NCBI GenBank assembly: GCA_963681505.1
Contig: OY811978.1
Coordinates: 3,728,917-3,792,916 of the forward strand
Reading direction: 5' to 3'
Length of the DNA stretch: 64,000 nt
DNA from: Eunapius fragilis
Taxonomy: Eukaryota > Porifera > Demospongiae > Spongillida > Spongillidae
Each line of letters starts with the position of its first letter. Position 1 is the stretch's first letter. Below, in pieces: positions 1 through 64,000 of the stretch. The notes beneath the pieces are model-generated. The model made no database searches. It worked only from the letters and a program-made list of their open reading frames with translations, and was not told where the DNA came from. A program made the translations under genes and the position numbers.

Positions 1-525
1 TCCTTGTGGAGGATATCCAACTGAGGTACTCAGCTTGTGAGCGCTATAGCTAGCGGGCGCTACAGAGTTGTGGCACAAAATTTATACGATGGATAGATAA
101 ATGGTATGTCTATACTAAAATGGCTGTTACATGTCGGTGCAACAAGTACAGTCCTTATATAGCTCGAAAATACAAAGTGCTTGGTTAGGTCATGATGCAT
201 GATGTCATCGTTTCAATATTTCGGGCGTAGGTATTATTTTCCAACATTGAATGGGCCGCAAACAGCCGTGTGGTGTATCATGTTGCTCTCGTCTCAATCG
301 CATAACGGATGCGCCTTTGTACAATAGCCCAAGCAACATTTAAATAACCTGGAAACTAGAACTTAATGGAGTGCAAGTGATTGCCTCCGTGCCCAATCCT
401 GTACGTTTGGATAAAATGGGTGTGTGTCGCAAAAAAATTCGTGCACGAAGCGCACGCCCCCTCAATCTCATCAATTTTCATGTCGGACCCCCCCCCTCAC
501 CACATTCCTATATCCGCCCCTGCTT
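1..525. other. No gene seen; intron or intergenic sequence
   Basis: This stretch has no open frame that looks coding and no recognised element. If the ZIP gene begins upstream of the window, it is intronic; the ZIP start codon was not found here. Confidence 0.4.
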
Positions 526-790
526 ATGATACCCTCACCTTCACCTTATGATACCTCACCTTCACCTTATACCCTCACCTTCACCTTATGATACCCTCGT
601 CACCTTCACTGTATGATACCCTCACCCTCACCTTGATACCCTCACCTAAACCTTATGATACCTCACCTTCACCATGATACCTCACCTTCACCTTATGATA
701 CCCTCACCTTAACCTTATGATACTCTCACCTTCACCTTATGATACTCTCACCTTCACCTTATGATACTCTCACCTTCACCTTATGATACA
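526..790. repeat. 22-bp minisatellite (TTCACCTTATGATACCCTCA type)
   Basis: Imperfect head-to-tail copies of a roughly 22-bp unit built on 'cttatgataccctcacctt', about a dozen in all. Some units are shortened (for example 'accatgatacctcacc'). Confidence 0.85.
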
Positions 791-1132
791 AAATTGCGGT
801 TAGTTTGGACATTTAGAACTACTTAAAAAAATTATTAAACATCAGTTTGAGAAAGTTGTTTTTTTAGTTCTTATTTGTCGGGATTAACTCCAAAGTGGTA
901 AGGGTTAACCCCTAACCGCAGACATTAAGGTATTGCTCTCTTTTGCCAGCCATCTCTACCTTCTGTCTGTATCATTGAGCTTCACTACTTTCCATTTCTG
1001 CACTGTATTTTATGTGTGCACAGACCTCACATACACACAACCATCCAGTGCTGCAACCATCACTTCTGCCTTCACACAACCATCCGTTACCATTACCTCC
1101 ACCATCACCTCCACCTGCACTCAACCAAACAT

Positions 1133-1414
1133 TACCGTACACTACCTGTTAGAAACCCCTCCGCCCCCAACGCGCGAGATTGAAAAAAATGGGTACTTTT
1201 TTTAAATCACCGTAACTCAGTAACCCTTTACGCTAGCGCTTACCTTTTTCAAACTTCCTGGAAAGGAATGGTAGTCCTACAAAAGTTTGAAAAAGGTAAG
1301 CGCTAGCGTAAGGGTTACTGAGTTACGGTGATTTTAAAAAGTACCCTTTTTTTTTCAATCTCGTGCATTGGGGGCGGAGAGAGGGGGGGGGGTTCTAACA
1401 GGTAGTTTACGGTA
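1133..1414. mobile_element. Foldback MITE next to a ZIP splice acceptor
   Basis: The 282-bp segment is one long imperfect palindrome. It opens with 'taccgtacactacctgttag' and closes with the inverse of that, one base different. The inner arms ('cagtaaccctttacgctagc' and its complement) also pair. Flanking TA on each side fits a TA target duplication, so a Tc1/mariner/pogo-type non-autonomous element is likely. It carries no ORF. Its right end lies only 24 bp before the AG acceptor of the first visible ZIP exon. Confidence 0.8.
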
Positions 1415-1439
1415 CTACCACCATCATCTTCACCTGCAG

Positions 1440-4400
1440 CCTATGGATACGGTTTCCTGTTGTCCATCGCAGTCAGTGGGACATCACTGTTAGCTCTCTT
1501 CCTCGTCCCCTGCATGAAGCCGGGGGCAAAGCTCTACTTTCTGTACAAACCAATCAACGCACTAATGATGGGGTCTGCCAGCTTTGCCCTCCTCGCTGAT
1601 GCAGTGCTGCACATCCTTCCTGAGGTACTTGGTTGTATGCATGTGAAGGTACACTGGTGGGGAAAGGTGTGCATATGAAGGTATGCAAGTGGAGGTGTGC
1701 ATGTGAAGGTGTACTAGTGGAGGTGTGTTTGTGACTTCAGGTGTTCTAGTTGAGGTGTGCTCGTGAAGGTTCTTGATCTTGAGGTACTGCCACAACCGTT
1801 GCTTGTCCACCCCTAGACATTTACTCGGCTCTGGTAGTCTACAAAAACTCACAATGCTCTCTCCTAATAACATGTGCTCTTTGAGTTTTTTCTAAGCTTA
1901 AAATGGCATGAACATAAAGCTCTATAACGTGATATCTAGCAAGTTGCCAACCAGAGAGAATGGCGACTGAAACTAAATGTAGTTTCTATATCATGGAAAG
2001 CCTGTTGCATACATATTATTGTCAGAGCAGTTGCAAAATTTCAGTCTCTTAACATTACTTTTATCTTGTTCCTTTCATATTTACTAATGTCAATGTGTCT
2101 GATTATAATATATGGACAAGCCAACTATATAGTATTTTATCTTTACTTTTTTTTTTGACAAGTGTTCTCCTTACTGACTTTACTGCCAACTTGTGGTTCA
2201 TTTGTTGTGGTGTTTTCTCACACACTTCCTTCTATTCCTTCTGGGTTAATTGTACGCTTGAACCAATGGTTTTAAAATGCTTCTCTCTTGTTTGCAAAAG
2301 GATTTCAAACCGCAATGTGAAACATACTCCTCATGTGGTATTACTTCATTTTCAATGGGGAGCTGCATTTCCTTTTGTAAAATATGTTCAATGCTTTTTT
2401 TGAAGCTTGATGAGATTTTAAAAAGTTTTAAGTACTACCTTGATTCTGGAATCTGTGTTTTGGAGGTGTTTAATTTTGAACCTCACTGTTCAGGGATAAG
2501 GCCACCTGTATTCTCAATGGCTTCTAGACTTGGCAGAGTTACAGGCTCTGCATCTTGCTACAATCTCTAATTGAGGGTCACTAGCTGGTACTGGGAAACT
2601 CTGACCCCTTGCTTTAACATACGCTGCACTGTCGGCTAAACTGATTTTATGCAATAACGGTTCTGCTGCTGGTACAGTCCAATGGTATTAAAGCCATTAA
2701 CCAAACTTCCTCTCCAACTTTTTTAAATGAACGTGTTTGCTCACAATTGTCACATGTGTGCTTCTGCTGTAGCCCATGTATGCTTCTGCTGTAGCCCATG
2801 TATGGACTTCATCACTTGAACCTCTTGCCATTTTGAGTGAGCATCTACCACCAGCAAGAATATCCGCCCCCGGAATGACTCGGCGAAATCAGCCTGTAAC
2901 CTGGACCAAGGTTGTTTGGCCATTTCCCAGGTAGGTGGTGTAAAATGACATATAACTGACAAGTGTCACAGGTTTTTAAAAAACCAATTTCTCTAGGTTA
3001 CAATCCATTGTGGGCCACTGCACATCACTTTGAGCACAGGCCTTTCGTTTTCATAATCCCTTGAGCACAGGCCTTTTGTTTTCACAATCCCTTGAGCACA
3101 GGCCTTTCGTTTTCATAATCCCTTGAGCACAGGCTTTTCGTTTTCACAATCCCTTGAGCATGGGCCTTTCGTTTTCACAATCCCTTGAGCACAGGCCTTT
3201 TGTTTTCATAATCCTTAAGCACAGGGCTTTCGTTTTCACAATCCCTTGATGCATTTTGTGTAATTCATCCAACATGCAAGTTACTTCTCATTCTGGGAGG
3301 GACATCAATCCGAGAGCCCCACAACAACACTCCAGCCTGGACACTGACTTCTTTCTTCCTAGACTTGTATGGATAGAAAAGTTTCCCCCAATTTCTTTTC
3401 TGTCCATCCTTTAAGGACAAACTGACAAACCCGTGGCAATACTGGATCTCGTGTGTGTTTCTTGACAAGTTCAGATTGTTTTGTACCTTATGCTCACCGA
3501 TTGAGTAAATGGTCAGAATAAAAGGTCAATGGACAACGGAGGGCAAGAATGAAATTTGATAACCTCAAAAACAATAGCAAGGCCTCTTTGTTGAGTTGGG
3601 AGTATCTCCTTTCTGCTTGAGATATGGTTCTGGAAGCATGTCCCACTGGTCTCTCCAGTGCCATCATGGGCTAGAACTGCACCATTCTGAATGATGAAGC
3701 ATGAAGCGGGTCATTTGTTGTGGTGTTTCTCACACACTTCCTTCTGCTCCTTCTGAGTTAATTGTAAGCTTGAACCAATGGTTTCTCTCTAGTTTCCAAT
3801 AGGATTTCAAACCGCAATGTGAAACATACTTTCCATACTCCAAGCTACATTTCCCCTTGAAATATCAACAACAAAAAACGGTGAATCTTTGTTGAAGCTT
3901 GGTTCAAAAGCTGTTTTTTGATCTTTATTGACAATCTTTGACCAGCACAGAGACAGCACCTGATTAGAATGTTCTGTAAGGCCACTAGTCTTGGAGCCTA
4001 ACGCAGAGCAATGTTATTGTTGTCCGATTTACATGTACTTATAGCAGACAGAGCCACCAATATGTAAACACCTACCCTATCCTACACCTGCCCTAGTCTA
4101 CACCTACCCTAGTCTACACCTACTCTAGTCTACACCTGCCCTAGTCTACACCTACCCTAGTCTACACCTACTCTAGTCTACACCTACTCTAGTCTACACC
4201 TACCCTAGTCTACACCTACTCTAGTCTACACCTTCTCTAGTCTACACCTACCCTAGTCTACACCTACCCTAGTCTACACCTACCCTAGTCTACACCTACC
4301 CTAGTCTACACCTTCTCTAGTCTACACCTACCCTAGTCTACACCTACCCTAGTCTACACCTACCCTAGTCTACACCTACTCTAGTCTACACCTACTCTAG

Positions 4401-7400
4401 TCTACACCTACCCTAGTCTACACCTGCCCTAGTCTACACCTGCCCTAGTCTACACCTACCCTAGTCTACACCTGCCCTAGTCTACACCTGCCCTCGTCTA
4501 CACCTACCCTAGTCTACACCTACCCTAGTCTACACCTGCCCTAGTCTACACCTGCCCTAGTCTACACCTGCCCTAGTCTACACCTACTCTAGTCTACACC
4601 TGCCCTAGTCTACACCTGCCCTAGTCTACACCTACCCTAGTCTACACCTACTCTAGTCTACACCTGCCATAGATTACACCTGCCCTAGTCTACACCTGCC
4701 CTAGTCTACACCTACTCTAGTCTACACCTGCCCTAGTCTACACCTGCCCTAGTCTACACCTACTCTAGTCTACACCTACTCTAGTCTACACCTGCCCTAG
4801 TCTACACCTGCCCTAGTCTACACCTACCCTAGTCTACACCTACCCTAGTCTACACCTACCCTAGTCTACACCTACTCTAGTCTACACCTACCCTAGTCTA
4901 CACCTGCCCTAGTCTACACCTGCCCTAGTCTACACCTACCCTAGTCTACACCTACCCTAGTCTACACCTACCCTAGTCTACACCTACCCTAGTCTACACC
5001 TACTCTAGTCTACACCTGCCCTAGTCTACACCTGCCCTAGTCTACACCTGCCCTAGTCTACACCTGCCCTAGTCTACACCTACTCTAGTCTACACCTACC
5101 CTAGTCTACACCTACTCTAGTCTACACCTACCCTAGTCTACACCTGCCCTAGTCTACACCTACTCTAGTCTACACCTGCCATAGATTACACCTTCCCTAG
5201 TCTACACTTTTCCCACCAATCACTTTGCCGAAGTCTGTCATACCTACATGGACGCAATCCATTACTTAGATGGTTTCCTGTTCAGACCACACCCCCTCTC
5301 AGTCTTCTAGTTCACTCAATAGAATGCAGTTGGATTTTTATTTCTGCTTCCTTTTTTGAAAAGCACATGATACGTTCAGTTCAAAATGATATGCCTCCAA
5401 GACGTCAAACCCTAACCCTAACCCTCCAAGACATCAAACCCTAACCCTAACCCTCCAAGACATCAAACCCTAACCCTAACCCTCCAAGACATCAAACCCT
5501 AACCCTAACCCTCCAAGACATCAAACCCTAACCCTAACCCTCCAAGACATCAAACCCTAACCCTAACCCTCCAAGACATCAAACCCTAACCCTAACCCTC
5601 CAAAAGACATCAAACCCTAACCCTAACCCTCCAAGACATCAAACCCTAACCCTAACCCTCCAAGACATCAAACCCTAACCCTAACCCTCCAAAAGACATC
5701 AAACCCTAACCCTCCAAGACGTCAAACCCTAACCCTAACCCTCCAAGACGTCAAACCCTTTAATGTATAACCCATCCACCAGGTGGCTATAATTTTATTT
5801 AGACAAGCAAAAATGCTTCTGTATGCGAATATAGTACCATGAAGATAAAATATGCTGTTGACGTGTACCCTCTCCCAGTTATATGGCGATAGTGAGGATA
5901 CCAACTCCACTACCACCACCACCAGCAATGCTGATCCGAACATCCACACATGGAGAGTGTGTCTGTTGATAGCCGCTGTGTACGTCTTCTTTGTACTGGA
6001 GTTCTTCATGCACGCCATGAGCTCAAAGGTGACCCCCACACCCCCACACTCCACCCACCTTCATCACCTGTAAGCCGGTGCACACTCTCACTCTCTTTTT
6101 TATTCAGGCCATTGGTTCCCATGGTCACTCCCACGACCACGCCCCCACAAACAGTCAGGAAGTTCATACTGCAACAAATGATACAAGCGATCACAAGCCG
6201 CCGCCCACCGATCAGTTTGGGCTTTCCCAAATTGAGAATGGTGAAGTCAAGGTGAGTGCCTGTGGTTATGTGGGCGTTGCATTTGAGCTGCTGGTGATGC
6301 CAAGGTCATGTTCTATGTGTCCAGTTGTCGGCACAATTTTAAGTGCACACATTTCCCATGTGTGGGTTAAATATTTTATTTATCCCCCCATCCATTATTT
6401 TGTCACTAGAATGGTAGCGTAATTGTGTGTGCACTTTTTAAAAATTGTACTGAGACATACACATATATGCCATTGCTGCATACAGGTATACCATTGATAC
6501 ATACAGGCATACCACTAGCTACATACAGGCATACCACTAGCTACATACAGGCATACCACTAGCTACATACAGGCTTACCACTAGCTACATACAGGCATAC
6601 CACTAGCTACATACAGGCATACCACTAGCTGCATACAGACATACCACTAGCTACATACAGGCTTACCACTAGCTACATACAGACTTACCACTAGCTGCAT
6701 ACAGGTATACCACTAGCTACATACAGGCATACCACTAGCTACATACAGGCTTACCACTAGCTACATACAGGCTTACCACTAGCTACATACAGGCATACCA
6801 CTAGCTACATACAGGCATACCACTAGCTGCATACAGACATACCACTAGCTGCATACAGACATACCACTAGCTACATACAGGCTTACCACTAGCTACATAC
6901 AGGCTTACCACTAGCTACATACAGGCTTACCACTAGCTACATACAGGCTAACCACTATCTACATACAGGCATACCACTAGCTACATACAGGCTAACCACT
7001 ATCTACATACAGGCATACCACTAGCTACATACAGACATACCACTAGCTACATACAGACATACCACTAGCTACATACAGACATACCACTAGCTACATACAG
7101 GCTTACCACTAGCTACATACAGGCATACCACTAGCTACATACAGACATACCACTAGCTACATACAGGCATACCACTAGCTACATACAGGCATACCACTAG
7201 CTACATACAGGCATACCACTAGCTACATACAGGCTTACCACTAGCTACATACAGGCTTACCACTAGCTACATACAGGCATACCACTAGCTACATACAGGC
7301 ATACCACTAGCTGCATACAGGCATACCACTAGCTACATACAGACATACCACTAGCTACATACAGGCATACCACTAGCTGCATACAGGCATACCACTAGCT

Positions 7401-10400
7401 ACATACAGGCATACCACTAGCTACATACAGACATACCACTAGCTACATACAGGCATACCACTAGCTACATACAGGCATACCACTAGCTACATACAGGCAT
7501 ACCACTAGCTGCATACAGGCATACCACTAGCTACATACAGACATACCACTAGCTACATACAGGCATACCACTAGCTGCATACAGGCATACCACTAGCTAC
7601 ATACAGACATACCACTAGCTACATACAGACATACCACTAGCTGCATACAGGCATACCACTAGCTACATACAGACATACCACTAGCTGCATACAGACATAC
7701 CACTAGCTGCATACAGGCATACCACTAGCTACGTACAGGCATACCACTAGCTACATACAGGCATACCACTAGCCACATACAGACATACCACTAGCTACAT
7801 ACAGGCTTACCACTAGCTACTTACAGACATACCACTAGCTACATACAGGCATACCACTAGCTACATACAGACATACCACTAGCTACATACAGGCATACCA
7901 CTAGCTACATACAGGCATACCACTAGCTACATACAGACATACCACTAGCTACATACAGATATACCACTAGCTACATACAGACATACCACTAGCTACATAC
8001 AGACATACCACTAGCTACATACAGATATACCACTAGCTACATACAGACATACTACTAGCTACATACAGACATACCACTAGCTACATACAGGCATACCACT
8101 AGCTACATACAGACATACCACTAGCTACATACAGGCTTACCACTAGCTACATACAGACATACCACTAGCTACATACAGACATACCACTAGCTACATACAG
8201 ACATACCACTAGCTACATACAGACATACCACTAGCTACATACAGGCATACCACTAGCTGCATACAGGCATACCACTAGCTACATACAGACATACCACTAG
8301 CTACATACAGGCATACCACTAGCTACATACAGGCATACCACTAGCTACATACAGACATACCACTAGCTACATACAGGCTTACCACTAGCTACATACAGAC
8401 ATACCACTAGCTACATACAGACATACCACTGGCTACATACAAGCATACCACTAGCTACATACAGACATACCACTAGCTACATACAGACATACCACTAGCT
8501 ACATACAGACATACCACTAGCTACATACAGACATACCACTAGCTACATACAGACATACCACTAGCTACATACAGGCATACCACTAGCTACATACAGGTAT
8601 ACCACTAGCTACATACAGGTATACCACTAGCTGCATACAGTCATACCACTAGCTACATACAGTCATACCACTAGCTACATACAGTCATACCACTAGCTAC
8701 ATACAGACATACCACTAGCTACATACAGACATACCACTAGCTACATACAGGCTTACCAGTAGCTACATACAGACATACCACTAGCTGCATACAGGCATAC
8801 CACTAGCTACATACAGGCATACCACTAGCTACATACAGGCATACCACTAGCTACATACAGGCATACCACTAGCTACATACAGGCATACCACTAGCTACAT
8901 ACAGACATACCACTAGCTACATACAGGCATACCACTAGCTGCATACATAGCTACATACAATCATACCACTAGCTACATACAGGCATACCACTAGCTACAT
9001 ACAGGCATACCACTAGCTACATACAGACATACCACTAGCTACATACAGGCATACCACTAGCTACATACAGGCATACCACTAGCTACATACAGGCATACCA
9101 CTAGCTACATACAGGCATACCACTAGCTACATACAGACATACCACTAGCTACATACAGGCATACCACTAGCTGCATACATAGCTACATACAATCATACCA
9201 CTAGCTACATACAGGCATACCACTAGCTACATACAGGCATACCACTAGCTACATACAGTCATACCACTAGCTACATACAGGCATACCACTAGCTACATAC
9301 AGGCTTACCACTAGCTACATACAGGCTTACCACTAGCTACATACAGGCATACCACTAGCTACATACAGGTTTACCACTAGCTACATACAGTCATACCACT
9401 AGCTACATACAGTCATACCACTAGCTACATACAGGCATACCACTAGCTACATACAGGCTACATACAGACATACCACTAGCTACATACAGGTATACCACTA
9501 GCTACATACAGGTTTACCACTAGCTACATACAGTCATACCACTAGCTACATACAGTCATACCACTAGCTACATACAGGCATACCACTAGCTACATACAGA
9601 CATACCACTAGCTACATACAGGTTTACCACTAGCTACATACAGTCATACCACTAGCTACATACAGTCATACCACTAGCTACATACAGGCATACCACTAGC
9701 TACATACAGGCATACCACTAGCTACATACAGACATACCACTAGCTACATACAGGTATACCACTAGCTACATACAGGTTTACCACTAGCTACATACAGTCA
9801 TACCACTAGCTACATACAGTCATACCACTAGCTACATACAGGCATACCACTAGCTACATACAGACATACCACTAGCTACATACAGGTTTACCACTAGCTA
9901 CATACAGTCATACCACTAGCTACATACAGTCATACCACTAGCTACATACAGTCATACCACTAGCTACATACAGGCATACCACTAGCTACATACAGACATA
10001 CCACTAGCTACATACAGTCATACCACTAGCTACATACAGGCATACCACTAGCTACATACAGACATACCACTAGCTACATACAGGTTTACCACTAGCTACA
10101 TACAGTCATACCACTAGCTACATACAGTCATACCACTAGCTACATACAGTCATACCACTAGCTACATACAGGCATACCACTAGCTACATACAGACATACC
10201 ACTAGCTACATACAGGCATACCACTAGCTGCATACATAGCTACATACAGTCATACCACTAGCTACATACAGGCATACCACTAGCTACATACAGACATACC
10301 ACTAGCTACATACAGGCTTACCACTAGCTACATACAGGCATACCACTAGCTACATACAGACATACCACTAGCTACATACAGGCATACCACTAGCTACATA

Positions 10401-11784
10401 CAGACATACCACTAGCTACATACAGACATACCACTAGCTACATACAGACATACCACTAGCTACATACAGGCATACCACTAGCTACATACAGGCTTACTAC
10501 TAGCTACATACAGACATACCACTAGCTACATACAGGCATACCACTAGCTGCATACAGTCATACCACTAGCTACATACAGTCATACCACTAGCTACATACA
10601 GGCATACCACTAGCTGCATACAGGCATACCACTAGCTACATACAGGCATACCACTAGCTACATACAGTCATACCACTAGCTACATACAGGCATACCACTG
10701 GCTACATACATAGCTACATACAGGCATACCACTAGCTACATACAGGCATACCACTAGCTACATACAGACATACCACTAGCTACATACAGGCATACCACTA
10801 GCTGCATACATAGCTACATACAGTCATACCACTAGCTACATACAGGCATACCACTAGCTACATACAGGCATACCACTAGCTACATACAGACATACCACTA
10901 GCTACATACAGGCATACCACTAGCTACATACAGACATACCACTAGCTACATACAGACATACCACTAGCTACATACAGACATACCACTAGCTACATACAGG
11001 CATACCACTAGCTACATACAGGCTTACTACTAGCTACATACAGACATACCACTAGCTACATACAGGCATACCACTAGCTACATACAGACATACCACTAGC
11101 TACATACAGGCATACCACTAGCTACATACAGGCATACCACTAGCTACATACAGACATGCCACTAGCTACATACAGGCATACCACTAGCTACATACAGGCA
11201 TACCACTAGCTACATACAGACATACCACTAGCTACATACAGGCATACCACTAGCTACATACAGACATACCACTAGCTACATACAGACATACCACTAGCTA
11301 CATACAGGCATACCAAGTATGTTTGTTGCCAAATATGTTTGCGTTCACAGTGAAAGTAACATAACTTGAAATATTTTTGCATGATGTTGAAGTCACATGG
11401 GTTTTTTCCTTCTCAATTAAAATAATCTTTACCCAAATTTCATTTATCATTACTCCTGCACTGACAGATATGTGTAGACAGGTTTGGCAAACAAAATCTA
11501 GCATGGTTTTTGTCCAAAAACCATGTGAGTTCATGGTGTACCCAGCCTGGAATTGAATTTCCAGCATTGATAAACCTTGCAACCACCCTGGATTTGAAAA
11601 TCCTGGTCCGCTGGCTGGCAATTGCACCACCCTGGATGTCTCTGTGAGACACAGGACATTTTCAACAACATGATTACTACCAATGTTTCTTGTCTCTACT
11701 TCTCGGCTTTGCAACACCATTTAAAAAGAATGAGAATTAATTAATTCACAATACGCTTTTGTACATCGCAAAAGCTGCTTCAAC

Positions 11785-11827
<43 letters not shown>

Positions 11828-14406
11828 TTGATGCATGAATGTGCTGTACTGTCTTATTCTCTACAGATGAAGGAAGGAGGTAAACCTACTTCTGATGATC
11901 CTAAGGCGAGTTGAAGTGTTCACCGCGGTTCCCTCTGGTGGTGGTTATGGTTAAGGTGGTGGAGGGGAGGGGAGGGTGATGATCATTTATTTGGGATGGT
12001 GCTGTCGAGACCAGAATATTAATGGTGTGTCTTTATTCGGCCTCCCACACAGGTGGAAGTTCATCACAAGTACAGCCGCTGGAACGTGTGCAGGTTCAAG
12101 CCACTCGTATGGCTGCTGATCACGGGAGACAGCATCCACAACTTCACTGATGGGGTGGCACTGGGTGCGGCCATCGCCTCAAGCCTCTCCCTTGGGATCA
12201 GCACGGCCATTGCTATAGTACTCCATGAGATTCCCCATGAGCTGGGTAAGGTCCTGGCCATGGGGCTGTCAGTCATGTGTCTATATCCTTATAAGGGGAT
12301 GGGTCAAAATACCAATGTGTCAATTGGCGTTACATTTTGTATATGCACAGGAGAAAGGGACCTGTCTAGCAATACACAGAGTAGCCATGGATACTCACGT
12401 TTAATATAGTTTTTATTTTTTTTATCGGTACTAATCCTGCCTGAACAAGCACAAAACAAAGGTGCCGCCTATAAACCTCTGCCCCCATCGGAAAAAGGGA
12501 AAAAAGGCTCCTGCGTATCTCCGTAACCGCAAATGCCTCTGCAAACATGTTCAACCTTACAGGAAATAAAATGATACCAGTTACAAAAGTGTTCAGTTAC
12601 AAAAGTGTTCAGTTACAATAGTGTTCAGTTACAATAGTGTTCGCGATTAAGACTAGTAAGAGTGTACTTACTCTTCCATCCAGAAAACACTGCTACTTAT
12701 GTCTTTTAACCCTTAGTTCAGAAGTCCTTTCCTGACCTTTGACCCTGACATGTGCTGTGCACAAAAACATAACATCAGGGACCAGAATCCTTGCACTCCT
12801 TTTGTCTGCTCCCCTCCCCCACCCCCCCACCCCCCCCTCTCTCTCTCTCTCACTCTCTCTCTCTTTCTCTCCTTCACTTGGAACACATTACATGCCCCAT
12901 ATATACAAGTAAAGAAAAACATTCTCTAACGAGAAAGTTGGTGGGATATAGGAATTGGAGGCAATGGTGGTGTTAAAAGGAAGGGAACAAGGTTTTGAGA
13001 AAAGGGTAATGAGACAAAAATCCTATATTTAACACTTCTTTTGGTTCTGTTACATTTACACGTGCTCAATATAGGATTTTTGTCTCATTACCCTATTCTC
13101 AAAACCTTGTTCCCTTCCTTTTAACACCCCCATTGCCTTCAATTCCTATATCCCACCAACTTTCTCGTTAGAGAATGTTTTTCTTTACTTGTTTCCTCTA
13201 TTTTTTAATTATCATTTTTTATCCATTATTAATGCTAGCAAGTGCCCCCTCCCCCTCCGCTTTAATTACCGTCACGAGCAGACGCCCGCTTTTGTTTGGG
13301 ATCACTGTAAGGAACGCAGGAGAATTCTAACACGTCGTCTGCTCTCCTCTTTTGTTTGCGCAATTCTAAATATACGTAAATGTCGCCATGGGAACGCTTC
13401 TATTTAACACTACGCATTACGTAATGATTACTATGTCAGTTTTATGCTTTATCTGATACCTAGAGATGTCCTTCCGAGAGATTCTAAAGCGATTGGTATA
13501 ACTTGCGCTCTTTAAAACCGTTCCTATCCTGAGTTATGCTCACCCGAGAATTAGAAGAAGACGACGACGGAGAAGAATTGGGCTGGGAACGAGGAAAAAC
13601 ACGAACGTTTTTGTTCTCTTAAAGCAAACAGTTTGGAGACTGGAACAAAACATTAAAATGACCGCCTTTGCCTTCTTGATCGATAGGCACAAAGAGCTAA
13701 ACTATCCGTTTCTTACTACGCGAGTTATACGCTGGTCGCGTTTTATAAATGATATTCACGACCCGGGTCAATTCCTATATAGGAACTACTATCGTAGTTC
13801 CTGATAGCCACACTTTGTACTTATCATTATATGCGTGCATGTCCATGAAATATCAAACATCTTGTCTACAGGCATGGTTCTGGATATTATCGGTTATATC
13901 AATGTTTTACATACAAATATTCAATAATATCCTGTTTACTTCTTTGTATACGCCTCTGCACGGGCATTCTATTGTTTCAGTAGGCCCATTTTTATGGGCC
14001 TGTGGTTATGTAGTCTGATTGTTGATGGCTGTGGCCCTCCTTACAACAGTATGCAGGTCCATTTGGATATGGCTCTGATGTGTTGAGACCATGTTATTTA
14101 TACATCGATGCAATGAAGTGTGGACGTATTTCACGTCAAAGTTTCACACACAATTCTCCTGAATGATGCCCACCTCCCTCTGGAATCTCTCTCCCATCCA
14201 GGTGACTTTGCCATCTTGCTCTCAACTGGTATGAATTGGTACACAGCTTTCCTGCTCAACTTTCTGCACGGCCTTACAGCAATAGTGGGGTTTTTTGTCG
14301 GAGTTGCTATAGGAACTAATAGCGAAGTGGCTGTGAATTGGATACTAACAGCCACCCTTGGGATATTTCTGTACATATCCCTTGTGGACTTGGTATGTTA
14401 TTGCAT

Positions 14407-14453
<47 letters not shown>

Positions 14454-14713
14454 TATGCATCCACACATGCAATTGGCTGTCTCTCTCAAGTGGTGAGGGC
14501 ATGACCTCTGTTGAAATGAACTTGGAGGCTTATGTATGCAATTCATGATAACTGTGTAGATAATTTGACACTCCAATATTCCTGGAACCACATGCTCCTT
14601 GCATCAAGGCATGAATATATTCGTAGGAGCCTATACATGGTCATAGCGCAGACCTTGGTAACTAATGGAGAGTGGAAGTGTGTATGTGTGTATCTGTGCG
14701 TGTGTGCGTGTAT

Positions 14714-14745
<32 letters not shown>

Positions 14746-15190
14746 AGACTTAAATGAGGATATGGAATGGTAGAGACTTAAGATGCGTGGGCACAGCCAG
14801 GAGGATTGCTACCCTGGGTCCTAGGGTAAGCCTCCAGCAAATAATTTAGTCATAGAATAAATATTGGTGCATGTAAATTCACCCTAAATAAGGTTAGTCT
14901 GTCATACTACAACACAAATCAGATGCTGTATTTTGATTAGTGCTAGGCAATCCAAGTACGTAGAGAGTTGGAGCCCCCACCAACTCTCCTCCACACACAC
15001 CACTTCCAACAGCATGATTGTAAATAAGATTTTTTCTACTGTTTAGCTCCCGACCATCATCCACAACACTGAGAAGGGCTACATGCTAGCCGTCATCTTC
15101 ATCATGGCTAACATTGGCATTGCCATCTCCGTCATCAGTCTTCTACTCATCGCCATCTATGAAGAGGAACTGGACAATCTTGTGCACTGA
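1440..15190 (+). CDS. ZIP family zinc transporter (SLC39, LIV-1 subfamily), 5' part not found
   Basis: A multi-exon gene for a membrane importer of zinc and related metals. Exons by splice signals and matching phases: 1440-1624, 5879-6028, 6108-6251, 11867-11905, 12053-12245, 14202-14392, 15047-15190 (stop TGA). Exon 1 gives two membrane segments ending in DAVLHILPE. Exon 2 holds the third (CLLIAAVYVFFVLEFFMHA). Exon 3 carries a histidine-rich loop (HGHSHDH). Exon 5 holds the metal-site motifs HNFTDG and HEIPHE on helices 4 and 5, the signature of LIV-1 ZIPs. Exons 6-7 supply helices 6-8, including FLYISLVDL. The first visible exon begins with a split codon, so at least one upstream exon encodes the start and extracellular N terminus. 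It may lie left of the window or near 930-1200. No inactivating change was seen. Human SLC39 counterpart not resolved. Confidence 0.93.
1625..2190. other. ZIP intron, GT-rich start then plain AT-rich sequence
   Basis: The first 150 bases contain loose 'gtgaaggtgtgc' repeats. Nothing coding was recognised in the rest. Confidence 0.5.
2199..2340. repeat. Direct repeat flanking the Gypsy relic, copy 1
   Basis: The block beginning 'tcatttgttgtggtgttttc' and ending near 'gcaatgtgaaacatac' recurs at 3711-3835 with small differences. The two copies bracket the decayed Gypsy pol fragment, so they may be remnants of a repeated end or of an internal duplication. Confidence 0.6.
2780..3710 (-). pseudogene. 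Ty3/Gypsy-type retrotransposon pol relic (RNase H to integrase)
   Basis: Read on the minus strand, from about 3700 downward there is an RNase H-like piece with ASRTISQAERRYSQLNKEAL. This is followed by an integrase zinc-region piece containing VLLWGSRIDVPP (about 3310), then an integrase core piece with ADFAESF and LVVDAHSKWQEV (2830-2900). The order is the usual one for Ty3/Gypsy pol. Stops, frame changes and a 31-bp tandem array between the two integrase pieces break it. No gag, protease or LTRs were identified. It lies in a ZIP intron in antisense orientation. Confidence 0.75.
3031..3250. repeat. 31-bp minisatellite inside the Gypsy integrase relic
   Basis: About seven copies of a unit such as 'cccttgagcacaggcctttc' plus 'gttttcacaat'. 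The unit length is not a multiple of three and the array sits between two integrase-coding pieces, so it arose after coding function was lost. Confidence 0.85.
3711..3835. repeat. Direct repeat flanking the Gypsy relic, copy 2
   Basis: Second copy of the 2199-2340 block, shortened by about 15 bases around 'aaccaatggtttctctctag'. Confidence 0.6.
4069..5209. repeat. 16-bp minisatellite, about 70 units
   Basis: Unit 'ctagtctacacctaccc', drifting between 'taccc', 'tgccc', 'tactc' and 'ttctc'. It spans about 1.14 kb of ZIP intron. No promoter or ORF is visible inside. Confidence 0.95.
5401..5757. repeat. 29-bp minisatellite with telomere-like CCCTAA repeats
   Basis: About twelve copies of 'ccaagacatcaaaccctaac' plus 'cctaaccct'. 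Each unit carries two to three CCCTAA hexamers, the complement of the animal telomere repeat TTAGGG. Some units have an extra 'aa'. Confidence 0.93.
6484..11317. repeat. 22-bp intronic satellite, about 220 units, 4.8 kb
   Basis: Unit 'cataccactagctacatacagg', 22 bp, fills almost all of the ZIP intron between 6252 and 11866. Variants concentrate at one site (aggcat, agacat, aggctt, agtcat, aggttt, aggtat). A recurrent short variant, 'agctgcatacatagctacat', appears near 8938, 9168, 10226 and 10800. Blocks of variants recur in the same order, which indicates higher-order amplification. Confidence 0.97.
11318..11786. other. ZIP intron remainder, no gene accepted
   Basis: A minus-strand frame of 140 codons crosses 11298-11720 but has no recognisable motif and starts inside the satellite. 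It is treated as chance. Confidence 0.4.
11787..11826. repeat. (TG)n microsatellite
   Basis: Uninterrupted TG dinucleotides ending 40 bp before the ZIP microexon acceptor. Confidence 0.95.
11867..11905 (+). other. 39-nt ZIP microexon with GC-AG downstream intron
   Basis: The acceptor is 'ttctctacag' and the exon encodes 13 residues, MKEGGKPTSDDPK, extending the cytoplasmic loop between helices 3 and 4. The only donor that keeps frame is AAG|GCGAGT, a GC donor with otherwise good consensus. The GT at 11880 would give a 13-nt exon and break the phase. Both neighbouring exons join at phase 0. Confidence 0.65.
12577..12645. repeat. 16-bp short tandem repeat, four units
   Basis: 'ttacaaaagtgttcag' occurs twice, followed by two copies with 'ttacaatagtgttc'. 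Confidence 0.8.
12831..12875. repeat. (CT)n-rich tract next to Helitron-like copy 1
   Basis: CT dinucleotides preceded by 'ccccccacccccc', just beyond the 3' end of the element. Confidence 0.85.
12904..13804 (-). mobile_element. Helitron-like element, copy 1 (non-autonomous)
   Basis: On the minus strand the element begins TCAGGAACTACGATAGTAGT, which forms a terminal hairpin. It continues through a body shared with copies at 34220 and 53480 and ends in a roughly 280-bp palindrome closing with CTTTACTTGTA. The preceding base is A and the following base T, with no target duplication. A deleted trace of the coding start (near 13370-13260) remains. It lies inside the ZIP intron between exons 12053-12245 and 14202-14392. 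The family assignment rests on insertion behaviour and shared ends, not on a Rep/helicase domain, which is absent. Confidence 0.7.
14406..14450. repeat. (CA)n microsatellite 14 bp after a ZIP donor site
   Basis: CA dinucleotides begin right after the donor of the 14202-14392 exon. A second tract of TG units lies at 14718-14746 in the same intron. Confidence 0.95.
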
Positions 15191-16515
15191 TTGCTGGGCA
15201 GCAGTGTCTGGGCTTTATGGAAGCAAATACAAATATATTCGGAGAAGAGCTAATAAGTAGAAAGACAATTCCCTTCTCGTAGAGCATGCACGTAGTTTAT
15301 ACGTTAACGTTTGGACTTATAATTAACGATATATTAACTGACATTCAAGGATGCATGCGATACGCGTGGTGCGATTTTAGAAAAACGCTGATAATACAAT
15401 GTAATACAGAAAGGACAGACTAATTAATCGCAGTAAACAGAAGGTGGTGGCCGTCCATTATATGGGTCGCTTAACCTTTAATTTCCCGTTGTCCTACGCG
15501 TAGATTATCGTCCTATGCGTAGGACGCAAGTTGAATTTAATTTTTAGCAAACTCATAAGATCTAAGAACAAACCAAAATCTCATTCTACTGTAGAAATGG
15601 TTATTAATTCAGAAATTTTTTTTAATTTCTTGCAATTCTTCAACGATTGTCAAATACAATCAATACTGCATTGCTAAATGATGTATTTGCGGTAAATCGC
15701 AAAGCAACTTAAAGTACTAAAAAGTAATGTTGGGAAGATCAGAGCAACATGTTAAAAGAAGGGGGTAGTAAGACAGGTCTTTTGCACTAAGCATATAAAG
15801 AAGTAGATTGTAGATTTGGAAATTGCTAGCTCTACAAGCTTTTGGGTCCGTGGATAAAAGTGCCGTTCAATTCTTCGAATGTATTAAAATTTACATTTTC
15901 GATCAATTTTCACGCAATTTTCTTCAATTCCCTTATTTTTCTAATACTTGAAATTTTTAATTTTTGACCAAATTTATGCAATTTTCTCAATTTTGGCATC
16001 GTGCATCATTGATTTTTCCGTCGCGCGTTCAATTTCCTATTGTGTAAAATAATTTAATTGCATACTTGAATTTTAACGCATGCTGCCTCATTTCAATTTT
16101 CAAATTTTCATCATCGTAAAAATTGGAATGGAACTGGATCCTCTTACTTTTGGGTGTGGGACCCTCCTTTATACATGTGTAATCAAATTCGTCCATTCCA
16201 CGAGGGAGGGGCCCCCAATTCAGTTCAAGGATAGGACCCTAGTACTCCCCTCTTAGTTACTTTCTTTGGCAAGTCCATATGCACGCACGCACTAGTACGG
16301 ACGCGCGCGCGTGTGCACGGACGTCTAACCCTCTCGTCGCTATGGTGCATGCACAGTCTAAGACTCTCGTCGCTATGGTGCATGCAAGGACTAGCACTGG
16401 TGCTATGGGTCAATTCTTTGATGCATGGTGACCATTTGAGGGAGAAACTCCACAGTTCAGGCACGGAAAATAAATAAAAAATTAGAAAGCTTGACAACTA
16501 CCCACTAACGTTATT
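15191..16515. other. AT-rich intergenic region after the ZIP gene
   Basis: Holds the presumed ZIP 3' UTR and then very AT-rich DNA (15590-16110). A short duplicated motif, 'ctcgtcgctatggtgcatgc', occurs twice near 16340-16385. No gene seen. Confidence 0.5.
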
Positions 16516-16791
16516 ATGCAGTACACTGTCGAATATACGCCCTCCTCACAGCAAAATTTTGCCTTAAAATGCCGGAATTCCAAGAGCTCTGCGTGTGGTA
16601 CACTGTCTTCAGTTCGAACATCAATATATGCTAGTCCTCGTTCCCATTTGCATCGCGTTACTTATTTCCGGAAGTCTACTTTCGGCACATTAATGACATT
16701 CCTAGTGAGGGTGTGTCTGGCGCCAAAATTTTGGTACAGCAGTTTTGAAGGCGTTTACCATCTTTTCGAACAAAGAGCTTTATCTGCAACG

Positions 16792-17042
16792 TAAGTGACC
16801 GTTTCTAGATCTGTTTAGTAAGTGTTTTTCAGAAAGCCTCCGGTTAGCAGCGTAAGGAAATAGTTAGAGCAAGGGAGGGAGACGATGGTGGGAGGTGATG
16901 ACCTCCAGCTTGTGCAAGAGAGATGTTAGTTAGGCTTGGGACAACTCCCAAAGCTTTACGCTAACTTCTTCGCGCATTAAAAAAAAAAATCCTTTTCTTC
17001 TCTGAAAGTTATATGTCCTTTTTACTTTAAACTTTAATACAG
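16792..17042 (+). other. 5' UTR intron of the small GC-rich gene
   Basis: A strong donor, 'aac|gtaagtgacc', at 16792 and an acceptor, 'ctttaatacag', ending at 17042 place an intron just before the start codon. The first exon would be non-coding and lie upstream of 16792. Confidence 0.55.
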
Positions 17043-17047
17043 GCATC

Positions 17048-17401
17048 ATGGCAGGTCAGGGCAAGTGGAGCAACCCCGTCCCTCTCAAAAACTTCGCTGA
17101 GAGCCCGCAGGAGGGTGGGAAATACGAGATCGGTGCTCTCACCGCGGGCGGTACGCGGAGCGGGCAAAAGGTTTTCGCGGCGGCTTACTCGGGCGACGCT
17201 CAGGGAGCGGGCGTGACCATCCGCGGCAGACTGGGAGACCACTACGGGGGCGTGGTGCCAACTGGAAACGCGGAGGTGGACGAGCAGTTGAAGGGAGGCC
17301 AGAAGGACAACTTGTCCTGCCGCTGGAAGGTAGAGAAACCCAAGAAGGCTCGCCAGCCAAAGGCCAAAGAGGCGACATCGGCTGCTGCACCATCGTCTTG
17401 A
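17048..17401 (+). CDS. Small basic-tailed protein of unknown function, 117 aa
   Basis: I do not recognise this protein. The start is ATG at 17048, five bases after a splice acceptor. The frame is uninterrupted to TGA at 17399. The body (residues 1-95) is rich in Gly, Ala and Gln, with runs such as GGKYEIGALTAGGTRSGQK and GVTIRGRLGDHYGGVVPTG that suggest a compact beta-rich fold. The last 22 residues are Lys/Ala-rich (EKPKKARQPKAKE), possibly for nucleic-acid or surface binding. There is no signal peptide or membrane segment. GC content is clearly higher than in the flanks, which fits a highly expressed or selected coding exon rather than chance. Its 3' end faces the 3' end of NIT2 about 400 bp away. 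Confidence 0.75.
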   Translation: MAGQGKWSNPVPLKNFAESPQEGGKYEIGALTAGGTRSGQKVFAAAYSGDAQGAGVTIRGRLGDHYGGVVPTGNAEVDEQLKGGQKDNLSCRWKVEKPKKARQPKAKEATSAAAPSS

Positions 17402-17802
17402 GGCCATGCACGGGCACGTTATAAAATGTATATATAGGAGAAAACACGTTCACTTGTTAGCTTTTAGTTCATGTGTACATATATCTTCATGTTAAATTTT
17501 AATGTTTCTTTTCCTCTTCCTTTGTGTGATTTTTAAATCCTTTTTAAAAAAAAGAAAACTTTCCTGTCTGAAGGCCCGATTTATCGGGGAGCGCACGCTA
17601 TTCGACATCCAATGAGAGTGGAATGCATGACTGAAGGAAATATATTTATATTACCGCTCATCAGCTCTAGTTGTTGCATATTCTATAGATGAACGTTAGT
17701 GAGTGTGAAGCCATTACCCACCAACGCTTTAACTATTGCCATGACAACCCATAATATAATTTATACACGATCACTGCGCATGTACAATGAGTTTAATACC
17801 AC
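17402..17802. other. Convergent intergenic spacer
   Basis: Holds the 3' ends of the small gene and of NIT2. AT-rich, with no coding signal. Confidence 0.5.
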
Positions 17803-18083
17803 TCAGTGAGTGATCTGTGAAGACAGGGTGTAAAGGTCTTGCCTCCTCTGCTGTGTGACCGGTATCTGCCTCCTCACACTCTCCAAGAACTCAAGATCCA
17901 CCTCCCCATAGACAATCTCCTCTTTCTCACTGGCCTTAGCAACCACCTCACCCCTGTAAGAGAGGGGAGAGTGCAGACATTGCTTATAAACATAACATCT
18001 CATACATACACACACATACTCTGATGTGTAAATACCCTCACCGCAATGTGACAACTACAATGCAGCCATCACACACAGACACA

Positions 18084-18120
<37 letters not shown>

Positions 18121-18406
18121 TATTAACACAACAGTCCCCTTTGCACCACCACACAGCAGTGAGGAACACCCACCAAGGGTTGGCTAAAGTGGAGTGGCCC
18201 CAAGCAACGTAGGAAGCGGTCTCATCCCTCGCAGGACTAATGGCTGCCACATAGAGCTGGTTGTCAAGGGCCCTGCGTTTTGTGTGTGCATGCACGTGGG
18301 GTTAGTTCGTATGTGTGTTATGTTGGGTGCATACATTGCATGTGCACATGTCGAGTTGTGACTTGTTGGTGGGATGTGCTTGTATTTATGTGGGTGCAAA
18401 ACATGT

Positions 18407-18474
<68 letters not shown>

Positions 18475-18851
18475 TTAATTGACCATACATACTATACAAA
18501 CCTGCTTCTCAGCAATAGTTCCCAATGGGCAGGACCAGTTGTCATGTTGAATGCTCCTGGAAAGCATAGCAGCTGGCAACCTAACAGTGAAGATAGCCAC
18601 AATGCAGAAAGGGAGGAAATAAGTGGAGGGGAACAGAAATGAGAGGTGGAAAGGAGGGAGGGAGGGAGGGAGGGAGGGAGAGAGGGAGGGAGGGAGGGAG
18701 GGAGGGAGGGAGGGAGGGAGGGAGGGAGGGAGGGAGAGAGGGAGGGAGGGAGGGAGGGAGGGAGGGAGGAAGACCTGTGGCACATTGCCTGATATCTTGC
18801 ATGCTGTAAATGTCATTACTTCCACTTAGAAACTACATAAACACATTGCCA

Positions 18852-18928
<77 letters not shown>

Positions 18929-21900
18929 CACACCCAACTCAGAGAACAAGCTACAAAACAAACCAGACATCCATATGAACAGCAAAACGGTACTATGATT
19001 TCCCACTTCCTGTACAATAATCTTATACGGCAGAAGCCATGTACTGACCTCACACACACATGCCCACACACACATGCCCACACACATATGCACACACACA
19101 CACATACGCACGCACACACACATGCCCACACACATACGCACGCACACACATATGCACACAAACATACGCACGCACACATATGCACAGACAAACCACATAC
19201 ACATACGCACACACAAACCACACACACATACGCACATACACACACACACACAAATACACCCACTCACCCTGCTGTGCATAGATTGATGCCAGATCTTTAA
19301 ACCTCAGGTCATAACAGATACCTACTCCAACTCTACACCACTCTAGAAATAGAAATTATTACATCATGGTATAATAAGTCAGTCAAGACATACAGAAGTG
19401 ATAGAATAGGTGGTAGTGACAGTAGTGACAGTATAGATGTGGTGACGGTAGTGACCGTAGGGGTGTGGTGATTGTGTGACTGTGTAGTGATGGTAGTGAC
19501 TGTGCAGGTGTGCGGTGATGGTGTGTAGGTCAGGTGTGGTGATTGTAGGTGTGTGGTGATGGTAGTGGTGGTGATGGTAGTGATGGTAGCGACTGTGTAG
19601 GTGTGTGTGGTGATGGTAGTGACTAGGTGTGTGGTGATGGTAGTGACTAGGTGTGTGGTGATGGTAGTGTGTGTGGTAATGGTAGTGACTAGGTGTATGG
19701 TGATGTAGTGACTGTGTAGATGTGTGGTGATGGTGTGACTGTGTAGGAATGAGTTGGTGGTAGTTAACGTGTGTACATGTATATACATATGTATTAACAA
19801 TGCATTGCGCTTTTAATGTCTAATGTACTGGGCGTCCTCTCAAGGGTACAATTGTCTATCATGGTGTATTGATTCATGTTCTGCCAGTTTTAACATTCCT
19901 TTTACATTTGACAGTGCATGCTCGTTGCACAGGTCCTTTGGAGCTTGGCCCAAAATTGCTGAGATACAATTCTTTTTCTCTGGTCCCAAATCAGAGCGTC
20001 AAAGTGAAGCTATTGATATAGATGGTTACTATTATCTCAATCGCTTTGACAATCTGGCTTGGGCCATTAGAGGTATGGACTAAGCTACAGAGGGAGGTAT
20101 GGACTAAGCTACAGAGGGAGGTATGGACTATGCTACAGAGGGAGGTATGGACTAAGCTACAGAGGGAGGTATGGACTAAGCTACAGAGGGAGGTATGGAC
20201 TATGCTACAGAGGGAGGTATGAACTAAGCTACAGAGGGAGGTATGGACTAAGCTACAGAGGGAGGTATGGACTAAGCTACAGAGGGAGGTATGAACTAAG
20301 CTACAGAGGGAGGTATGGACTAAGCTACAGAGGGAGGTATGGACTATGCTACAGAGGGAGGTATGGACTATGCTACAGAGGGAGGTATGGACTATGCTAC
20401 AGGGAGAGGTGGGACTATGTTACAGAGGAAGGTATGGACTATGCTACAGAGGGAGGTATGGACTATGCTACAGAGGGAGGTATGGACTATGCTACAGGGA
20501 GAGGTGGGACTATGTTACAGAGGGAGGTATGGGCTAACAGGGAGAGGTGTGGACTATGCTACAGAGGGAGGTATGGGCTATGTTACAGAGGGAGGTATGG
20601 ACTATGTTACAGAGGGAGGTACGGACTAACAGGGAGAGGTGTGGACTATGCTACAGGGCTATGCAAAGGGTTACTAACACAACATGTACCAACATGTACA
20701 CAACCACCAACAGGCCATGAATAAGTCATGCTGAATGGTGTCAAAGCTATCAATACACTTAGGGCAAATCACTTGCCACATAAGGCAGTACTCCCAATGA
20801 TAAACAGGTCATGAGTTCTTTTGGTCACCCTCCCCTCCCACTTGGCCCCACCCACACATCACGTGACAGACAAAATAACGGCTCTATCATTATATTTGTA
20901 ACTCTAATTTGCCACTCAAACAGTTTATTATTAATGAAGAATGCAGGTGGAACAAGGATTGTCGTAAACAGAATGAACACAGGAGGTTTGAAGATACAAG
21001 TGAAGGAAGATGAAAGGAAGATGAAAGGAAGAAGGGTGTGTGTGTGTGTGTGTGCGTGTGCGCGTGTGTGTTCACAACTGCCAATGAATACTGTCACAGT
21101 ACGTAGGCGTTGCAGGCCTAACATTAACCCCATCCGAACACGGCACTCAGTATAGTTTATGTAGAGGCGAAAGGATATGCTCTGATGGTTATCATATATG
21201 GAAACAGTGTCAAACATAATCACCTTCGTGATTCTCTGTGGACTGTAAACAGCCTCTATGAAATTATCATTCAAAATTGGACTATCAATGAATTTATAAT
21301 TAGCCGTACATATACATTTCAATGCGAGCGTTATTTTTCTTTTGCTTGTCCTGAAAAATTTGAAAACGTTAATTTTTTTTGAAAAACTGCCCATATGGAT
21401 GATTTGCTGGACACTGTCGTTTCATTGTGCATGCTGCCAATAACAACATACAAACACTCAACCAGATTATATTTACAGGACAGTTCACAACAAAATTGTT
21501 ACTGGCAATGGAGGGAAGGGAAGGGGAGGGGAGGGGAGGGGAAGGGAGGGGAGGGGAGGGAAGGGGAGGGGAGGGAGGGGAGGGAAGGGGAGGGAGGGGA
21601 GGGGAAGGGGTTGAGCTGTGGAGGGAAGGAGGTTGAGCTGTGGAGGGGAAGGGGGTTGAGCTGTGGAGGGGAAGGGTTGAGCTGTGGAGGGAAGGGGTTG
21701 AGCTGTGGAGGGGAAGGGTTGAGCTGTGGAGGGGAAGGGGGTTGAGCTGTGGAGGGGAAGGGGGTTGAGCTGTGGAGGGGAAGGGGGTTGAGCTGTGGAG
21801 GGGAAGGGGGTTGAGCTGTGGAGGGGAAGGGGGTTGAGCTGTGGAGGGGAAGGGGTTGAGCTGTGGAGGGGAAGGGGTTGAGTTTGGAGGTGATGCAGTA

Positions 21901-24900
21901 ACCGCAAATTAGCCATTGTTTAGATAGAGCAGTATAATTATTCCACTCATCAACAAATTTTGTTTAAGACTACGATGGTGGCTAGTGTCTGTTAGTTTAT
22001 TTCAACGCACTGAGAGGCAAAACGAATTGTTAGTGTACAATGGAAAACAATCACCATTTTACCAGCGCTCATATGGGAATAGATCAAGAGTGTTGTTACC
22101 TGCCAAACAAGCATGCATGTAGTTAAGGGGCTCCACAGTCCCTCAGGTGCCAGGACACTGGAAGCATGCATTAATATTATTTCATAAACAGTTTTGTAAC
22201 TCATTGTGGCACTCCATTTTCTTAATAAATTGACAAAGATTGCATACTGTGTATTAACTTATAAGTGAAAGTGCTTTATACTTCTAAATTTGAATTGCTT
22301 TCAGATGTAAAAAATAAAACATGCAGCAGTGAATGTGAGTAAGAGTTTTGATGTCCTCTTTCCAATGATTCTATAGTTATAAGCAACTACTTCAAGTGAT
22401 ATAGCAGGTTCCATGGCAGGAATGGATCTACTGAGAGTAGGCAAAATCAGTCAAAAGCTAGATAAGATGGAGGAAGCTTTCTCTCCTATCAAAAAGAAGA
22501 TGCTATGAGCGGAGATGGATGTACCTTCATCAGCATGCTAGTTTCTTTTATGAAGGGAGTTCAGAAAGTCCTCCACCTGTAATGTAATAGGGAAACAACT
22601 GGAACAGGCAAAGGTCTTGCACCACTCAGACGTACTGACAAGGCTTTGGGTCAAATCAAATCCAAATAGTGAGAGGTTTATTGTAAAATAATGCACCCTG
22701 TCCATATATGGTGGTGCTTGTCATAGAAATATTATCTGATAGTATCTGCTTTATTGAAGGGGCTTATCTATAATAGCACTAGTAACACTACTACCAGATT
22801 TATCTGTTTTATTTCGAGTTTGTTAAATCACTGTGATTTTTGATGTATTTACAGTATCTTGATACTTTTGGCTTCAGTTGTGCTACGTAACATAATAGTT
22901 AATTAATTTTGACAAGCATAATATGAGCTTACTTAGAGCTACATAACAGTGCATTGCAAATCTGTGTGAGATATGCCCTATAAAGTAAATCTTGATTGCT
23001 GTGGTTAGATTTTCAAACCTGTTGTAATAAATACTCACTACGTATATCATAAATGTTTACTCCTCATCCTCTCCCTCCTCTCTCCATCCTCTCCCTCCCT
23101 CCTCTCTCCATCCTCTCCCTCCCTCCTCTCCCTCCATCCTCTCCCTCCCTCCTCTCCCTCCATCCTTTCCCTTCATCCCCTCCCTCTCTCCCTCCATTCA
23201 TCATCTCCCTCCCTCCTCTGCCTCCCTCTGATCAGACGTCATAACATTTTGACGCACAGAGAAGCTTGTTGGGGACATTTCTAATGCGCTTGCCTATCCT
23301 ATTAGATTGCTTTGTAACTCAGGGGTAGTATTATACATATACTTGTAGCTCTACCTGTTTCCTGAGGAAAAGGATCTGAGATGCATTCCATTCACATCCT
23401 TTGATCACTTACTTCCTGCTCGATCGCGCAATACTATTAAATAACCATGCATGCAAAATTGATTTTTGTAACTGGAGAGTCTTGGCTTTAGACCTCACCC
23501 CCACCCCCGCTCCTGGCCGGAACACTAAATTGCGTGCTACTCACTGAACGCTTCATTGATACACGTATGAAATTAATTATTCATAGCTAGTCGGGCTGAG
23601 GGGGGTCTTTAGACCTCAAAGGAACCCCCCCCCCCCCCCCCTCCACCTGGATCCTCCACTGATTGTTCACAATAGTATTTTATTTAATACTATATAAAAA
23701 AGAATGCAATATAACTTCTGAAAGGTAAGTGCTATCAACCTCATATTTTGAACATGCTACTACATAACTCTACATAGCACCCAAATACAAGGTTCCCTTC
23801 TCTTACCCCTTGTGTGTAGGTGCAATGTAAAATGGCAGATATCAAGTTTTAAATACTTCCAATATATCTTCTGAAAGGTTAAGTGCTATGGACTTCCTGT
23901 TTTGAATGCTTCATGCTACCTCATCCATTTCATATAATATTGAATACCATTCAACCCCTGGTTTTTGTCGATAACTTCCATTTGGCACAAATGAAGGGTG
24001 AGAATTCCAGGGAATTCCCCCTAAGAGTGCTACACTGACCTGTGTCAAATGTGGAGAACTGACTGCCAGCAGAGAGTGTCTCAGACTCATGAAAACTGAT
24101 CTTCCCGGGAACATCGATATCAAACAGATGCATCTGTAGTATGGCAAACATTTTTAAAATTCTTAACCTTGATGCATTTAAAACTGGGCCAGCAATTGTA
24201 ATCGTAAGTAAGTGCACAATTCTAATTGCATGCGAAAATTGTAACGATGGTCATCGGAATTGACTTTAATAACTTCATAATTCTCATACGATATACCTAA
24301 ATAAATATGTATGAATTTTTCACAATTCGCACCTGGACCATTAATGCCTCAGATACCTTAGGTTTGGTTAGGAACGGTTGTAAGCAGTTTCATGTGATTT
24401 CTTAGAAATCAGTCTTTTCTTTTAACACGCGGTTTACGACAGATGCGGGGAAATCTTGATTATTTTGGGGATATTCATAAAATGAATAATTCCCTCCTAG
24501 TAGAGTCGCACGTTTTTTCTTGCAGTATTATCTATATAAAGCATTTTGACGCTCAGTACATATTTACGACTGCCCTATGGAAAAATCCCCAGGTTTTATA
24601 CAGGCTCGTATTGTCGAACAACTCCGCAAACATGCCGTACCAGGGACTGGCCAATTCCTGGTATATTTCACTACTTGTACCATTATATTCATCTAATGTG
24701 TGTATAAAAATCGTTTCTTAACATTCGCTTCTCTGTTTGCATCGATATATGTATATATGTAGTGTATCGGCGCGGCGGGCCACGCCCATTTTTGGATTTA
24801 GAATAACGGAATTGTTTTGCTTAATCTTCACGCAAATCCATAAAATGCCAATGGAATATTGGCTAGCAATGCATATAAATACCCAAGTGGGCATGTCAAA

Positions 24901-27900
24901 TTGTCAATATCAGCATGTAAAATTACACAGTTTTATGCACGCACGCTTTTACTCGTTCAATAAGCTCTGGCTTGTTTCCAGTTTTATTTACATTGTGCTC
25001 AGCAAGATAACTCTGAAGCTGAGGCTTCGACCATTTGAGCAGTGGTTTGCTCCAATCAAATGTGATGTGTGACATCTTCTGCTTTTTTTGAGGTTTGTCA
25101 TTGCTGAGATCCTTCTCTAGGTGACCCCTTCGTTTGTTCCCCTTTGCTGACCCATTAGGCACATCCTTAGATTGCCCAATGGCCTGGTAGGATGTCCGTA
25201 CTTGTCCAACAACAGGCACCTCAGCTAATCGAATTCTTCCTGCCATCTGTTCGTCAGTTAGGCGTACAATGACTGCTTCTGCAGAAACCTTGGCACGACT
25301 AGCTATTCCTTCTTGCCAACAGTGAGCAATATATTGCTGTACCCTGCTGCTGAATTTTGGATGCATGGCCTTACGTACTTGGGCCCATCCAACTCGAAAA
25401 TTACATTCGAATGTAGTATATGGTGAAGTGTGTTGAGAAGAAAATAAGGTTGACATATTAGCAATACAACTTGACAAAGTGAAATCCCTTGTGGCAAGGA
25501 TCGTATCTGCATAGTGCATGGCTACACTGAGAGCATCTTTGGATTGGAATGTGCCACAACATGCATGCTTATTTAGAACACCTCTGATTTAAAATGGTAC
25601 TTGCATGAATTACACTGGGGATATATTTTCTTGACCTCACCCAGCTTCAAAGCAGCATCTTCTTTCTTCTTCTCTCGCTTCTGCTCACTTCTGCTCTTAT
25701 TCCTCTTCTGACGTGTAAAACGACGTTGGGCCTTAATTAATACAGCCATGTCACTATGCAGATCACTGCTCATGACAACAGTCACACCAGTAAAATTAAC
25801 ACCAGCTTGTTGAAAGGGGTTCACATCCATTGATGCTGGCTGGATTACTGGTATGGTCATAGTCTTAGAAGGGAATACACTGTCCCATGTTTCGAAACAA
25901 ATTCAGTGTTGTGACCTGCTGCTCAATGTCACTAATGACACTGGTTGATGCAGTGTATTCAGAAGCATAAAAGCCAGCAATCCCTGAAATGGTCTTAAGA
26001 GTTGCTGTGCGAAATGGAGCCTTGAAATCTGGTTTCAAGAGCAATACTGTGGTATTTTTTATTAGCTTTGCTGTACGAGCAGCAACCAGTTGTCTAGGAG
26101 TTGACACATTCCTTCCACCACTGCCTTCACTAATGTATGCATTAACCCTAGCCTGTTGGTGTGAGAAGTGTGTGTCACACACATCTTTCCCTGTACCTGC
26201 TTCGTTGTGGTAGTATCCAATGCACTCGAGACCCGCAGCCTTAGCTACTAATGGTAAAAGCTGTGTGGTCACATTGCCGCCAAAGGTCTTTGCATTATCA
26301 CTCTGCAAAATTACCTTTCTGACATGGGGAAAGTGCTGTCATAGTACATGAAAAGTTGCCTCAAGGCATGACAAAGCAACTGACGAATCTGCCTTTTCAT
26401 CACCATCAACAATACCGTCAACAAAATGCAGAAAACATTCATTACCAGTATCACTTCTTGTTGCACTGACATCTTTATTCTTGGTTTTCCCATCATTCAT
26501 TCCTTCTTCATGATCATTCTCGTCATCCAACACCACTTCTTCAATCTCATCATCAAATGTCACTTGTTCATTCTCATCATCTGATGTCACTTCTTCATTT
26601 TTATCATCCAACACCATTTCTTCAATCTCATCATCATCAGACGTAACTTCTTCATTCTCATCATCTGATGTCACTTCTTCATTCTCATCATCCAATGCCA
26701 CATCTTCATTCTCATCATCCAACGCCACTTCACCATTCTCATCATCCAACACTACTTCACCATTCTCATCATCCAACACCACTTCCAATTCTTCATTCTC
26801 ATCATCCACTGCTTCTTCATCTGTCATATCATCACTATGCATTTTTTCATGTATGTATTCATCTTCCACTGCATCATTCATGAATGTATGGGTGACATTG
26901 CGGTCCTCTTCAATGTTCCCATAACTCTTGGCACCTATGTAGGAGCGTCCACAACCTGTACTGTGCTGCTGCTTTATATATGCTGCTGCACCGAACCACA
27001 ACATACCTTTTTTGCCATAGTAGGCATCGCCTCCTTCCCGAAATCGTTTGGAATGAAACTTCTGCTTAAAGTCAAACACTACATACATAGTGTCTCCACC
27101 AAGACTATTCCTCTCTAGGTTCATAAGATGGTGTTGCAGAACATTCTGCACCACGTGTGCCATATAACGAAATGTACGACGCTCACAGTGATGGATGGTG
27201 AGTAGTAGATCAGACAACAATGTGGTTGCAGTCTCCTCAAATTTGGCCATAGCGATTTGACGCAACTTGTCATAAAATATATATGGACCACGGCAAGCAC
27301 TGCACTCCAAGAATCCAATCATCCTGTGATCTGTCCTTGGAGCATGATCTTTAGCAAGATCAAGTGTGTGGGATGGAGTGTGAGAAGTAGCACCTGTGCC
27401 AGTACAACCATGGATTTCAGCGCAAGCATTTAGCTGGGCTTTAACTCTGCCTATGAAAGCTTGCTGTTTATCAGATCTATCAAAGTCATCTGGATATTCA
27501 GTCATGGCATGCAATTCATAGTACTGATGGAATTGTAGCTGCTCTTGAAGAGAGATGTTATGCTCTGACTGTTCCGTACTACCAACTGCCTCATACTGGG
27601 CCTTTACACCTTCTTTTACATGCTGAGCGTAACCATACGAGAGAAAGTCAAACACTACATTTCTCTCATAGAGAAGCTCATCTGGCTCTGCACAGTATGT
27701 CCCTGACATTAGTGATTTGATTACCATATCCAATAGTGCAAAGTTATCAGTGTGATAATTCACCTTGACATAGTCAACACCAGCCCTTGCATCCTGCTTT
27801 TTGCCACCACCTGTGATATGTTGCACAATTTTACGGAATAGGGATTTACCAACTAACTTTTGGTCAATCTGTTCTTCCACTGTCTCCAAGTAACTACGGT

Positions 27901-30766
27901 ACATTGTGGCAATATCGTACTTCAAAACAAGGGACTTCATTGCAGAAATGTATTGTAGTTCACTGAATCGCTTGTTCTTCTGCTTTAGCTTACAGGCAAC
28001 CCATGCCAGCCGGGTCACATTTTCATCAGAGTAGACAAAATCCACCAGACATTTAATGGCACTGTCGTTGATACGAGAAAGTGATTTGGAGTACTGCTGT
28101 AAGGGAAGACCATGGTGTTGGTACTCAGCATCTACTTGGGCCTGAAATTTAAGTTCGGCAACCAATGATTCTTTCATATTGAGATGCTCAAGCCAGAATT
28201 TGGTCGGCAAATTACCGAGAGGAGCCAGAAGGTGCCTTGCTCCCAGAGTATGGAACGATTTCTCATGCTTAATGGCTTTGATGATGTTTGCTGTAACATG
28301 GGAATGGGAACTTAATCCAATGACAGTGTCACCTCCAGCATTGGCATCTGCTTCATTTTTATCTTGAGCCTCGGCACCTGGTATACAAAATATTTTCTTT
28401 AATACCTTGTCATCAGGTAGGCTCCAGGCAGGGAGCAGCAACTTGACCCATCCCTTCACACCCTTCCAGAATATGGATTGAATCCTCCTGAAACCATCGG
28501 CAGTCAAGTCTTCCTTAACTCTAGCAGCATTTCGATGGTCAACACTTGGCATACGGCTTATATCAGAATATGCTTCAGTACCTAACAGACTAAGAACATG
28601 GCAAATGAAATCCCGACTTCCATAATTGCTAGGATCATCAGCAACGATAGCGGCATCAGAAGTGATATTTGCGGGAACAGTTGTGTCAGCAAGAACTGTT
28701 GTAGCATCGGGAAGTTCAGGAACAGTAGCACTAGCAGGAACATCAGCGGTAACAGTAGCACTAGCAGGAACATCAGCGGTAACAGTAGTACTAGCAGGAA
28801 CATCAGCGGTAACAGTAGTACTAGCAGGAACATCAGCGGTAACAGTAGCCCTAGCAGGAACATCAGCGGTAACAGTAGCACTAGCAGGAACATCAGCGGT
28901 AACATTAGTACTAGCAGGAACATCAGCGGTAACAGTAGCACTAGCAGGAACATCAGCGGTAACAGTAGTACTAGCAGGAACATTAGCGGGAACAGTAGCA
29001 CTAGCAGGAACATCAGCGGTAACATTAGTACTAGCAGGAACATTAGCGGGAACAGTAGCACTAGCAGGAACATCAGCGGGAACAGTAGCACTAGCAGAAA
29101 CATTAGCGGGAACAATAGCAGATGTGCTGACATGAACAGCAGGAGCACTATGATGATGATGACGGGTCTGTTTAGCTACTGGTCGCAGCCGTACATCAGC
29201 TTGTGGAGGGAGTCCACGGGTTTTTCGTCGACAGCTACAGCAATCATGGCATACACCGGACTTACATGTCCTGCAAGCTCCATTCCTATGTTTACCTTTT
29301 GCTGCAGAACACCCAGGCGCCATCCTTAATTGTAAGTGAAAATGTTTCACTTTCCAATCACGGTTAATAAGTTAAACACATTCATTTGCCAACGATCGCT
29401 CTCGGGGGAACTGAAAGATATAGTATCTCCTGAATGGCGACTTTGTTAATTGTCCTTTACTAATGTATAACCATTTTACCTATTTATTATGCTAATAAAA
29501 GCTTTGATGAGCAACGAAACCAAATACTAAAGAACTGTGACTTGAATACTGTGGTACATCGTTAAAACGATAATGAGATGGCTTTGAAATGTTGCAGTAC
29601 GACAATTGAATATGCTTTCTGATTCTTTACTTTTCCAATTTCATCTATAATGATTGGGGTATTATAAAAACATGTTTTGCTTAGAAAAAAATCTATAGGA
29701 GGGAATTATGAATATTATATACTCCCCAAAATTTCCCCGCATCTGTCGTAAACCGCGTGTTAAATTTTCTTTTCTTTTAAATTTATTTATTAATGCTGAA
29801 GTAAATGTTCAGTTTCTACGTTGTAATCGTGTGTTCTGCGGTTAGTCTGTGTAAATTTTCCTGTTTTTTAAAAAAAGGAAGGTAATACATATACATAGGA
29901 TTGTTGCAACGAAGGACCTAACGTGATATTCCAGGGGAGGGGCACCAAAGTTGACGTTTGAATAAAAATGTACGTGTTCAAAAATCAGGCCTCTGGAACT
30001 CAGTGAAGGACAAAACCAATTTCCAGTGCAAAACAAGGAAGTTGTAGAGGACCTAGGTAGTATTCCTTAGATTATCAAATAATTTGAAAACTTGAGGAAA
30101 AAAAAAAAAAAAAACGCGGTAGATCCCTTTTCACTGCATCCCATATTATAATTGCTAATAATTACGTACAATATTTATTATTATTTCTGAATAAAACTGA
30201 CCAGAAGAATGCAGGTAACGAATTGGAAAAAGATGACCCTGTGCATTAGCTCTGACTTGGTCTGGCTCTTGATTGTTAATTTTTTTAATACATTGAACTA
30301 TCTCTCAGGACTGGTGCACATATCTTATACATTGAACTATCTCTCAGGACTGGTGCACATATCTTATACAATTATTAAATAACATACTTTTTCAGCAGCG
30401 TGAATATCTATCAATTGAACTACTGCAACCAGGGGAAGGAGAAATCGAAAGAACCCACCTTTCTGAATTTTGTCAGCAGCGCTCCTGTTGGTCCAAACAC
30501 CGTACAGGTGTTGTAGAGCTTGTCCCCTTCTCGCTCTGGAATGGAACCTGGACAGGAAGTAGTGCGTCAATGATAAGGTGCTCCGCAAAAGAAAAATACT
30601 GACCTCCGATGAGGTAAATGCGACAATCTTTAGCTATGGATGAGAGAAGATCCGTAGATGTGCCGGGAATGGACTCCGCATACTCGGGGAAATATTTATT
30701 GCCATAGGGACAATTGAAACATTCCTGCGTGGAGTAAAGCAATATTATGACGTCTTGTGTGTACAC

Positions 30767-30843
<77 letters not shown>

Positions 30844-31011
30844 GAGTGCATGTGTGTGTTTGCCGTGTAATCCACAGGCTCACCGGCAAAGCAACGACGC
30901 TGGCACCTTTGCTGGCGGCCTCTTTGATAAGCTGTCCCGCTCTCTGAAGGTTGGAGGTCTTGTCCTTCCCAACGGCCAGCTGGACGAGAGCCACACGGAA
31001 CTTCCGGATGG
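17803..31011 (-). CDS. NIT2: Omega-amidase NIT2 (nitrilase superfamily)
   Basis: NIT2 hydrolyses alpha-ketoglutaramate and alpha-ketosuccinamate to 2-oxo acids and ammonia, in cytosol and mitochondria. Eight minus-strand exons join with matching phases: 31011-30884, 30724-30604, 30547-30459, 24133-24040, 19342-19268, 18580-18502, 18272-18174, 17953-17803. They total 836 nt, about 277 codons after the first split codon, against 276 aa in human NIT2. Only a very short first exon with the start codon is missing. The catalytic triad is present: Glu in [10 protein letters not shown], Lys in [13 protein letters not shown] and Cys in GICYDLRF. Other family landmarks are [44 protein letters not shown] and a C-terminal QRRQDLYTL. 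No stop or frameshift falls in the exons, so it looks functional. The intron 30458-24134 carries a 5.3 kb transposon on the same strand. Confidence 0.96.
18072..18118. repeat. (CA)n microsatellite in the last NIT2 intron
   Basis: CA dinucleotides in the roughly 220-bp intron between exons 7 and 8. Confidence 0.95.
18410..18471. repeat. (CA)n microsatellite in a NIT2 intron
   Basis: About 30 CA units, ending 31 bp from the exon 6 donor. Confidence 0.95.
18650..18772. repeat. (GGGA)n tetranucleotide tract
   Basis: About 30 GGGA units with a few GAGA interruptions. On the NIT2 sense strand it reads as a long polypyrimidine tract 70 bp upstream of the exon 6 acceptor. Confidence 0.95.
18855..18926. 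repeat. (CA)n microsatellite
   Basis: About 36 uninterrupted CA units. Confidence 0.95.
19051..19258. repeat. Compound CA/CATACGCA repeat
   Basis: Mixed units of 'cacacacatgcc', 'cacatacgcacg' and 'acatatgcac', stopping 10 bp from the exon 5 donor of NIT2. Confidence 0.9.
19430..19760. repeat. GT-rich degenerate minisatellite
   Basis: Irregular copies of 'gtgtggtgatggtagtgact' with insertions and deletions, in the NIT2 intron between exons 4 and 5. Confidence 0.85.
20070..20655. repeat. 24-bp minisatellite (GGTATGGACTAAGCTACAGA type)
   Basis: About 24 units. Early units read 'ggactaag', later ones 'ggactatg', and the tail has shortened forms such as 'gggctaacagggagaggt'. The apparent ORFs here are products of the repeat. 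Confidence 0.95.
21505..21880. repeat. (GGGGA)n followed by 22-24-bp minisatellite
   Basis: A purine tract of GGGGA/GGGA units up to about 21615 passes into about eleven copies of 'ggttgagctgtggaggggaa'. Confidence 0.93.
21881..23050. other. NIT2 intron, no gene accepted
   Basis: AT-rich. A 31-codon frame starting at an ATG near 22414 ([15 protein letters not shown]) has a charged, helix-like composition but no splice support or family match. Confidence 0.4.
23060..23230. repeat. CT-rich tract of CCCTCCT units
   Basis: Repeated 'ctctccctccctcctctcc', about 170 bp of polypyrimidine on the plus strand. Confidence 0.93.
23231..24039. other. NIT2 intron with a short poly-C tract
   Basis: Contains poly-C at 23625-23641 and two related passages ('aacttctgaaaggtaagtgctat' type, near 23711 and 23871). 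No gene seen. Confidence 0.4.
24923..29350 (-). pseudogene. Giant transposase-like protein of the 5.3 kb element, broken by one stop and two frameshifts
   Basis: The first frame runs from 29350 to a TGA at 26339, about 1003 codons. The likelier start is the ATG at 29323 ([10 protein letters not shown]). Order of parts: a Cys cluster ([15 protein letters not shown]); about 13 ten-residue repeats of the [10 protein letters not shown] kind (29110-28714); a long helical region; a block with [10 protein letters not shown] and [15 protein letters not shown]; an acidic repeat of DDENEEV units (26790-26500). After the TGA the same frame resumes (26308-25865) with QSDNAKTF and [15 protein letters not shown]. 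One-base shifts near 25880 and 25560 lead to a zinc-finger-like CNSCKYHF piece and a C-terminal SAP-type DNA-binding motif (about 25035-24923). The FDFK, SDN and CDTHF blocks resemble an RNase H-like DDE core seen in cnidarian and sponge proteins. That is family memory, not alignment. Confidence 0.75.
28714..29110 (-). repeat. 30-bp coding repeat within the giant transposase ORF
   Basis: About 13 units of 'gcaggaacatcagcggtaac' plus 'agtagcacta'. The unit is in frame and encodes a ten-residue Ala/Val/Thr/Pro repeat. Confidence 0.93.
29764..30458. other. NIT2 intron between the transposon and exon 3
   Basis: AT-rich. Contains a 46-bp direct duplication around 30288-30370 ('cattgaactatctctcagga' twice) and poly-A at 30097-30114. 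No gene. Confidence 0.5.
30765..30841. repeat. (GT)n microsatellite in NIT2 intron 1
   Basis: About 38 GT units within the 159-bp intron between exons 1 and 2. Confidence 0.95.
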
Positions 31012-31345
31012 CTGCAAGGTGTATGTAGTAGCGACAGTATTACACGCTTCAAAAAGCAAAAGCACATCACATGCAAAATGAAATGTACATGTCATTTACT
31101 CGTAGCGGCCATATTTGGTCACGGCTATATTATAGGTCACGTGCCCCAAAGGTTCGCTGATTTTCGATAACAGTTTGTGGAACGAAATTCAGCCGCAAAG
31201 GGCTGTGCTGGCCCTACGCCCTTTTTTAATGATCCCCGAGGATGATCGCTCGTATCTTTTCATTTTAAGTCCGATGTTTATTTTAAAAGCAGTTTCTTTT
31301 AAGCTCTGCAATATTAGACGATGGGGTCCGTACAGTTTTTTTTCT

Positions 31346-31371
31346 TGCCCCCCCCCCCCCCCCCCCCCCCC
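31346..31371. repeat. Poly-C tract
   Basis: About 26 consecutive C residues, upstream of NIT2. Confidence 0.9.
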
Positions 31372-31689
31372 TAAACTTAGGGTCCATAATTCGACTATAT
31401 ATGTACCGTAAACCACCCCATTGCGCTTTTTGAAAGAGCTGTATCATGTTCATTTTATCATCAAATGCCTGTTAATAAACCGTTGCATTTAAATGGAGTA
31501 TCGTAGTTATACTATACCATAGACAAATTCTCAAGAAGGTTAGCATTCCACATCGTCAACTATACAAAGTTAGGTATACAGAAACACCATTCTGATAAAG
31601 CCACACTTTTTTTTCACCACGCATAAACGGTTTTGCTTTTCTATGAATAATGCGGCTTTGTTGCTTTTAGTTTATTTGGTCACATAGCC

Positions 31690-33244
31690 TAGATGGAAAC
31701 CATAGAGACCAGCTCCAGAAACGTTGCAGAGTCTGTAGAAGCCTTCTAGTGGCTAAATAGAAGAAAAGGAGGGCATTCCATAAATGTTCAGTGTGAAAAG
31801 AATGTCTCTTTAGAGCCATTAGCATTGACATTAATAATGACCTCCTTGATATCCGCCCTGTATCATTTTACTATTTGTGCAAGCAGATCGTGGACAAACC
31901 TATCACTTGCTACAGCTCCACAGCAACCACTGAGTGGGAGGCTCATGCTGAGAACATCCATATCATTGTGAGCTGTATAGTAATATTTCTTCATGCAAAG
32001 GTAGAGCAAAGGAACCAAATACCCCTATTTAACGAACACTAAATCTCATTAAAAATTTAATCAACATTATGGGTTTACTATTAAGCGCAGATAAATGAAT
32101 CTGATTGACCCACTAGTTTACTGATGTTTTAACCAGTGCTGGATGCACTGTTTCTACTATAGATATACATTCAACGCTGATGTCGAGCACAATAAAATTA
32201 AACGTACAGCCTTCCTCCTCAGGCTCTAGTGCCTTTGCAGCTTCGAACACCATCCCCACACCCCTTATACTATGGCTTTCCTAGCGACCTCAGGAGAATA
32301 GCCTTTACGCTTATCGGCCATAATTAGACTATACAATTCAGTTGATAGACGATAGATTTCATTTTTAAGCAGGTAGCACCCGCCCCCCTCCCCAAGGCAA
32401 ACCCCATGCAGCTGCGTATTTACATAACAACCCTTTGATGTGGTTGTTCCTTATTCGGTACCTTTCCCATACATTGAGGTTTGTTTGCCGAAAGGTGAGT
32501 TTTCAGTACCAGGATTCATACAACATTTGCTATGGTTAATATGGTTGTAATCTCCGTTGAATTCTCTATCCAACAGTGTTTAAATTATCTCTCTAGCCTG
32601 CACAGTTTGTCTGCATCAGTCAAGGGAAGTTGGGTGTTCCTTAATAGGTTCCTTTGCTCTTGTTATCCCAAAAGAGGTACTAAGTCAACACCACCACATC
32701 TATCGGTTGTCCAACAACCACTGATATTATTATTGCAACCATCAAAGGCGAATTGCACCACCACACCACCCACCTGATATGCCCCTTAGCAGCTTAGAAC
32801 AATTCAGCTATCCTGGATCGCTGCAATGCCTGATCTGTCTGGAGCTCCTGTGCCAGCCATTGGAGCTCCCATGTAGGGCACTAGTGTGCACCACATGTAT
32901 GGTCAGGTGGTTTGAAGCCTTCCGTTGTATCAATGTGAAGTGTTCTTGCTGTTTCATGGATGCACCTTTATTGCCAGATGTCAATACTGAAACCAGCACC
33001 ACCAGTCATCATGGTACTCCTGCATACTGTCCCTTGGGCAAGGCGGACGGGTGCAGGCTTTGGTCTCCTAGGTGAACAGGGGGCAAAGCCTATCCATGCT
33101 CGATTTAGCACCCTTCAGAGAACATATCAATGTATCCACAACAAGGTCGACAGGCTCCTCTCTATCGTCAAAGAGCACAGCATATCCATTGCACCCCTGA
33201 TTATGGGAGTAATTCCAGCGCCAAACAAACGAACTAAATCATAG
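31690..33244 (+). pseudogene. Relic resembling the RAG1 N-terminal zinc region plus RING
   Basis: One frame from about 31685 to 31970, with two stops, contains KRCRVCRSLL, then FHKCSV, then SIDINNDLLDIRPVSFYYLC, then ATTEWEAHAEN. This spacing and wording match the part of RAG1 and RAG1-N-like transposon proteins that reads as a CxxC pair, 'FGIDV...HPxxFCxxC' and 'EWxxH'. Here the His-Pro and second Cys are changed (RP, FY). Further on, 32779-32990 encodes a RING-like CLICLELLCQPLELPCRALV followed by CTTCMVRWF and CSCC, again in the RAG1 order (P-x-E-L-x-C). A frameshift near 33050 leads to a last frame ending at 33244. No RAG1 catalytic core is visible. A plain RING-protein relic is the main alternative. 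Confidence 0.55.
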
Positions 33245-34132
33245 ATAGGCATTTTACCCCTATTTTCATACTATGATGTCAATACGTACATGTACTAGTT
33301 AACACGGCTCAAGCCACACTATACTTCACACGCTTATACTATTGCGAAGAAAAGCGTGGCTACAGTTCCATACGATACGTTGTAAGTACTTTCTGTCTCC
33401 TTTCGTTATGCGCTTCCATCTGGGGAGTAGAATTTGTCTGCGTGGTCTAGAAAGTACGTTGAAGTCGATGCGTTCGTTGAAAAATGGCCACTTGTAGCAG
33501 TGGAGAGAAAACTAGGCCAAGTGACTTTGGCTACACAGTGGTTGCTTACTACAACAAGCAAGGTTTTGACAACCATAAAAACTTGTACAAAACCTGACAC
33601 AAAGGCTGGCATGGTCTGCAGACATTTGTTTGTGTTGACATCTCGGACACTGACTTAGCGAGAGATAGATGAGATGATGATGAAGCCAAAGTACGATGCA
33701 GTTTCACCCTCTCAAATACAAATTACCAATAACCAGGTACTACCATAGCCGAGCACGTGATCTGTTAATGATTACAGCCCCCCCCCCCCCCCCCCCCCCC
33801 CCCCCAAACCCGAGGATGAAACGTGTTTGCTTAACCACATTCGTGAGCGACGAAGCGGTCTGCATCCGTGTTATAATTTCCCCAAGCGAGCAAAGGTCAG
33901 TCGAGTGTTCAATGCACCATAACTGATGCAGAAAGAACGCTATGTACATGTTTGCTTCGTTAGCCCGGAATGCGTGAATGTTATTTCCAGAGCATAGCGT
34001 GCGATTGCTTAATGTATATGCCAGACCTGCAAGGGTCATTAATAGCGAGGGCGGAAATTCCTATTTATTAATTATATTCATCCATTTTCACCTTACAAAA
34101 AGATTTCACTCAATTATCACCATGTACGCCAC
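33245..34132. other. Intergenic, no gene accepted; poly-C at 33779-33805
   Basis: A 74-codon plus-strand frame at 33434-33658 has no recognisable motif. The poly-C tract of about 27 bases is the only distinct feature. Confidence 0.45.
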
Positions 34133-34721
34133 GTTTGTTCCCTGTGGTCTTACCGTACTTAGGGCATAGATTGCACATTGTAGACATAGATAATGTGTGG
34201 TAACCGCATTAACTATGAATCAGGAACTGCGGTAGTAGTTCCAATATAGGAATTGACCCGGGTCGTGAAATCATTTTAAAAAAACCCGACCCGCGTATAA
34301 CTCGCGTACCAAGAAACGGATAGTGTAGCTCTTTGTTGCTATCGAACCAGAAGGCAAAGACGGTCATTTAAATGTTTTATTCCAGTCTTCAAACTGTTTG
34401 CTTTAAGAGAACAAAAAGTTCGTGTTTTACCTCGTCCCCAGGCCAATTCTTCTCGTCGTCTTCTTCTAATTTTCGGATGAGTATAACTCCGGATAGGAAT
34501 GGTTTTAAAGAGCTCCAATTATACCAATCGCTTTAGAATCTCCTGGAAGGACATCTTCAAGTATCAGATATATCATAAAACTGACATACGTAATGCGGAG
34601 TGTTAAATTGAGGCGTTCCCATGGCAACATTACGTATATTTAGAATTGTGCAGCGTTATAAACCGGTGGGATTTCATTTGATTGCAAACTAGCGAAGTTG
34701 TTTTTTTTTTTTTTTTTCAAA

Positions 34722-35372
34722 ATGCCTCCACGTCAACTAAAGAGGAGAGCTAAACGACGAGAGGAATACATCCAAAATCAGGACGACGAGTTAGAGTCCT
34801 CCCGCGAACCTGAAAAAAAAGCGGGCGTCTGTTCGTGACAGCTACAGAGCAGAACCTGAAAAAATGCGAGCGTCTGTTTGTGACAGCTACAGAGCAGATC
34901 CTGAAATAAAGCGGGCATCTGTTCGTGACAGCTACGGAGCAGACCTCACCTTGAATCGAGCCGAGCTACTAAGAGGCAGCGTTATGAACAGAATTCTGAT
35001 ACGGTGCGAGCTTCTAAGAGTCAGCGTTATGAACCGAATTCTGATGCAGTGCGAGCTTCTAAGAGGCAGCGTTATGAACAGAATTCTGATGTGGTGCGAG
35101 CTTCTAAGAGGCAGCGTTATGAACAGAATTCTGATGTGGTGCGAGCTTCTAAGAGGCAGCGTTATGAACAGAATTCCGACGAGATGCGAGCTTCAAAGAG
35201 GCAAAAGTATCAGCGCAATTCAGTGACCAATCGGGTTTCCTAAAGGAGTGCATATTGGAGTAACCCTTCTGCTGCGCGTTCAGCGAAAAGGACGCTATAT
35301 CAGAAGCGTCCGGAAGGGAAGCGTGAGACGGAGAGAACACGCTACTACAAAAAAAAAGACTACCACCCAAAG
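34722..35372 (+). pseudogene. N-terminal coding exon of the Helitron-like element, frameshifted
   Basis: ATG at 34722 opens MPPRQLKRRAKRREEYIQNQ. A run of eight A at about 34813 shifts the frame. The next frame reads RASVRDSYRADPE-type repeats, then a further shift gives about five 15-residue repeats of RASKRQRYEQNSD (34960-35200). The exon ends in YYKKKDYHPK before a good donor, AAG|GTGAGT, at 35373. Such basic Arg/Tyr/Asp repeats are familiar at the N termini of multidomain transposon proteins in sponges and cnidarians. That is recollection, not a search. The copy at 53990 keeps the same start codon context (MPSRQPKRRAKQ) with an early stop. Confidence 0.65.
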
Positions 35373-36779
35373 GTGAGTTATGCACGATGTGTGATTGGCA
35401 TGGCTTGGCGCGCGTTTTCGTGTAGAGCAGCTGCAATGGTGACATAACTATAAACAATGTGTTGCTAGGCAATAAATATGTTAAATCTTGGTACCAGACT
35501 TTATTCCGCACCCAACTATGTGTTTCTAGCATGTTATAATAAGCGCTAGTGTTGTACTGGTTTATAGCTGACATGCATGATGTGGTATAACGTTGCTAAG
35601 CAATTGCAAGTGGTGGTAAACTCTTAGACATGTATGTGGTTATGTGTATTGTATGTTTTGTGCTTATCCCTTAGTGAATAATCATATGTACTGCTTATTC
35701 CATTGTACCTATATGAGCCCAATGATAATTTACAATTAGAGTACAAGGGGGGCCTTACATACATGACATGTCAAAGAACAGTCATTGCCCACATATGCTG
35801 TGTTACCGTGCTATTAGACTTGATAAACACTGGCATCCAGTTCATTAATTCTGTTGTTGTGTTGATGCAAAGATGTCAGATGATAGCAATATCATGCGTG
35901 TGTTATGGTGTCGTGATCCCATCCATCCATATGCCTAAAATGGGCGACAATGAGTGAGCTTGGGCCTCATGAGATCCCCACCATGAGTGGATAATACGCA
36001 TATATTACATATGCGGGGGACCTATTCTCAATGGCAAATGGATGAAAATAACAGTATTTTCTAGGCTCTAGTCTGGTTAGAAATAGCACTCATTTAATAT
36101 TTCAATGTTGATCCACCCAGAGATAATGTATTGGTTTCTAATCCAAGGACCCCAACTTCTGGTAGATTAGACTGCTGCAGCAGGATCTTATTATCTGTTT
36201 ATTATTATTATTCATAAAGTGATTCCTCGAATGAAGGCATAGTGGAACTACAAAGGCAGTATGCAGTTGTCCGTCCCCTATGCTTTCTGTGCCAATCTGA
36301 TGACAAAACGCACAAGGCCAGCAGTCCCAACAATGTTGTCAAGGGGCAACAAACTCAGCGGTGTGCAATTGTATTCATGCACAAAACCTTATGTTTATAA
36401 CCTTTATAACCTATAGTTGTAAATTGCTTACACATGCACAGCTGTCATAAAAGAATGATCCTACTCATGTGGACCTCTTCTTAACCCAACATGACAACAT
36501 GACAGCATTTACCAAAAAAAAAGTTAACATCATGTTTACAAAGAATCTGCGCGTTACACAGCTGTCCTCAAAGAATGATCCTAACATGGACCTCTTCTTG
36601 GCATCTTAAACTGGCGAATAGAATTATTTGGTTAATGTATATATACTGATAGATGTGCGCTATTATTATTCACACTTAAAATCAACAAAAAATGGTTAGT
36701 TAAAGTAATTATTGATGTACATTTTCACGATTCTTTCAATATCGATCAGGCTGACGGTCTTCGAGAAGTAGTAGTATCC

Positions 36780-37060
36780 TCATCGAGGAGGAACGCCAGC
36801 TAACAGCTGGCCCCTCCCAACGAGGAACTCGGCAGGTTGGCCGGCACAGGCAGGAGGATGAGGAGGACCCGCAACTGCCCCAGGACAAGGACCTGCGGCC
36901 AAGGGGTCTGCCTCAGGACGAGGACACGCGGCCAAGGGCCCTGCCCCAGGACAAGGACCTGCGTCCCCAGCCCCAGGAGGAGGAGGACAGGAGACCGGCA
37001 CAGGCCCTTCCATAGAGGCCGAGGCCGTGGAACAAATGTTTTTAGTATACATAATGCTTT
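36780..37060 (+). other. GC-rich charged frame inside Helitron-like copy 2
   Basis: A 280-bp island far richer in GC than its flanks. One frame reads LPQDKDLRPRGLPQDEDTRP and similar 16-residue repeats up to TAG. A second frame is Arg/Gly-rich (FHRGRGRGTNVF). It could be an exon of the element or a captured gene fragment. Confidence 0.4.
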
Positions 37061-37408
37061 TTAAAATTAATATTATATGTATGGTTTAGTAGTTTTAAGG
37101 TTTTAAAGTACATGCATATTCTCTGCAACATTTTATCTTCAATAATAGTAAAAAAAAGGAAAAAAGAAAAATAAAAAAATAATTTTAAAAAAGAAAAAAT
37201 ATGGTAGAACTATTCATGTATTATTATTCTATAGTAATATGTATTCATGAATTGCTTATACACGCGCGCCTGCCCGATTATACCGCTTGGCCACTATAAT
37301 GCAACACATGGTCACTAAAATGGCCCGTCACTGTTCACAACAGTTATTAAATAATTAATTGTGAAGTTCCTTGTTTAAATAAAAAATGATATAAAAAAAT
37401 TGAGGAAA

Positions 37409-37695
37409 CAAGTAAAGAAAAACATTCTCTAACGAGAAAGTTGGTGGGATATAGGAATTGGAGGCAAAGGTGGTGTAAAAAGGAAGGGAGTAAGGTTTTG
37501 GGAAAAGAAAAATGAGACAAAAATCCTATATTTAGCACATGTAAATGTAACAGAACCAAAAGAAGTGCTAAATATAGGATTTTTGTCTCATTTTCCTTTT
37601 CCCAAAACCTTGTTCCCTTCCTTTTTACACCACCATTGCCTCCAATTCCTATATCCCACCAACTTTCTCGTTAGAGAATGTTTTTCTTTACTTGT
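37409..37695. repeat. Terminal palindrome of the Helitron-like family
   Basis: Two arms of about 135 bp beginning 'acaagtaaagaaaaacattc' pair almost perfectly around 'gcacatgtaaatgtaacaga'. The same palindrome, in the same relative orientation, ends copy 1 (12904-13190) and begins again in copy 3 (54208-54385), so it belongs to the element and is not an independent MITE. Confidence 0.8.
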
Positions 37696-37769
37696 ATAAA
37701 TTTCAATACATCTAACGAGGTAATGCGCTTATAACGAGTGCGCTCTTAATGAGTTCAAACTGTATGATG

Positions 37770-39285
37770 GATAATACGAATTTTCGCCCCCTCCCTAATA
37801 GCTATTCAAGGCGTTTCTACACCCTTACACACCCAGGAAAGTTCATATTGTATCAAATACTATAATACATATTTGAAACATTTATCTCAGTAAGTGTATA
37901 CATAATTGTATCAGATAAGTATCATAATAGCAATACATTTTATTTTTGCATATCTGCTTACCTAAATCAATATTTCAAATATGTTTTTTGCTATGTACAA
38001 TCACCAGTTATGATACAAATTTGAACTTTCCTGCCTATTTTAGTTTTACGCACATGGTCCACTAATTGCGATGGAGGAATTGGTAGCCGTAGCTCAGCGA
38101 TATAGCGTAAAAACTGTGTACACTAAACTATGCAGAAGTTGTATAATTTTGCGAACGCTATTAAAACAGAAGATCCTAAACCTTTATTGGCTTGCAACCC
38201 TATTTGTACCCTTGGCTTAATTTTTTTTTTTTAAAGAAAGTATTGTTTGCCTGTATATGTAATCTAGTTTCTTTGCAAGTGGCTTCATTGAAAAAGTTCT
38301 TGTCACTGTATGCAAGCAAGGACACTGACCCATCAAAATGAAACTGTGCATTTATTGCATAGGAGGAAGGGTTAAGTTCATTTTGTCAGCAACTCGACTC
38401 GAGTTGCTGATTTTTTTTTTGTTGTCATTTTATACTATAATGCGACACAACCTTTAATTAATTTCTTACAAATACAAATCTAGTATTTAATTAAAGTCTG
38501 CGGGAACCACATTTCTCACCTGTCCTTGCGAAGGTCCTCACCAGGGACATTCAAAGCATCACCTCTGGCTTTGTGGCTTGAGGACGCTGATGGTTAGCGT
38601 TCAAGATGTAGTTGTGACTGCCAACAAACATGCCACCAAAAGCACTTCCCTGTGAACATGCACGCAGTGCCTCCAGCCAGCTGTAGGATTACGTTATGCA
38701 TGGATACCTACAATAGGAACTGATGCTGTGACCTTGTCATTCAAAAGGGGAGGGTACCGACAGTGTCAGCCCGTTGTGCAGCATGACTTTGGTTTTTTTT
38801 TTTTGTCCAACACTTTGCTTTTTAGGTGGTCTTTACACGTGAGCTGAATCTATGCTCTGTCCTCGAGCCGATTCCACACTGTTTATACACCACTGGCATC
38901 CACACCACACTTCTCAAGGTGGGTCCTTGCAATGGTAATGAGTGTTGAATTTGTACATCAGTTATCAATATTTTGTTTGTTGAGCGTAGTGCTCTCTCTA
39001 AACACTGCATGACACTCGTTATGGGATCCTATGATTTCTTATCTGTAGGTGCCACTAACACTTCACCATTCCTGAACTTTGTGTGTTGCTGTTGAAAACA
39101 CCCTTCTATCTCTATACTGGCTCACGTTCGTTGTAAAATATAATGGCATGTTGTGAGCATGGAATTTTTTTTTGTGGCTCTGCCATCTGTATCTGTAGTG
39201 CACGACACTAGTACTCAAGTCTGTGACATGGACATAAACCACTAGGTGCATGTCTGGAGCATGCATGCATGGTTGCTCGTGTGCT
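37770..39285. other. Intergenic, no gene accepted
   Basis: AT-rich with short poly-T runs (38220, 38410, 38793). A 62-codon minus frame at 38822-39010 has no recognised motif. Confidence 0.45.
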
Positions 39286-39463
39286 TAGTTTTAAATACTA
39301 CAATGGTACTGGATATGAAAGACATGAAGACTTCAATGGGACACCTAATTCAAGCATGCATGGTCCGCGGCTAAAATTGACCATGCATGCTTGAGTAGGT
39401 GTTCCATTGAAATCTTCACATCTTTCATATCCAGTACCATTGTAGCATTGAAAACTAAGTGCC
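39286..39463. mobile_element. Foldback element with about 80-bp arms
   Basis: 'ttagttttaaatactacaat' and the following bases to 39368 pair with 39380-39463 in inverse. The loop is short and holds 'ccgcggc'. No ORF. Probably a MITE or a hairpin duplication. Confidence 0.7.
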
Positions 39464-40102
39464 ATACTCCATTTATATAATGGCATGGTTATCATTATGT
39501 GACAATGGTGGGCATTTTCCATAGTCACAGGGATTTACTCTTTGTAAGATAGAAGAACTATTGTACTTAGATTTACATGGCAGCATTTTGATCAGTGCGA
39601 TACTTAGCAGCATTGAGTTAAAAGGTTCCATTTCTAGTAAAAGGGCGGACTTAACTGATTAAAAAGTAACTGCTAAATGTATACACAAATATACAACATA
39701 GAAGAAGGGTTAGACAGAGGGTGTCTTACCCTAAACAATAACAGAGTAAGGTGACGTTCATAAACAGGATGGTAATGTGATGACCTGCTATGGCAGCAAT
39801 AAAGGAAGTAGAGTTCATTACCAGCTCACTACAAAGGCTTTTCTTGCTTGGTTGAGATCATGTCTGCTGGCCACCTGTAGAAAGTTGAACACTCTCAAGC
39901 CATTCTTCTAGGTGCCGAAAAATGGAGTAAATAAACGCCATGTTCAACTTCTCTCACTCGTTGACTATATTTTGGAGTGGTATTAAGTTGGAAAACCCTT
40001 GCATCAAAATATGCACCCTCCCCATTCCAAATAACCCTTGCACGTATAACAAGGTGTGCATTGCCATCACTAGCAGAAAGCCTTCACCAGTAGTGGTCGA
40101 CT

Positions 40103-40190
40103 TTCGGGCGACTGCATGCAACTCAAATGAATACCTGTAAAACATAAAGTTTTGCCAAACTTTCCAGTATTCATTTGAGTTGCAGGGATA
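40103..40190. repeat. Small inverted repeat
   Basis: 'gcaactcaaatgaatacctg' pairs with 'cagtattcatttgagttgc' about 45 bp later; related 'gtcgac' stretches flank both sides. Confidence 0.65.
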
Positions 40191-40819
40191 AATCGGCAGG
40201 AAGTCGACCCGTGTATGCCACCTGTCCATAAGCAGTAACATTATGCTACCTCTGACAACAAGGATGCAGTGAAACCACTAATTCCATCATGGCAAATCGT
40301 CATCAAAAAAACCCCAAGTTGTTATAGAAAATGAGTTACAGTTGATTTTATACTTGGATAAGCTATATCGCAAACAAAGTGCATCTCTGAACTCACCCTT
40401 ACACAGAGACAAACCCAAACTCAATTAGAGGAAGTACAGCGTGGGCACCCACTGTAGAAAGAATTTCACCATTGCCTTAATTAATCAGTCGTACTGGAGA
40501 TTGATATGTATTGTTGAGAATTTGTGCAATTGGCGACAGGTATTCTTATGTTGTGAAGAGCAGCTTGTGTGTTAATCAGTTAAATGCGTTGGTTGCATCA
40601 ACAAGTAAAATGCTTCTTCATGGAAAATACAATGTATGTCGTAGCAGAAGTGTCACACCCATGACCTTAATGGAGGTTGAACACCTTTAAAGTGATAGTA
40701 CATGAGTGTGGTGATGGTAGTGACTGTGTAGCAGTGATTGTGCTCCAATTAGCATTGCATGTTCTACAAACACATGACATACTCTCCTCCCCATTGCACA
40801 GACACGACAGGAAATTATG

Positions 40820-40854
<35 letters not shown>

Positions 40855-41230
40855 TGAGCATATGCATATTTAAAATCCCTTTTACACACACAAATATATT
40901 GCACAGTGTTAGGCAAAAATATGTTGCATGACTCACGTAAGATTGTAGTGCCCATCTGGAGTTTGTTAGAGAGGGATAGACAGAGAATGTAGTATGCCTG
41001 GATAATTTTGCAAGTGTTACATGTTCATGTCTGTTCATAGCGTAGGTTGTGTATTTAATTAACATGTCAATTTACCATGGATTGTAGCGCGCCTAATAGC
41101 CACCAACTGGGGGTATTGTCTGACTTGTGGGTCAACATACATTTTGCACTTTGTTTAAGAAGATGTATGTGCTTGCATGTGTGTGTGTGAGTGTGTGTGT
41201 GAGTGAGTGTTGTGTGTGTGCGTGTGCGCA
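40820..41230. repeat. Diverged copy of the interspersed repeat also at 43.1 and 62.0 kb
   Basis: Contains 'gttaggcaaaaatatgttgc', 'catctggagtttgttagaga' and 'agtatgcctgga', shared with 43165-43330 and 62045-62205. GT microsatellites lie at 40821-40852 and 41178-41225. Confidence 0.65.
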
Positions 41231-41399
41231 CGTGCACGTGTTTTGTTGAAGTATCTATGTGTGGTATTGCACAGAGGAGTGTTCTCTCTTCTATTGTACT
41301 CACCCTACCACATCAAGATTCTCTTAAAATGAAACTTCACACATTTAAAACAAGGGTACATTGACCTGTGACCTGGACTGACCAACCTTCCCCACTTCC

Positions 41400-41772
41400 A
41401 AGGGCTAACATATCCCCCACACGGCTAACATATCCCCAAGGCTAGCATATCCCCCCCAAGGCTAAAATATCCCCAAGGCTAGCATATCCCCCCCAAGGCT
41501 AACATATCCCCCCCCCCCCTCTCCCAAGGCTAACATATCCCCAAGGTTAACATACCCCCCTCCCCTCCTAAGGCTAACATATCCCCCCCCCCCCCCCCCC
41601 CTTCCAAAGGCTAACATATCACCCCGCCCCTAACATATTCCCCCCCCCCCCCCCCCGGCCAAGGCTAACATATCCCACCCCCTCCCAAGGCTAACATACT
41701 CCCCCCTCCAAAGGCATATCTCCCCAAGGCTAACATATCTCTCTCCCCCCCCCCCCCCCCCCCCCCCCCCCG
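41400..41772. repeat. C-rich minisatellite (AAGGCTAACATATCCCCCC)
   Basis: Irregular units of 'aaggctaacatatcc' with poly-C of variable length, up to about 27 C at 41745-41771. The motif returns at 42285-42365 and, inverted, near 45500-45545. Confidence 0.9.
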
Positions 41773-41955
41773 GAAGGATTGCTGTGGAGTGTGCTTTGAC
41801 CATCAATGTGTATGCATGCTTATGCTCCTCAGCAGTGAATTGTGGCACAAAATGCTTGGCAATAAATCCACTGAGCGTTCCACTTGTGGCATGCCCTTGT
41901 GATGCAGCGTCCTTGGAGTCAATTGAAGCTGTCTGCTTAGACTCTTCACTGTAAC
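41773..41955 (-). CDS. Possible exon of an unrecognised gene
   Basis: On the minus strand, a good acceptor ('aatttgtgttacag') precedes a frame reading EESKQTASIDSKDAASQGHA and then GFIAKHFVPQFTAEEHKHAY. It runs into the poly-C tract without an evident donor. The composition looks coding but no family is recognised. An alternative frame is also open for about 45 codons, so frame and function are uncertain. Confidence 0.3.
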
Positions 41956-42439
41956 ACAAATTACGAATGGATGAGCCATAGATAGGCCATACACTTAGAC
42001 AAATATAAAATTGAAGACAACATACATGTTATGAACATCAATTAGATGCATTTTTCATCCTTGTAGTCGACCCATCACTACGGGGAATCCATACAGTTTC
42101 ACCTCCCTTTTGACACACAGCACACAAAGCCCATTTGTCTCAGTTAGAGCGGGGTGAGAGTTTAAAGTGCTTCCACAACCACACGTTCAAACACTTAGGA
42201 CCAGAAGGATGGAATGTACCATTAACGGCAGAAGCGTAAGGTTTCATTTCACTATTGGGACACTTTTTCATTTTCGTATCCCTCCCAAGGCTAGCATATT
42301 CCTCTCAAGGCTAACATATTCCTCCCAAGGCTAACATATCCCTCCCAAGGCTAACATATCCCTCCACACCACATGGCCAAGCCTACCTGCAACATCACAA
42401 TTATTACATGTGTTTCTCCACCCACCCACCCCCGTTCCC

Positions 42440-42580
42440 ACCTCCAATTGCAATTGGAGGAGCGATCACTACATTTAAATGACATAAACGTGCACATGTT
42501 TCTATAAGGACACTGTCTGATAGATTATCCATCTTGAATACACACTCCAGCAGTGGCATGGGCCACTTACCTCTAAGCTC
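42440..42580 (-). CDS. Possible exon upstream of the 41.8 kb exon
   Basis: A minus-strand frame reads PLLECVFKMDNLSDSVLIET followed by CARLCHLNVVIAPPIAIG. It has an acceptor-like 'gcttag' before it and a donor GGAG|GTGGGA after it. It could join the 41.8 kb exon, but phase 1 at this donor fits a different frame there than the one that looks most protein-like. No family recognised. Confidence 0.3.
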
Positions 42581-42762
42581 AAGCCACAAAAATGTGAATT
42601 AGGCAGCTGGTCCCTGCTGTGTGTGGTTTACAGTGTATGAGTACAGGTGCGCAAAGTGATGTCAAACAACACACCTGTGCAATACAACCACGCATCCAAC
42701 ACTTGCACTGTGTACAGGCACTGGAACAAAACGCTTGCACACACTCGCTCTCACTTACACAA

Positions 42763-43120
42763 ACAAACATACATACATACATACATACATACATACATAC
42801 ATACATACATACATACATACATACATACATACATACATACATACATACATACATACATACATACATACATACATACATACATACATACATACATACATAC
42901 ATACATACATACATACATACATACATACATACATACATACATACATACATACATACATACAAACATACATACATACATACATACGTACGTACATACACAC
43001 ATACATACATACATACATACATACATACATACATACATACATACATACATACATACATACATACATACATACATACATACACACATACATTACATGCATA
43101 CATACATACATACACACACA
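42763..43120. repeat. (CATA)n tetranucleotide microsatellite, about 350 bp
   Basis: About 85 units with a few interruptions (cgta, caca). All six frames are open, giving artefactual Tyr/Ile/His/Thr or Met/Tyr/Val/Cys ORFs. Confidence 0.97.
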
Positions 43121-43125
43121 CACAT

Positions 43126-43330
43126 ACATCTTCTTAAACACAATACATATGTATGCTGATCCACAAGTGTTAGGCACAAATTTGTTGCATGACTTAGATA
43201 AGATTATAATATCTCAGTGGAACGTATCCAGATCAGATCCAGGTTAATAAGGGAGTGTGGGCCGTGGTAGTGTCTATCTGGAGCTTGTTTGTAAGAGAGA
43301 GATAGCAAGGAAAGAAGTATGCCTGGTCAT
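43126..43330. repeat. Interspersed repeat, copy matched at 62.0 kb
   Basis: 'catcttcttaaacacaatac' through 'aagtatgcctggtcat' matches 62007-62210 at high identity, and both copies directly follow a CATA/CACA tract. No ORF. Confidence 0.8.
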
Positions 43331-43761
43331 ATAAATTTGTAGCACACCTAATATAGTGTCTGTGTACAATACATTTGTGTGTGCTAAAGGGAATTTTTGT
43401 TTACATGGTAACTCCTTGTACCACTGTGCTAACATGAATATGCTCACAAACATCACACAGACACATACACAAACACATACATACACATTACTATCTTGTC
43501 TGTGCCTGTGCAATGGGAAGGAGGGAGGAGTTAGCCTGACTGATATCAGAGGAACAGACGGAGACACATCATGGATGTCCTGTGTTTATGGTACCAGTAG
43601 AAGCATGTGTACTCGGCCAGGATAAGTACTCATAGGTGTACACTACATTCATGTACATTTCCTGTGGGTCCAGCATGGAGATAACACTGGCAGTTTTACC
43701 TAAGTTACCAGTAGGGATTGGTACCTTGTGCAGCCACATGCAGTGCTGCTGATGATGAGAT

Positions 43762-43776
43762 GTGTGTGTGTGTGTG

Positions 43777-43830
<54 letters not shown>

Positions 43831-44008
43831 AGATTGTAATATTCATAAACTTTCTTCAGTGTTTACTACTTTACGTATATAGGGGTACAGGTACAGGTAG
43901 TGTCCATGTCAAGGTCCCTATGCTGCCATGTATCTAATAGGTATTTGGTTAGCCATGCACGCTTGAAGACTATAATGTTACACTCACTGTAACTAATCAG
44001 TGTTAGCA

Positions 44009-44088
<80 letters not shown>
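43762..44088. repeat. Tandem duplication of about 258 bp with internal (GT)n
   Basis: The block 'ggagattgtaatattcataa' through 'cagtgttagcaattg' (43829-44010) repeats at 44088-44270, each preceded by a long GT tract. Further GT/CA tracts and 'ctgtaactaatcagtgttag' copies follow to 44620. Confidence 0.9.
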
Positions 44089-44089
<1 letters not shown>

Positions 44090-44268
44090 AGATTGTAATA
44101 TTCATAAACTTTCTTCAGTGTTTACTACTTTACATATATGGGGGTACAGGTACAGGTAGTGTCCATGTCAAGGTCCCTTGCTGCCAAGTATCTAATAGGT
44201 ATTTGGTTAGCCATGCACGCTTGAAGACTATAATGTTACACTCACTGTAACTAATCAGTGTTAGCAAT

Positions 44269-44335
<67 letters not shown>

Positions 44336-44361
44336 TTGTGTGTGTGTGTAGAGACTGTAAT

Positions 44362-44399
<38 letters not shown>

Positions 44400-44562
44400 G
44401 TAACTAATCAGTGTTAGCAATATTACAGTCTCTACACACACACGCACACACACACACACGCACACACGCACTGTAACTAATCAGCACACACACACGCGCA
44501 CACACACGCACTGTAACTAATCAGTGTTAGCAATATTACAGTCTCTACACACACGCACACAC

Positions 44563-44621
<59 letters not shown>

Positions 44622-45057
44622 GAGTACTTATCTTGGCCGAATACACAATGCTGTGTCTCTGTTCCACTGATATCAGTCACAAGCTTCAGAGGAATGTGTT
44701 TGTTGTCAACAACAACTTATTTGTTTTCTGCAAAGCCTTGCACACAGAGTAGAGTAGTAGCAGTTTGCTGACATATGGCAACTGCTAACATTAAACAATC
44801 CGAAGGATTGTGAGTGCTAGAAGATAGAATTAGGGCTTAGGGCAGGGTAGGGGGGCCGAAGGCCCGCTACGCCCCTCAACTTTTCACCCCCTCTCCGAAT
44901 CCGCCCTCAAATTGCACCCGTCCCTCCCTCCCGACGCTCTTCATTGAAACTCACTAACTCACCCTCTCCTTAATAAACACCATCTTTTTGAACGAGGGCG
45001 CCTTCGGCGCCATACTCTATCTTCTACTACCATAGCAGTAGTTTTGATCCCTATGCG

Positions 45058-45180
45058 GTCTCATCCCTTGCAGGATTAATGGCTGCCACATAGAGCTGGT
45101 TGTCAAGGGCCCTGCACACAAATGCATGCATGTGGGATTAATTCATATGTGTGTTATGTTGGGTGCATACATTGTCACCA
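45058..45180 (-). pseudogene. Duplicated fragment of a NIT2 exon and its upstream intron
   Basis: The segment matches 18213-18345, covering about 60 bp of the NIT2 exon starting [11 protein letters not shown] plus about 65 bp of adjoining intron. The splice acceptor context is altered ('ccctgcacacaaatgc' instead of 'ccctgcgttttgtg'), and one codon changes Ser to Asn. No other NIT2 exons lie nearby, so it is a non-functional fragment. Confidence 0.8.
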
Positions 45181-45871
45181 TGGGGGGGGGGGGGGCAGAA
45201 GTATATGGTAGAAGTATATAAAGGCACCCCCCAGGCTTAATTTTTTTTTCATAGATCAATTACAAATTAAATGTCTTGTTTTTTGACCTAAATAAGACAA
45301 TTTTTAAATTAATACTAATACATCACTAACTTAGGCTGGTATTTTGGCACCCTCACTGCATTTTGGCGGCCCTGTTTTTAGGACCGCTGGGTGGGGGAGA
45401 GCAATTGCCTACCCGGCCCCACCACCACTGAAAGAATACATGAAGGTGGGGTTGAGGGTGAGCTTGGCCATGTGGTGGAGGTGGATAGCCTCGGGAGGGA
45501 TATGCTAACCTTGGTTGGGGGGGGGGGGGGGATATGTTAGCTTTGGGAGACAATCTTGCCACACAGACAAAAGTGTGCATGTGTGTGTGTGTGCATGTGT
45601 GTGGTGTGAGCATGTGGTTTTATTAATGTGTGCACACCATAACGCCACTGATTCTCCTCCCTGCCCCGATCCTTTACTCAGTGCCTCCAATTGCAATTGT
45701 GAAGGCCTCCCCTTACTATGGCCTTGTACAGTACCAGCTTGGAATAGTAGCACATACATCAGCGGTACGTGTACAGAAGCGTATCATCCTCAAGTTCATT
45801 TTGCAAGACTGGCAACAAAAACGTATAATACATCAGCATTTACATATTTTTGGGTAATAAACATAATTATA

Positions 45872-46052
45872 CAGTCTGACCTCGTTAAGAGCGCACTCGT
45901 TAGTAGCGCATTCCCTCGTTAGATGTATTGAAAATTTATTTCATGGTTGATGCGGGTACAACACATTATCTATGTCTACAATGTGCAATCTATGCCCTAA
46001 GTATGGTAGTAGCGCAGGGAACAAACCTAGCGCTACTAACGGGAGAAGACTG
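45872..46052. mobile_element. Pogo/Tigger-like MITE, uninterrupted copy
   Basis: Flanked by TA. The left end is CAGTCTGACCTCGTTAAGAG. The right end inverts to CAGTCTTCTCCCGTTAGTAG. The CAGT...CCTCGTTA style of end is typical of pogo/Tigger elements. The interior matches the two halves around 34133-34219 and 37697-37762. Confidence 0.75.
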
Positions 46053-46919
46053 TAGATTAACGAAATCCCCTCCTCCGTACGTTGAAATAGACAGACCTAA
46101 ATCAATTTTTACAAAGCACTGACTGCGTTATCAAATTATGGGCACGAAATATATGCAATGAATCCTGTTGAGCCTACTGTTCCCAGGGACGGATATATGA
46201 ATTTAGGACGCGGAGTGTCCACATGAAAATGAATAGATCGCTCTCCGATTCCCAAGCAGGGGGAGGGGGCGTGGTGCCTCCCGTGCGGAAGCTTTGGTAA
46301 AGCGTTGGAAAATTGGGCTACTTTCTTGAAGTGGTTCACGATCGATCATGCATCAGCGCTAAAATACAAACTATATATGAATTGTATTTTTTATATGTAT
46401 TTTTTATATGCTGCGGCTCGACGGGGGTTGCTCAACCACCATGAGCACTCTTCGCCGCTGCTAGCCAGGGGGGTATGGGGAGCGCCATATAGCTTCATCG
46501 AGGCCTGGGCGGAAGCCAACTCCGTGTACAATAATATGTGGTTGAAGAAATTGGTTAGTGTAATTTAATTACTTTATTCACGACTCCCCCATCCTGGTTC
46601 CGAGAATTCCAAACCAGTACTGTACGTTTAAACGACATGTTTCTCATGGTATACTCTTATTTAAAAGTTAGTTCATGTGTGCGCAAGCCTAAGCTGTTGT
46701 GCTTGTGTGTACTTGCATGCAGTTACCACTTTTACACCTTCAAGCCTTCCAGTAATGTGGTCGTAGCATCATTTTGTGCGCGTGCACTCGTGTGAGAGCT
46801 TGTGCATGTATTCGTTTTGTAACATCCGTTGAACAATGTACAAGTTAGTAACGAAGTGAAAGGTGACCACAGCTAAGAGCACGTGACTCTGAATAAGTTA
46901 CGTATTAGCTAAAAATGAA

Positions 46920-47117
46920 TTTTTACAAATACTGACCGCATTATCAATTTATGAACCCAAAAATATGAAATGCAATGAACTACTCTTCCTAGAAGTTACT
47001 TTCTATTATAATTAATTCCAAGCCGGTACTGTACGTTTAAACTGCGTAAACATAACCACAAAAATGTATATAGCTGGTCCCTGCTCTTCTGTGGGGTACA
47101 TTATATTTGCAGCTAGT

Positions 47118-47161
<44 letters not shown>

Positions 47162-48240
47162 CGCGTATGTGTGTGTTGAAAGGGATGCATACAACACTTG
47201 TGCAATGCACCACAAATATAACACTTGAACAAAACACACATTCATATGTCATATGCACACACACTTATACATATACATAATGCAGTATATTTGTGTGAGC
47301 TAAAGTTACGTGGTAACCCATTGCCAGCATGCATGTGCTCACAAACATCACACGAACACATATAAATATTACAGTATCCTGTGCAATGGGAGAGGACCTA
47401 AACTAAAACAAAGACTGACCGCATTATCAATTTATGAGCCCAAAATATGCAATGAACTACTCTTTCTGAGAAGTTACTTTCTATTATAATTTCAAGCCGG
47501 TACTGTACGTTTAAATGGCGTAAACATAGCCACAAAAATGTATATAGCTAGCTGGTCCCTGCTCTTCTGTGGGGTACATTGTATTTGCAGCTAGTCATGT
47601 GTGTGTGTTTTGTGTGTGTGTGTGCATGTGTGTGTGTGTGTGCATAGTGTGTGTAGAAAGTGATGCATACAACACTTGTGCAATGCACCACAAATATAGT
47701 TTGAACAAAACACACATATGCACACACACTTATACATATACATAATACAATATATTTGTGTGGGTGTGGGCTAAAGTTACATGGTAACCCATTGCCAGCA
47801 TGCATGTGCTTACAAACATCACACGAACACATACACACTCATATAAATATTACAGTATCCTGTACAATGGGAGAGGACCTAAACTAAAAATGAATTTTTA
47901 CAAAGACTGACCGCATTATCAATTTATGAACCCAATAATATGATTATGCAATGAACTACTCTTTCTGAGAAGTTACTTTCTATTATAATTCCAAGCAAGT
48001 ACTGTACGTTTAAACGGCGTAAACATAGCCACAAAAATGTATATAGCTAGCTGGTCCCTGCTCTTCTGTGGGGTACATTGTATTTGCAGCTAGTCATGTG
48101 TGTGTGTTCGTGCAATGTTTGTGAGCACATACATGCTGGCACTGGGTTACCACATAACTTTAGCCCACACAAATGTATTGCATGTATGTATATGTATAAG
48201 TGTGTGTGCATATGACTGTGTGATCAATGTGTGTTTTAGA
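46920..48240. repeat. Three tandem copies of a 350-480-bp block
   Basis: Blocks starting near 46920, 47405 and 47888 share 'ccgcattatcaatttatg', 'gaagttactttctattataa', 'ggtactgtacgtttaaac' and 'cagctagtcatgtgtgtg'. The right part of the third (48105-48230) is inverted relative to the others. A fourth, interrupted copy is spread over 46095-46660. Confidence 0.8.
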
Positions 48241-48442
48241 GGACCTAAACTCATGATAGTGCATGGAGAGCCTAAGTGAGGTTAAGCTTGCACCTATTAT
48301 AATTGGTTCATATTTCCTCCCCTTGTTAAGACATAGTAATGAATTGAACACAATTACTATTGAAACATGTACTCAATCTTATATATAGTCCATATCATCA
48401 TAGAGTCTGTTCCAAAGAGGGGATCGTCCTAAAAGTATAGCT

Positions 48443-48680
48443 TCAGGTCATCATCGTCTGTTGCACATTCATCTGATGTAACCAATTTTGGCTCACTAAT
48501 CTGATGGAAACTATCTTCAGCAGTATGTGGGGAAACCTTAATGGGAGATTTGGGTACTGTGAACCAACATAGTCTGCGAGAGAGGCCATAATCCTATCCT
48601 GGCACTGCTGGACAATAGCTCTGGAGTCAGAACTCAACTGCTTCACCTCTAATAATTGACCAAAAAAAGCAAAACACACA

Positions 48681-48736
<56 letters not shown>

Positions 48737-49762
48737 CACACATGCCTTTATACGTTTTATACCATGGGCTCACCAGTGTTGAATAGAAGGAGTGCTTTTA
48801 TGTGTGCTAGTTCGACTAAATCAATATTCATCTTCTGTAACCAGGACAATATCTCGTTCCTTACGCTATCAACCAGACAACGTAAAGTTTGGTCTTCAAT
48901 TTGTTGAACTGAAAAAGGTAAGCCGTTTCCGAACTGAAAAATGGTTGAAGCTGTTTGATTATTGGCTGCAAACTGCAAAATACAGAGATCGCACCAGCTG
49001 CTTTCCATGAGCAGGTTTTTGTCGTCATTGTTAAGATTGATAAAGTCTGGAATGGAGTGCGTCCATTCCAATACGTACATAAAGAAAGATTTAATTCCAT
49101 CGAGTCCGTCTTGGAGCGTAATGTCACGATTCGCGAGCACCCTCACCTCAGGGTATGCAGACAGCATCTCCGCATTGATTAGAGCTTTCGTGGTGTCGTA
49201 GGAAGCTGTTCCCGTCATCGCCGTCTCGTCGGTGTGTTCCAGTGAATTCAAGTGACTCAAGGGAGGCGGGGCACCATAGATGTCATTGGGAAGGCACAAC
49301 GGAACAATAGCGGCCTCGCAGTCTGTACGCTCTGGGCTTTTGGCTCTCATCGCATTTGAAACCAGGTGAGTGCGTCGTCGAATATGAACCACTAGTACGC
49401 GGTTGGGCAAATGAAAATTAACGCGCGCATCTGCATGCATGCATGTATGCAAAAGCACCCCCATGCACAAAAGCTAACCCACCTTCCTCCTTCATCCCTG
49501 CGGTTATGCATTTGCGTAGCCTACACCACTGACATTTATTCCGTGTGTTCTTTTCTATTCTGCAGTCCTGACTCTGGGGACAGCTGTAGGTGCGGCCCGT
49601 GCGGGAGTTGTTGATGCTGCGCCTGAAGAAACCTTTGCATCCCTGGCAGCTTTGCACTCCAAAATGATTTCCGCTAGCCACGTCCCCGCACACTTGACAT
49701 CTTGAAGGGGACAAGGTGTCCTTGGGTAACATACCTGCTGCGACAGTTGTATTCTGCGCCAT
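48443..49762 (-). CDS. Nuclear receptor, HNF4/RXR (NR2)-like, complete
   Basis: A ligand-regulated transcription factor of the nucleus. Exons on the minus strand are 49762-49483, 49343-48774 and 48648-48443. They sum to 1056 nt and give 351 aa, with both joins at phase 1. Residues 22-88 form the two C4 zinc fingers: CQVCGD starts finger 1, the P-box region reads SCQGCKGFFRRS, and finger 2 ends CQWCRLRKCITAGMKEE. The closest family feel is NR2 (HNF4-like). The ligand-binding region follows, with WCDLCILQFAANNQTASTIF and, in exon 3, QDRIMASLADYVGSQYPNLP then LRFPHILLK. The tail after helix 10 is short and no AF-2 motif (LxxEM-like) is visible. The tail may be divergent or cut short by a frame error. 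Only the ATG in this frame upstream of the zinc fingers is used as start. Confidence 0.93.
48679..48735. repeat. (CA)n microsatellite in nuclear receptor intron 2
   Basis: About 26 CA units in the 125-bp intron between exons 2 and 3. Confidence 0.95.
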
Positions 49763-50060
49763 CTCTCACGTGTAATCGATAGAAAGAACTGAATGGTGGC
49801 TATTTATATCTGCATGCATGCATTAATTACTCGCGTTGTCCACCCCCCACGCCACCCCCCACCGTGTGTCAGACATTCTGGTTTACATATGCGCCTCACC
49901 CCCCTCGTTAGGAGGGATTTTACCTTTATTAAATCAAGTACTAGTCTAGCCTAAGTTTCCGTGCGCACGTGGTAGAGGTCAAATAATACCCCCTCCACGT
50001 CAAATCCCGCCCACCACAGAAATGATAGGCGCCACTTTTGGGGTGTTAGTATACTAATAT

Positions 50061-50090
50061 GCGGAACGGAACAGGACGATTCCGTTCCGC
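50061..50090. promoter_or_regulatory. Palindrome upstream of the nuclear receptor
   Basis: 'gcggaacggaa' and its exact inverse flank an 8-bp spacer, 300 bp upstream of the nuclear receptor start codon. An extra half copy ('gcggaatg') follows at 50100. It could be a dimer-binding site or a hairpin; function is a guess. Confidence 0.35.
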
Positions 50091-50354
50091 ATGCTAAATG
50101 CGGAATGTCTGTGCATGCCCTTTCATGGCCGTAGTCAATCACAAAAATTTGGGGGGGCTAATTAATTTCATGACTTGATTAAACTAAGTATGACACTTAA
50201 ATGTACATTCTATACAGTATGCATTAAACGGCAAAATGTTCCAAATACAGTGTGGCGGCTTGAATTATGGCATACAATACGGGCGACTTGCAATACCGGT
50301 ACTATAACATCAACGTGTATCCTTTTAAAAATAATATGCTGGACCAAAATTTTT

Positions 50355-50382
50355 TGGGGGGGGGGGGGGGGGGGGGGGGGGG
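50355..50382. repeat. Poly-G tract
   Basis: About 27 G in a row, followed shortly by C-rich sequence. Potential quadruplex or assembly trouble spot. Confidence 0.9.
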
Positions 50383-50599
50383 CATAAGACCCCCCCCCTC
50401 CCCCCTCCCCCCTTACTACGGCCTTGCCTTTCCTCTATCACTGTACAGAATGCAGGATCATACACTGATTAAATTTGGCTGTCTTGAAAATCCCCTTCTC
50501 CTCCTCCTCACAGGGCAGACGTACGAGAGGGCGTGACAGGAGAGGAGGGGTTTGGAAATGATTTATTCACAACTAGTACATCATGCCTCTGTTTGCTAT

Positions 50600-50745
50600 G
50601 AACCGTAACATGAAATCATTACAAAAACGCGTCCCGCGTGTACCGTGAAATGGATAGTTTAACTGGCAAAGACGGTCATTTTTATGTTTTGATCAAGACT
50701 TCAGACGTCTTTAAGTGTTTTTCTCGTTCCCAGACCAATTTACAA
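50600..50745 (+). mobile_element. Helitron-like family fragment, copy 4
   Basis: 'ggcaaagacggtcatttttatgttttg' and 'tcgttcccagaccaattt' match the 5' body of copies 1-3 with divergence. Both element ends are missing. Confidence 0.6.
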
Positions 50746-50789
50746 CTCAAGTGTATCGTATTTTTAAAAACAAACATGAACTGGAAAAC

Positions 50790-51083
50790 CTAAAGTGGCC
50801 TGCGGGGACCAGAAAATGAACGAATGGAGAAAAACCAGTCAAAGACAGCTTTGTCAATCTCAGTGTACTTTCCTTTGGGAGTAAGTACTTTGCAATATAA
50901 CGGGGTTTTAATTTTTTCAAGGTTTTCCAGTTCATGCTTGTTTTTAAAAATACGATACACTTGAGTCTTTCCAATTCAATAATGCTGAGCAATATCTGCT
51001 ACTGGTCTACCACTTCTGAATTCTTTCACAACCTCAATCTTCTCCTTCAAGTTTATAATCTTTTTCTTCTTGTTAGTCGCCAT
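50790..51083 (-). pseudogene. Tigger/pogo-type (CENP-B-like) transposase N-terminal relic
   Basis: From an ATG at 51083 the minus strand reads KKKKIINLKEKIEVVKEFRS and GRPVADIAQHY, then a TGA, then, in frame, IGKTQVYRIFKNKHELENLE. This is the first helix-turn-helix of CENP-B/pogo transposases (a Lys-rich start, then a 'VAxxxxxGKTQVxRI' recognition helix). The frame continues to about 50800 and stops. No DDE catalytic part is present. About 50 bp of its coding sequence (50930-50970) recurs inverted at 50742-50785. Confidence 0.7.
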
Positions 51084-51189
51084 TTCAAAATCTGCACAAC
51101 AAATACTGAATACAGCGATCCAAATACACGCACACACCATACGAAAGAATTCTAAATAAGCAGCATCTGTAGAGAATATTTTCACTTGA

Positions 51190-51925
51190 TGTGTTAAAGT
51201 GTTGCTAAAGGTATCCTTGGCATTGGTGAAAGCAGACGTAAATTCTTATTGATGCGCACCGTCGTGCGCTTTGTTATCTGGCGATGAACGTTTACTAGCC
51301 AATTTACAATGTCAGAAAGCAACCTCGTTATCCAGGTAAGTGTTCCTGTTCATGCGCGTTTTTACGCGCACTAGTACTGTCTCGCGGACTTGGATAGTCA
51401 AAGTAACGGTATATGTAAGTGAAAATGTGTAAAGTACTACACATCAATTACATGTAGGATTACTGGTGCTTGCATTAGTGATACTCCCTGCAGAAGTGTG
51501 GTATGTTTACGCACACACAGAGCCCTACCCTCGCAGAATCGAGACTTGAGGTAAAAGATTGGTTTTAATCAACCATAACTGGTTTCCCGTTACCATAATG
51601 AATAAGTGTGGGAGGCCTTACTGTTGCTTCACCGCTTTACGCTGGAAGCGGGTACGACAGCTGGTGCAGCAGTGCTGAGGCACGCAGCCAACGACTAGAA
51701 GTGTTCAGATTTGGGGTGCATGAGCTTGTGTGCTATCGAGTCCTACGGTGCTTAGGGTAAAGAAGCCCAGAACTGCTTTCCCCGTCTTGCTGTCCACACT
51801 TCATACCCTAACTAGAGGAATAGCCAGCACAATCATTGCCAAGAGTTAGCTTCCACGATGAGGACAATAATTATCCCACCATGTGTCTAGTTAGATTTAC
51901 TTGAGTAATAAAATTAATACACACA
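51190..51925. other. Intergenic, no gene accepted
   Basis: No long frame or recognised element. Confidence 0.45.
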
Positions 51926-51928
51926 CAT

Positions 51929-51968
<40 letters not shown>
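51926..51968. repeat. (CA)n microsatellite
   Basis: About 20 CA units. Two more tracts follow at 52182-52256 and 52478-52532, with C-rich sequence between them at 52372-52411. Confidence 0.95.
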
Positions 51969-51974
<6 letters not shown>

Positions 51975-52189
51975 TTCAGTCAAGCCGACTTAGTGCAAAG
52001 TAAATTAAGATGAGATCACAGCTTTCTATATGCGTACCGGTAATATCTGAAGAAGTTTAAAACTTAATTTAGAAAACATAACGCACCGTGCTTTTGGTAA
52101 ATCTCCCAAGACTGCTTTTAACTGTAGGCCTACCAGTGTATGACAAATAAAGAGATACACATCACGATGTAAAAGGAATCGCACACACA

Positions 52190-52261
<72 letters not shown>

Positions 52262-52477
52262 CAGGACAAGCTATTTGGTAACACCTCCTCTGGACAAACT
52301 ATGTTATACCTGTTAGCCTCCCCCCTCCAGGCATTTAAACTACCCCCTTCAGGACATATTTCCAAAACACCTGCCCCCCCTCCCCCCCCGGCCCCCCCCC
52401 CCCCCCCCCCCTCAAGACGTCATATTTCCAAACTTCCGAATCCTGGACATCTGTAGGGGTGTACGGAATACACACAT

Positions 52478-52536
<59 letters not shown>

Positions 52537-52638
52537 GTCCTAAACAAACTGGTCAGACAATGGATAAAATGAGATATTGTATTTAAAACTCACAGGATGA
52601 AACTGGAGAACTATTTTTACAAAATGCCATATCAAGTG

Positions 52639-54724
52639 TTAGATCAACTGTTCAATGAGGGCCTGAGGCACTGTACAATGATGACTGCTGCTGCCTGCAT
52701 TACAAGGTGCACGGAAAGCCTTCACCTTCTGCTCTGTTTCCTGATAGGCCTGTAGCTCCTTCAGTGATGCCTCTGCCATTCAACCATGAGCATACACATC
52801 AGTAGTGTGTGAGGAGCATACACATCAGTAGTGTGTGAGGAGCATACACATCAGTAGTGTGTGAGGAGCATACACATCAGTAGTGTGTGAGGAGCATACA
52901 CATCAGTAGTGTTTGAGGAGCATACACATCAGTAGTGTGTGAGGAGCATACACATCAGTAGTGTGTGAGGAGCATACACATCAGTAGTGTGTGAGGAGCA
53001 TACACATCAGTAGTGTGTGAGGAGCATACACATCAGTAGTGTTTGAGGAGCATACACATCAGTAGTGTGTGAGGAGCATACACATCAGTAGTGTGTGAGG
53101 AGCATACACATCAGTAGTGTGTGAGGAGCATACACATCAGTAGTGTGTGAGGAGCATACACATCAGTAGTGTGTGAGGAGCATACACATCAGTAGTGTGT
53201 GAGGAGCATACACATCAGTAGTGTGTGAGGAGCATACATATCAGTAGTGTGTGAGGAGCATACACATCAGTAGTGTGTGAGGAGCATACACATCAGTAGT
53301 GTGTGAGGAGCACACACATCAGTAGTGTGTGAGGAGCATACACATCAGTAGTGTGTGAGGAGCATACACATCAGTAGTGTGTGAGGAGCATACATAAATG
53401 CATATACACTGTATTACATGTGCAACACACACACACACGTACATCAATGTGCATGTACACACGTGTGCACAACAATGTATCAGGAACTACGTTAGTAGTT
53501 CCTATATAGGAATTGACTTTGGTTGTGAATATCATTTTTAAAAACGCGACAGGCATATAATTCGCGTACCAAGCAACGGATAGTTTAGTTCTTTGTTGCT
53601 ATTGAACCAGAAGGCAAAGACGGTCATTTTTATGTTTTGTTCAGTCTCCAAACTGTTTGCTTTAAGAGAACACAATAGCTCGTGTTTATTCTTGTTCCCA
53701 GACCAATTCTTCTCCGTCGTCTTCTAATTCTTCTCGGAAGAGAATAAATCGGGATAGGAACGGCTTTAAAGAGCATAAGTTATACCAATCACTTTAGAAT
53801 CTCCTGGAAGAACATCTTCAGGTATCAGATATATAAATAAAGCATGAAATTGATTACGTAATCATTACATAATATGGAGTGCTATATTAAAGCGCTCCCA
53901 TGGCAACATTAATGTATAATTAGAATATGAACAGGTGCGATTTCATTTGATCGCAGTTTTGTTGGCTAGCGAAGTTGTTTTTTTCAAAATGCCTTCACGT
54001 CAACCAAAGAGGAGAGCTAAACAATGAGAGGAATACCTCCAAAATCGAGACAACGAGTTAGAGTCCTCCAGTGTTTGGTACAATGCTGATCCTGAACAAA
54101 GTGGGCGTCTGCTTGTGATGGTAATCGAAGTGGGAAAGAGGCTACATTATGACTATATCTTGTCAGCACTTGTCTGTATTCGCAGATATCATCAACGATA
54201 AGTAGAGGAAACAACATTCTGTAACGAGAAAGTTGGTGGGATATAGGAATTGGAGGAGGAGGCAATGGTGGTGTAAACAGGAAGATAACAAGGTTTTGGG
54301 GAAAGAAAAATGAGACAAAAATCCCATATTTAGCATGTGTAAATGTAACGAACCAAAAGAAGTGCTAAGTATAGGATCTTTCTTTTATGCATGCACACAC
54401 ACACACACAGACACACACACACACATACGCTCCCCAGCACACTCCAAATACATAATATGCACACACACACACACACCTTGTGCATACTCATATGCACATA
54501 CATACTACCCCCTCCCCCCCCACCCCAACAAACATACATACATTTATGCACACAAGATACGCCTAACCTGCCTTGACAGCAGCCCTTGCTCTGCTCAACA
54601 CACCATGCAGGTCAGAGAGGGCCTCCAGGACCTGACTACAGTGGGTCGTGGGATGGCACAGGATGTTACCCACATCCCTAACGGCTGACACAGAAGATTC
54701 AAAAGAGGTATACAGGTCTTTACT
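52639..54724 (-). CDS. Last two exons of an unrecognised helical protein
   Basis: Exon 54724-54568 has a clear acceptor ('ctgtcattcag') and donor (AAGGCAG|GTTAGG). It encodes SKDLYTSFESSVSAVRDVGN, then QVLEALSDLHGVLSRARAAV. It joins at phase 1 to 52772-52639, which encodes ASLKELQAYQETEQKVKAFR and ends in PQALIEQLI before TAA. Heptad-like spacing of Leu/Val suggests an alpha-helical, possibly coiled-coil, C terminus. Upstream exons are not identified and may lie beyond the retrotransposons or outside the window. I do not recognise the family. The intron between the exons holds a 26-bp minisatellite and Helitron-like copy 3. Confidence 0.6.
52790..53392. repeat. 26-bp minisatellite, about 23 units
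   Basis: Unit 'gcatacacatcagtagtgtg' plus 'tgagga', very uniform, with only a few single-base variants (gtttgagg, catacatatc). The high uniformity suggests recent expansion. Confidence 0.96.
53480..54385 (+). mobile_element. Helitron-like element, copy 3, 3' truncated
   Basis: Starts TCAGGAACTACGTTAGTAGT after an A. It follows the same body, keeps the start codon context at 53990 with an early TGA, and reaches the terminal palindrome at 54208. The second arm is lost a few bases past the centre, where CA repeats begin (54393). Confidence 0.75.
54385..54475. repeat. Compound (CA)n tract
   Basis: CA units with interruptions, abutting the truncated Helitron-like copy. Confidence 0.85.
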
Positions 54725-55890
54725 CTGAATGACAGGGGAAAAAAGACCAGCCAATTAGTACCAAGAGGGGACAGGGAGCATGTATGGCTTCACAATTCGT
54801 AACTCTGTAAGGTTTGCCATTATGAAACCAAAAGCTACTAAACCTTCACTAAATGCCACTACAGGTAGTAAATTTTGATCTAATCTAAGCGAACAGACAT
54901 ATTTGATTCGGGCATCCCCTCCGAGGAGGAGGAGGAGGGAGGAGGAGAGGGGGATGTGGTTAAGACAGAAACAGTCACCTACATTTCTAACTACCTTAAA
55001 AGCATGCTCTGACTCTCAAGCCCCCCCCCGCCTTCTCACATATGTAAATACAACAAAGATGAAACTTAATCTTTGATTCCCCCCATTGTCCTAGCATAGC
55101 GTAGGATGTAACTAGTTATGTATTTTTGGCTTTGGAACAGCTACGAACAGAGACTTAAAAACTGATGCGCAGTGCATTAGAGCGACAAATCACATTTCAT
55201 CTATGCTATCACCAACATCTATCACTCAATACACGTGGTTGTTGTGAGGCTCTGTGTGTTTTCGGTTATAATGGCAAAACCAATTAGAGTCGGAACTGTC
55301 ATAGAATAGAATGGATAAAGTAACACACAAATCAGTCTTCATAGGTTATACTTTGTCATACTTTTTTCTGTGACAATGCAATATTATGCACCTTGCATTT
55401 TTAAGGACTGTATCTGTTGTTTTACATTGTACGGACCAAGGGTATGATATAAAAATTCATTGACAATTGATAAATTAAGCATAAGTGACATCAAACATCA
55501 GTACAATATGGATCCCAGAAATTAATTTCGATTTTGCAATACTGGTCCTACGCGGAGGATCTGGCCTTGGAGATTTAAGGCTGAATGGAAAGCAGATAAA
55601 AAATGATTTTAGCACTAATGGTTAGTTACAAAACCTCAATAACAATAACCTCAAAATTTCAAGACATTAACCATGAATACTTGATATTTAACTTGAAATG
55701 GGTGATCATTTAATCAATTCAGTGGTTGATTTATTAAAAAATAATAAATTTAAAAAGTTCAAAGGGGCAATGCAGCCTCTATCTTAGGAACACACATTTC
55801 CTCTCCATGGTAGTGGCTTTTATCTAGAGGTTTATAACTATAAGTATATTGTTGTTATTATTGCATTTAGTAATACAAAATGCAACCTCA
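54725..55890. other. No gene accepted
   Basis: Contains a purine tract at 54917-54953 and AT-rich sequence. If the 54.6 kb exons belong to a longer gene, this is intron. Confidence 0.4.
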
Positions 55891-55894
55891 AATG

Positions 55895-58401
55895 TCCTAC
55901 AATTCGATACATTCCAAACAAAGCCAAGCCAGCCTTTGCTCGTATGCTATCCACTGCACTCAGGGCTGTGGTCACTGAAAATTCTATCGACTCTTGGGTG
56001 AAGCTTTTCATGCTCCCTAAGTGTGTGCTACCCTGCTCCAAATGACGAGGTCGTCACAAAAAGCCTGTACCATTGGAAATTCTTTGTGATATGTGGTCAG
56101 ATGGGCATCTTAGAGATTTGTGGAATCTGACAGTAGGACGCGCTCCATCCAAAACATCTTAAGGAAGATCCAGACAAGAAGAAAAGTGGCTTCTGCCATT
56201 TCCTTGGCTCAGAATGGTCTCTATGGAAAGGCCTCTCAAGTCCTCACCTCTTCTGGTGTTGCACCCAATAATGATGATACCTGGAAGCTACTCATCAGTA
56301 AGCACCACCAGCAGTGCTTGCCCAACCATTCCATCTACATGTAACACAGATTTCACATTTCCTCCTGATGTAAGCCTTATGGACATTCTCAGATCCTTTC
56401 CCAAACTGACTGCAGCTGGACCCTCTGGCCTCCGAATACAACACCTGATTGATGCTGCAGAGGTTCCTTTGCTAACTCCACTCCTCCAAACTCTCCATGC
56501 TGTCGTCAATCTGCTAATTTCAGGTTGTGCTCCAATGGATGTAGCCATCTTTCTTGCTGGAGGTAACCTTACTGCCCTCAACAAGTCCATCCCAGGTTAC
56601 ATCTGCCCCATTGCAATTTGGTGTGGTTGTTCTCTGTGGTGCTGAGAGAATTGCTTATGGCTTGAGAACCTGTATAGATCAACACTGGATGGAGTATGAC
56701 TTTGGTGTGTTGAAAGTAGATATGACCAATGCCTTTAATTTGGTTTCTCGTCAAGCTATCCTGTCAGAGTGTGCTAAGCACTTTCCTGAACTTCTCCCTG
56801 GTGCTACGGACAGCATCCCCTTCTTTGGCACTCACTAGGTTGCTTGTCATCAGAATCAGGTTGTCCAACAAGGGGATCCACTTGGACCCATGCTATTTTC
56901 ACTAGTCTTAAACATCCTAGTAATGAAAATAGCAAGAGACAGTGCCTGCTCTAACATTCCTTTCCATGCCTGGTACTTGAATGATGGGGCTGTGGCTGGC
57001 CCAAGGTCTTCCTTATGCAGGATATTGACTCTGCTCCAGGAGGAAGGTCCTGCTCTGGGTATTATCGTCAACCTGCCTAAGTGTGAGGTGTTTAGCTGAC
57101 ATGGTCTTGATATGTTCCCTTTGAACATTAATTAAGAAATCTGACAAGCCCAATATGGAGATTCTTGGGATTCCCATCAGTGACCAGGATTTTTGTTTAT
57201 CTCCAAAAAACACTCTAAGGCCAAGATCCTATTGTCACAACTTGAGGAGGTTGGAGTTGTCGACCCTCAGGTTGCATTAATTCTCCGTCTCTGTGGATCC
57301 ATATGCAAACTGGTACATCTGGCAAGGGCAACTCCATCAACTCTTACATGTAAAGCATTTGCTCTAATTGATGATGACATTAGAATGTCATTCTGTCGAT
57401 GCATTGGTGTTGACACATCCAATACAGTTTGGCAGCAGCCTCAGCTTAGCCCAAGTAGAGGGGGCCTTGGGTTTCGGTCGCATTCATCTCCTCTTTATGC
57501 TCATTTGGCTTTGGTATGCATTCATCTCCCCACCTGACTCAAGCAGTAGAGATCTTTAACAGCTTGGTCTCGCCTGCAGATGTAGTCAGTGTCGAGTCTC
57601 TCCTCACTACACCAGTCTCTCAGAAATCCCTTTCTGGTAAGTTAGATGACCATGTCTTCAACTTACTGCTGAACTCATCTTCAGTAGCAGACAAAGCACG
57701 TATTTTGTCAGTTTCCTCTCCCCATGCAGCATCCTGGCTTTCAGTTGTGCCCTCCGAGAGCTTAGGGCTTCACATGGATCCTCCTGTTTTCCAGGTAGCC
57801 ATCAAATGGTGGCTTGGCCTTGATGTTTCAGAGGGCTCACAATGTGCACTATACCCAGGGTACACTTGACCACCTTGGCCACCATGCAGTTACCTGCAAG
57901 TATAGTGGTGATGTGGTAACTCGGCATAACATGATTAGGGACATCCTGGTGGAGACATGTCGTCGGGCTCACATAGGGGTTAAGGAGGAAGTTGCCAACA
58001 ACTTAAGTAGAGACCTCAGTAAGACCCGTCCAGCTGACATACTTCTTCCTAACTGGTTTTTGGGCAGAACTGCAGCATTAGATGTGTCCATCACCTCACC
58101 GCTAAACCCTGTTAATTTGTTGGAAGCGGGAGTGTCGGCCACAGCTGCTGCCCAGGCCACTGAGTCTAGAAAACACCACGCCAATGACCCCAAGTGCTCA
58201 GATCTAGGATGGGTATGTGTCCCTATGGTCGTTGAAACTTATGGAGCTTGGGGAAAAGAAGCCACTGCCATTATCTCCTCTGTAGCCTCTAGACTTGCCA
58301 CCTCCATGTGCTGGCCAAAGTCCATCGTACTTAATGAGATCTATGGCCGACTGATCTCTACCTGGTCAGGGCTAATGCTACAGCTATCCTCTCTAGGATA
58401 G
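55895..58401 (+). pseudogene. Non-LTR retrotransposon, copy 1, 5' truncated and decayed
   Basis: Pieces in several frames follow one order. First a pre-RT region (VKLFMLPKCVLP near 56000, GVAPNNDDTWKLL at 56255). Next reverse transcriptase motif A (KVDMTNAFN, 56717), motif B (VQQGDPLGPMLFSLVLN, 56862) and motif C, here YLNDG (56973), where the family's YLDDG has lost a catalytic Asp. Then a thumb region, a Cys/His cluster (GHHAVTCKYSGDVVTRHN, about 57875) and a restriction-like endonuclease motif, RPADILLPNW with ALDVSI (58027-58092). Stops and frameshifts show it is dead. The 3' UTR ends in (ATA)n at 58459. Confidence 0.85.
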
Positions 58402-58650
58402 CTCGTGTACTGTAGAGCTGTACTTTGTATTTAATCAGTGTTGTTTCTGTATATTCATATAATAATAATAATAATAACATGCAATTTGGTTTAGTTACTC
58501 TATATATGTATACAGTGTATTAGTCATAAGAATAACGTTGTAGTCTGATATACATTGTAGCTCTATGTTCATATAATAGTGTACCTGTGTATGAAATAAT
58601 CCCTGTGTTGTATTTTGTTATATACGTATTATTAAATAGTAATAATATCT
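58402..58650. other. 3' UTR of retrotransposon copy 1 and spacer
   Basis: AT-rich, with 'ataataataataataataa' at about 58460. Confidence 0.6.
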
Positions 58651-58654
58651 AAGG

Positions 58655-61247
58655 CACTATCTTCAACTCTGAGAGCAGTTATTGAGACCAACACTGAACA
58701 AGCTTGGCTGAAGCTCTTTATGCTACCAAAAAATGTCCTCCCTTCAGTGAAGCGGAGTGGTAGTCACTCCCAGCCCCACCCAGTGGAAACTTTGTGTAGA
58801 AGGTGGTTGGATAATGATTTGGAGTCACTGTGGAGCATGGCAAAAAGCAGAGAAGTAAAATCTAGGGTGAGAATAAAAACCTTTTCCTCCAAAAGTCTCA
58901 TTGACCATGCAGTCTCTAAGGCTAGATCAGGCATGATGGGGAAAGCCTGCCGAGTTCTACTATCAGGGGGTATTGCACCTAACAACGAGTCAACTTGGCA
59001 GCAATTAAAGGCTAAACATCCCAATGGCCCCATCCCTGTGGCTCCAGATATTCTGTCGGATCCAATCTTTCTCAAGGCTGACTTTGACATCTTATCTGTT
59101 TTGAGATCATTTCCAAAAGGCACCGCAGCAGGCCCTTCTGAACTACGGGTGCAACATTTGCTTCATGTGACTGCCATTGCGCTTCACACACCTATCTGCA
59201 CTTCCTTGAGAAGCTTGGTTAACATACTTGCAGATGGCAGGGCCCCTCCTTCCATATCCAAATTTTTAGCTGGTGGGAGAATGATTGCCTTAAATAAGAC
59301 CACAGAGGCATCTAAGCCAGATATAAGGCCAATAGTAGTGGGTGAAACTCTGAGAAGACTGACGGCTAAGTGCTTATGTCTAACAATCAGGGAGAAAGCA
59401 CGTGATCTCTTCCAACCCCTACTGGTGGGAGTAGCATGCCGCTCAGGCTCTGAACGTATCATCCATGGAGTTAGGAACAGTATCGATGACCATTGGGATG
59501 ATGATGACTTTGTGGTTTTTAAAGTGGACATGCGGAATGCCTTCAACATGGTATCAAGACAGGCTGTCCTGGATGAATGTGCTACCTTTTTCCCTGAAAT
59601 CCTACCCTGGGTTGTCTGGTGTTACAGGGGCTCACCCTCTCCTCTGGCTTCCTCGAGGTCAACAATGCTCTGAATTGGGTGTGCAGCAGGGAGACCCCTT
59701 GGGACCTTTGTTGTTCTCCCTTGTTCTGCAGAAACTGGCAGCTAGTATTGACACTGATGATGAGTGCAATAACCTCCTGTTTCATTCTTGGTACCTGGAT
59801 GATGGAGTCCTAGCAGGTAATCGATAGCAGTAGCGAGAGCCTTCTTTCTCATCCACGAATTGGGCCCAGCTCTTGGTCTTCACATTAACCTGGGTAAGTG
59901 TGAATTGTTTGCCCGCAGAGGCAACACTTTGTTTCCTTCTGCAATATCGTGCTCCACCCTGCCTAACTTAGTTATTTTGGGAGTCCCAGTGGGTGACTAC
60001 ATACACTGCTCCAGGGCAATTGCAGAGCGGTGCGCACAGGCCAAACCTCTACTCCAGTGCCTACAAGAGATGGCAGGAACTGACTTGCAAGTGGCTGTCA
60101 CACTTCTTCGGGTAGCAGGAAGTTATTGCCGGATGGTTCATTTGGCTTGTGCCACCCCACCCAATTTGGCCTCAGATGCTCTTGAACAGTTTGACAAGGC
60201 AGTGAGAGAGTGCTTTTCAACTAGTCTTGCAGTTGATGTTTCTGATAGGGCGTGGCATCAGGCACAACTTGGTCTAAGGCATGGAGGCCTTGGTCTTCGC
60301 TCTCTCTCACATCATTCTCCTGCTGCTTTCATTGCTTCCTTGATTTCTTCTGGCCATGGACGCTTGGACAACACTTGTCTTCAGCAGGCAGTCACTTTGT
60401 ACAATGCCAAAGTCTCTCCAACAGATGCAATAACTGCTGAATCAGCATTAGCTTCTCCACCAACACAAAAGGCCCTGTCCTCCAAAATTGACACAAATCT
60501 CTTCCACGGTTTGTTAGAAAGTGCTTCTCCTGCCAACAAGGCTCGCCTCTTATCTGAATCAGCCTCCCATGCTGCTGCCTGGTTATCAGTGGTTCCTTCT
60601 ATTGAACTTGGTTTACACTTGGAACCCAATGAGTACCAGGTGGCTGTCCGGTGGTGGCTGGGTTTGGACACATCGGGGTCTGCAATGTGCCCTTTCTGCC
60701 CAGGAGTTGGTCTGGACCCCTTTGGGTCATCATTGTGTCACTTGCCGACATGGTGGAGATGTAGTGTGGCGACACAACCTCCTGCGTGAGGCCATAGCTA
60801 GTTTGTGCCACACTGCCCATCACAGTATAACAGTGGAGAAAGGTGGTGGAGGTCATGACCATACTCGTCCAGCTGATGCTGGGTGGGATAGAGGCAAACA
60901 TGCAGCTTTGGACATCACAGTGGCTTCAAAACTTTGCCCTGCCATCCTACCTGAAGCCAGTTATCACTCTGGAGCTGCAGCTAACGGTGCTGAGCTAAGA
61001 AAGCTTAATGCTAACAGCACCAAATGCACTGATCTGGGCTGGGCGTGTATCCCCATGGCTGTTGAAACATTTGGTCATTAGAGGTAGGGAGGCTCAGGGT
61101 GCATTGTCCAGGTTGGCATCCCACCTGTCAATTAGCCTCTCCCAGCCCAGAGCTGCGGTGGTTGCCGACATTTATGGATGTCTCAACATCATCTTAGTGA
61201 GGTCGGTGTCCAGAGCCATCCTCTCCAGACTACCACCATCAGGCTGA
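58655..61247 (+). pseudogene. Non-LTR retrotransposon, copy 2, 5' truncated, nearly intact core
   Basis: Same order as copy 1 and clearly related but diverged. It has LKLFMLPKNVLP, IAPNNESTWQQLKAKHP, FPKGTAAGPSELRVQHLL, motif A FKVDMRNAFN (59519), motif B GVQQGDPLGPLLFSLVL, intact motif C YLDDG (59792), GHHCVTCRHGGDVVWRHN and an endonuclease segment RPADAGWDRGKHAALDITV. Three or four frame changes (about 59620, 59822, 60715, 61075) interrupt it. It ends with TGA at 61247, followed by (ATAA)n near 61338. It lies head-to-tail with copy 1, starting at nearly the same homologous point. An N-terminal zinc finger and UTR are absent. Confidence 0.87.
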
Positions 61248-61453
61248 ATTTATGTAACTAATAGTAACTTTATTTAGGTAATTAACACGTTTATTGCTCG
61301 TATTTGGTTCATATGTCATGTATATTTGACAATTTTAATAAAAATAATAATAATAATTGCCATTGCATTACACATGTGTAACGCGTTTGGGGGAAGGGAA
61401 AATGCGAAGTGATAATAGTCAGCTAGTTTGAAGACATGAACACAACTGCTAGA

Positions 61454-61941
61454 TTAAGGATTTAGTTTGGTGTTGACATCTGACTTCGACCATATGTGAA
61501 ACTTCCTAACATGTATCTTGATGCCTTTGATGGAGTTAGATAAAAATGGACAACCTGGTATTGGACATGATGTATAAAGTGCAATGCTGATAGGTGGAAT
61601 ATTTTCGTCGTTCATAGTACATGTAATCTGTTTGTGGATACGGCCTGTATGAGTTTTGATACCCTTTTCTGATTCTGATGTAAATGCACATCCCTGATTG
61701 GACAAGAGAAACATTTTTGAACAGAAAGGAATGAACAGGCGAACAGTCTGTTTGAGCCATGTTTCTGTGTGAAGTGACTACGCACTTGTGAAGAACTTAT
61801 TGCATATTATATTACCTTGCTTTTTGATGGAGAGGACAGACCCTTCTGACATGCTTGACGTATCTTGTATTTGTTATTTAGAGACTCATCAATAGCTTTG
61901 GCACCCTCATTGAGCACTTCTTGCCATCTAGTTCTCGACAT
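61454..61941 (-). pseudogene. C2H2 zinc-finger gene fragment, possibly a retrotransposon N terminus
   Basis: On the minus strand, an exon from ATG at 61941 (MSRTRWQEVLNEGAKAIDES) ends SPSKSK|GTAATA at 61816. A later frame (61714-61454) reads GCAFTSESEKGIKTHTGRIH, then CPIPGCPFLSNSIKGIKIHV with RKFH. Both are C-x4-C, H-x3/4-H fingers. In the first, the leading Cys falls out of frame, as though one base was lost near 61700. Paired fingers of this style occur at the N termini of endonuclease-bearing non-LTR elements, but here they lie opposite in strand to the two RT copies. An ordinary small zinc-finger gene is the alternative. Confidence 0.5.
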
Positions 61942-62002
61942 TGCTACATACATACATACATACATGCATACATACACGCACATACACGCAGACACACACA
62001 CA

Positions 62003-62215
62003 CATACATCTTCTTAAACACAGTACATATGTATAATGATCCACAAGTGTTAGGCATAAATATGTTGCATGACTCAGATAAGATTATAATACCTTGGTGG
62101 AAGGTATCCAGATCAGATCAGGTTAATAAGGGAGTGTAGGTCGTGGTGGTGTCTATCTGGAGCTTGTTTGTAATAGAGAGGTAACAAGGAAAGAAGTATG
62201 CCTGGTCATAGTGCA
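62003..62215. repeat. Interspersed repeat, copy matched at 43.1 kb
   Basis: Begins after CATA/CACA units and matches 43126-43330; ends around 'ttgtagcacacctaata'. Confidence 0.8.
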
Positions 62216-63560
62216 GAATGGTATGTAAATTTGTAGCACACCTAATACATCAAAAACTTAGCACAAAACCAGTTTTTCATAAAGGTACACAACTAGAATA
62301 AGTGAATGAATTACTTATCCTATACAGATCAAAATATTAATAAAGGAGCAAAGGCACTTTTGCTTTCATAAGAGCCAAAATGCGTAAACTTGCAAATTTC
62401 ACATCACAATAGTCTATTATGTCAAACATTTAAAGATCTGTTGTCTGCTCGTGAGAGAAACATAGAGCTGATACACAAAGCAACTATTGTACGCATTTCA
62501 TCCTAGTTCTTCCCTTTTGAAAAATCGGTTCCACCCTCCCCCCCCCCCCCCCCACAGAAGTATTCCTTATTGGATTTCATACATACAACACAATCTGGCT
62601 TTTACGGTACAATATCCCACGATGAAAAGTGGTAATCTAACCCGATGGGTTAGTGAACGGCAGCAAAAATATCAGAACCGATTTACACAGAGAGATTTAC
62701 ACGGATACATACTATAATTGTGTGGCAACAACTAGGAAATTTGCAAGGAGAACATTGTACGGTAGTGTATTGATGTGGTAAATTATTTCTGAAACTAAAC
62801 ATTTCATAGGAGCAGCCTAAAATCATAGCTCCATATGCTGATGGACACTATATATGTGACGTGCATATAACATGCATTATGCATTCAAAATACATTACAA
62901 TTGAAAGGCGACTCGAATGTGAGGTTTTAAAGAACAAGGTGCAGATCCATCCATTACATGCATTTCTTTTGTTTGAACTAGGACAGTGACAACATGCGTG
63001 CATGGCTTCATGCTGCCATTTTGTTGCTCAATGATGCATAAGACAGGAAGATGCAACAAGACTTATGTGGCACAACAAAACAACACCAGGTGCAGAAATC
63101 CAGTTCATGTTGAAAGAAAGTGAAAGAGGTTACCTTGATTGATGCTGATGAATGAGTCACCAGCAGTAGCTGATAGATGGTGGTTAAAAAAGGAGTTTGA
63201 TTTGTTTCAGTTCCTCAGATTAGTAACAGGACACACGAGTTTGTCGCATGGTAATACTGTTTCAGATGCTTATGGAGCTATGCAACATGAACGACTCCAT
63301 TTTCATTGCAGTTCTTTTGCTACTTTTGGCTAGTTAAGCTGTTTTTCTAAAAATGATTTTTAAGTGAGGACATGAAGTGAACAAAAGGGTCTATAAAGAA
63401 ATGGGATGTTGGCAGCGAAAAGGCATATATTTTCAAGTTTTAAATTATTTCATATTCTAAGAGACAATTACGCTCTCTACAACTTCTTTCCTATACACTG
63501 GAAATTACCCTGTCCATGATGGAGTTACAGTGACTGAATTTTTAATTATGCATACATTTT
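62216..63560. other. No gene accepted; poly-C at 62539-62553
   Basis: AT-rich. A 64-codon plus frame at 63139-63333 has no recognised motif. Confidence 0.4.
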
Positions 63561-63689
63561 AATTGCACATGTCAACTTTGATGCCCTTGCTGGAAAATTT
63601 TAATATAATATGTGCTAGGTTAGGTCCCTTTCCGCTGCCACGATCCCAAATATTGTATTCCATGGCGCTTGCATTAAGTCCCCTTGCAT

Positions 63690-63782
63690 TATCTGAGGAA
63701 CAGTACTACCATGACAAACTATGTATCAAATGTAAATACCGTCTAAGGTACTACTTGCTTCGCTTCATGCCCAAAGTGATGT

Positions 63783-63873
<91 letters not shown>

Positions 63874-63983
63874 TGATCCCTCAGGTAATAGAAGAGGAGG
63901 AGGATGGAGAAGGAGGGAGGACTGTGCATGGCAGATTTAAATCCTCATACAATATTATTCAAAGCAGGCAAGTTAGTGAATAA
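63690..63983 (+). CDS. Possible last two exons of an unrecognised gene
   Basis: A plus frame containing EEQYYHDKLCIKCKYRLRYY and LLRFMPK meets a donor AAA|GTGATG at 63776. After the (TG)n tract, an acceptor 'gatccctcag' at 63884 opens VIEEEEDGEGGRTVHGRF and then a stop at 63981. The two join in phase 0. The family is not recognised. Support is limited to splice signals and composition. Confidence 0.35.
63780..63872. repeat. (TG)n microsatellite
   Basis: About 45 TG units, filling the putative intron of the last feature. Confidence 0.96.
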
Positions 63984-64000
63984 ATCATTTTAATCCCCCT

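Follow-up and report, generated by a model that had tools for sequence, protein, structure and literature searches.

The 3′ hairpins of Helitrons are short stop signals, the failure of which leads to the capture of neighbouring DNA. In described Helitrons, this hairpin is 16–20 nt long and lies about 10 nt in from the 3′ terminus. The published account of Helraiser describes a hairpin terminator and an AT target (PMC4778049). Compensatory changes in the ends are reported in the accounts of Helitron2 and the FoHeli elements (PMC3627910, PMC5148889), and FoHeli1 is stated to begin with TCAG (PMC5148889). The window (the whole 64,000-nt stretch of Eunapius fragilis DNA analyzed here) contains three copies of a family that is best explained as a Helitron-like rolling-circle transposon family, the relatives of which encode an HUH Rep and a PIF1 helicase (estimated probability, about 0.86). 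This identity, proposed in the initial annotation, is supported by Rep and PIF1 matches in relatives and by clean empty sites of the A^T type.

One window copy (34220..37694, plus strand; 3475 bp), the ends of which are defined by motifs and flank tallies, is internally deleted and decayed. Its 5′ terminus (34220..34242, plus strand), identified by the 5′ motif, has TC and then a small terminal hairpin, and the copy finishes with a 286-nt terminal palindrome (37409..37694, plus strand) that ends in CTTG, the T at 37695 being a host base. This copy interrupts a MITE, as had been recognized, and flank comparison assigns positions 34133..34219 and 37695..37762 (plus strand) to the left and right parts of this target. 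An uninterrupted relative of the MITE (45872..46052, minus strand; TA on both sides, by eye) matches the joined flanks at 88% over 168 bp and provides an approximate empty site. The second copy is short and non-autonomous (12906..13804, minus strand; 899 bp); the 5′ and 3′ motifs and copy alignment locate both of its ends, and the 3′ motif and copy alignment locate its 3′ terminal palindrome (12906..13191, minus strand). The third copy (53480..54381, plus strand) has the 5′ end and is truncated inside the right palindrome arm, stopping at about 54381, which corresponds to element position 3365 of 3475. Of the ends previously taken to be common to all three copies, the 5′ end is indeed found in each, whereas the 3′ end is found in two (34220 and 12906–13804). 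The 5′ motif occurs in the window at 34220 (plus), 53480 (plus), and 13804 (minus), with 0.00 occurrences expected and 0 of 100 shuffles reaching three, and every one of these 5′ ends is preceded by A, in agreement with the original observation. The 3′ motif occurs four times (0.01 expected), corresponding to both arms of palindromes 12906–13191 and 37409–37694.

Alignment shows that two elements outside the window copies, L069 and L070, are related to the window element. The copy at 34220 and L069 are 87% identical over 1584 aligned columns in the 5′ part, and 84% (568 columns) and 94% (387 columns) identical in the 3′ part. L069 contains a Rep remnant, and the window copies are devoid of the middle part. 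The window copies are decayed or non-autonomous, and no intact Rep copy was seen in the window family. A search for 5′ ends in L069 and L070 found none; the match at L070:273 was rejected as such an end, being loose and outside the part that L070 has in common with the window element. L070, a longer family member, has Pfam matches to Helitron_like_N, PIF1, and Pif1_2B in broken frames. Family X, a 10.5-kb relative with near-identical copies, has a long open Rep frame that includes Helitron_like_N, DUF6570, and the beginning of PIF1, and its ends match those of the window family in the design of the 5′ hairpin, in the A...T flank, and in the type of 3′ palindrome. The Rep and Pif1-type domains for which a search had been suggested are therefore present in both L070 and family X. 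The Rep matches Helraiser only weakly (26.7 bits), whereas L009, a canonical Helitron in the same genome, matches it at 907 bits. In Ephydatia muelleri, the 1993-aa protein P0003 (Em0003g78a) is 90% identical to the family X Rep region over 421 aa and combines Rep, PIF1, Pif1_2B, and DUF6570 with a below-cut-off OTU match in one protein. In P0012, listed among the relatives of the family X Rep, the OTU domain scores above the cut-off, and the Pfam scan of these two E. muelleri proteins gave no match to an endonuclease family.

The element extends from TC to CTTG and inserts at A^T without target duplication. TCAGG is present in 98 of 100 listed 5′ ends, and the preceding base is A in 92, G in 3, T in 2, and C in 1 (recounted by eye); 8 of the 100 deviate from an A-preceded TCAGG. 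Among 47 outer 3′ ends picked by eye from 100 listed places, 41 have CTTG and 6 lack it, and T follows CTTG in 39 of the 41, the next base being mixed (A 16, T 11, C 6, G 6). The initial annotation placed the insertion between A and T by comparing the MITE pair (joined flanks GAA+TATAAATTTC versus GAAATAAATTTTC in the relative). The A^T placement is borne out at two other sites, but the MITE pair alone leaves the right boundary unfixed, with a one-base ambiguity in which ...CTTGT| fits slightly better than ...CTTG|T. At the nested copy L105/L106, 48 matches to uninterrupted family copies span the junction, and 45 of them are free of indels within about 5 bp of it; at the family X split at C1:11851168 the left piece ends and the right piece starts on the same base. 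These two sites therefore set the boundary at A^T, not at ...CTTGT|, and both are clean empty sites without duplication, in keeping with the lack of duplication noted in the initial annotation. Together with the 3′-end tallies, they also correct the right end given there, CTTGTA (37696), to CTTG (37694), which is two bases shorter. When 21 joined flanks were searched against the available genome sequence, only one of them matched an empty site.

An HUH Rep–PIF1 helicase protein, supplied by longer relatives, would nick the donor at A|TC, where the small 5′ hairpin has its base, and one strand would be peeled off. The process would stop, and the strand would be cut, at the base of the very long 3′ hairpin (CTTG|T), after which the ends would be joined and the copy inserted at an A^T site. 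This kind of protein probably moves the window copies, and a circle step may be involved, by analogy with Helraiser. Head-to-tail junctions were considered as traces of circles and set aside as too few (six matches versus two in the backwards control); one, at C2:13199278, is near-exact. Points that count against a Helitron-like nature are the fit of the host MITE to ...CTTGT|, the CTTG rather than CTRR end, the deviating 5′ ends (8 of 100) and 3′ ends (6 of 47), the single empty site obtained with 21 joined flanks, the weak Rep match to Helraiser, the window family's lack of a Rep copy seen to be intact, and PF12762 in E. muelleri P0018.

The initial annotation noted that the 3′ end differs from the textbook form, and this is confirmed by the 286-nt palindrome reaching the terminus and by the CTTG end. 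The palindrome at 37409–37694 folds at −142.2 kcal/mol (mean of 200 shuffles, −26.4 kcal/mol). In an alignment of 20 copies, 97.4% of cells are paired, and compensatory change on both sides is seen in 44 of 128 base pairs, compared with 14.7 in shuffles and 3–12 in slid alignments, which indicates that the palindrome is maintained as a structure. Strict matching across the genome found the loop in both orientations (42 and 24 matches). A first, looser count (25 FLIP, 15 FLOP, 12 unclassed) was dropped because some hairpins had been counted both ways. The giant hairpin is most likely an enlarged rolling-circle stop signal.

Arm complementarity could instead be produced by gene conversion or recombination in the chromosome, with pairing as an unselected by-product and loop inversion resulting from the same recombination. 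This explanation, which is unlikely, accommodates the two loop orientations, and it is favored by seven private double changes that are complementary, compared with about 0.8 double changes expected by independence. However, private changes are mostly one-armed (51 left and 30 right, of 90), so strong conversion after insertion is not indicated, and conservation is among the highest at the outermost arm bases, which adjoin the cut.

It is also conceivable, with a rather low probability, that the 3′ palindrome is a parvovirus-like replicative hairpin, which would fold and be self-copied in transposition such that arm complementarity is renewed and the loop is flipped. The presence of both loop orientations, the compensatory changes, and the coincidence of the palindrome end with the exact cut are consistent with such a hairpin, but no intermediates were seen, the FLOP loops may share a single origin, and ordinary recombination between long arms gives the same result. 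If true, a replicative hairpin would account at once for the length of the palindrome, the compensatory changes, and the occurrence of both loop orientations, and would unite rolling-circle transposition and a hairpin-transfer step at the terminus in one element.

Very improbable is a passive palindrome derived from a foldback or MITE-type transposon that landed at an ancestral Helitron tail, the real stop being the short end motif. Palindromes with TA at the outer end do resemble MITEs, and hairpin matches are about fourfold more numerous than 5′ ends. However, when 20 places were sampled by the 3′ motif, a palindrome could be measured at 13 and not at the other 7; none of the 13 was stand-alone, and all were preceded at the inner arm by family-like AT-rich sequence (by eye), most with GAGGAAA. 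A stand-alone palindromic MITE is therefore not favored. Moreover, the palindrome runs precisely to the end of the element in both the window family and family X, and pairing is kept over the divergence of the family. Finally, misidentification of a TIR (DDE) transposon as a Helitron would account for long inverted repeats at one end and for the TA that often flanks the ends, but can be practically dismissed given that the inverted repeat between the two ends amounts to short matches at most, that two clean sites lack duplication, and that relatives have Rep and PIF1. No match to a DDE transposase, which the initial annotation had named as contrary evidence, was found in the proteins scanned against Pfam. 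Among the listed homologues, E. muelleri P0018 carries PF12762, presumably a DDE-type domain, and is possibly a fused gene prediction.

Two pairs of copies were considered as candidates for read-through capture. L045 and L046 have the element and about 1.34 kb of 3′ flank in common and differ in their 5′ flanks. In 150-bp bins, identity is 0.92–0.99 in the element and mostly 0.95–1.00 in the flank, a pattern equally compatible with recombination inside the element, and this pair is not accepted as proof. The 3′ flank of L087/L088 was rejected, as only some 30 bp are common.

Among the literature titles and abstracts searched, none names a Helitron whose terminal palindrome is this large. With a giant hairpin at the cutting point, many copies, and near-identical Rep-coding relatives, the family offers a natural extreme for studying hairpin function and the use that HUH nucleases make of hairpins at the two termini. 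Ends of this type would escape search programs built around CTRR and a short inner hairpin. The co-occurrence of a TC start and a 5′ hairpin with an A^T target and a Helraiser-distant Rep bears on the evolution of Helitron1, Helitron2, and Helentron ends.

The likeness to Helitron1, as represented by the account of Helraiser, consists in the TC start, A^T insertion, lack of duplication, Rep-helicase protein, and 3′ hairpin (PMC4778049). Helraiser is described there as having a CTAG end and a 19-bp palindrome 11 nt inside, whereas the window family has CTTG closing a 286-nt palindrome and, unlike Helraiser as described, a 5′ hairpin as well (PMC4778049). The canonical Helitron1 5′ TC and A^T insertion are thus found, and L070 and family X have the Rep (HUH) and PIF1-type helicase of the Helitron superfamily, whereas CTTG takes the place of CTRR in the window family and family X, and the palindrome at the very end that of the short inner hairpin. 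Helentrons are described as often carrying an OTU-type protease, which recalls the OTU domain of P0012, but also an endonuclease domain and insertion at TT, whereas the target here is A^T (PMC4067079). Rep-helicase proteins of E. muelleri such as P0003, known here from proteins alone, resemble the family X Rep. The closest kinds are proto-Helentron and Helitron2. The proto-Helentron of Phytophthora infestans, likened here by description, shares a non-canonical Rep-helicase and A^T insertion without duplication; its ends are given as 5′-TT and CTAG-3′, compared with TC...CTTG in the window family, and the passages describing it mention no terminal hairpin of such size (PMC4067079). Helitron2 is described as having short asymmetric terminal inverted repeats and inserting after T-rich sites, in contrast to the A^T target of the window family (PMC3627910). 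In a test for nine short repeat motifs of the Helitron2 kind, none of the nine was found in the 383 bp before the family X hairpin, and AGTTCC was found once, 45 nt before the hairpin at 37409. Helitron2 (PMC3627910) and FoHeli1/2 of Fusarium (PMC5148889), as described, nevertheless resemble the window family in having a terminal hairpin at the very start of the 5′ end and a 3′ hairpin, and hairpins at both ends are likewise present in the window family.

Elements of this family run from TC to CTTG and are inserted at A^T, as established by a nested copy, a split copy and tallies of the termini. The nested copy (L105/L106, C1:21969988) interrupts another family member, and the flanks when joined, GAGTA|TAATTCGGG, are identical to the sequence around the junction at locus L063. 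Of the 48 matches to uninterrupted family copies that span the L105 junction, 45 are free of indels to within about 5 bp of it. Among the 21 joined flanks compared, a usable empty site came from L105 only; two further hits, both for L061, were poor. On contig C1, another member splits a copy of family X (a 10.5-kb Rep-coding relative); by coordinates this insert is 1462 bp long (C1:11851168-11852629). The match of the left piece to X extends to query base 473, and the right piece begins on the same base (position 1017 of L117), directly 3′ of ...ATTTACTTG. This common base is the T opening the insert (TC); at the empty site, AATA|TAAAATAACC, it is also the T that comes after A. In tallies that include segmental duplicates, and whose rows are not all independent, the 5′ ends were TCAGG in 98 and CCAGG in 2 of the 100 matches listed (with by-eye correction), and the base before those 98 TCAGG ends was A in 92, G in 3, T in 2 and C in 1; at the 3′ end, 47 of the 100 matches listed were taken as outer ends (53 with an inner-arm-like context were dropped), of which 41 read CTTG, followed by T in 39 and then by A (16), T (11), C (6) or G (6). 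The terminus CTTGTA proposed in the initial annotation is thus two bases too long, and its A|T insertion is borne out by both interrupted copies and by the flank tallies.

In the window, which spans C8:3728917-3792916, motif search places the family 5′ end at 34220 (+), 53480 (+) and 13804 (-) (0.00 expected) and the 3′ motif in each arm of the palindromes at 37409-37694 and 12906-13191 (0.01 expected). The three copies had been described as sharing both ends; they do share the 5′ end, whereas the copy at 53480 stops within the right palindrome arm, near 54381. The reported insertion at 34220 into a MITE is real, an uninterrupted relative being present at 45872-46052. Comparison of the joined MITE flanks with this relative reveals small shifts at the junction; ...CTTG|T and ...CTTGT| both fit, the latter slightly better. 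Relative to the related locus L069, this window copy still has a large share of the first 1.5 kb at the 5′ end and fragments of the 3′ part, and the Rep-helicase middle is absent. Tandem repeats occur in the N-terminal coding region of both the window copy (34800-35210, RYEQNSD-like) and family X (L117:1206-1481, SYKANPEKKKASV-like).

As single-stranded DNA, the palindrome at 37409-37694 folds into one 286-nt hairpin at -142.2 kcal/mol, compared with -26.4 (sd 3.8) kcal/mol for 200 shuffles. A scripted search gave 28 hairpins, some not clean; 20, from the window and other loci, were aligned, selected to cover family X and other diverged members. On the window-copy structure, 97.4% of cells are paired and 44 of 128 pairs have both sides changed, against 92.0% and 14.7 in shuffles, a control inflated by relatedness of the hairpins, and 42-51% and 3-12 with slid partners, a control biased for structure since the structure derives from one of the sequences. 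The double changes are spread over most of the hairpin length. The palindrome is therefore maintained as a structure across family divergence. Among 22 family copies, most private changes affect a single arm (the left in 51 cases, the right in 30), and private double changes comprise 7 complementary and 2 other.

The asymmetric hairpin loop can face either way: exact pattern matches across the genome number 42 in one orientation and 24 in the other, and the split among 24 oriented hairpins is 16 to 5 (3 unclassed). On the arm tree, in which no branch is well supported, four changes are needed for the rows with the FLOP orientation, and a single origin of FLOP loops is possible.

Across the genome (219 Mb, 24 contigs), a search tolerating up to 3 mismatches hits the 5′ motif 802 + 838 times, against 31 + 157 for the backwards control; for the 3′ motif the counts are 3475 + 3426 against 3 + 5. 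Because both motifs sit in palindromes and tend to be scored on both strands, we put the 5′ ends at roughly 800 and the hairpins at roughly 3,400. Divergence of 5′ ends, of which family X has its own version, or 5′ truncation may account for the excess of 3′ ends.

Of 91 Helitron_like_N matches genome-wide, those at C7:3050852 and C6:1788467 fall in kin of the window element (L069, L070). In L070, a longer family member, the frames that encode Rep, PIF1 and Pif1_2B domains are broken; one more frame is OTU-like by eye and received no Pfam score. Family X (L019 and kin) has about 72% DNA identity to L070 over 2.4 kb, Rep included. The X element at C1:1774145-1784665 (10,521 bp by coordinates) starts with A|TCGGAACCTACGCGAGTAGGTTCC and ends at CACTTG|T in a palindrome of the window-family kind, 94% self-complementary; its Rep frame is open (listed length 1977 aa; 1188 aa read, no stop). 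Two X copies are 100%, 99.95% and 100% identical over the 485, 2101 and 666 bp compared, and the first 756 bp match at 100% as printed at 9 of 40 scored places, which suggests, from sequence, that family X moved recently. A Rep encoded here has its closest named counterparts in the freshwater sponge Ephydatia muelleri (90% identity over 421 aa), which makes a freshwater sponge the probable source of the window; in two Rep-helicase proteins of E. muelleri, OTU scores 21.7 (P0003, below the cut-off of 23.3) and 47.1 (P0012, above it). A palindrome of the same kind adjoins the shortened Rep frame of another relative (L035:2378-2664).

According to excerpts of PMC4778049, the Helraiser Rep-helicase starts at TC, stops with the aid of a 3′ hairpin, makes circles and inserts at AT, and read-through is more frequent when the hairpin is removed. 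By analogy, the giant palindrome is most likely the stop signal here; the 3′ cut would fall at its base and the 5′ cut at the base of the small 5′ hairpin, where the differences between the window family and family X are matched from one arm to the other. Several other arrangements were observed. At C2:13199278 there is a near-exact head-to-tail junction, CTTG being directly joined to CCAGGAACTACG. Two copies (L045 and L046 with L111 and L112; C1:1964010 and C1:2028045) agree in the element and in the adjoining 3′ flank for about 1.34 kb and have different 5′ flanks, through either read-through capture or a recombination event inside the element. At L051/L052 (C1:5183639-5183704) and L059/L060 (C1:6840589-6840636), two or three 5′ ends are stacked within about 25-80 bp, as if new copies had inserted at or next to 5′ ends already present, or through slippage. 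A short repeat with ACGT runs, perhaps a favoured landing place, adjoins several 3′ ends (L087, L088, L095/L096).

The Helitron-like character initially proposed is upheld by the Rep, PIF1 and Pif1_2B domains of L070; given Rep-helicase relatives and insertion without target duplication, the family is a member of the Helitron superfamily. CTRR and a short inner hairpin are absent from the window family, which is thus not a textbook Helitron1. The same genome carries a canonical Helitron (L009, C9:2930795) with an open Rep frame scoring 907 bits to Helraiser, and so two Helitron kinds coexist. In the predicted cut at the palindrome base, the family differs from Helraiser as described in excerpts of PMC4778049. 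Its A^T target differs from that of Helentron and Helitron2 in the parts of PMC4067079 and PMC3627910 concerned, and by target it is therefore neither; a 5′ terminal hairpin is common to Helitron2, FoHeli and the window family (excerpts of PMC3627910, PMC5148889). Proto-Helentron, as outlined in part of PMC4067079, likewise combines a non-canonical Rep with A^T insertion. The distinguishing mark of the window family among these kinds is its giant, structurally conserved terminal hairpin.
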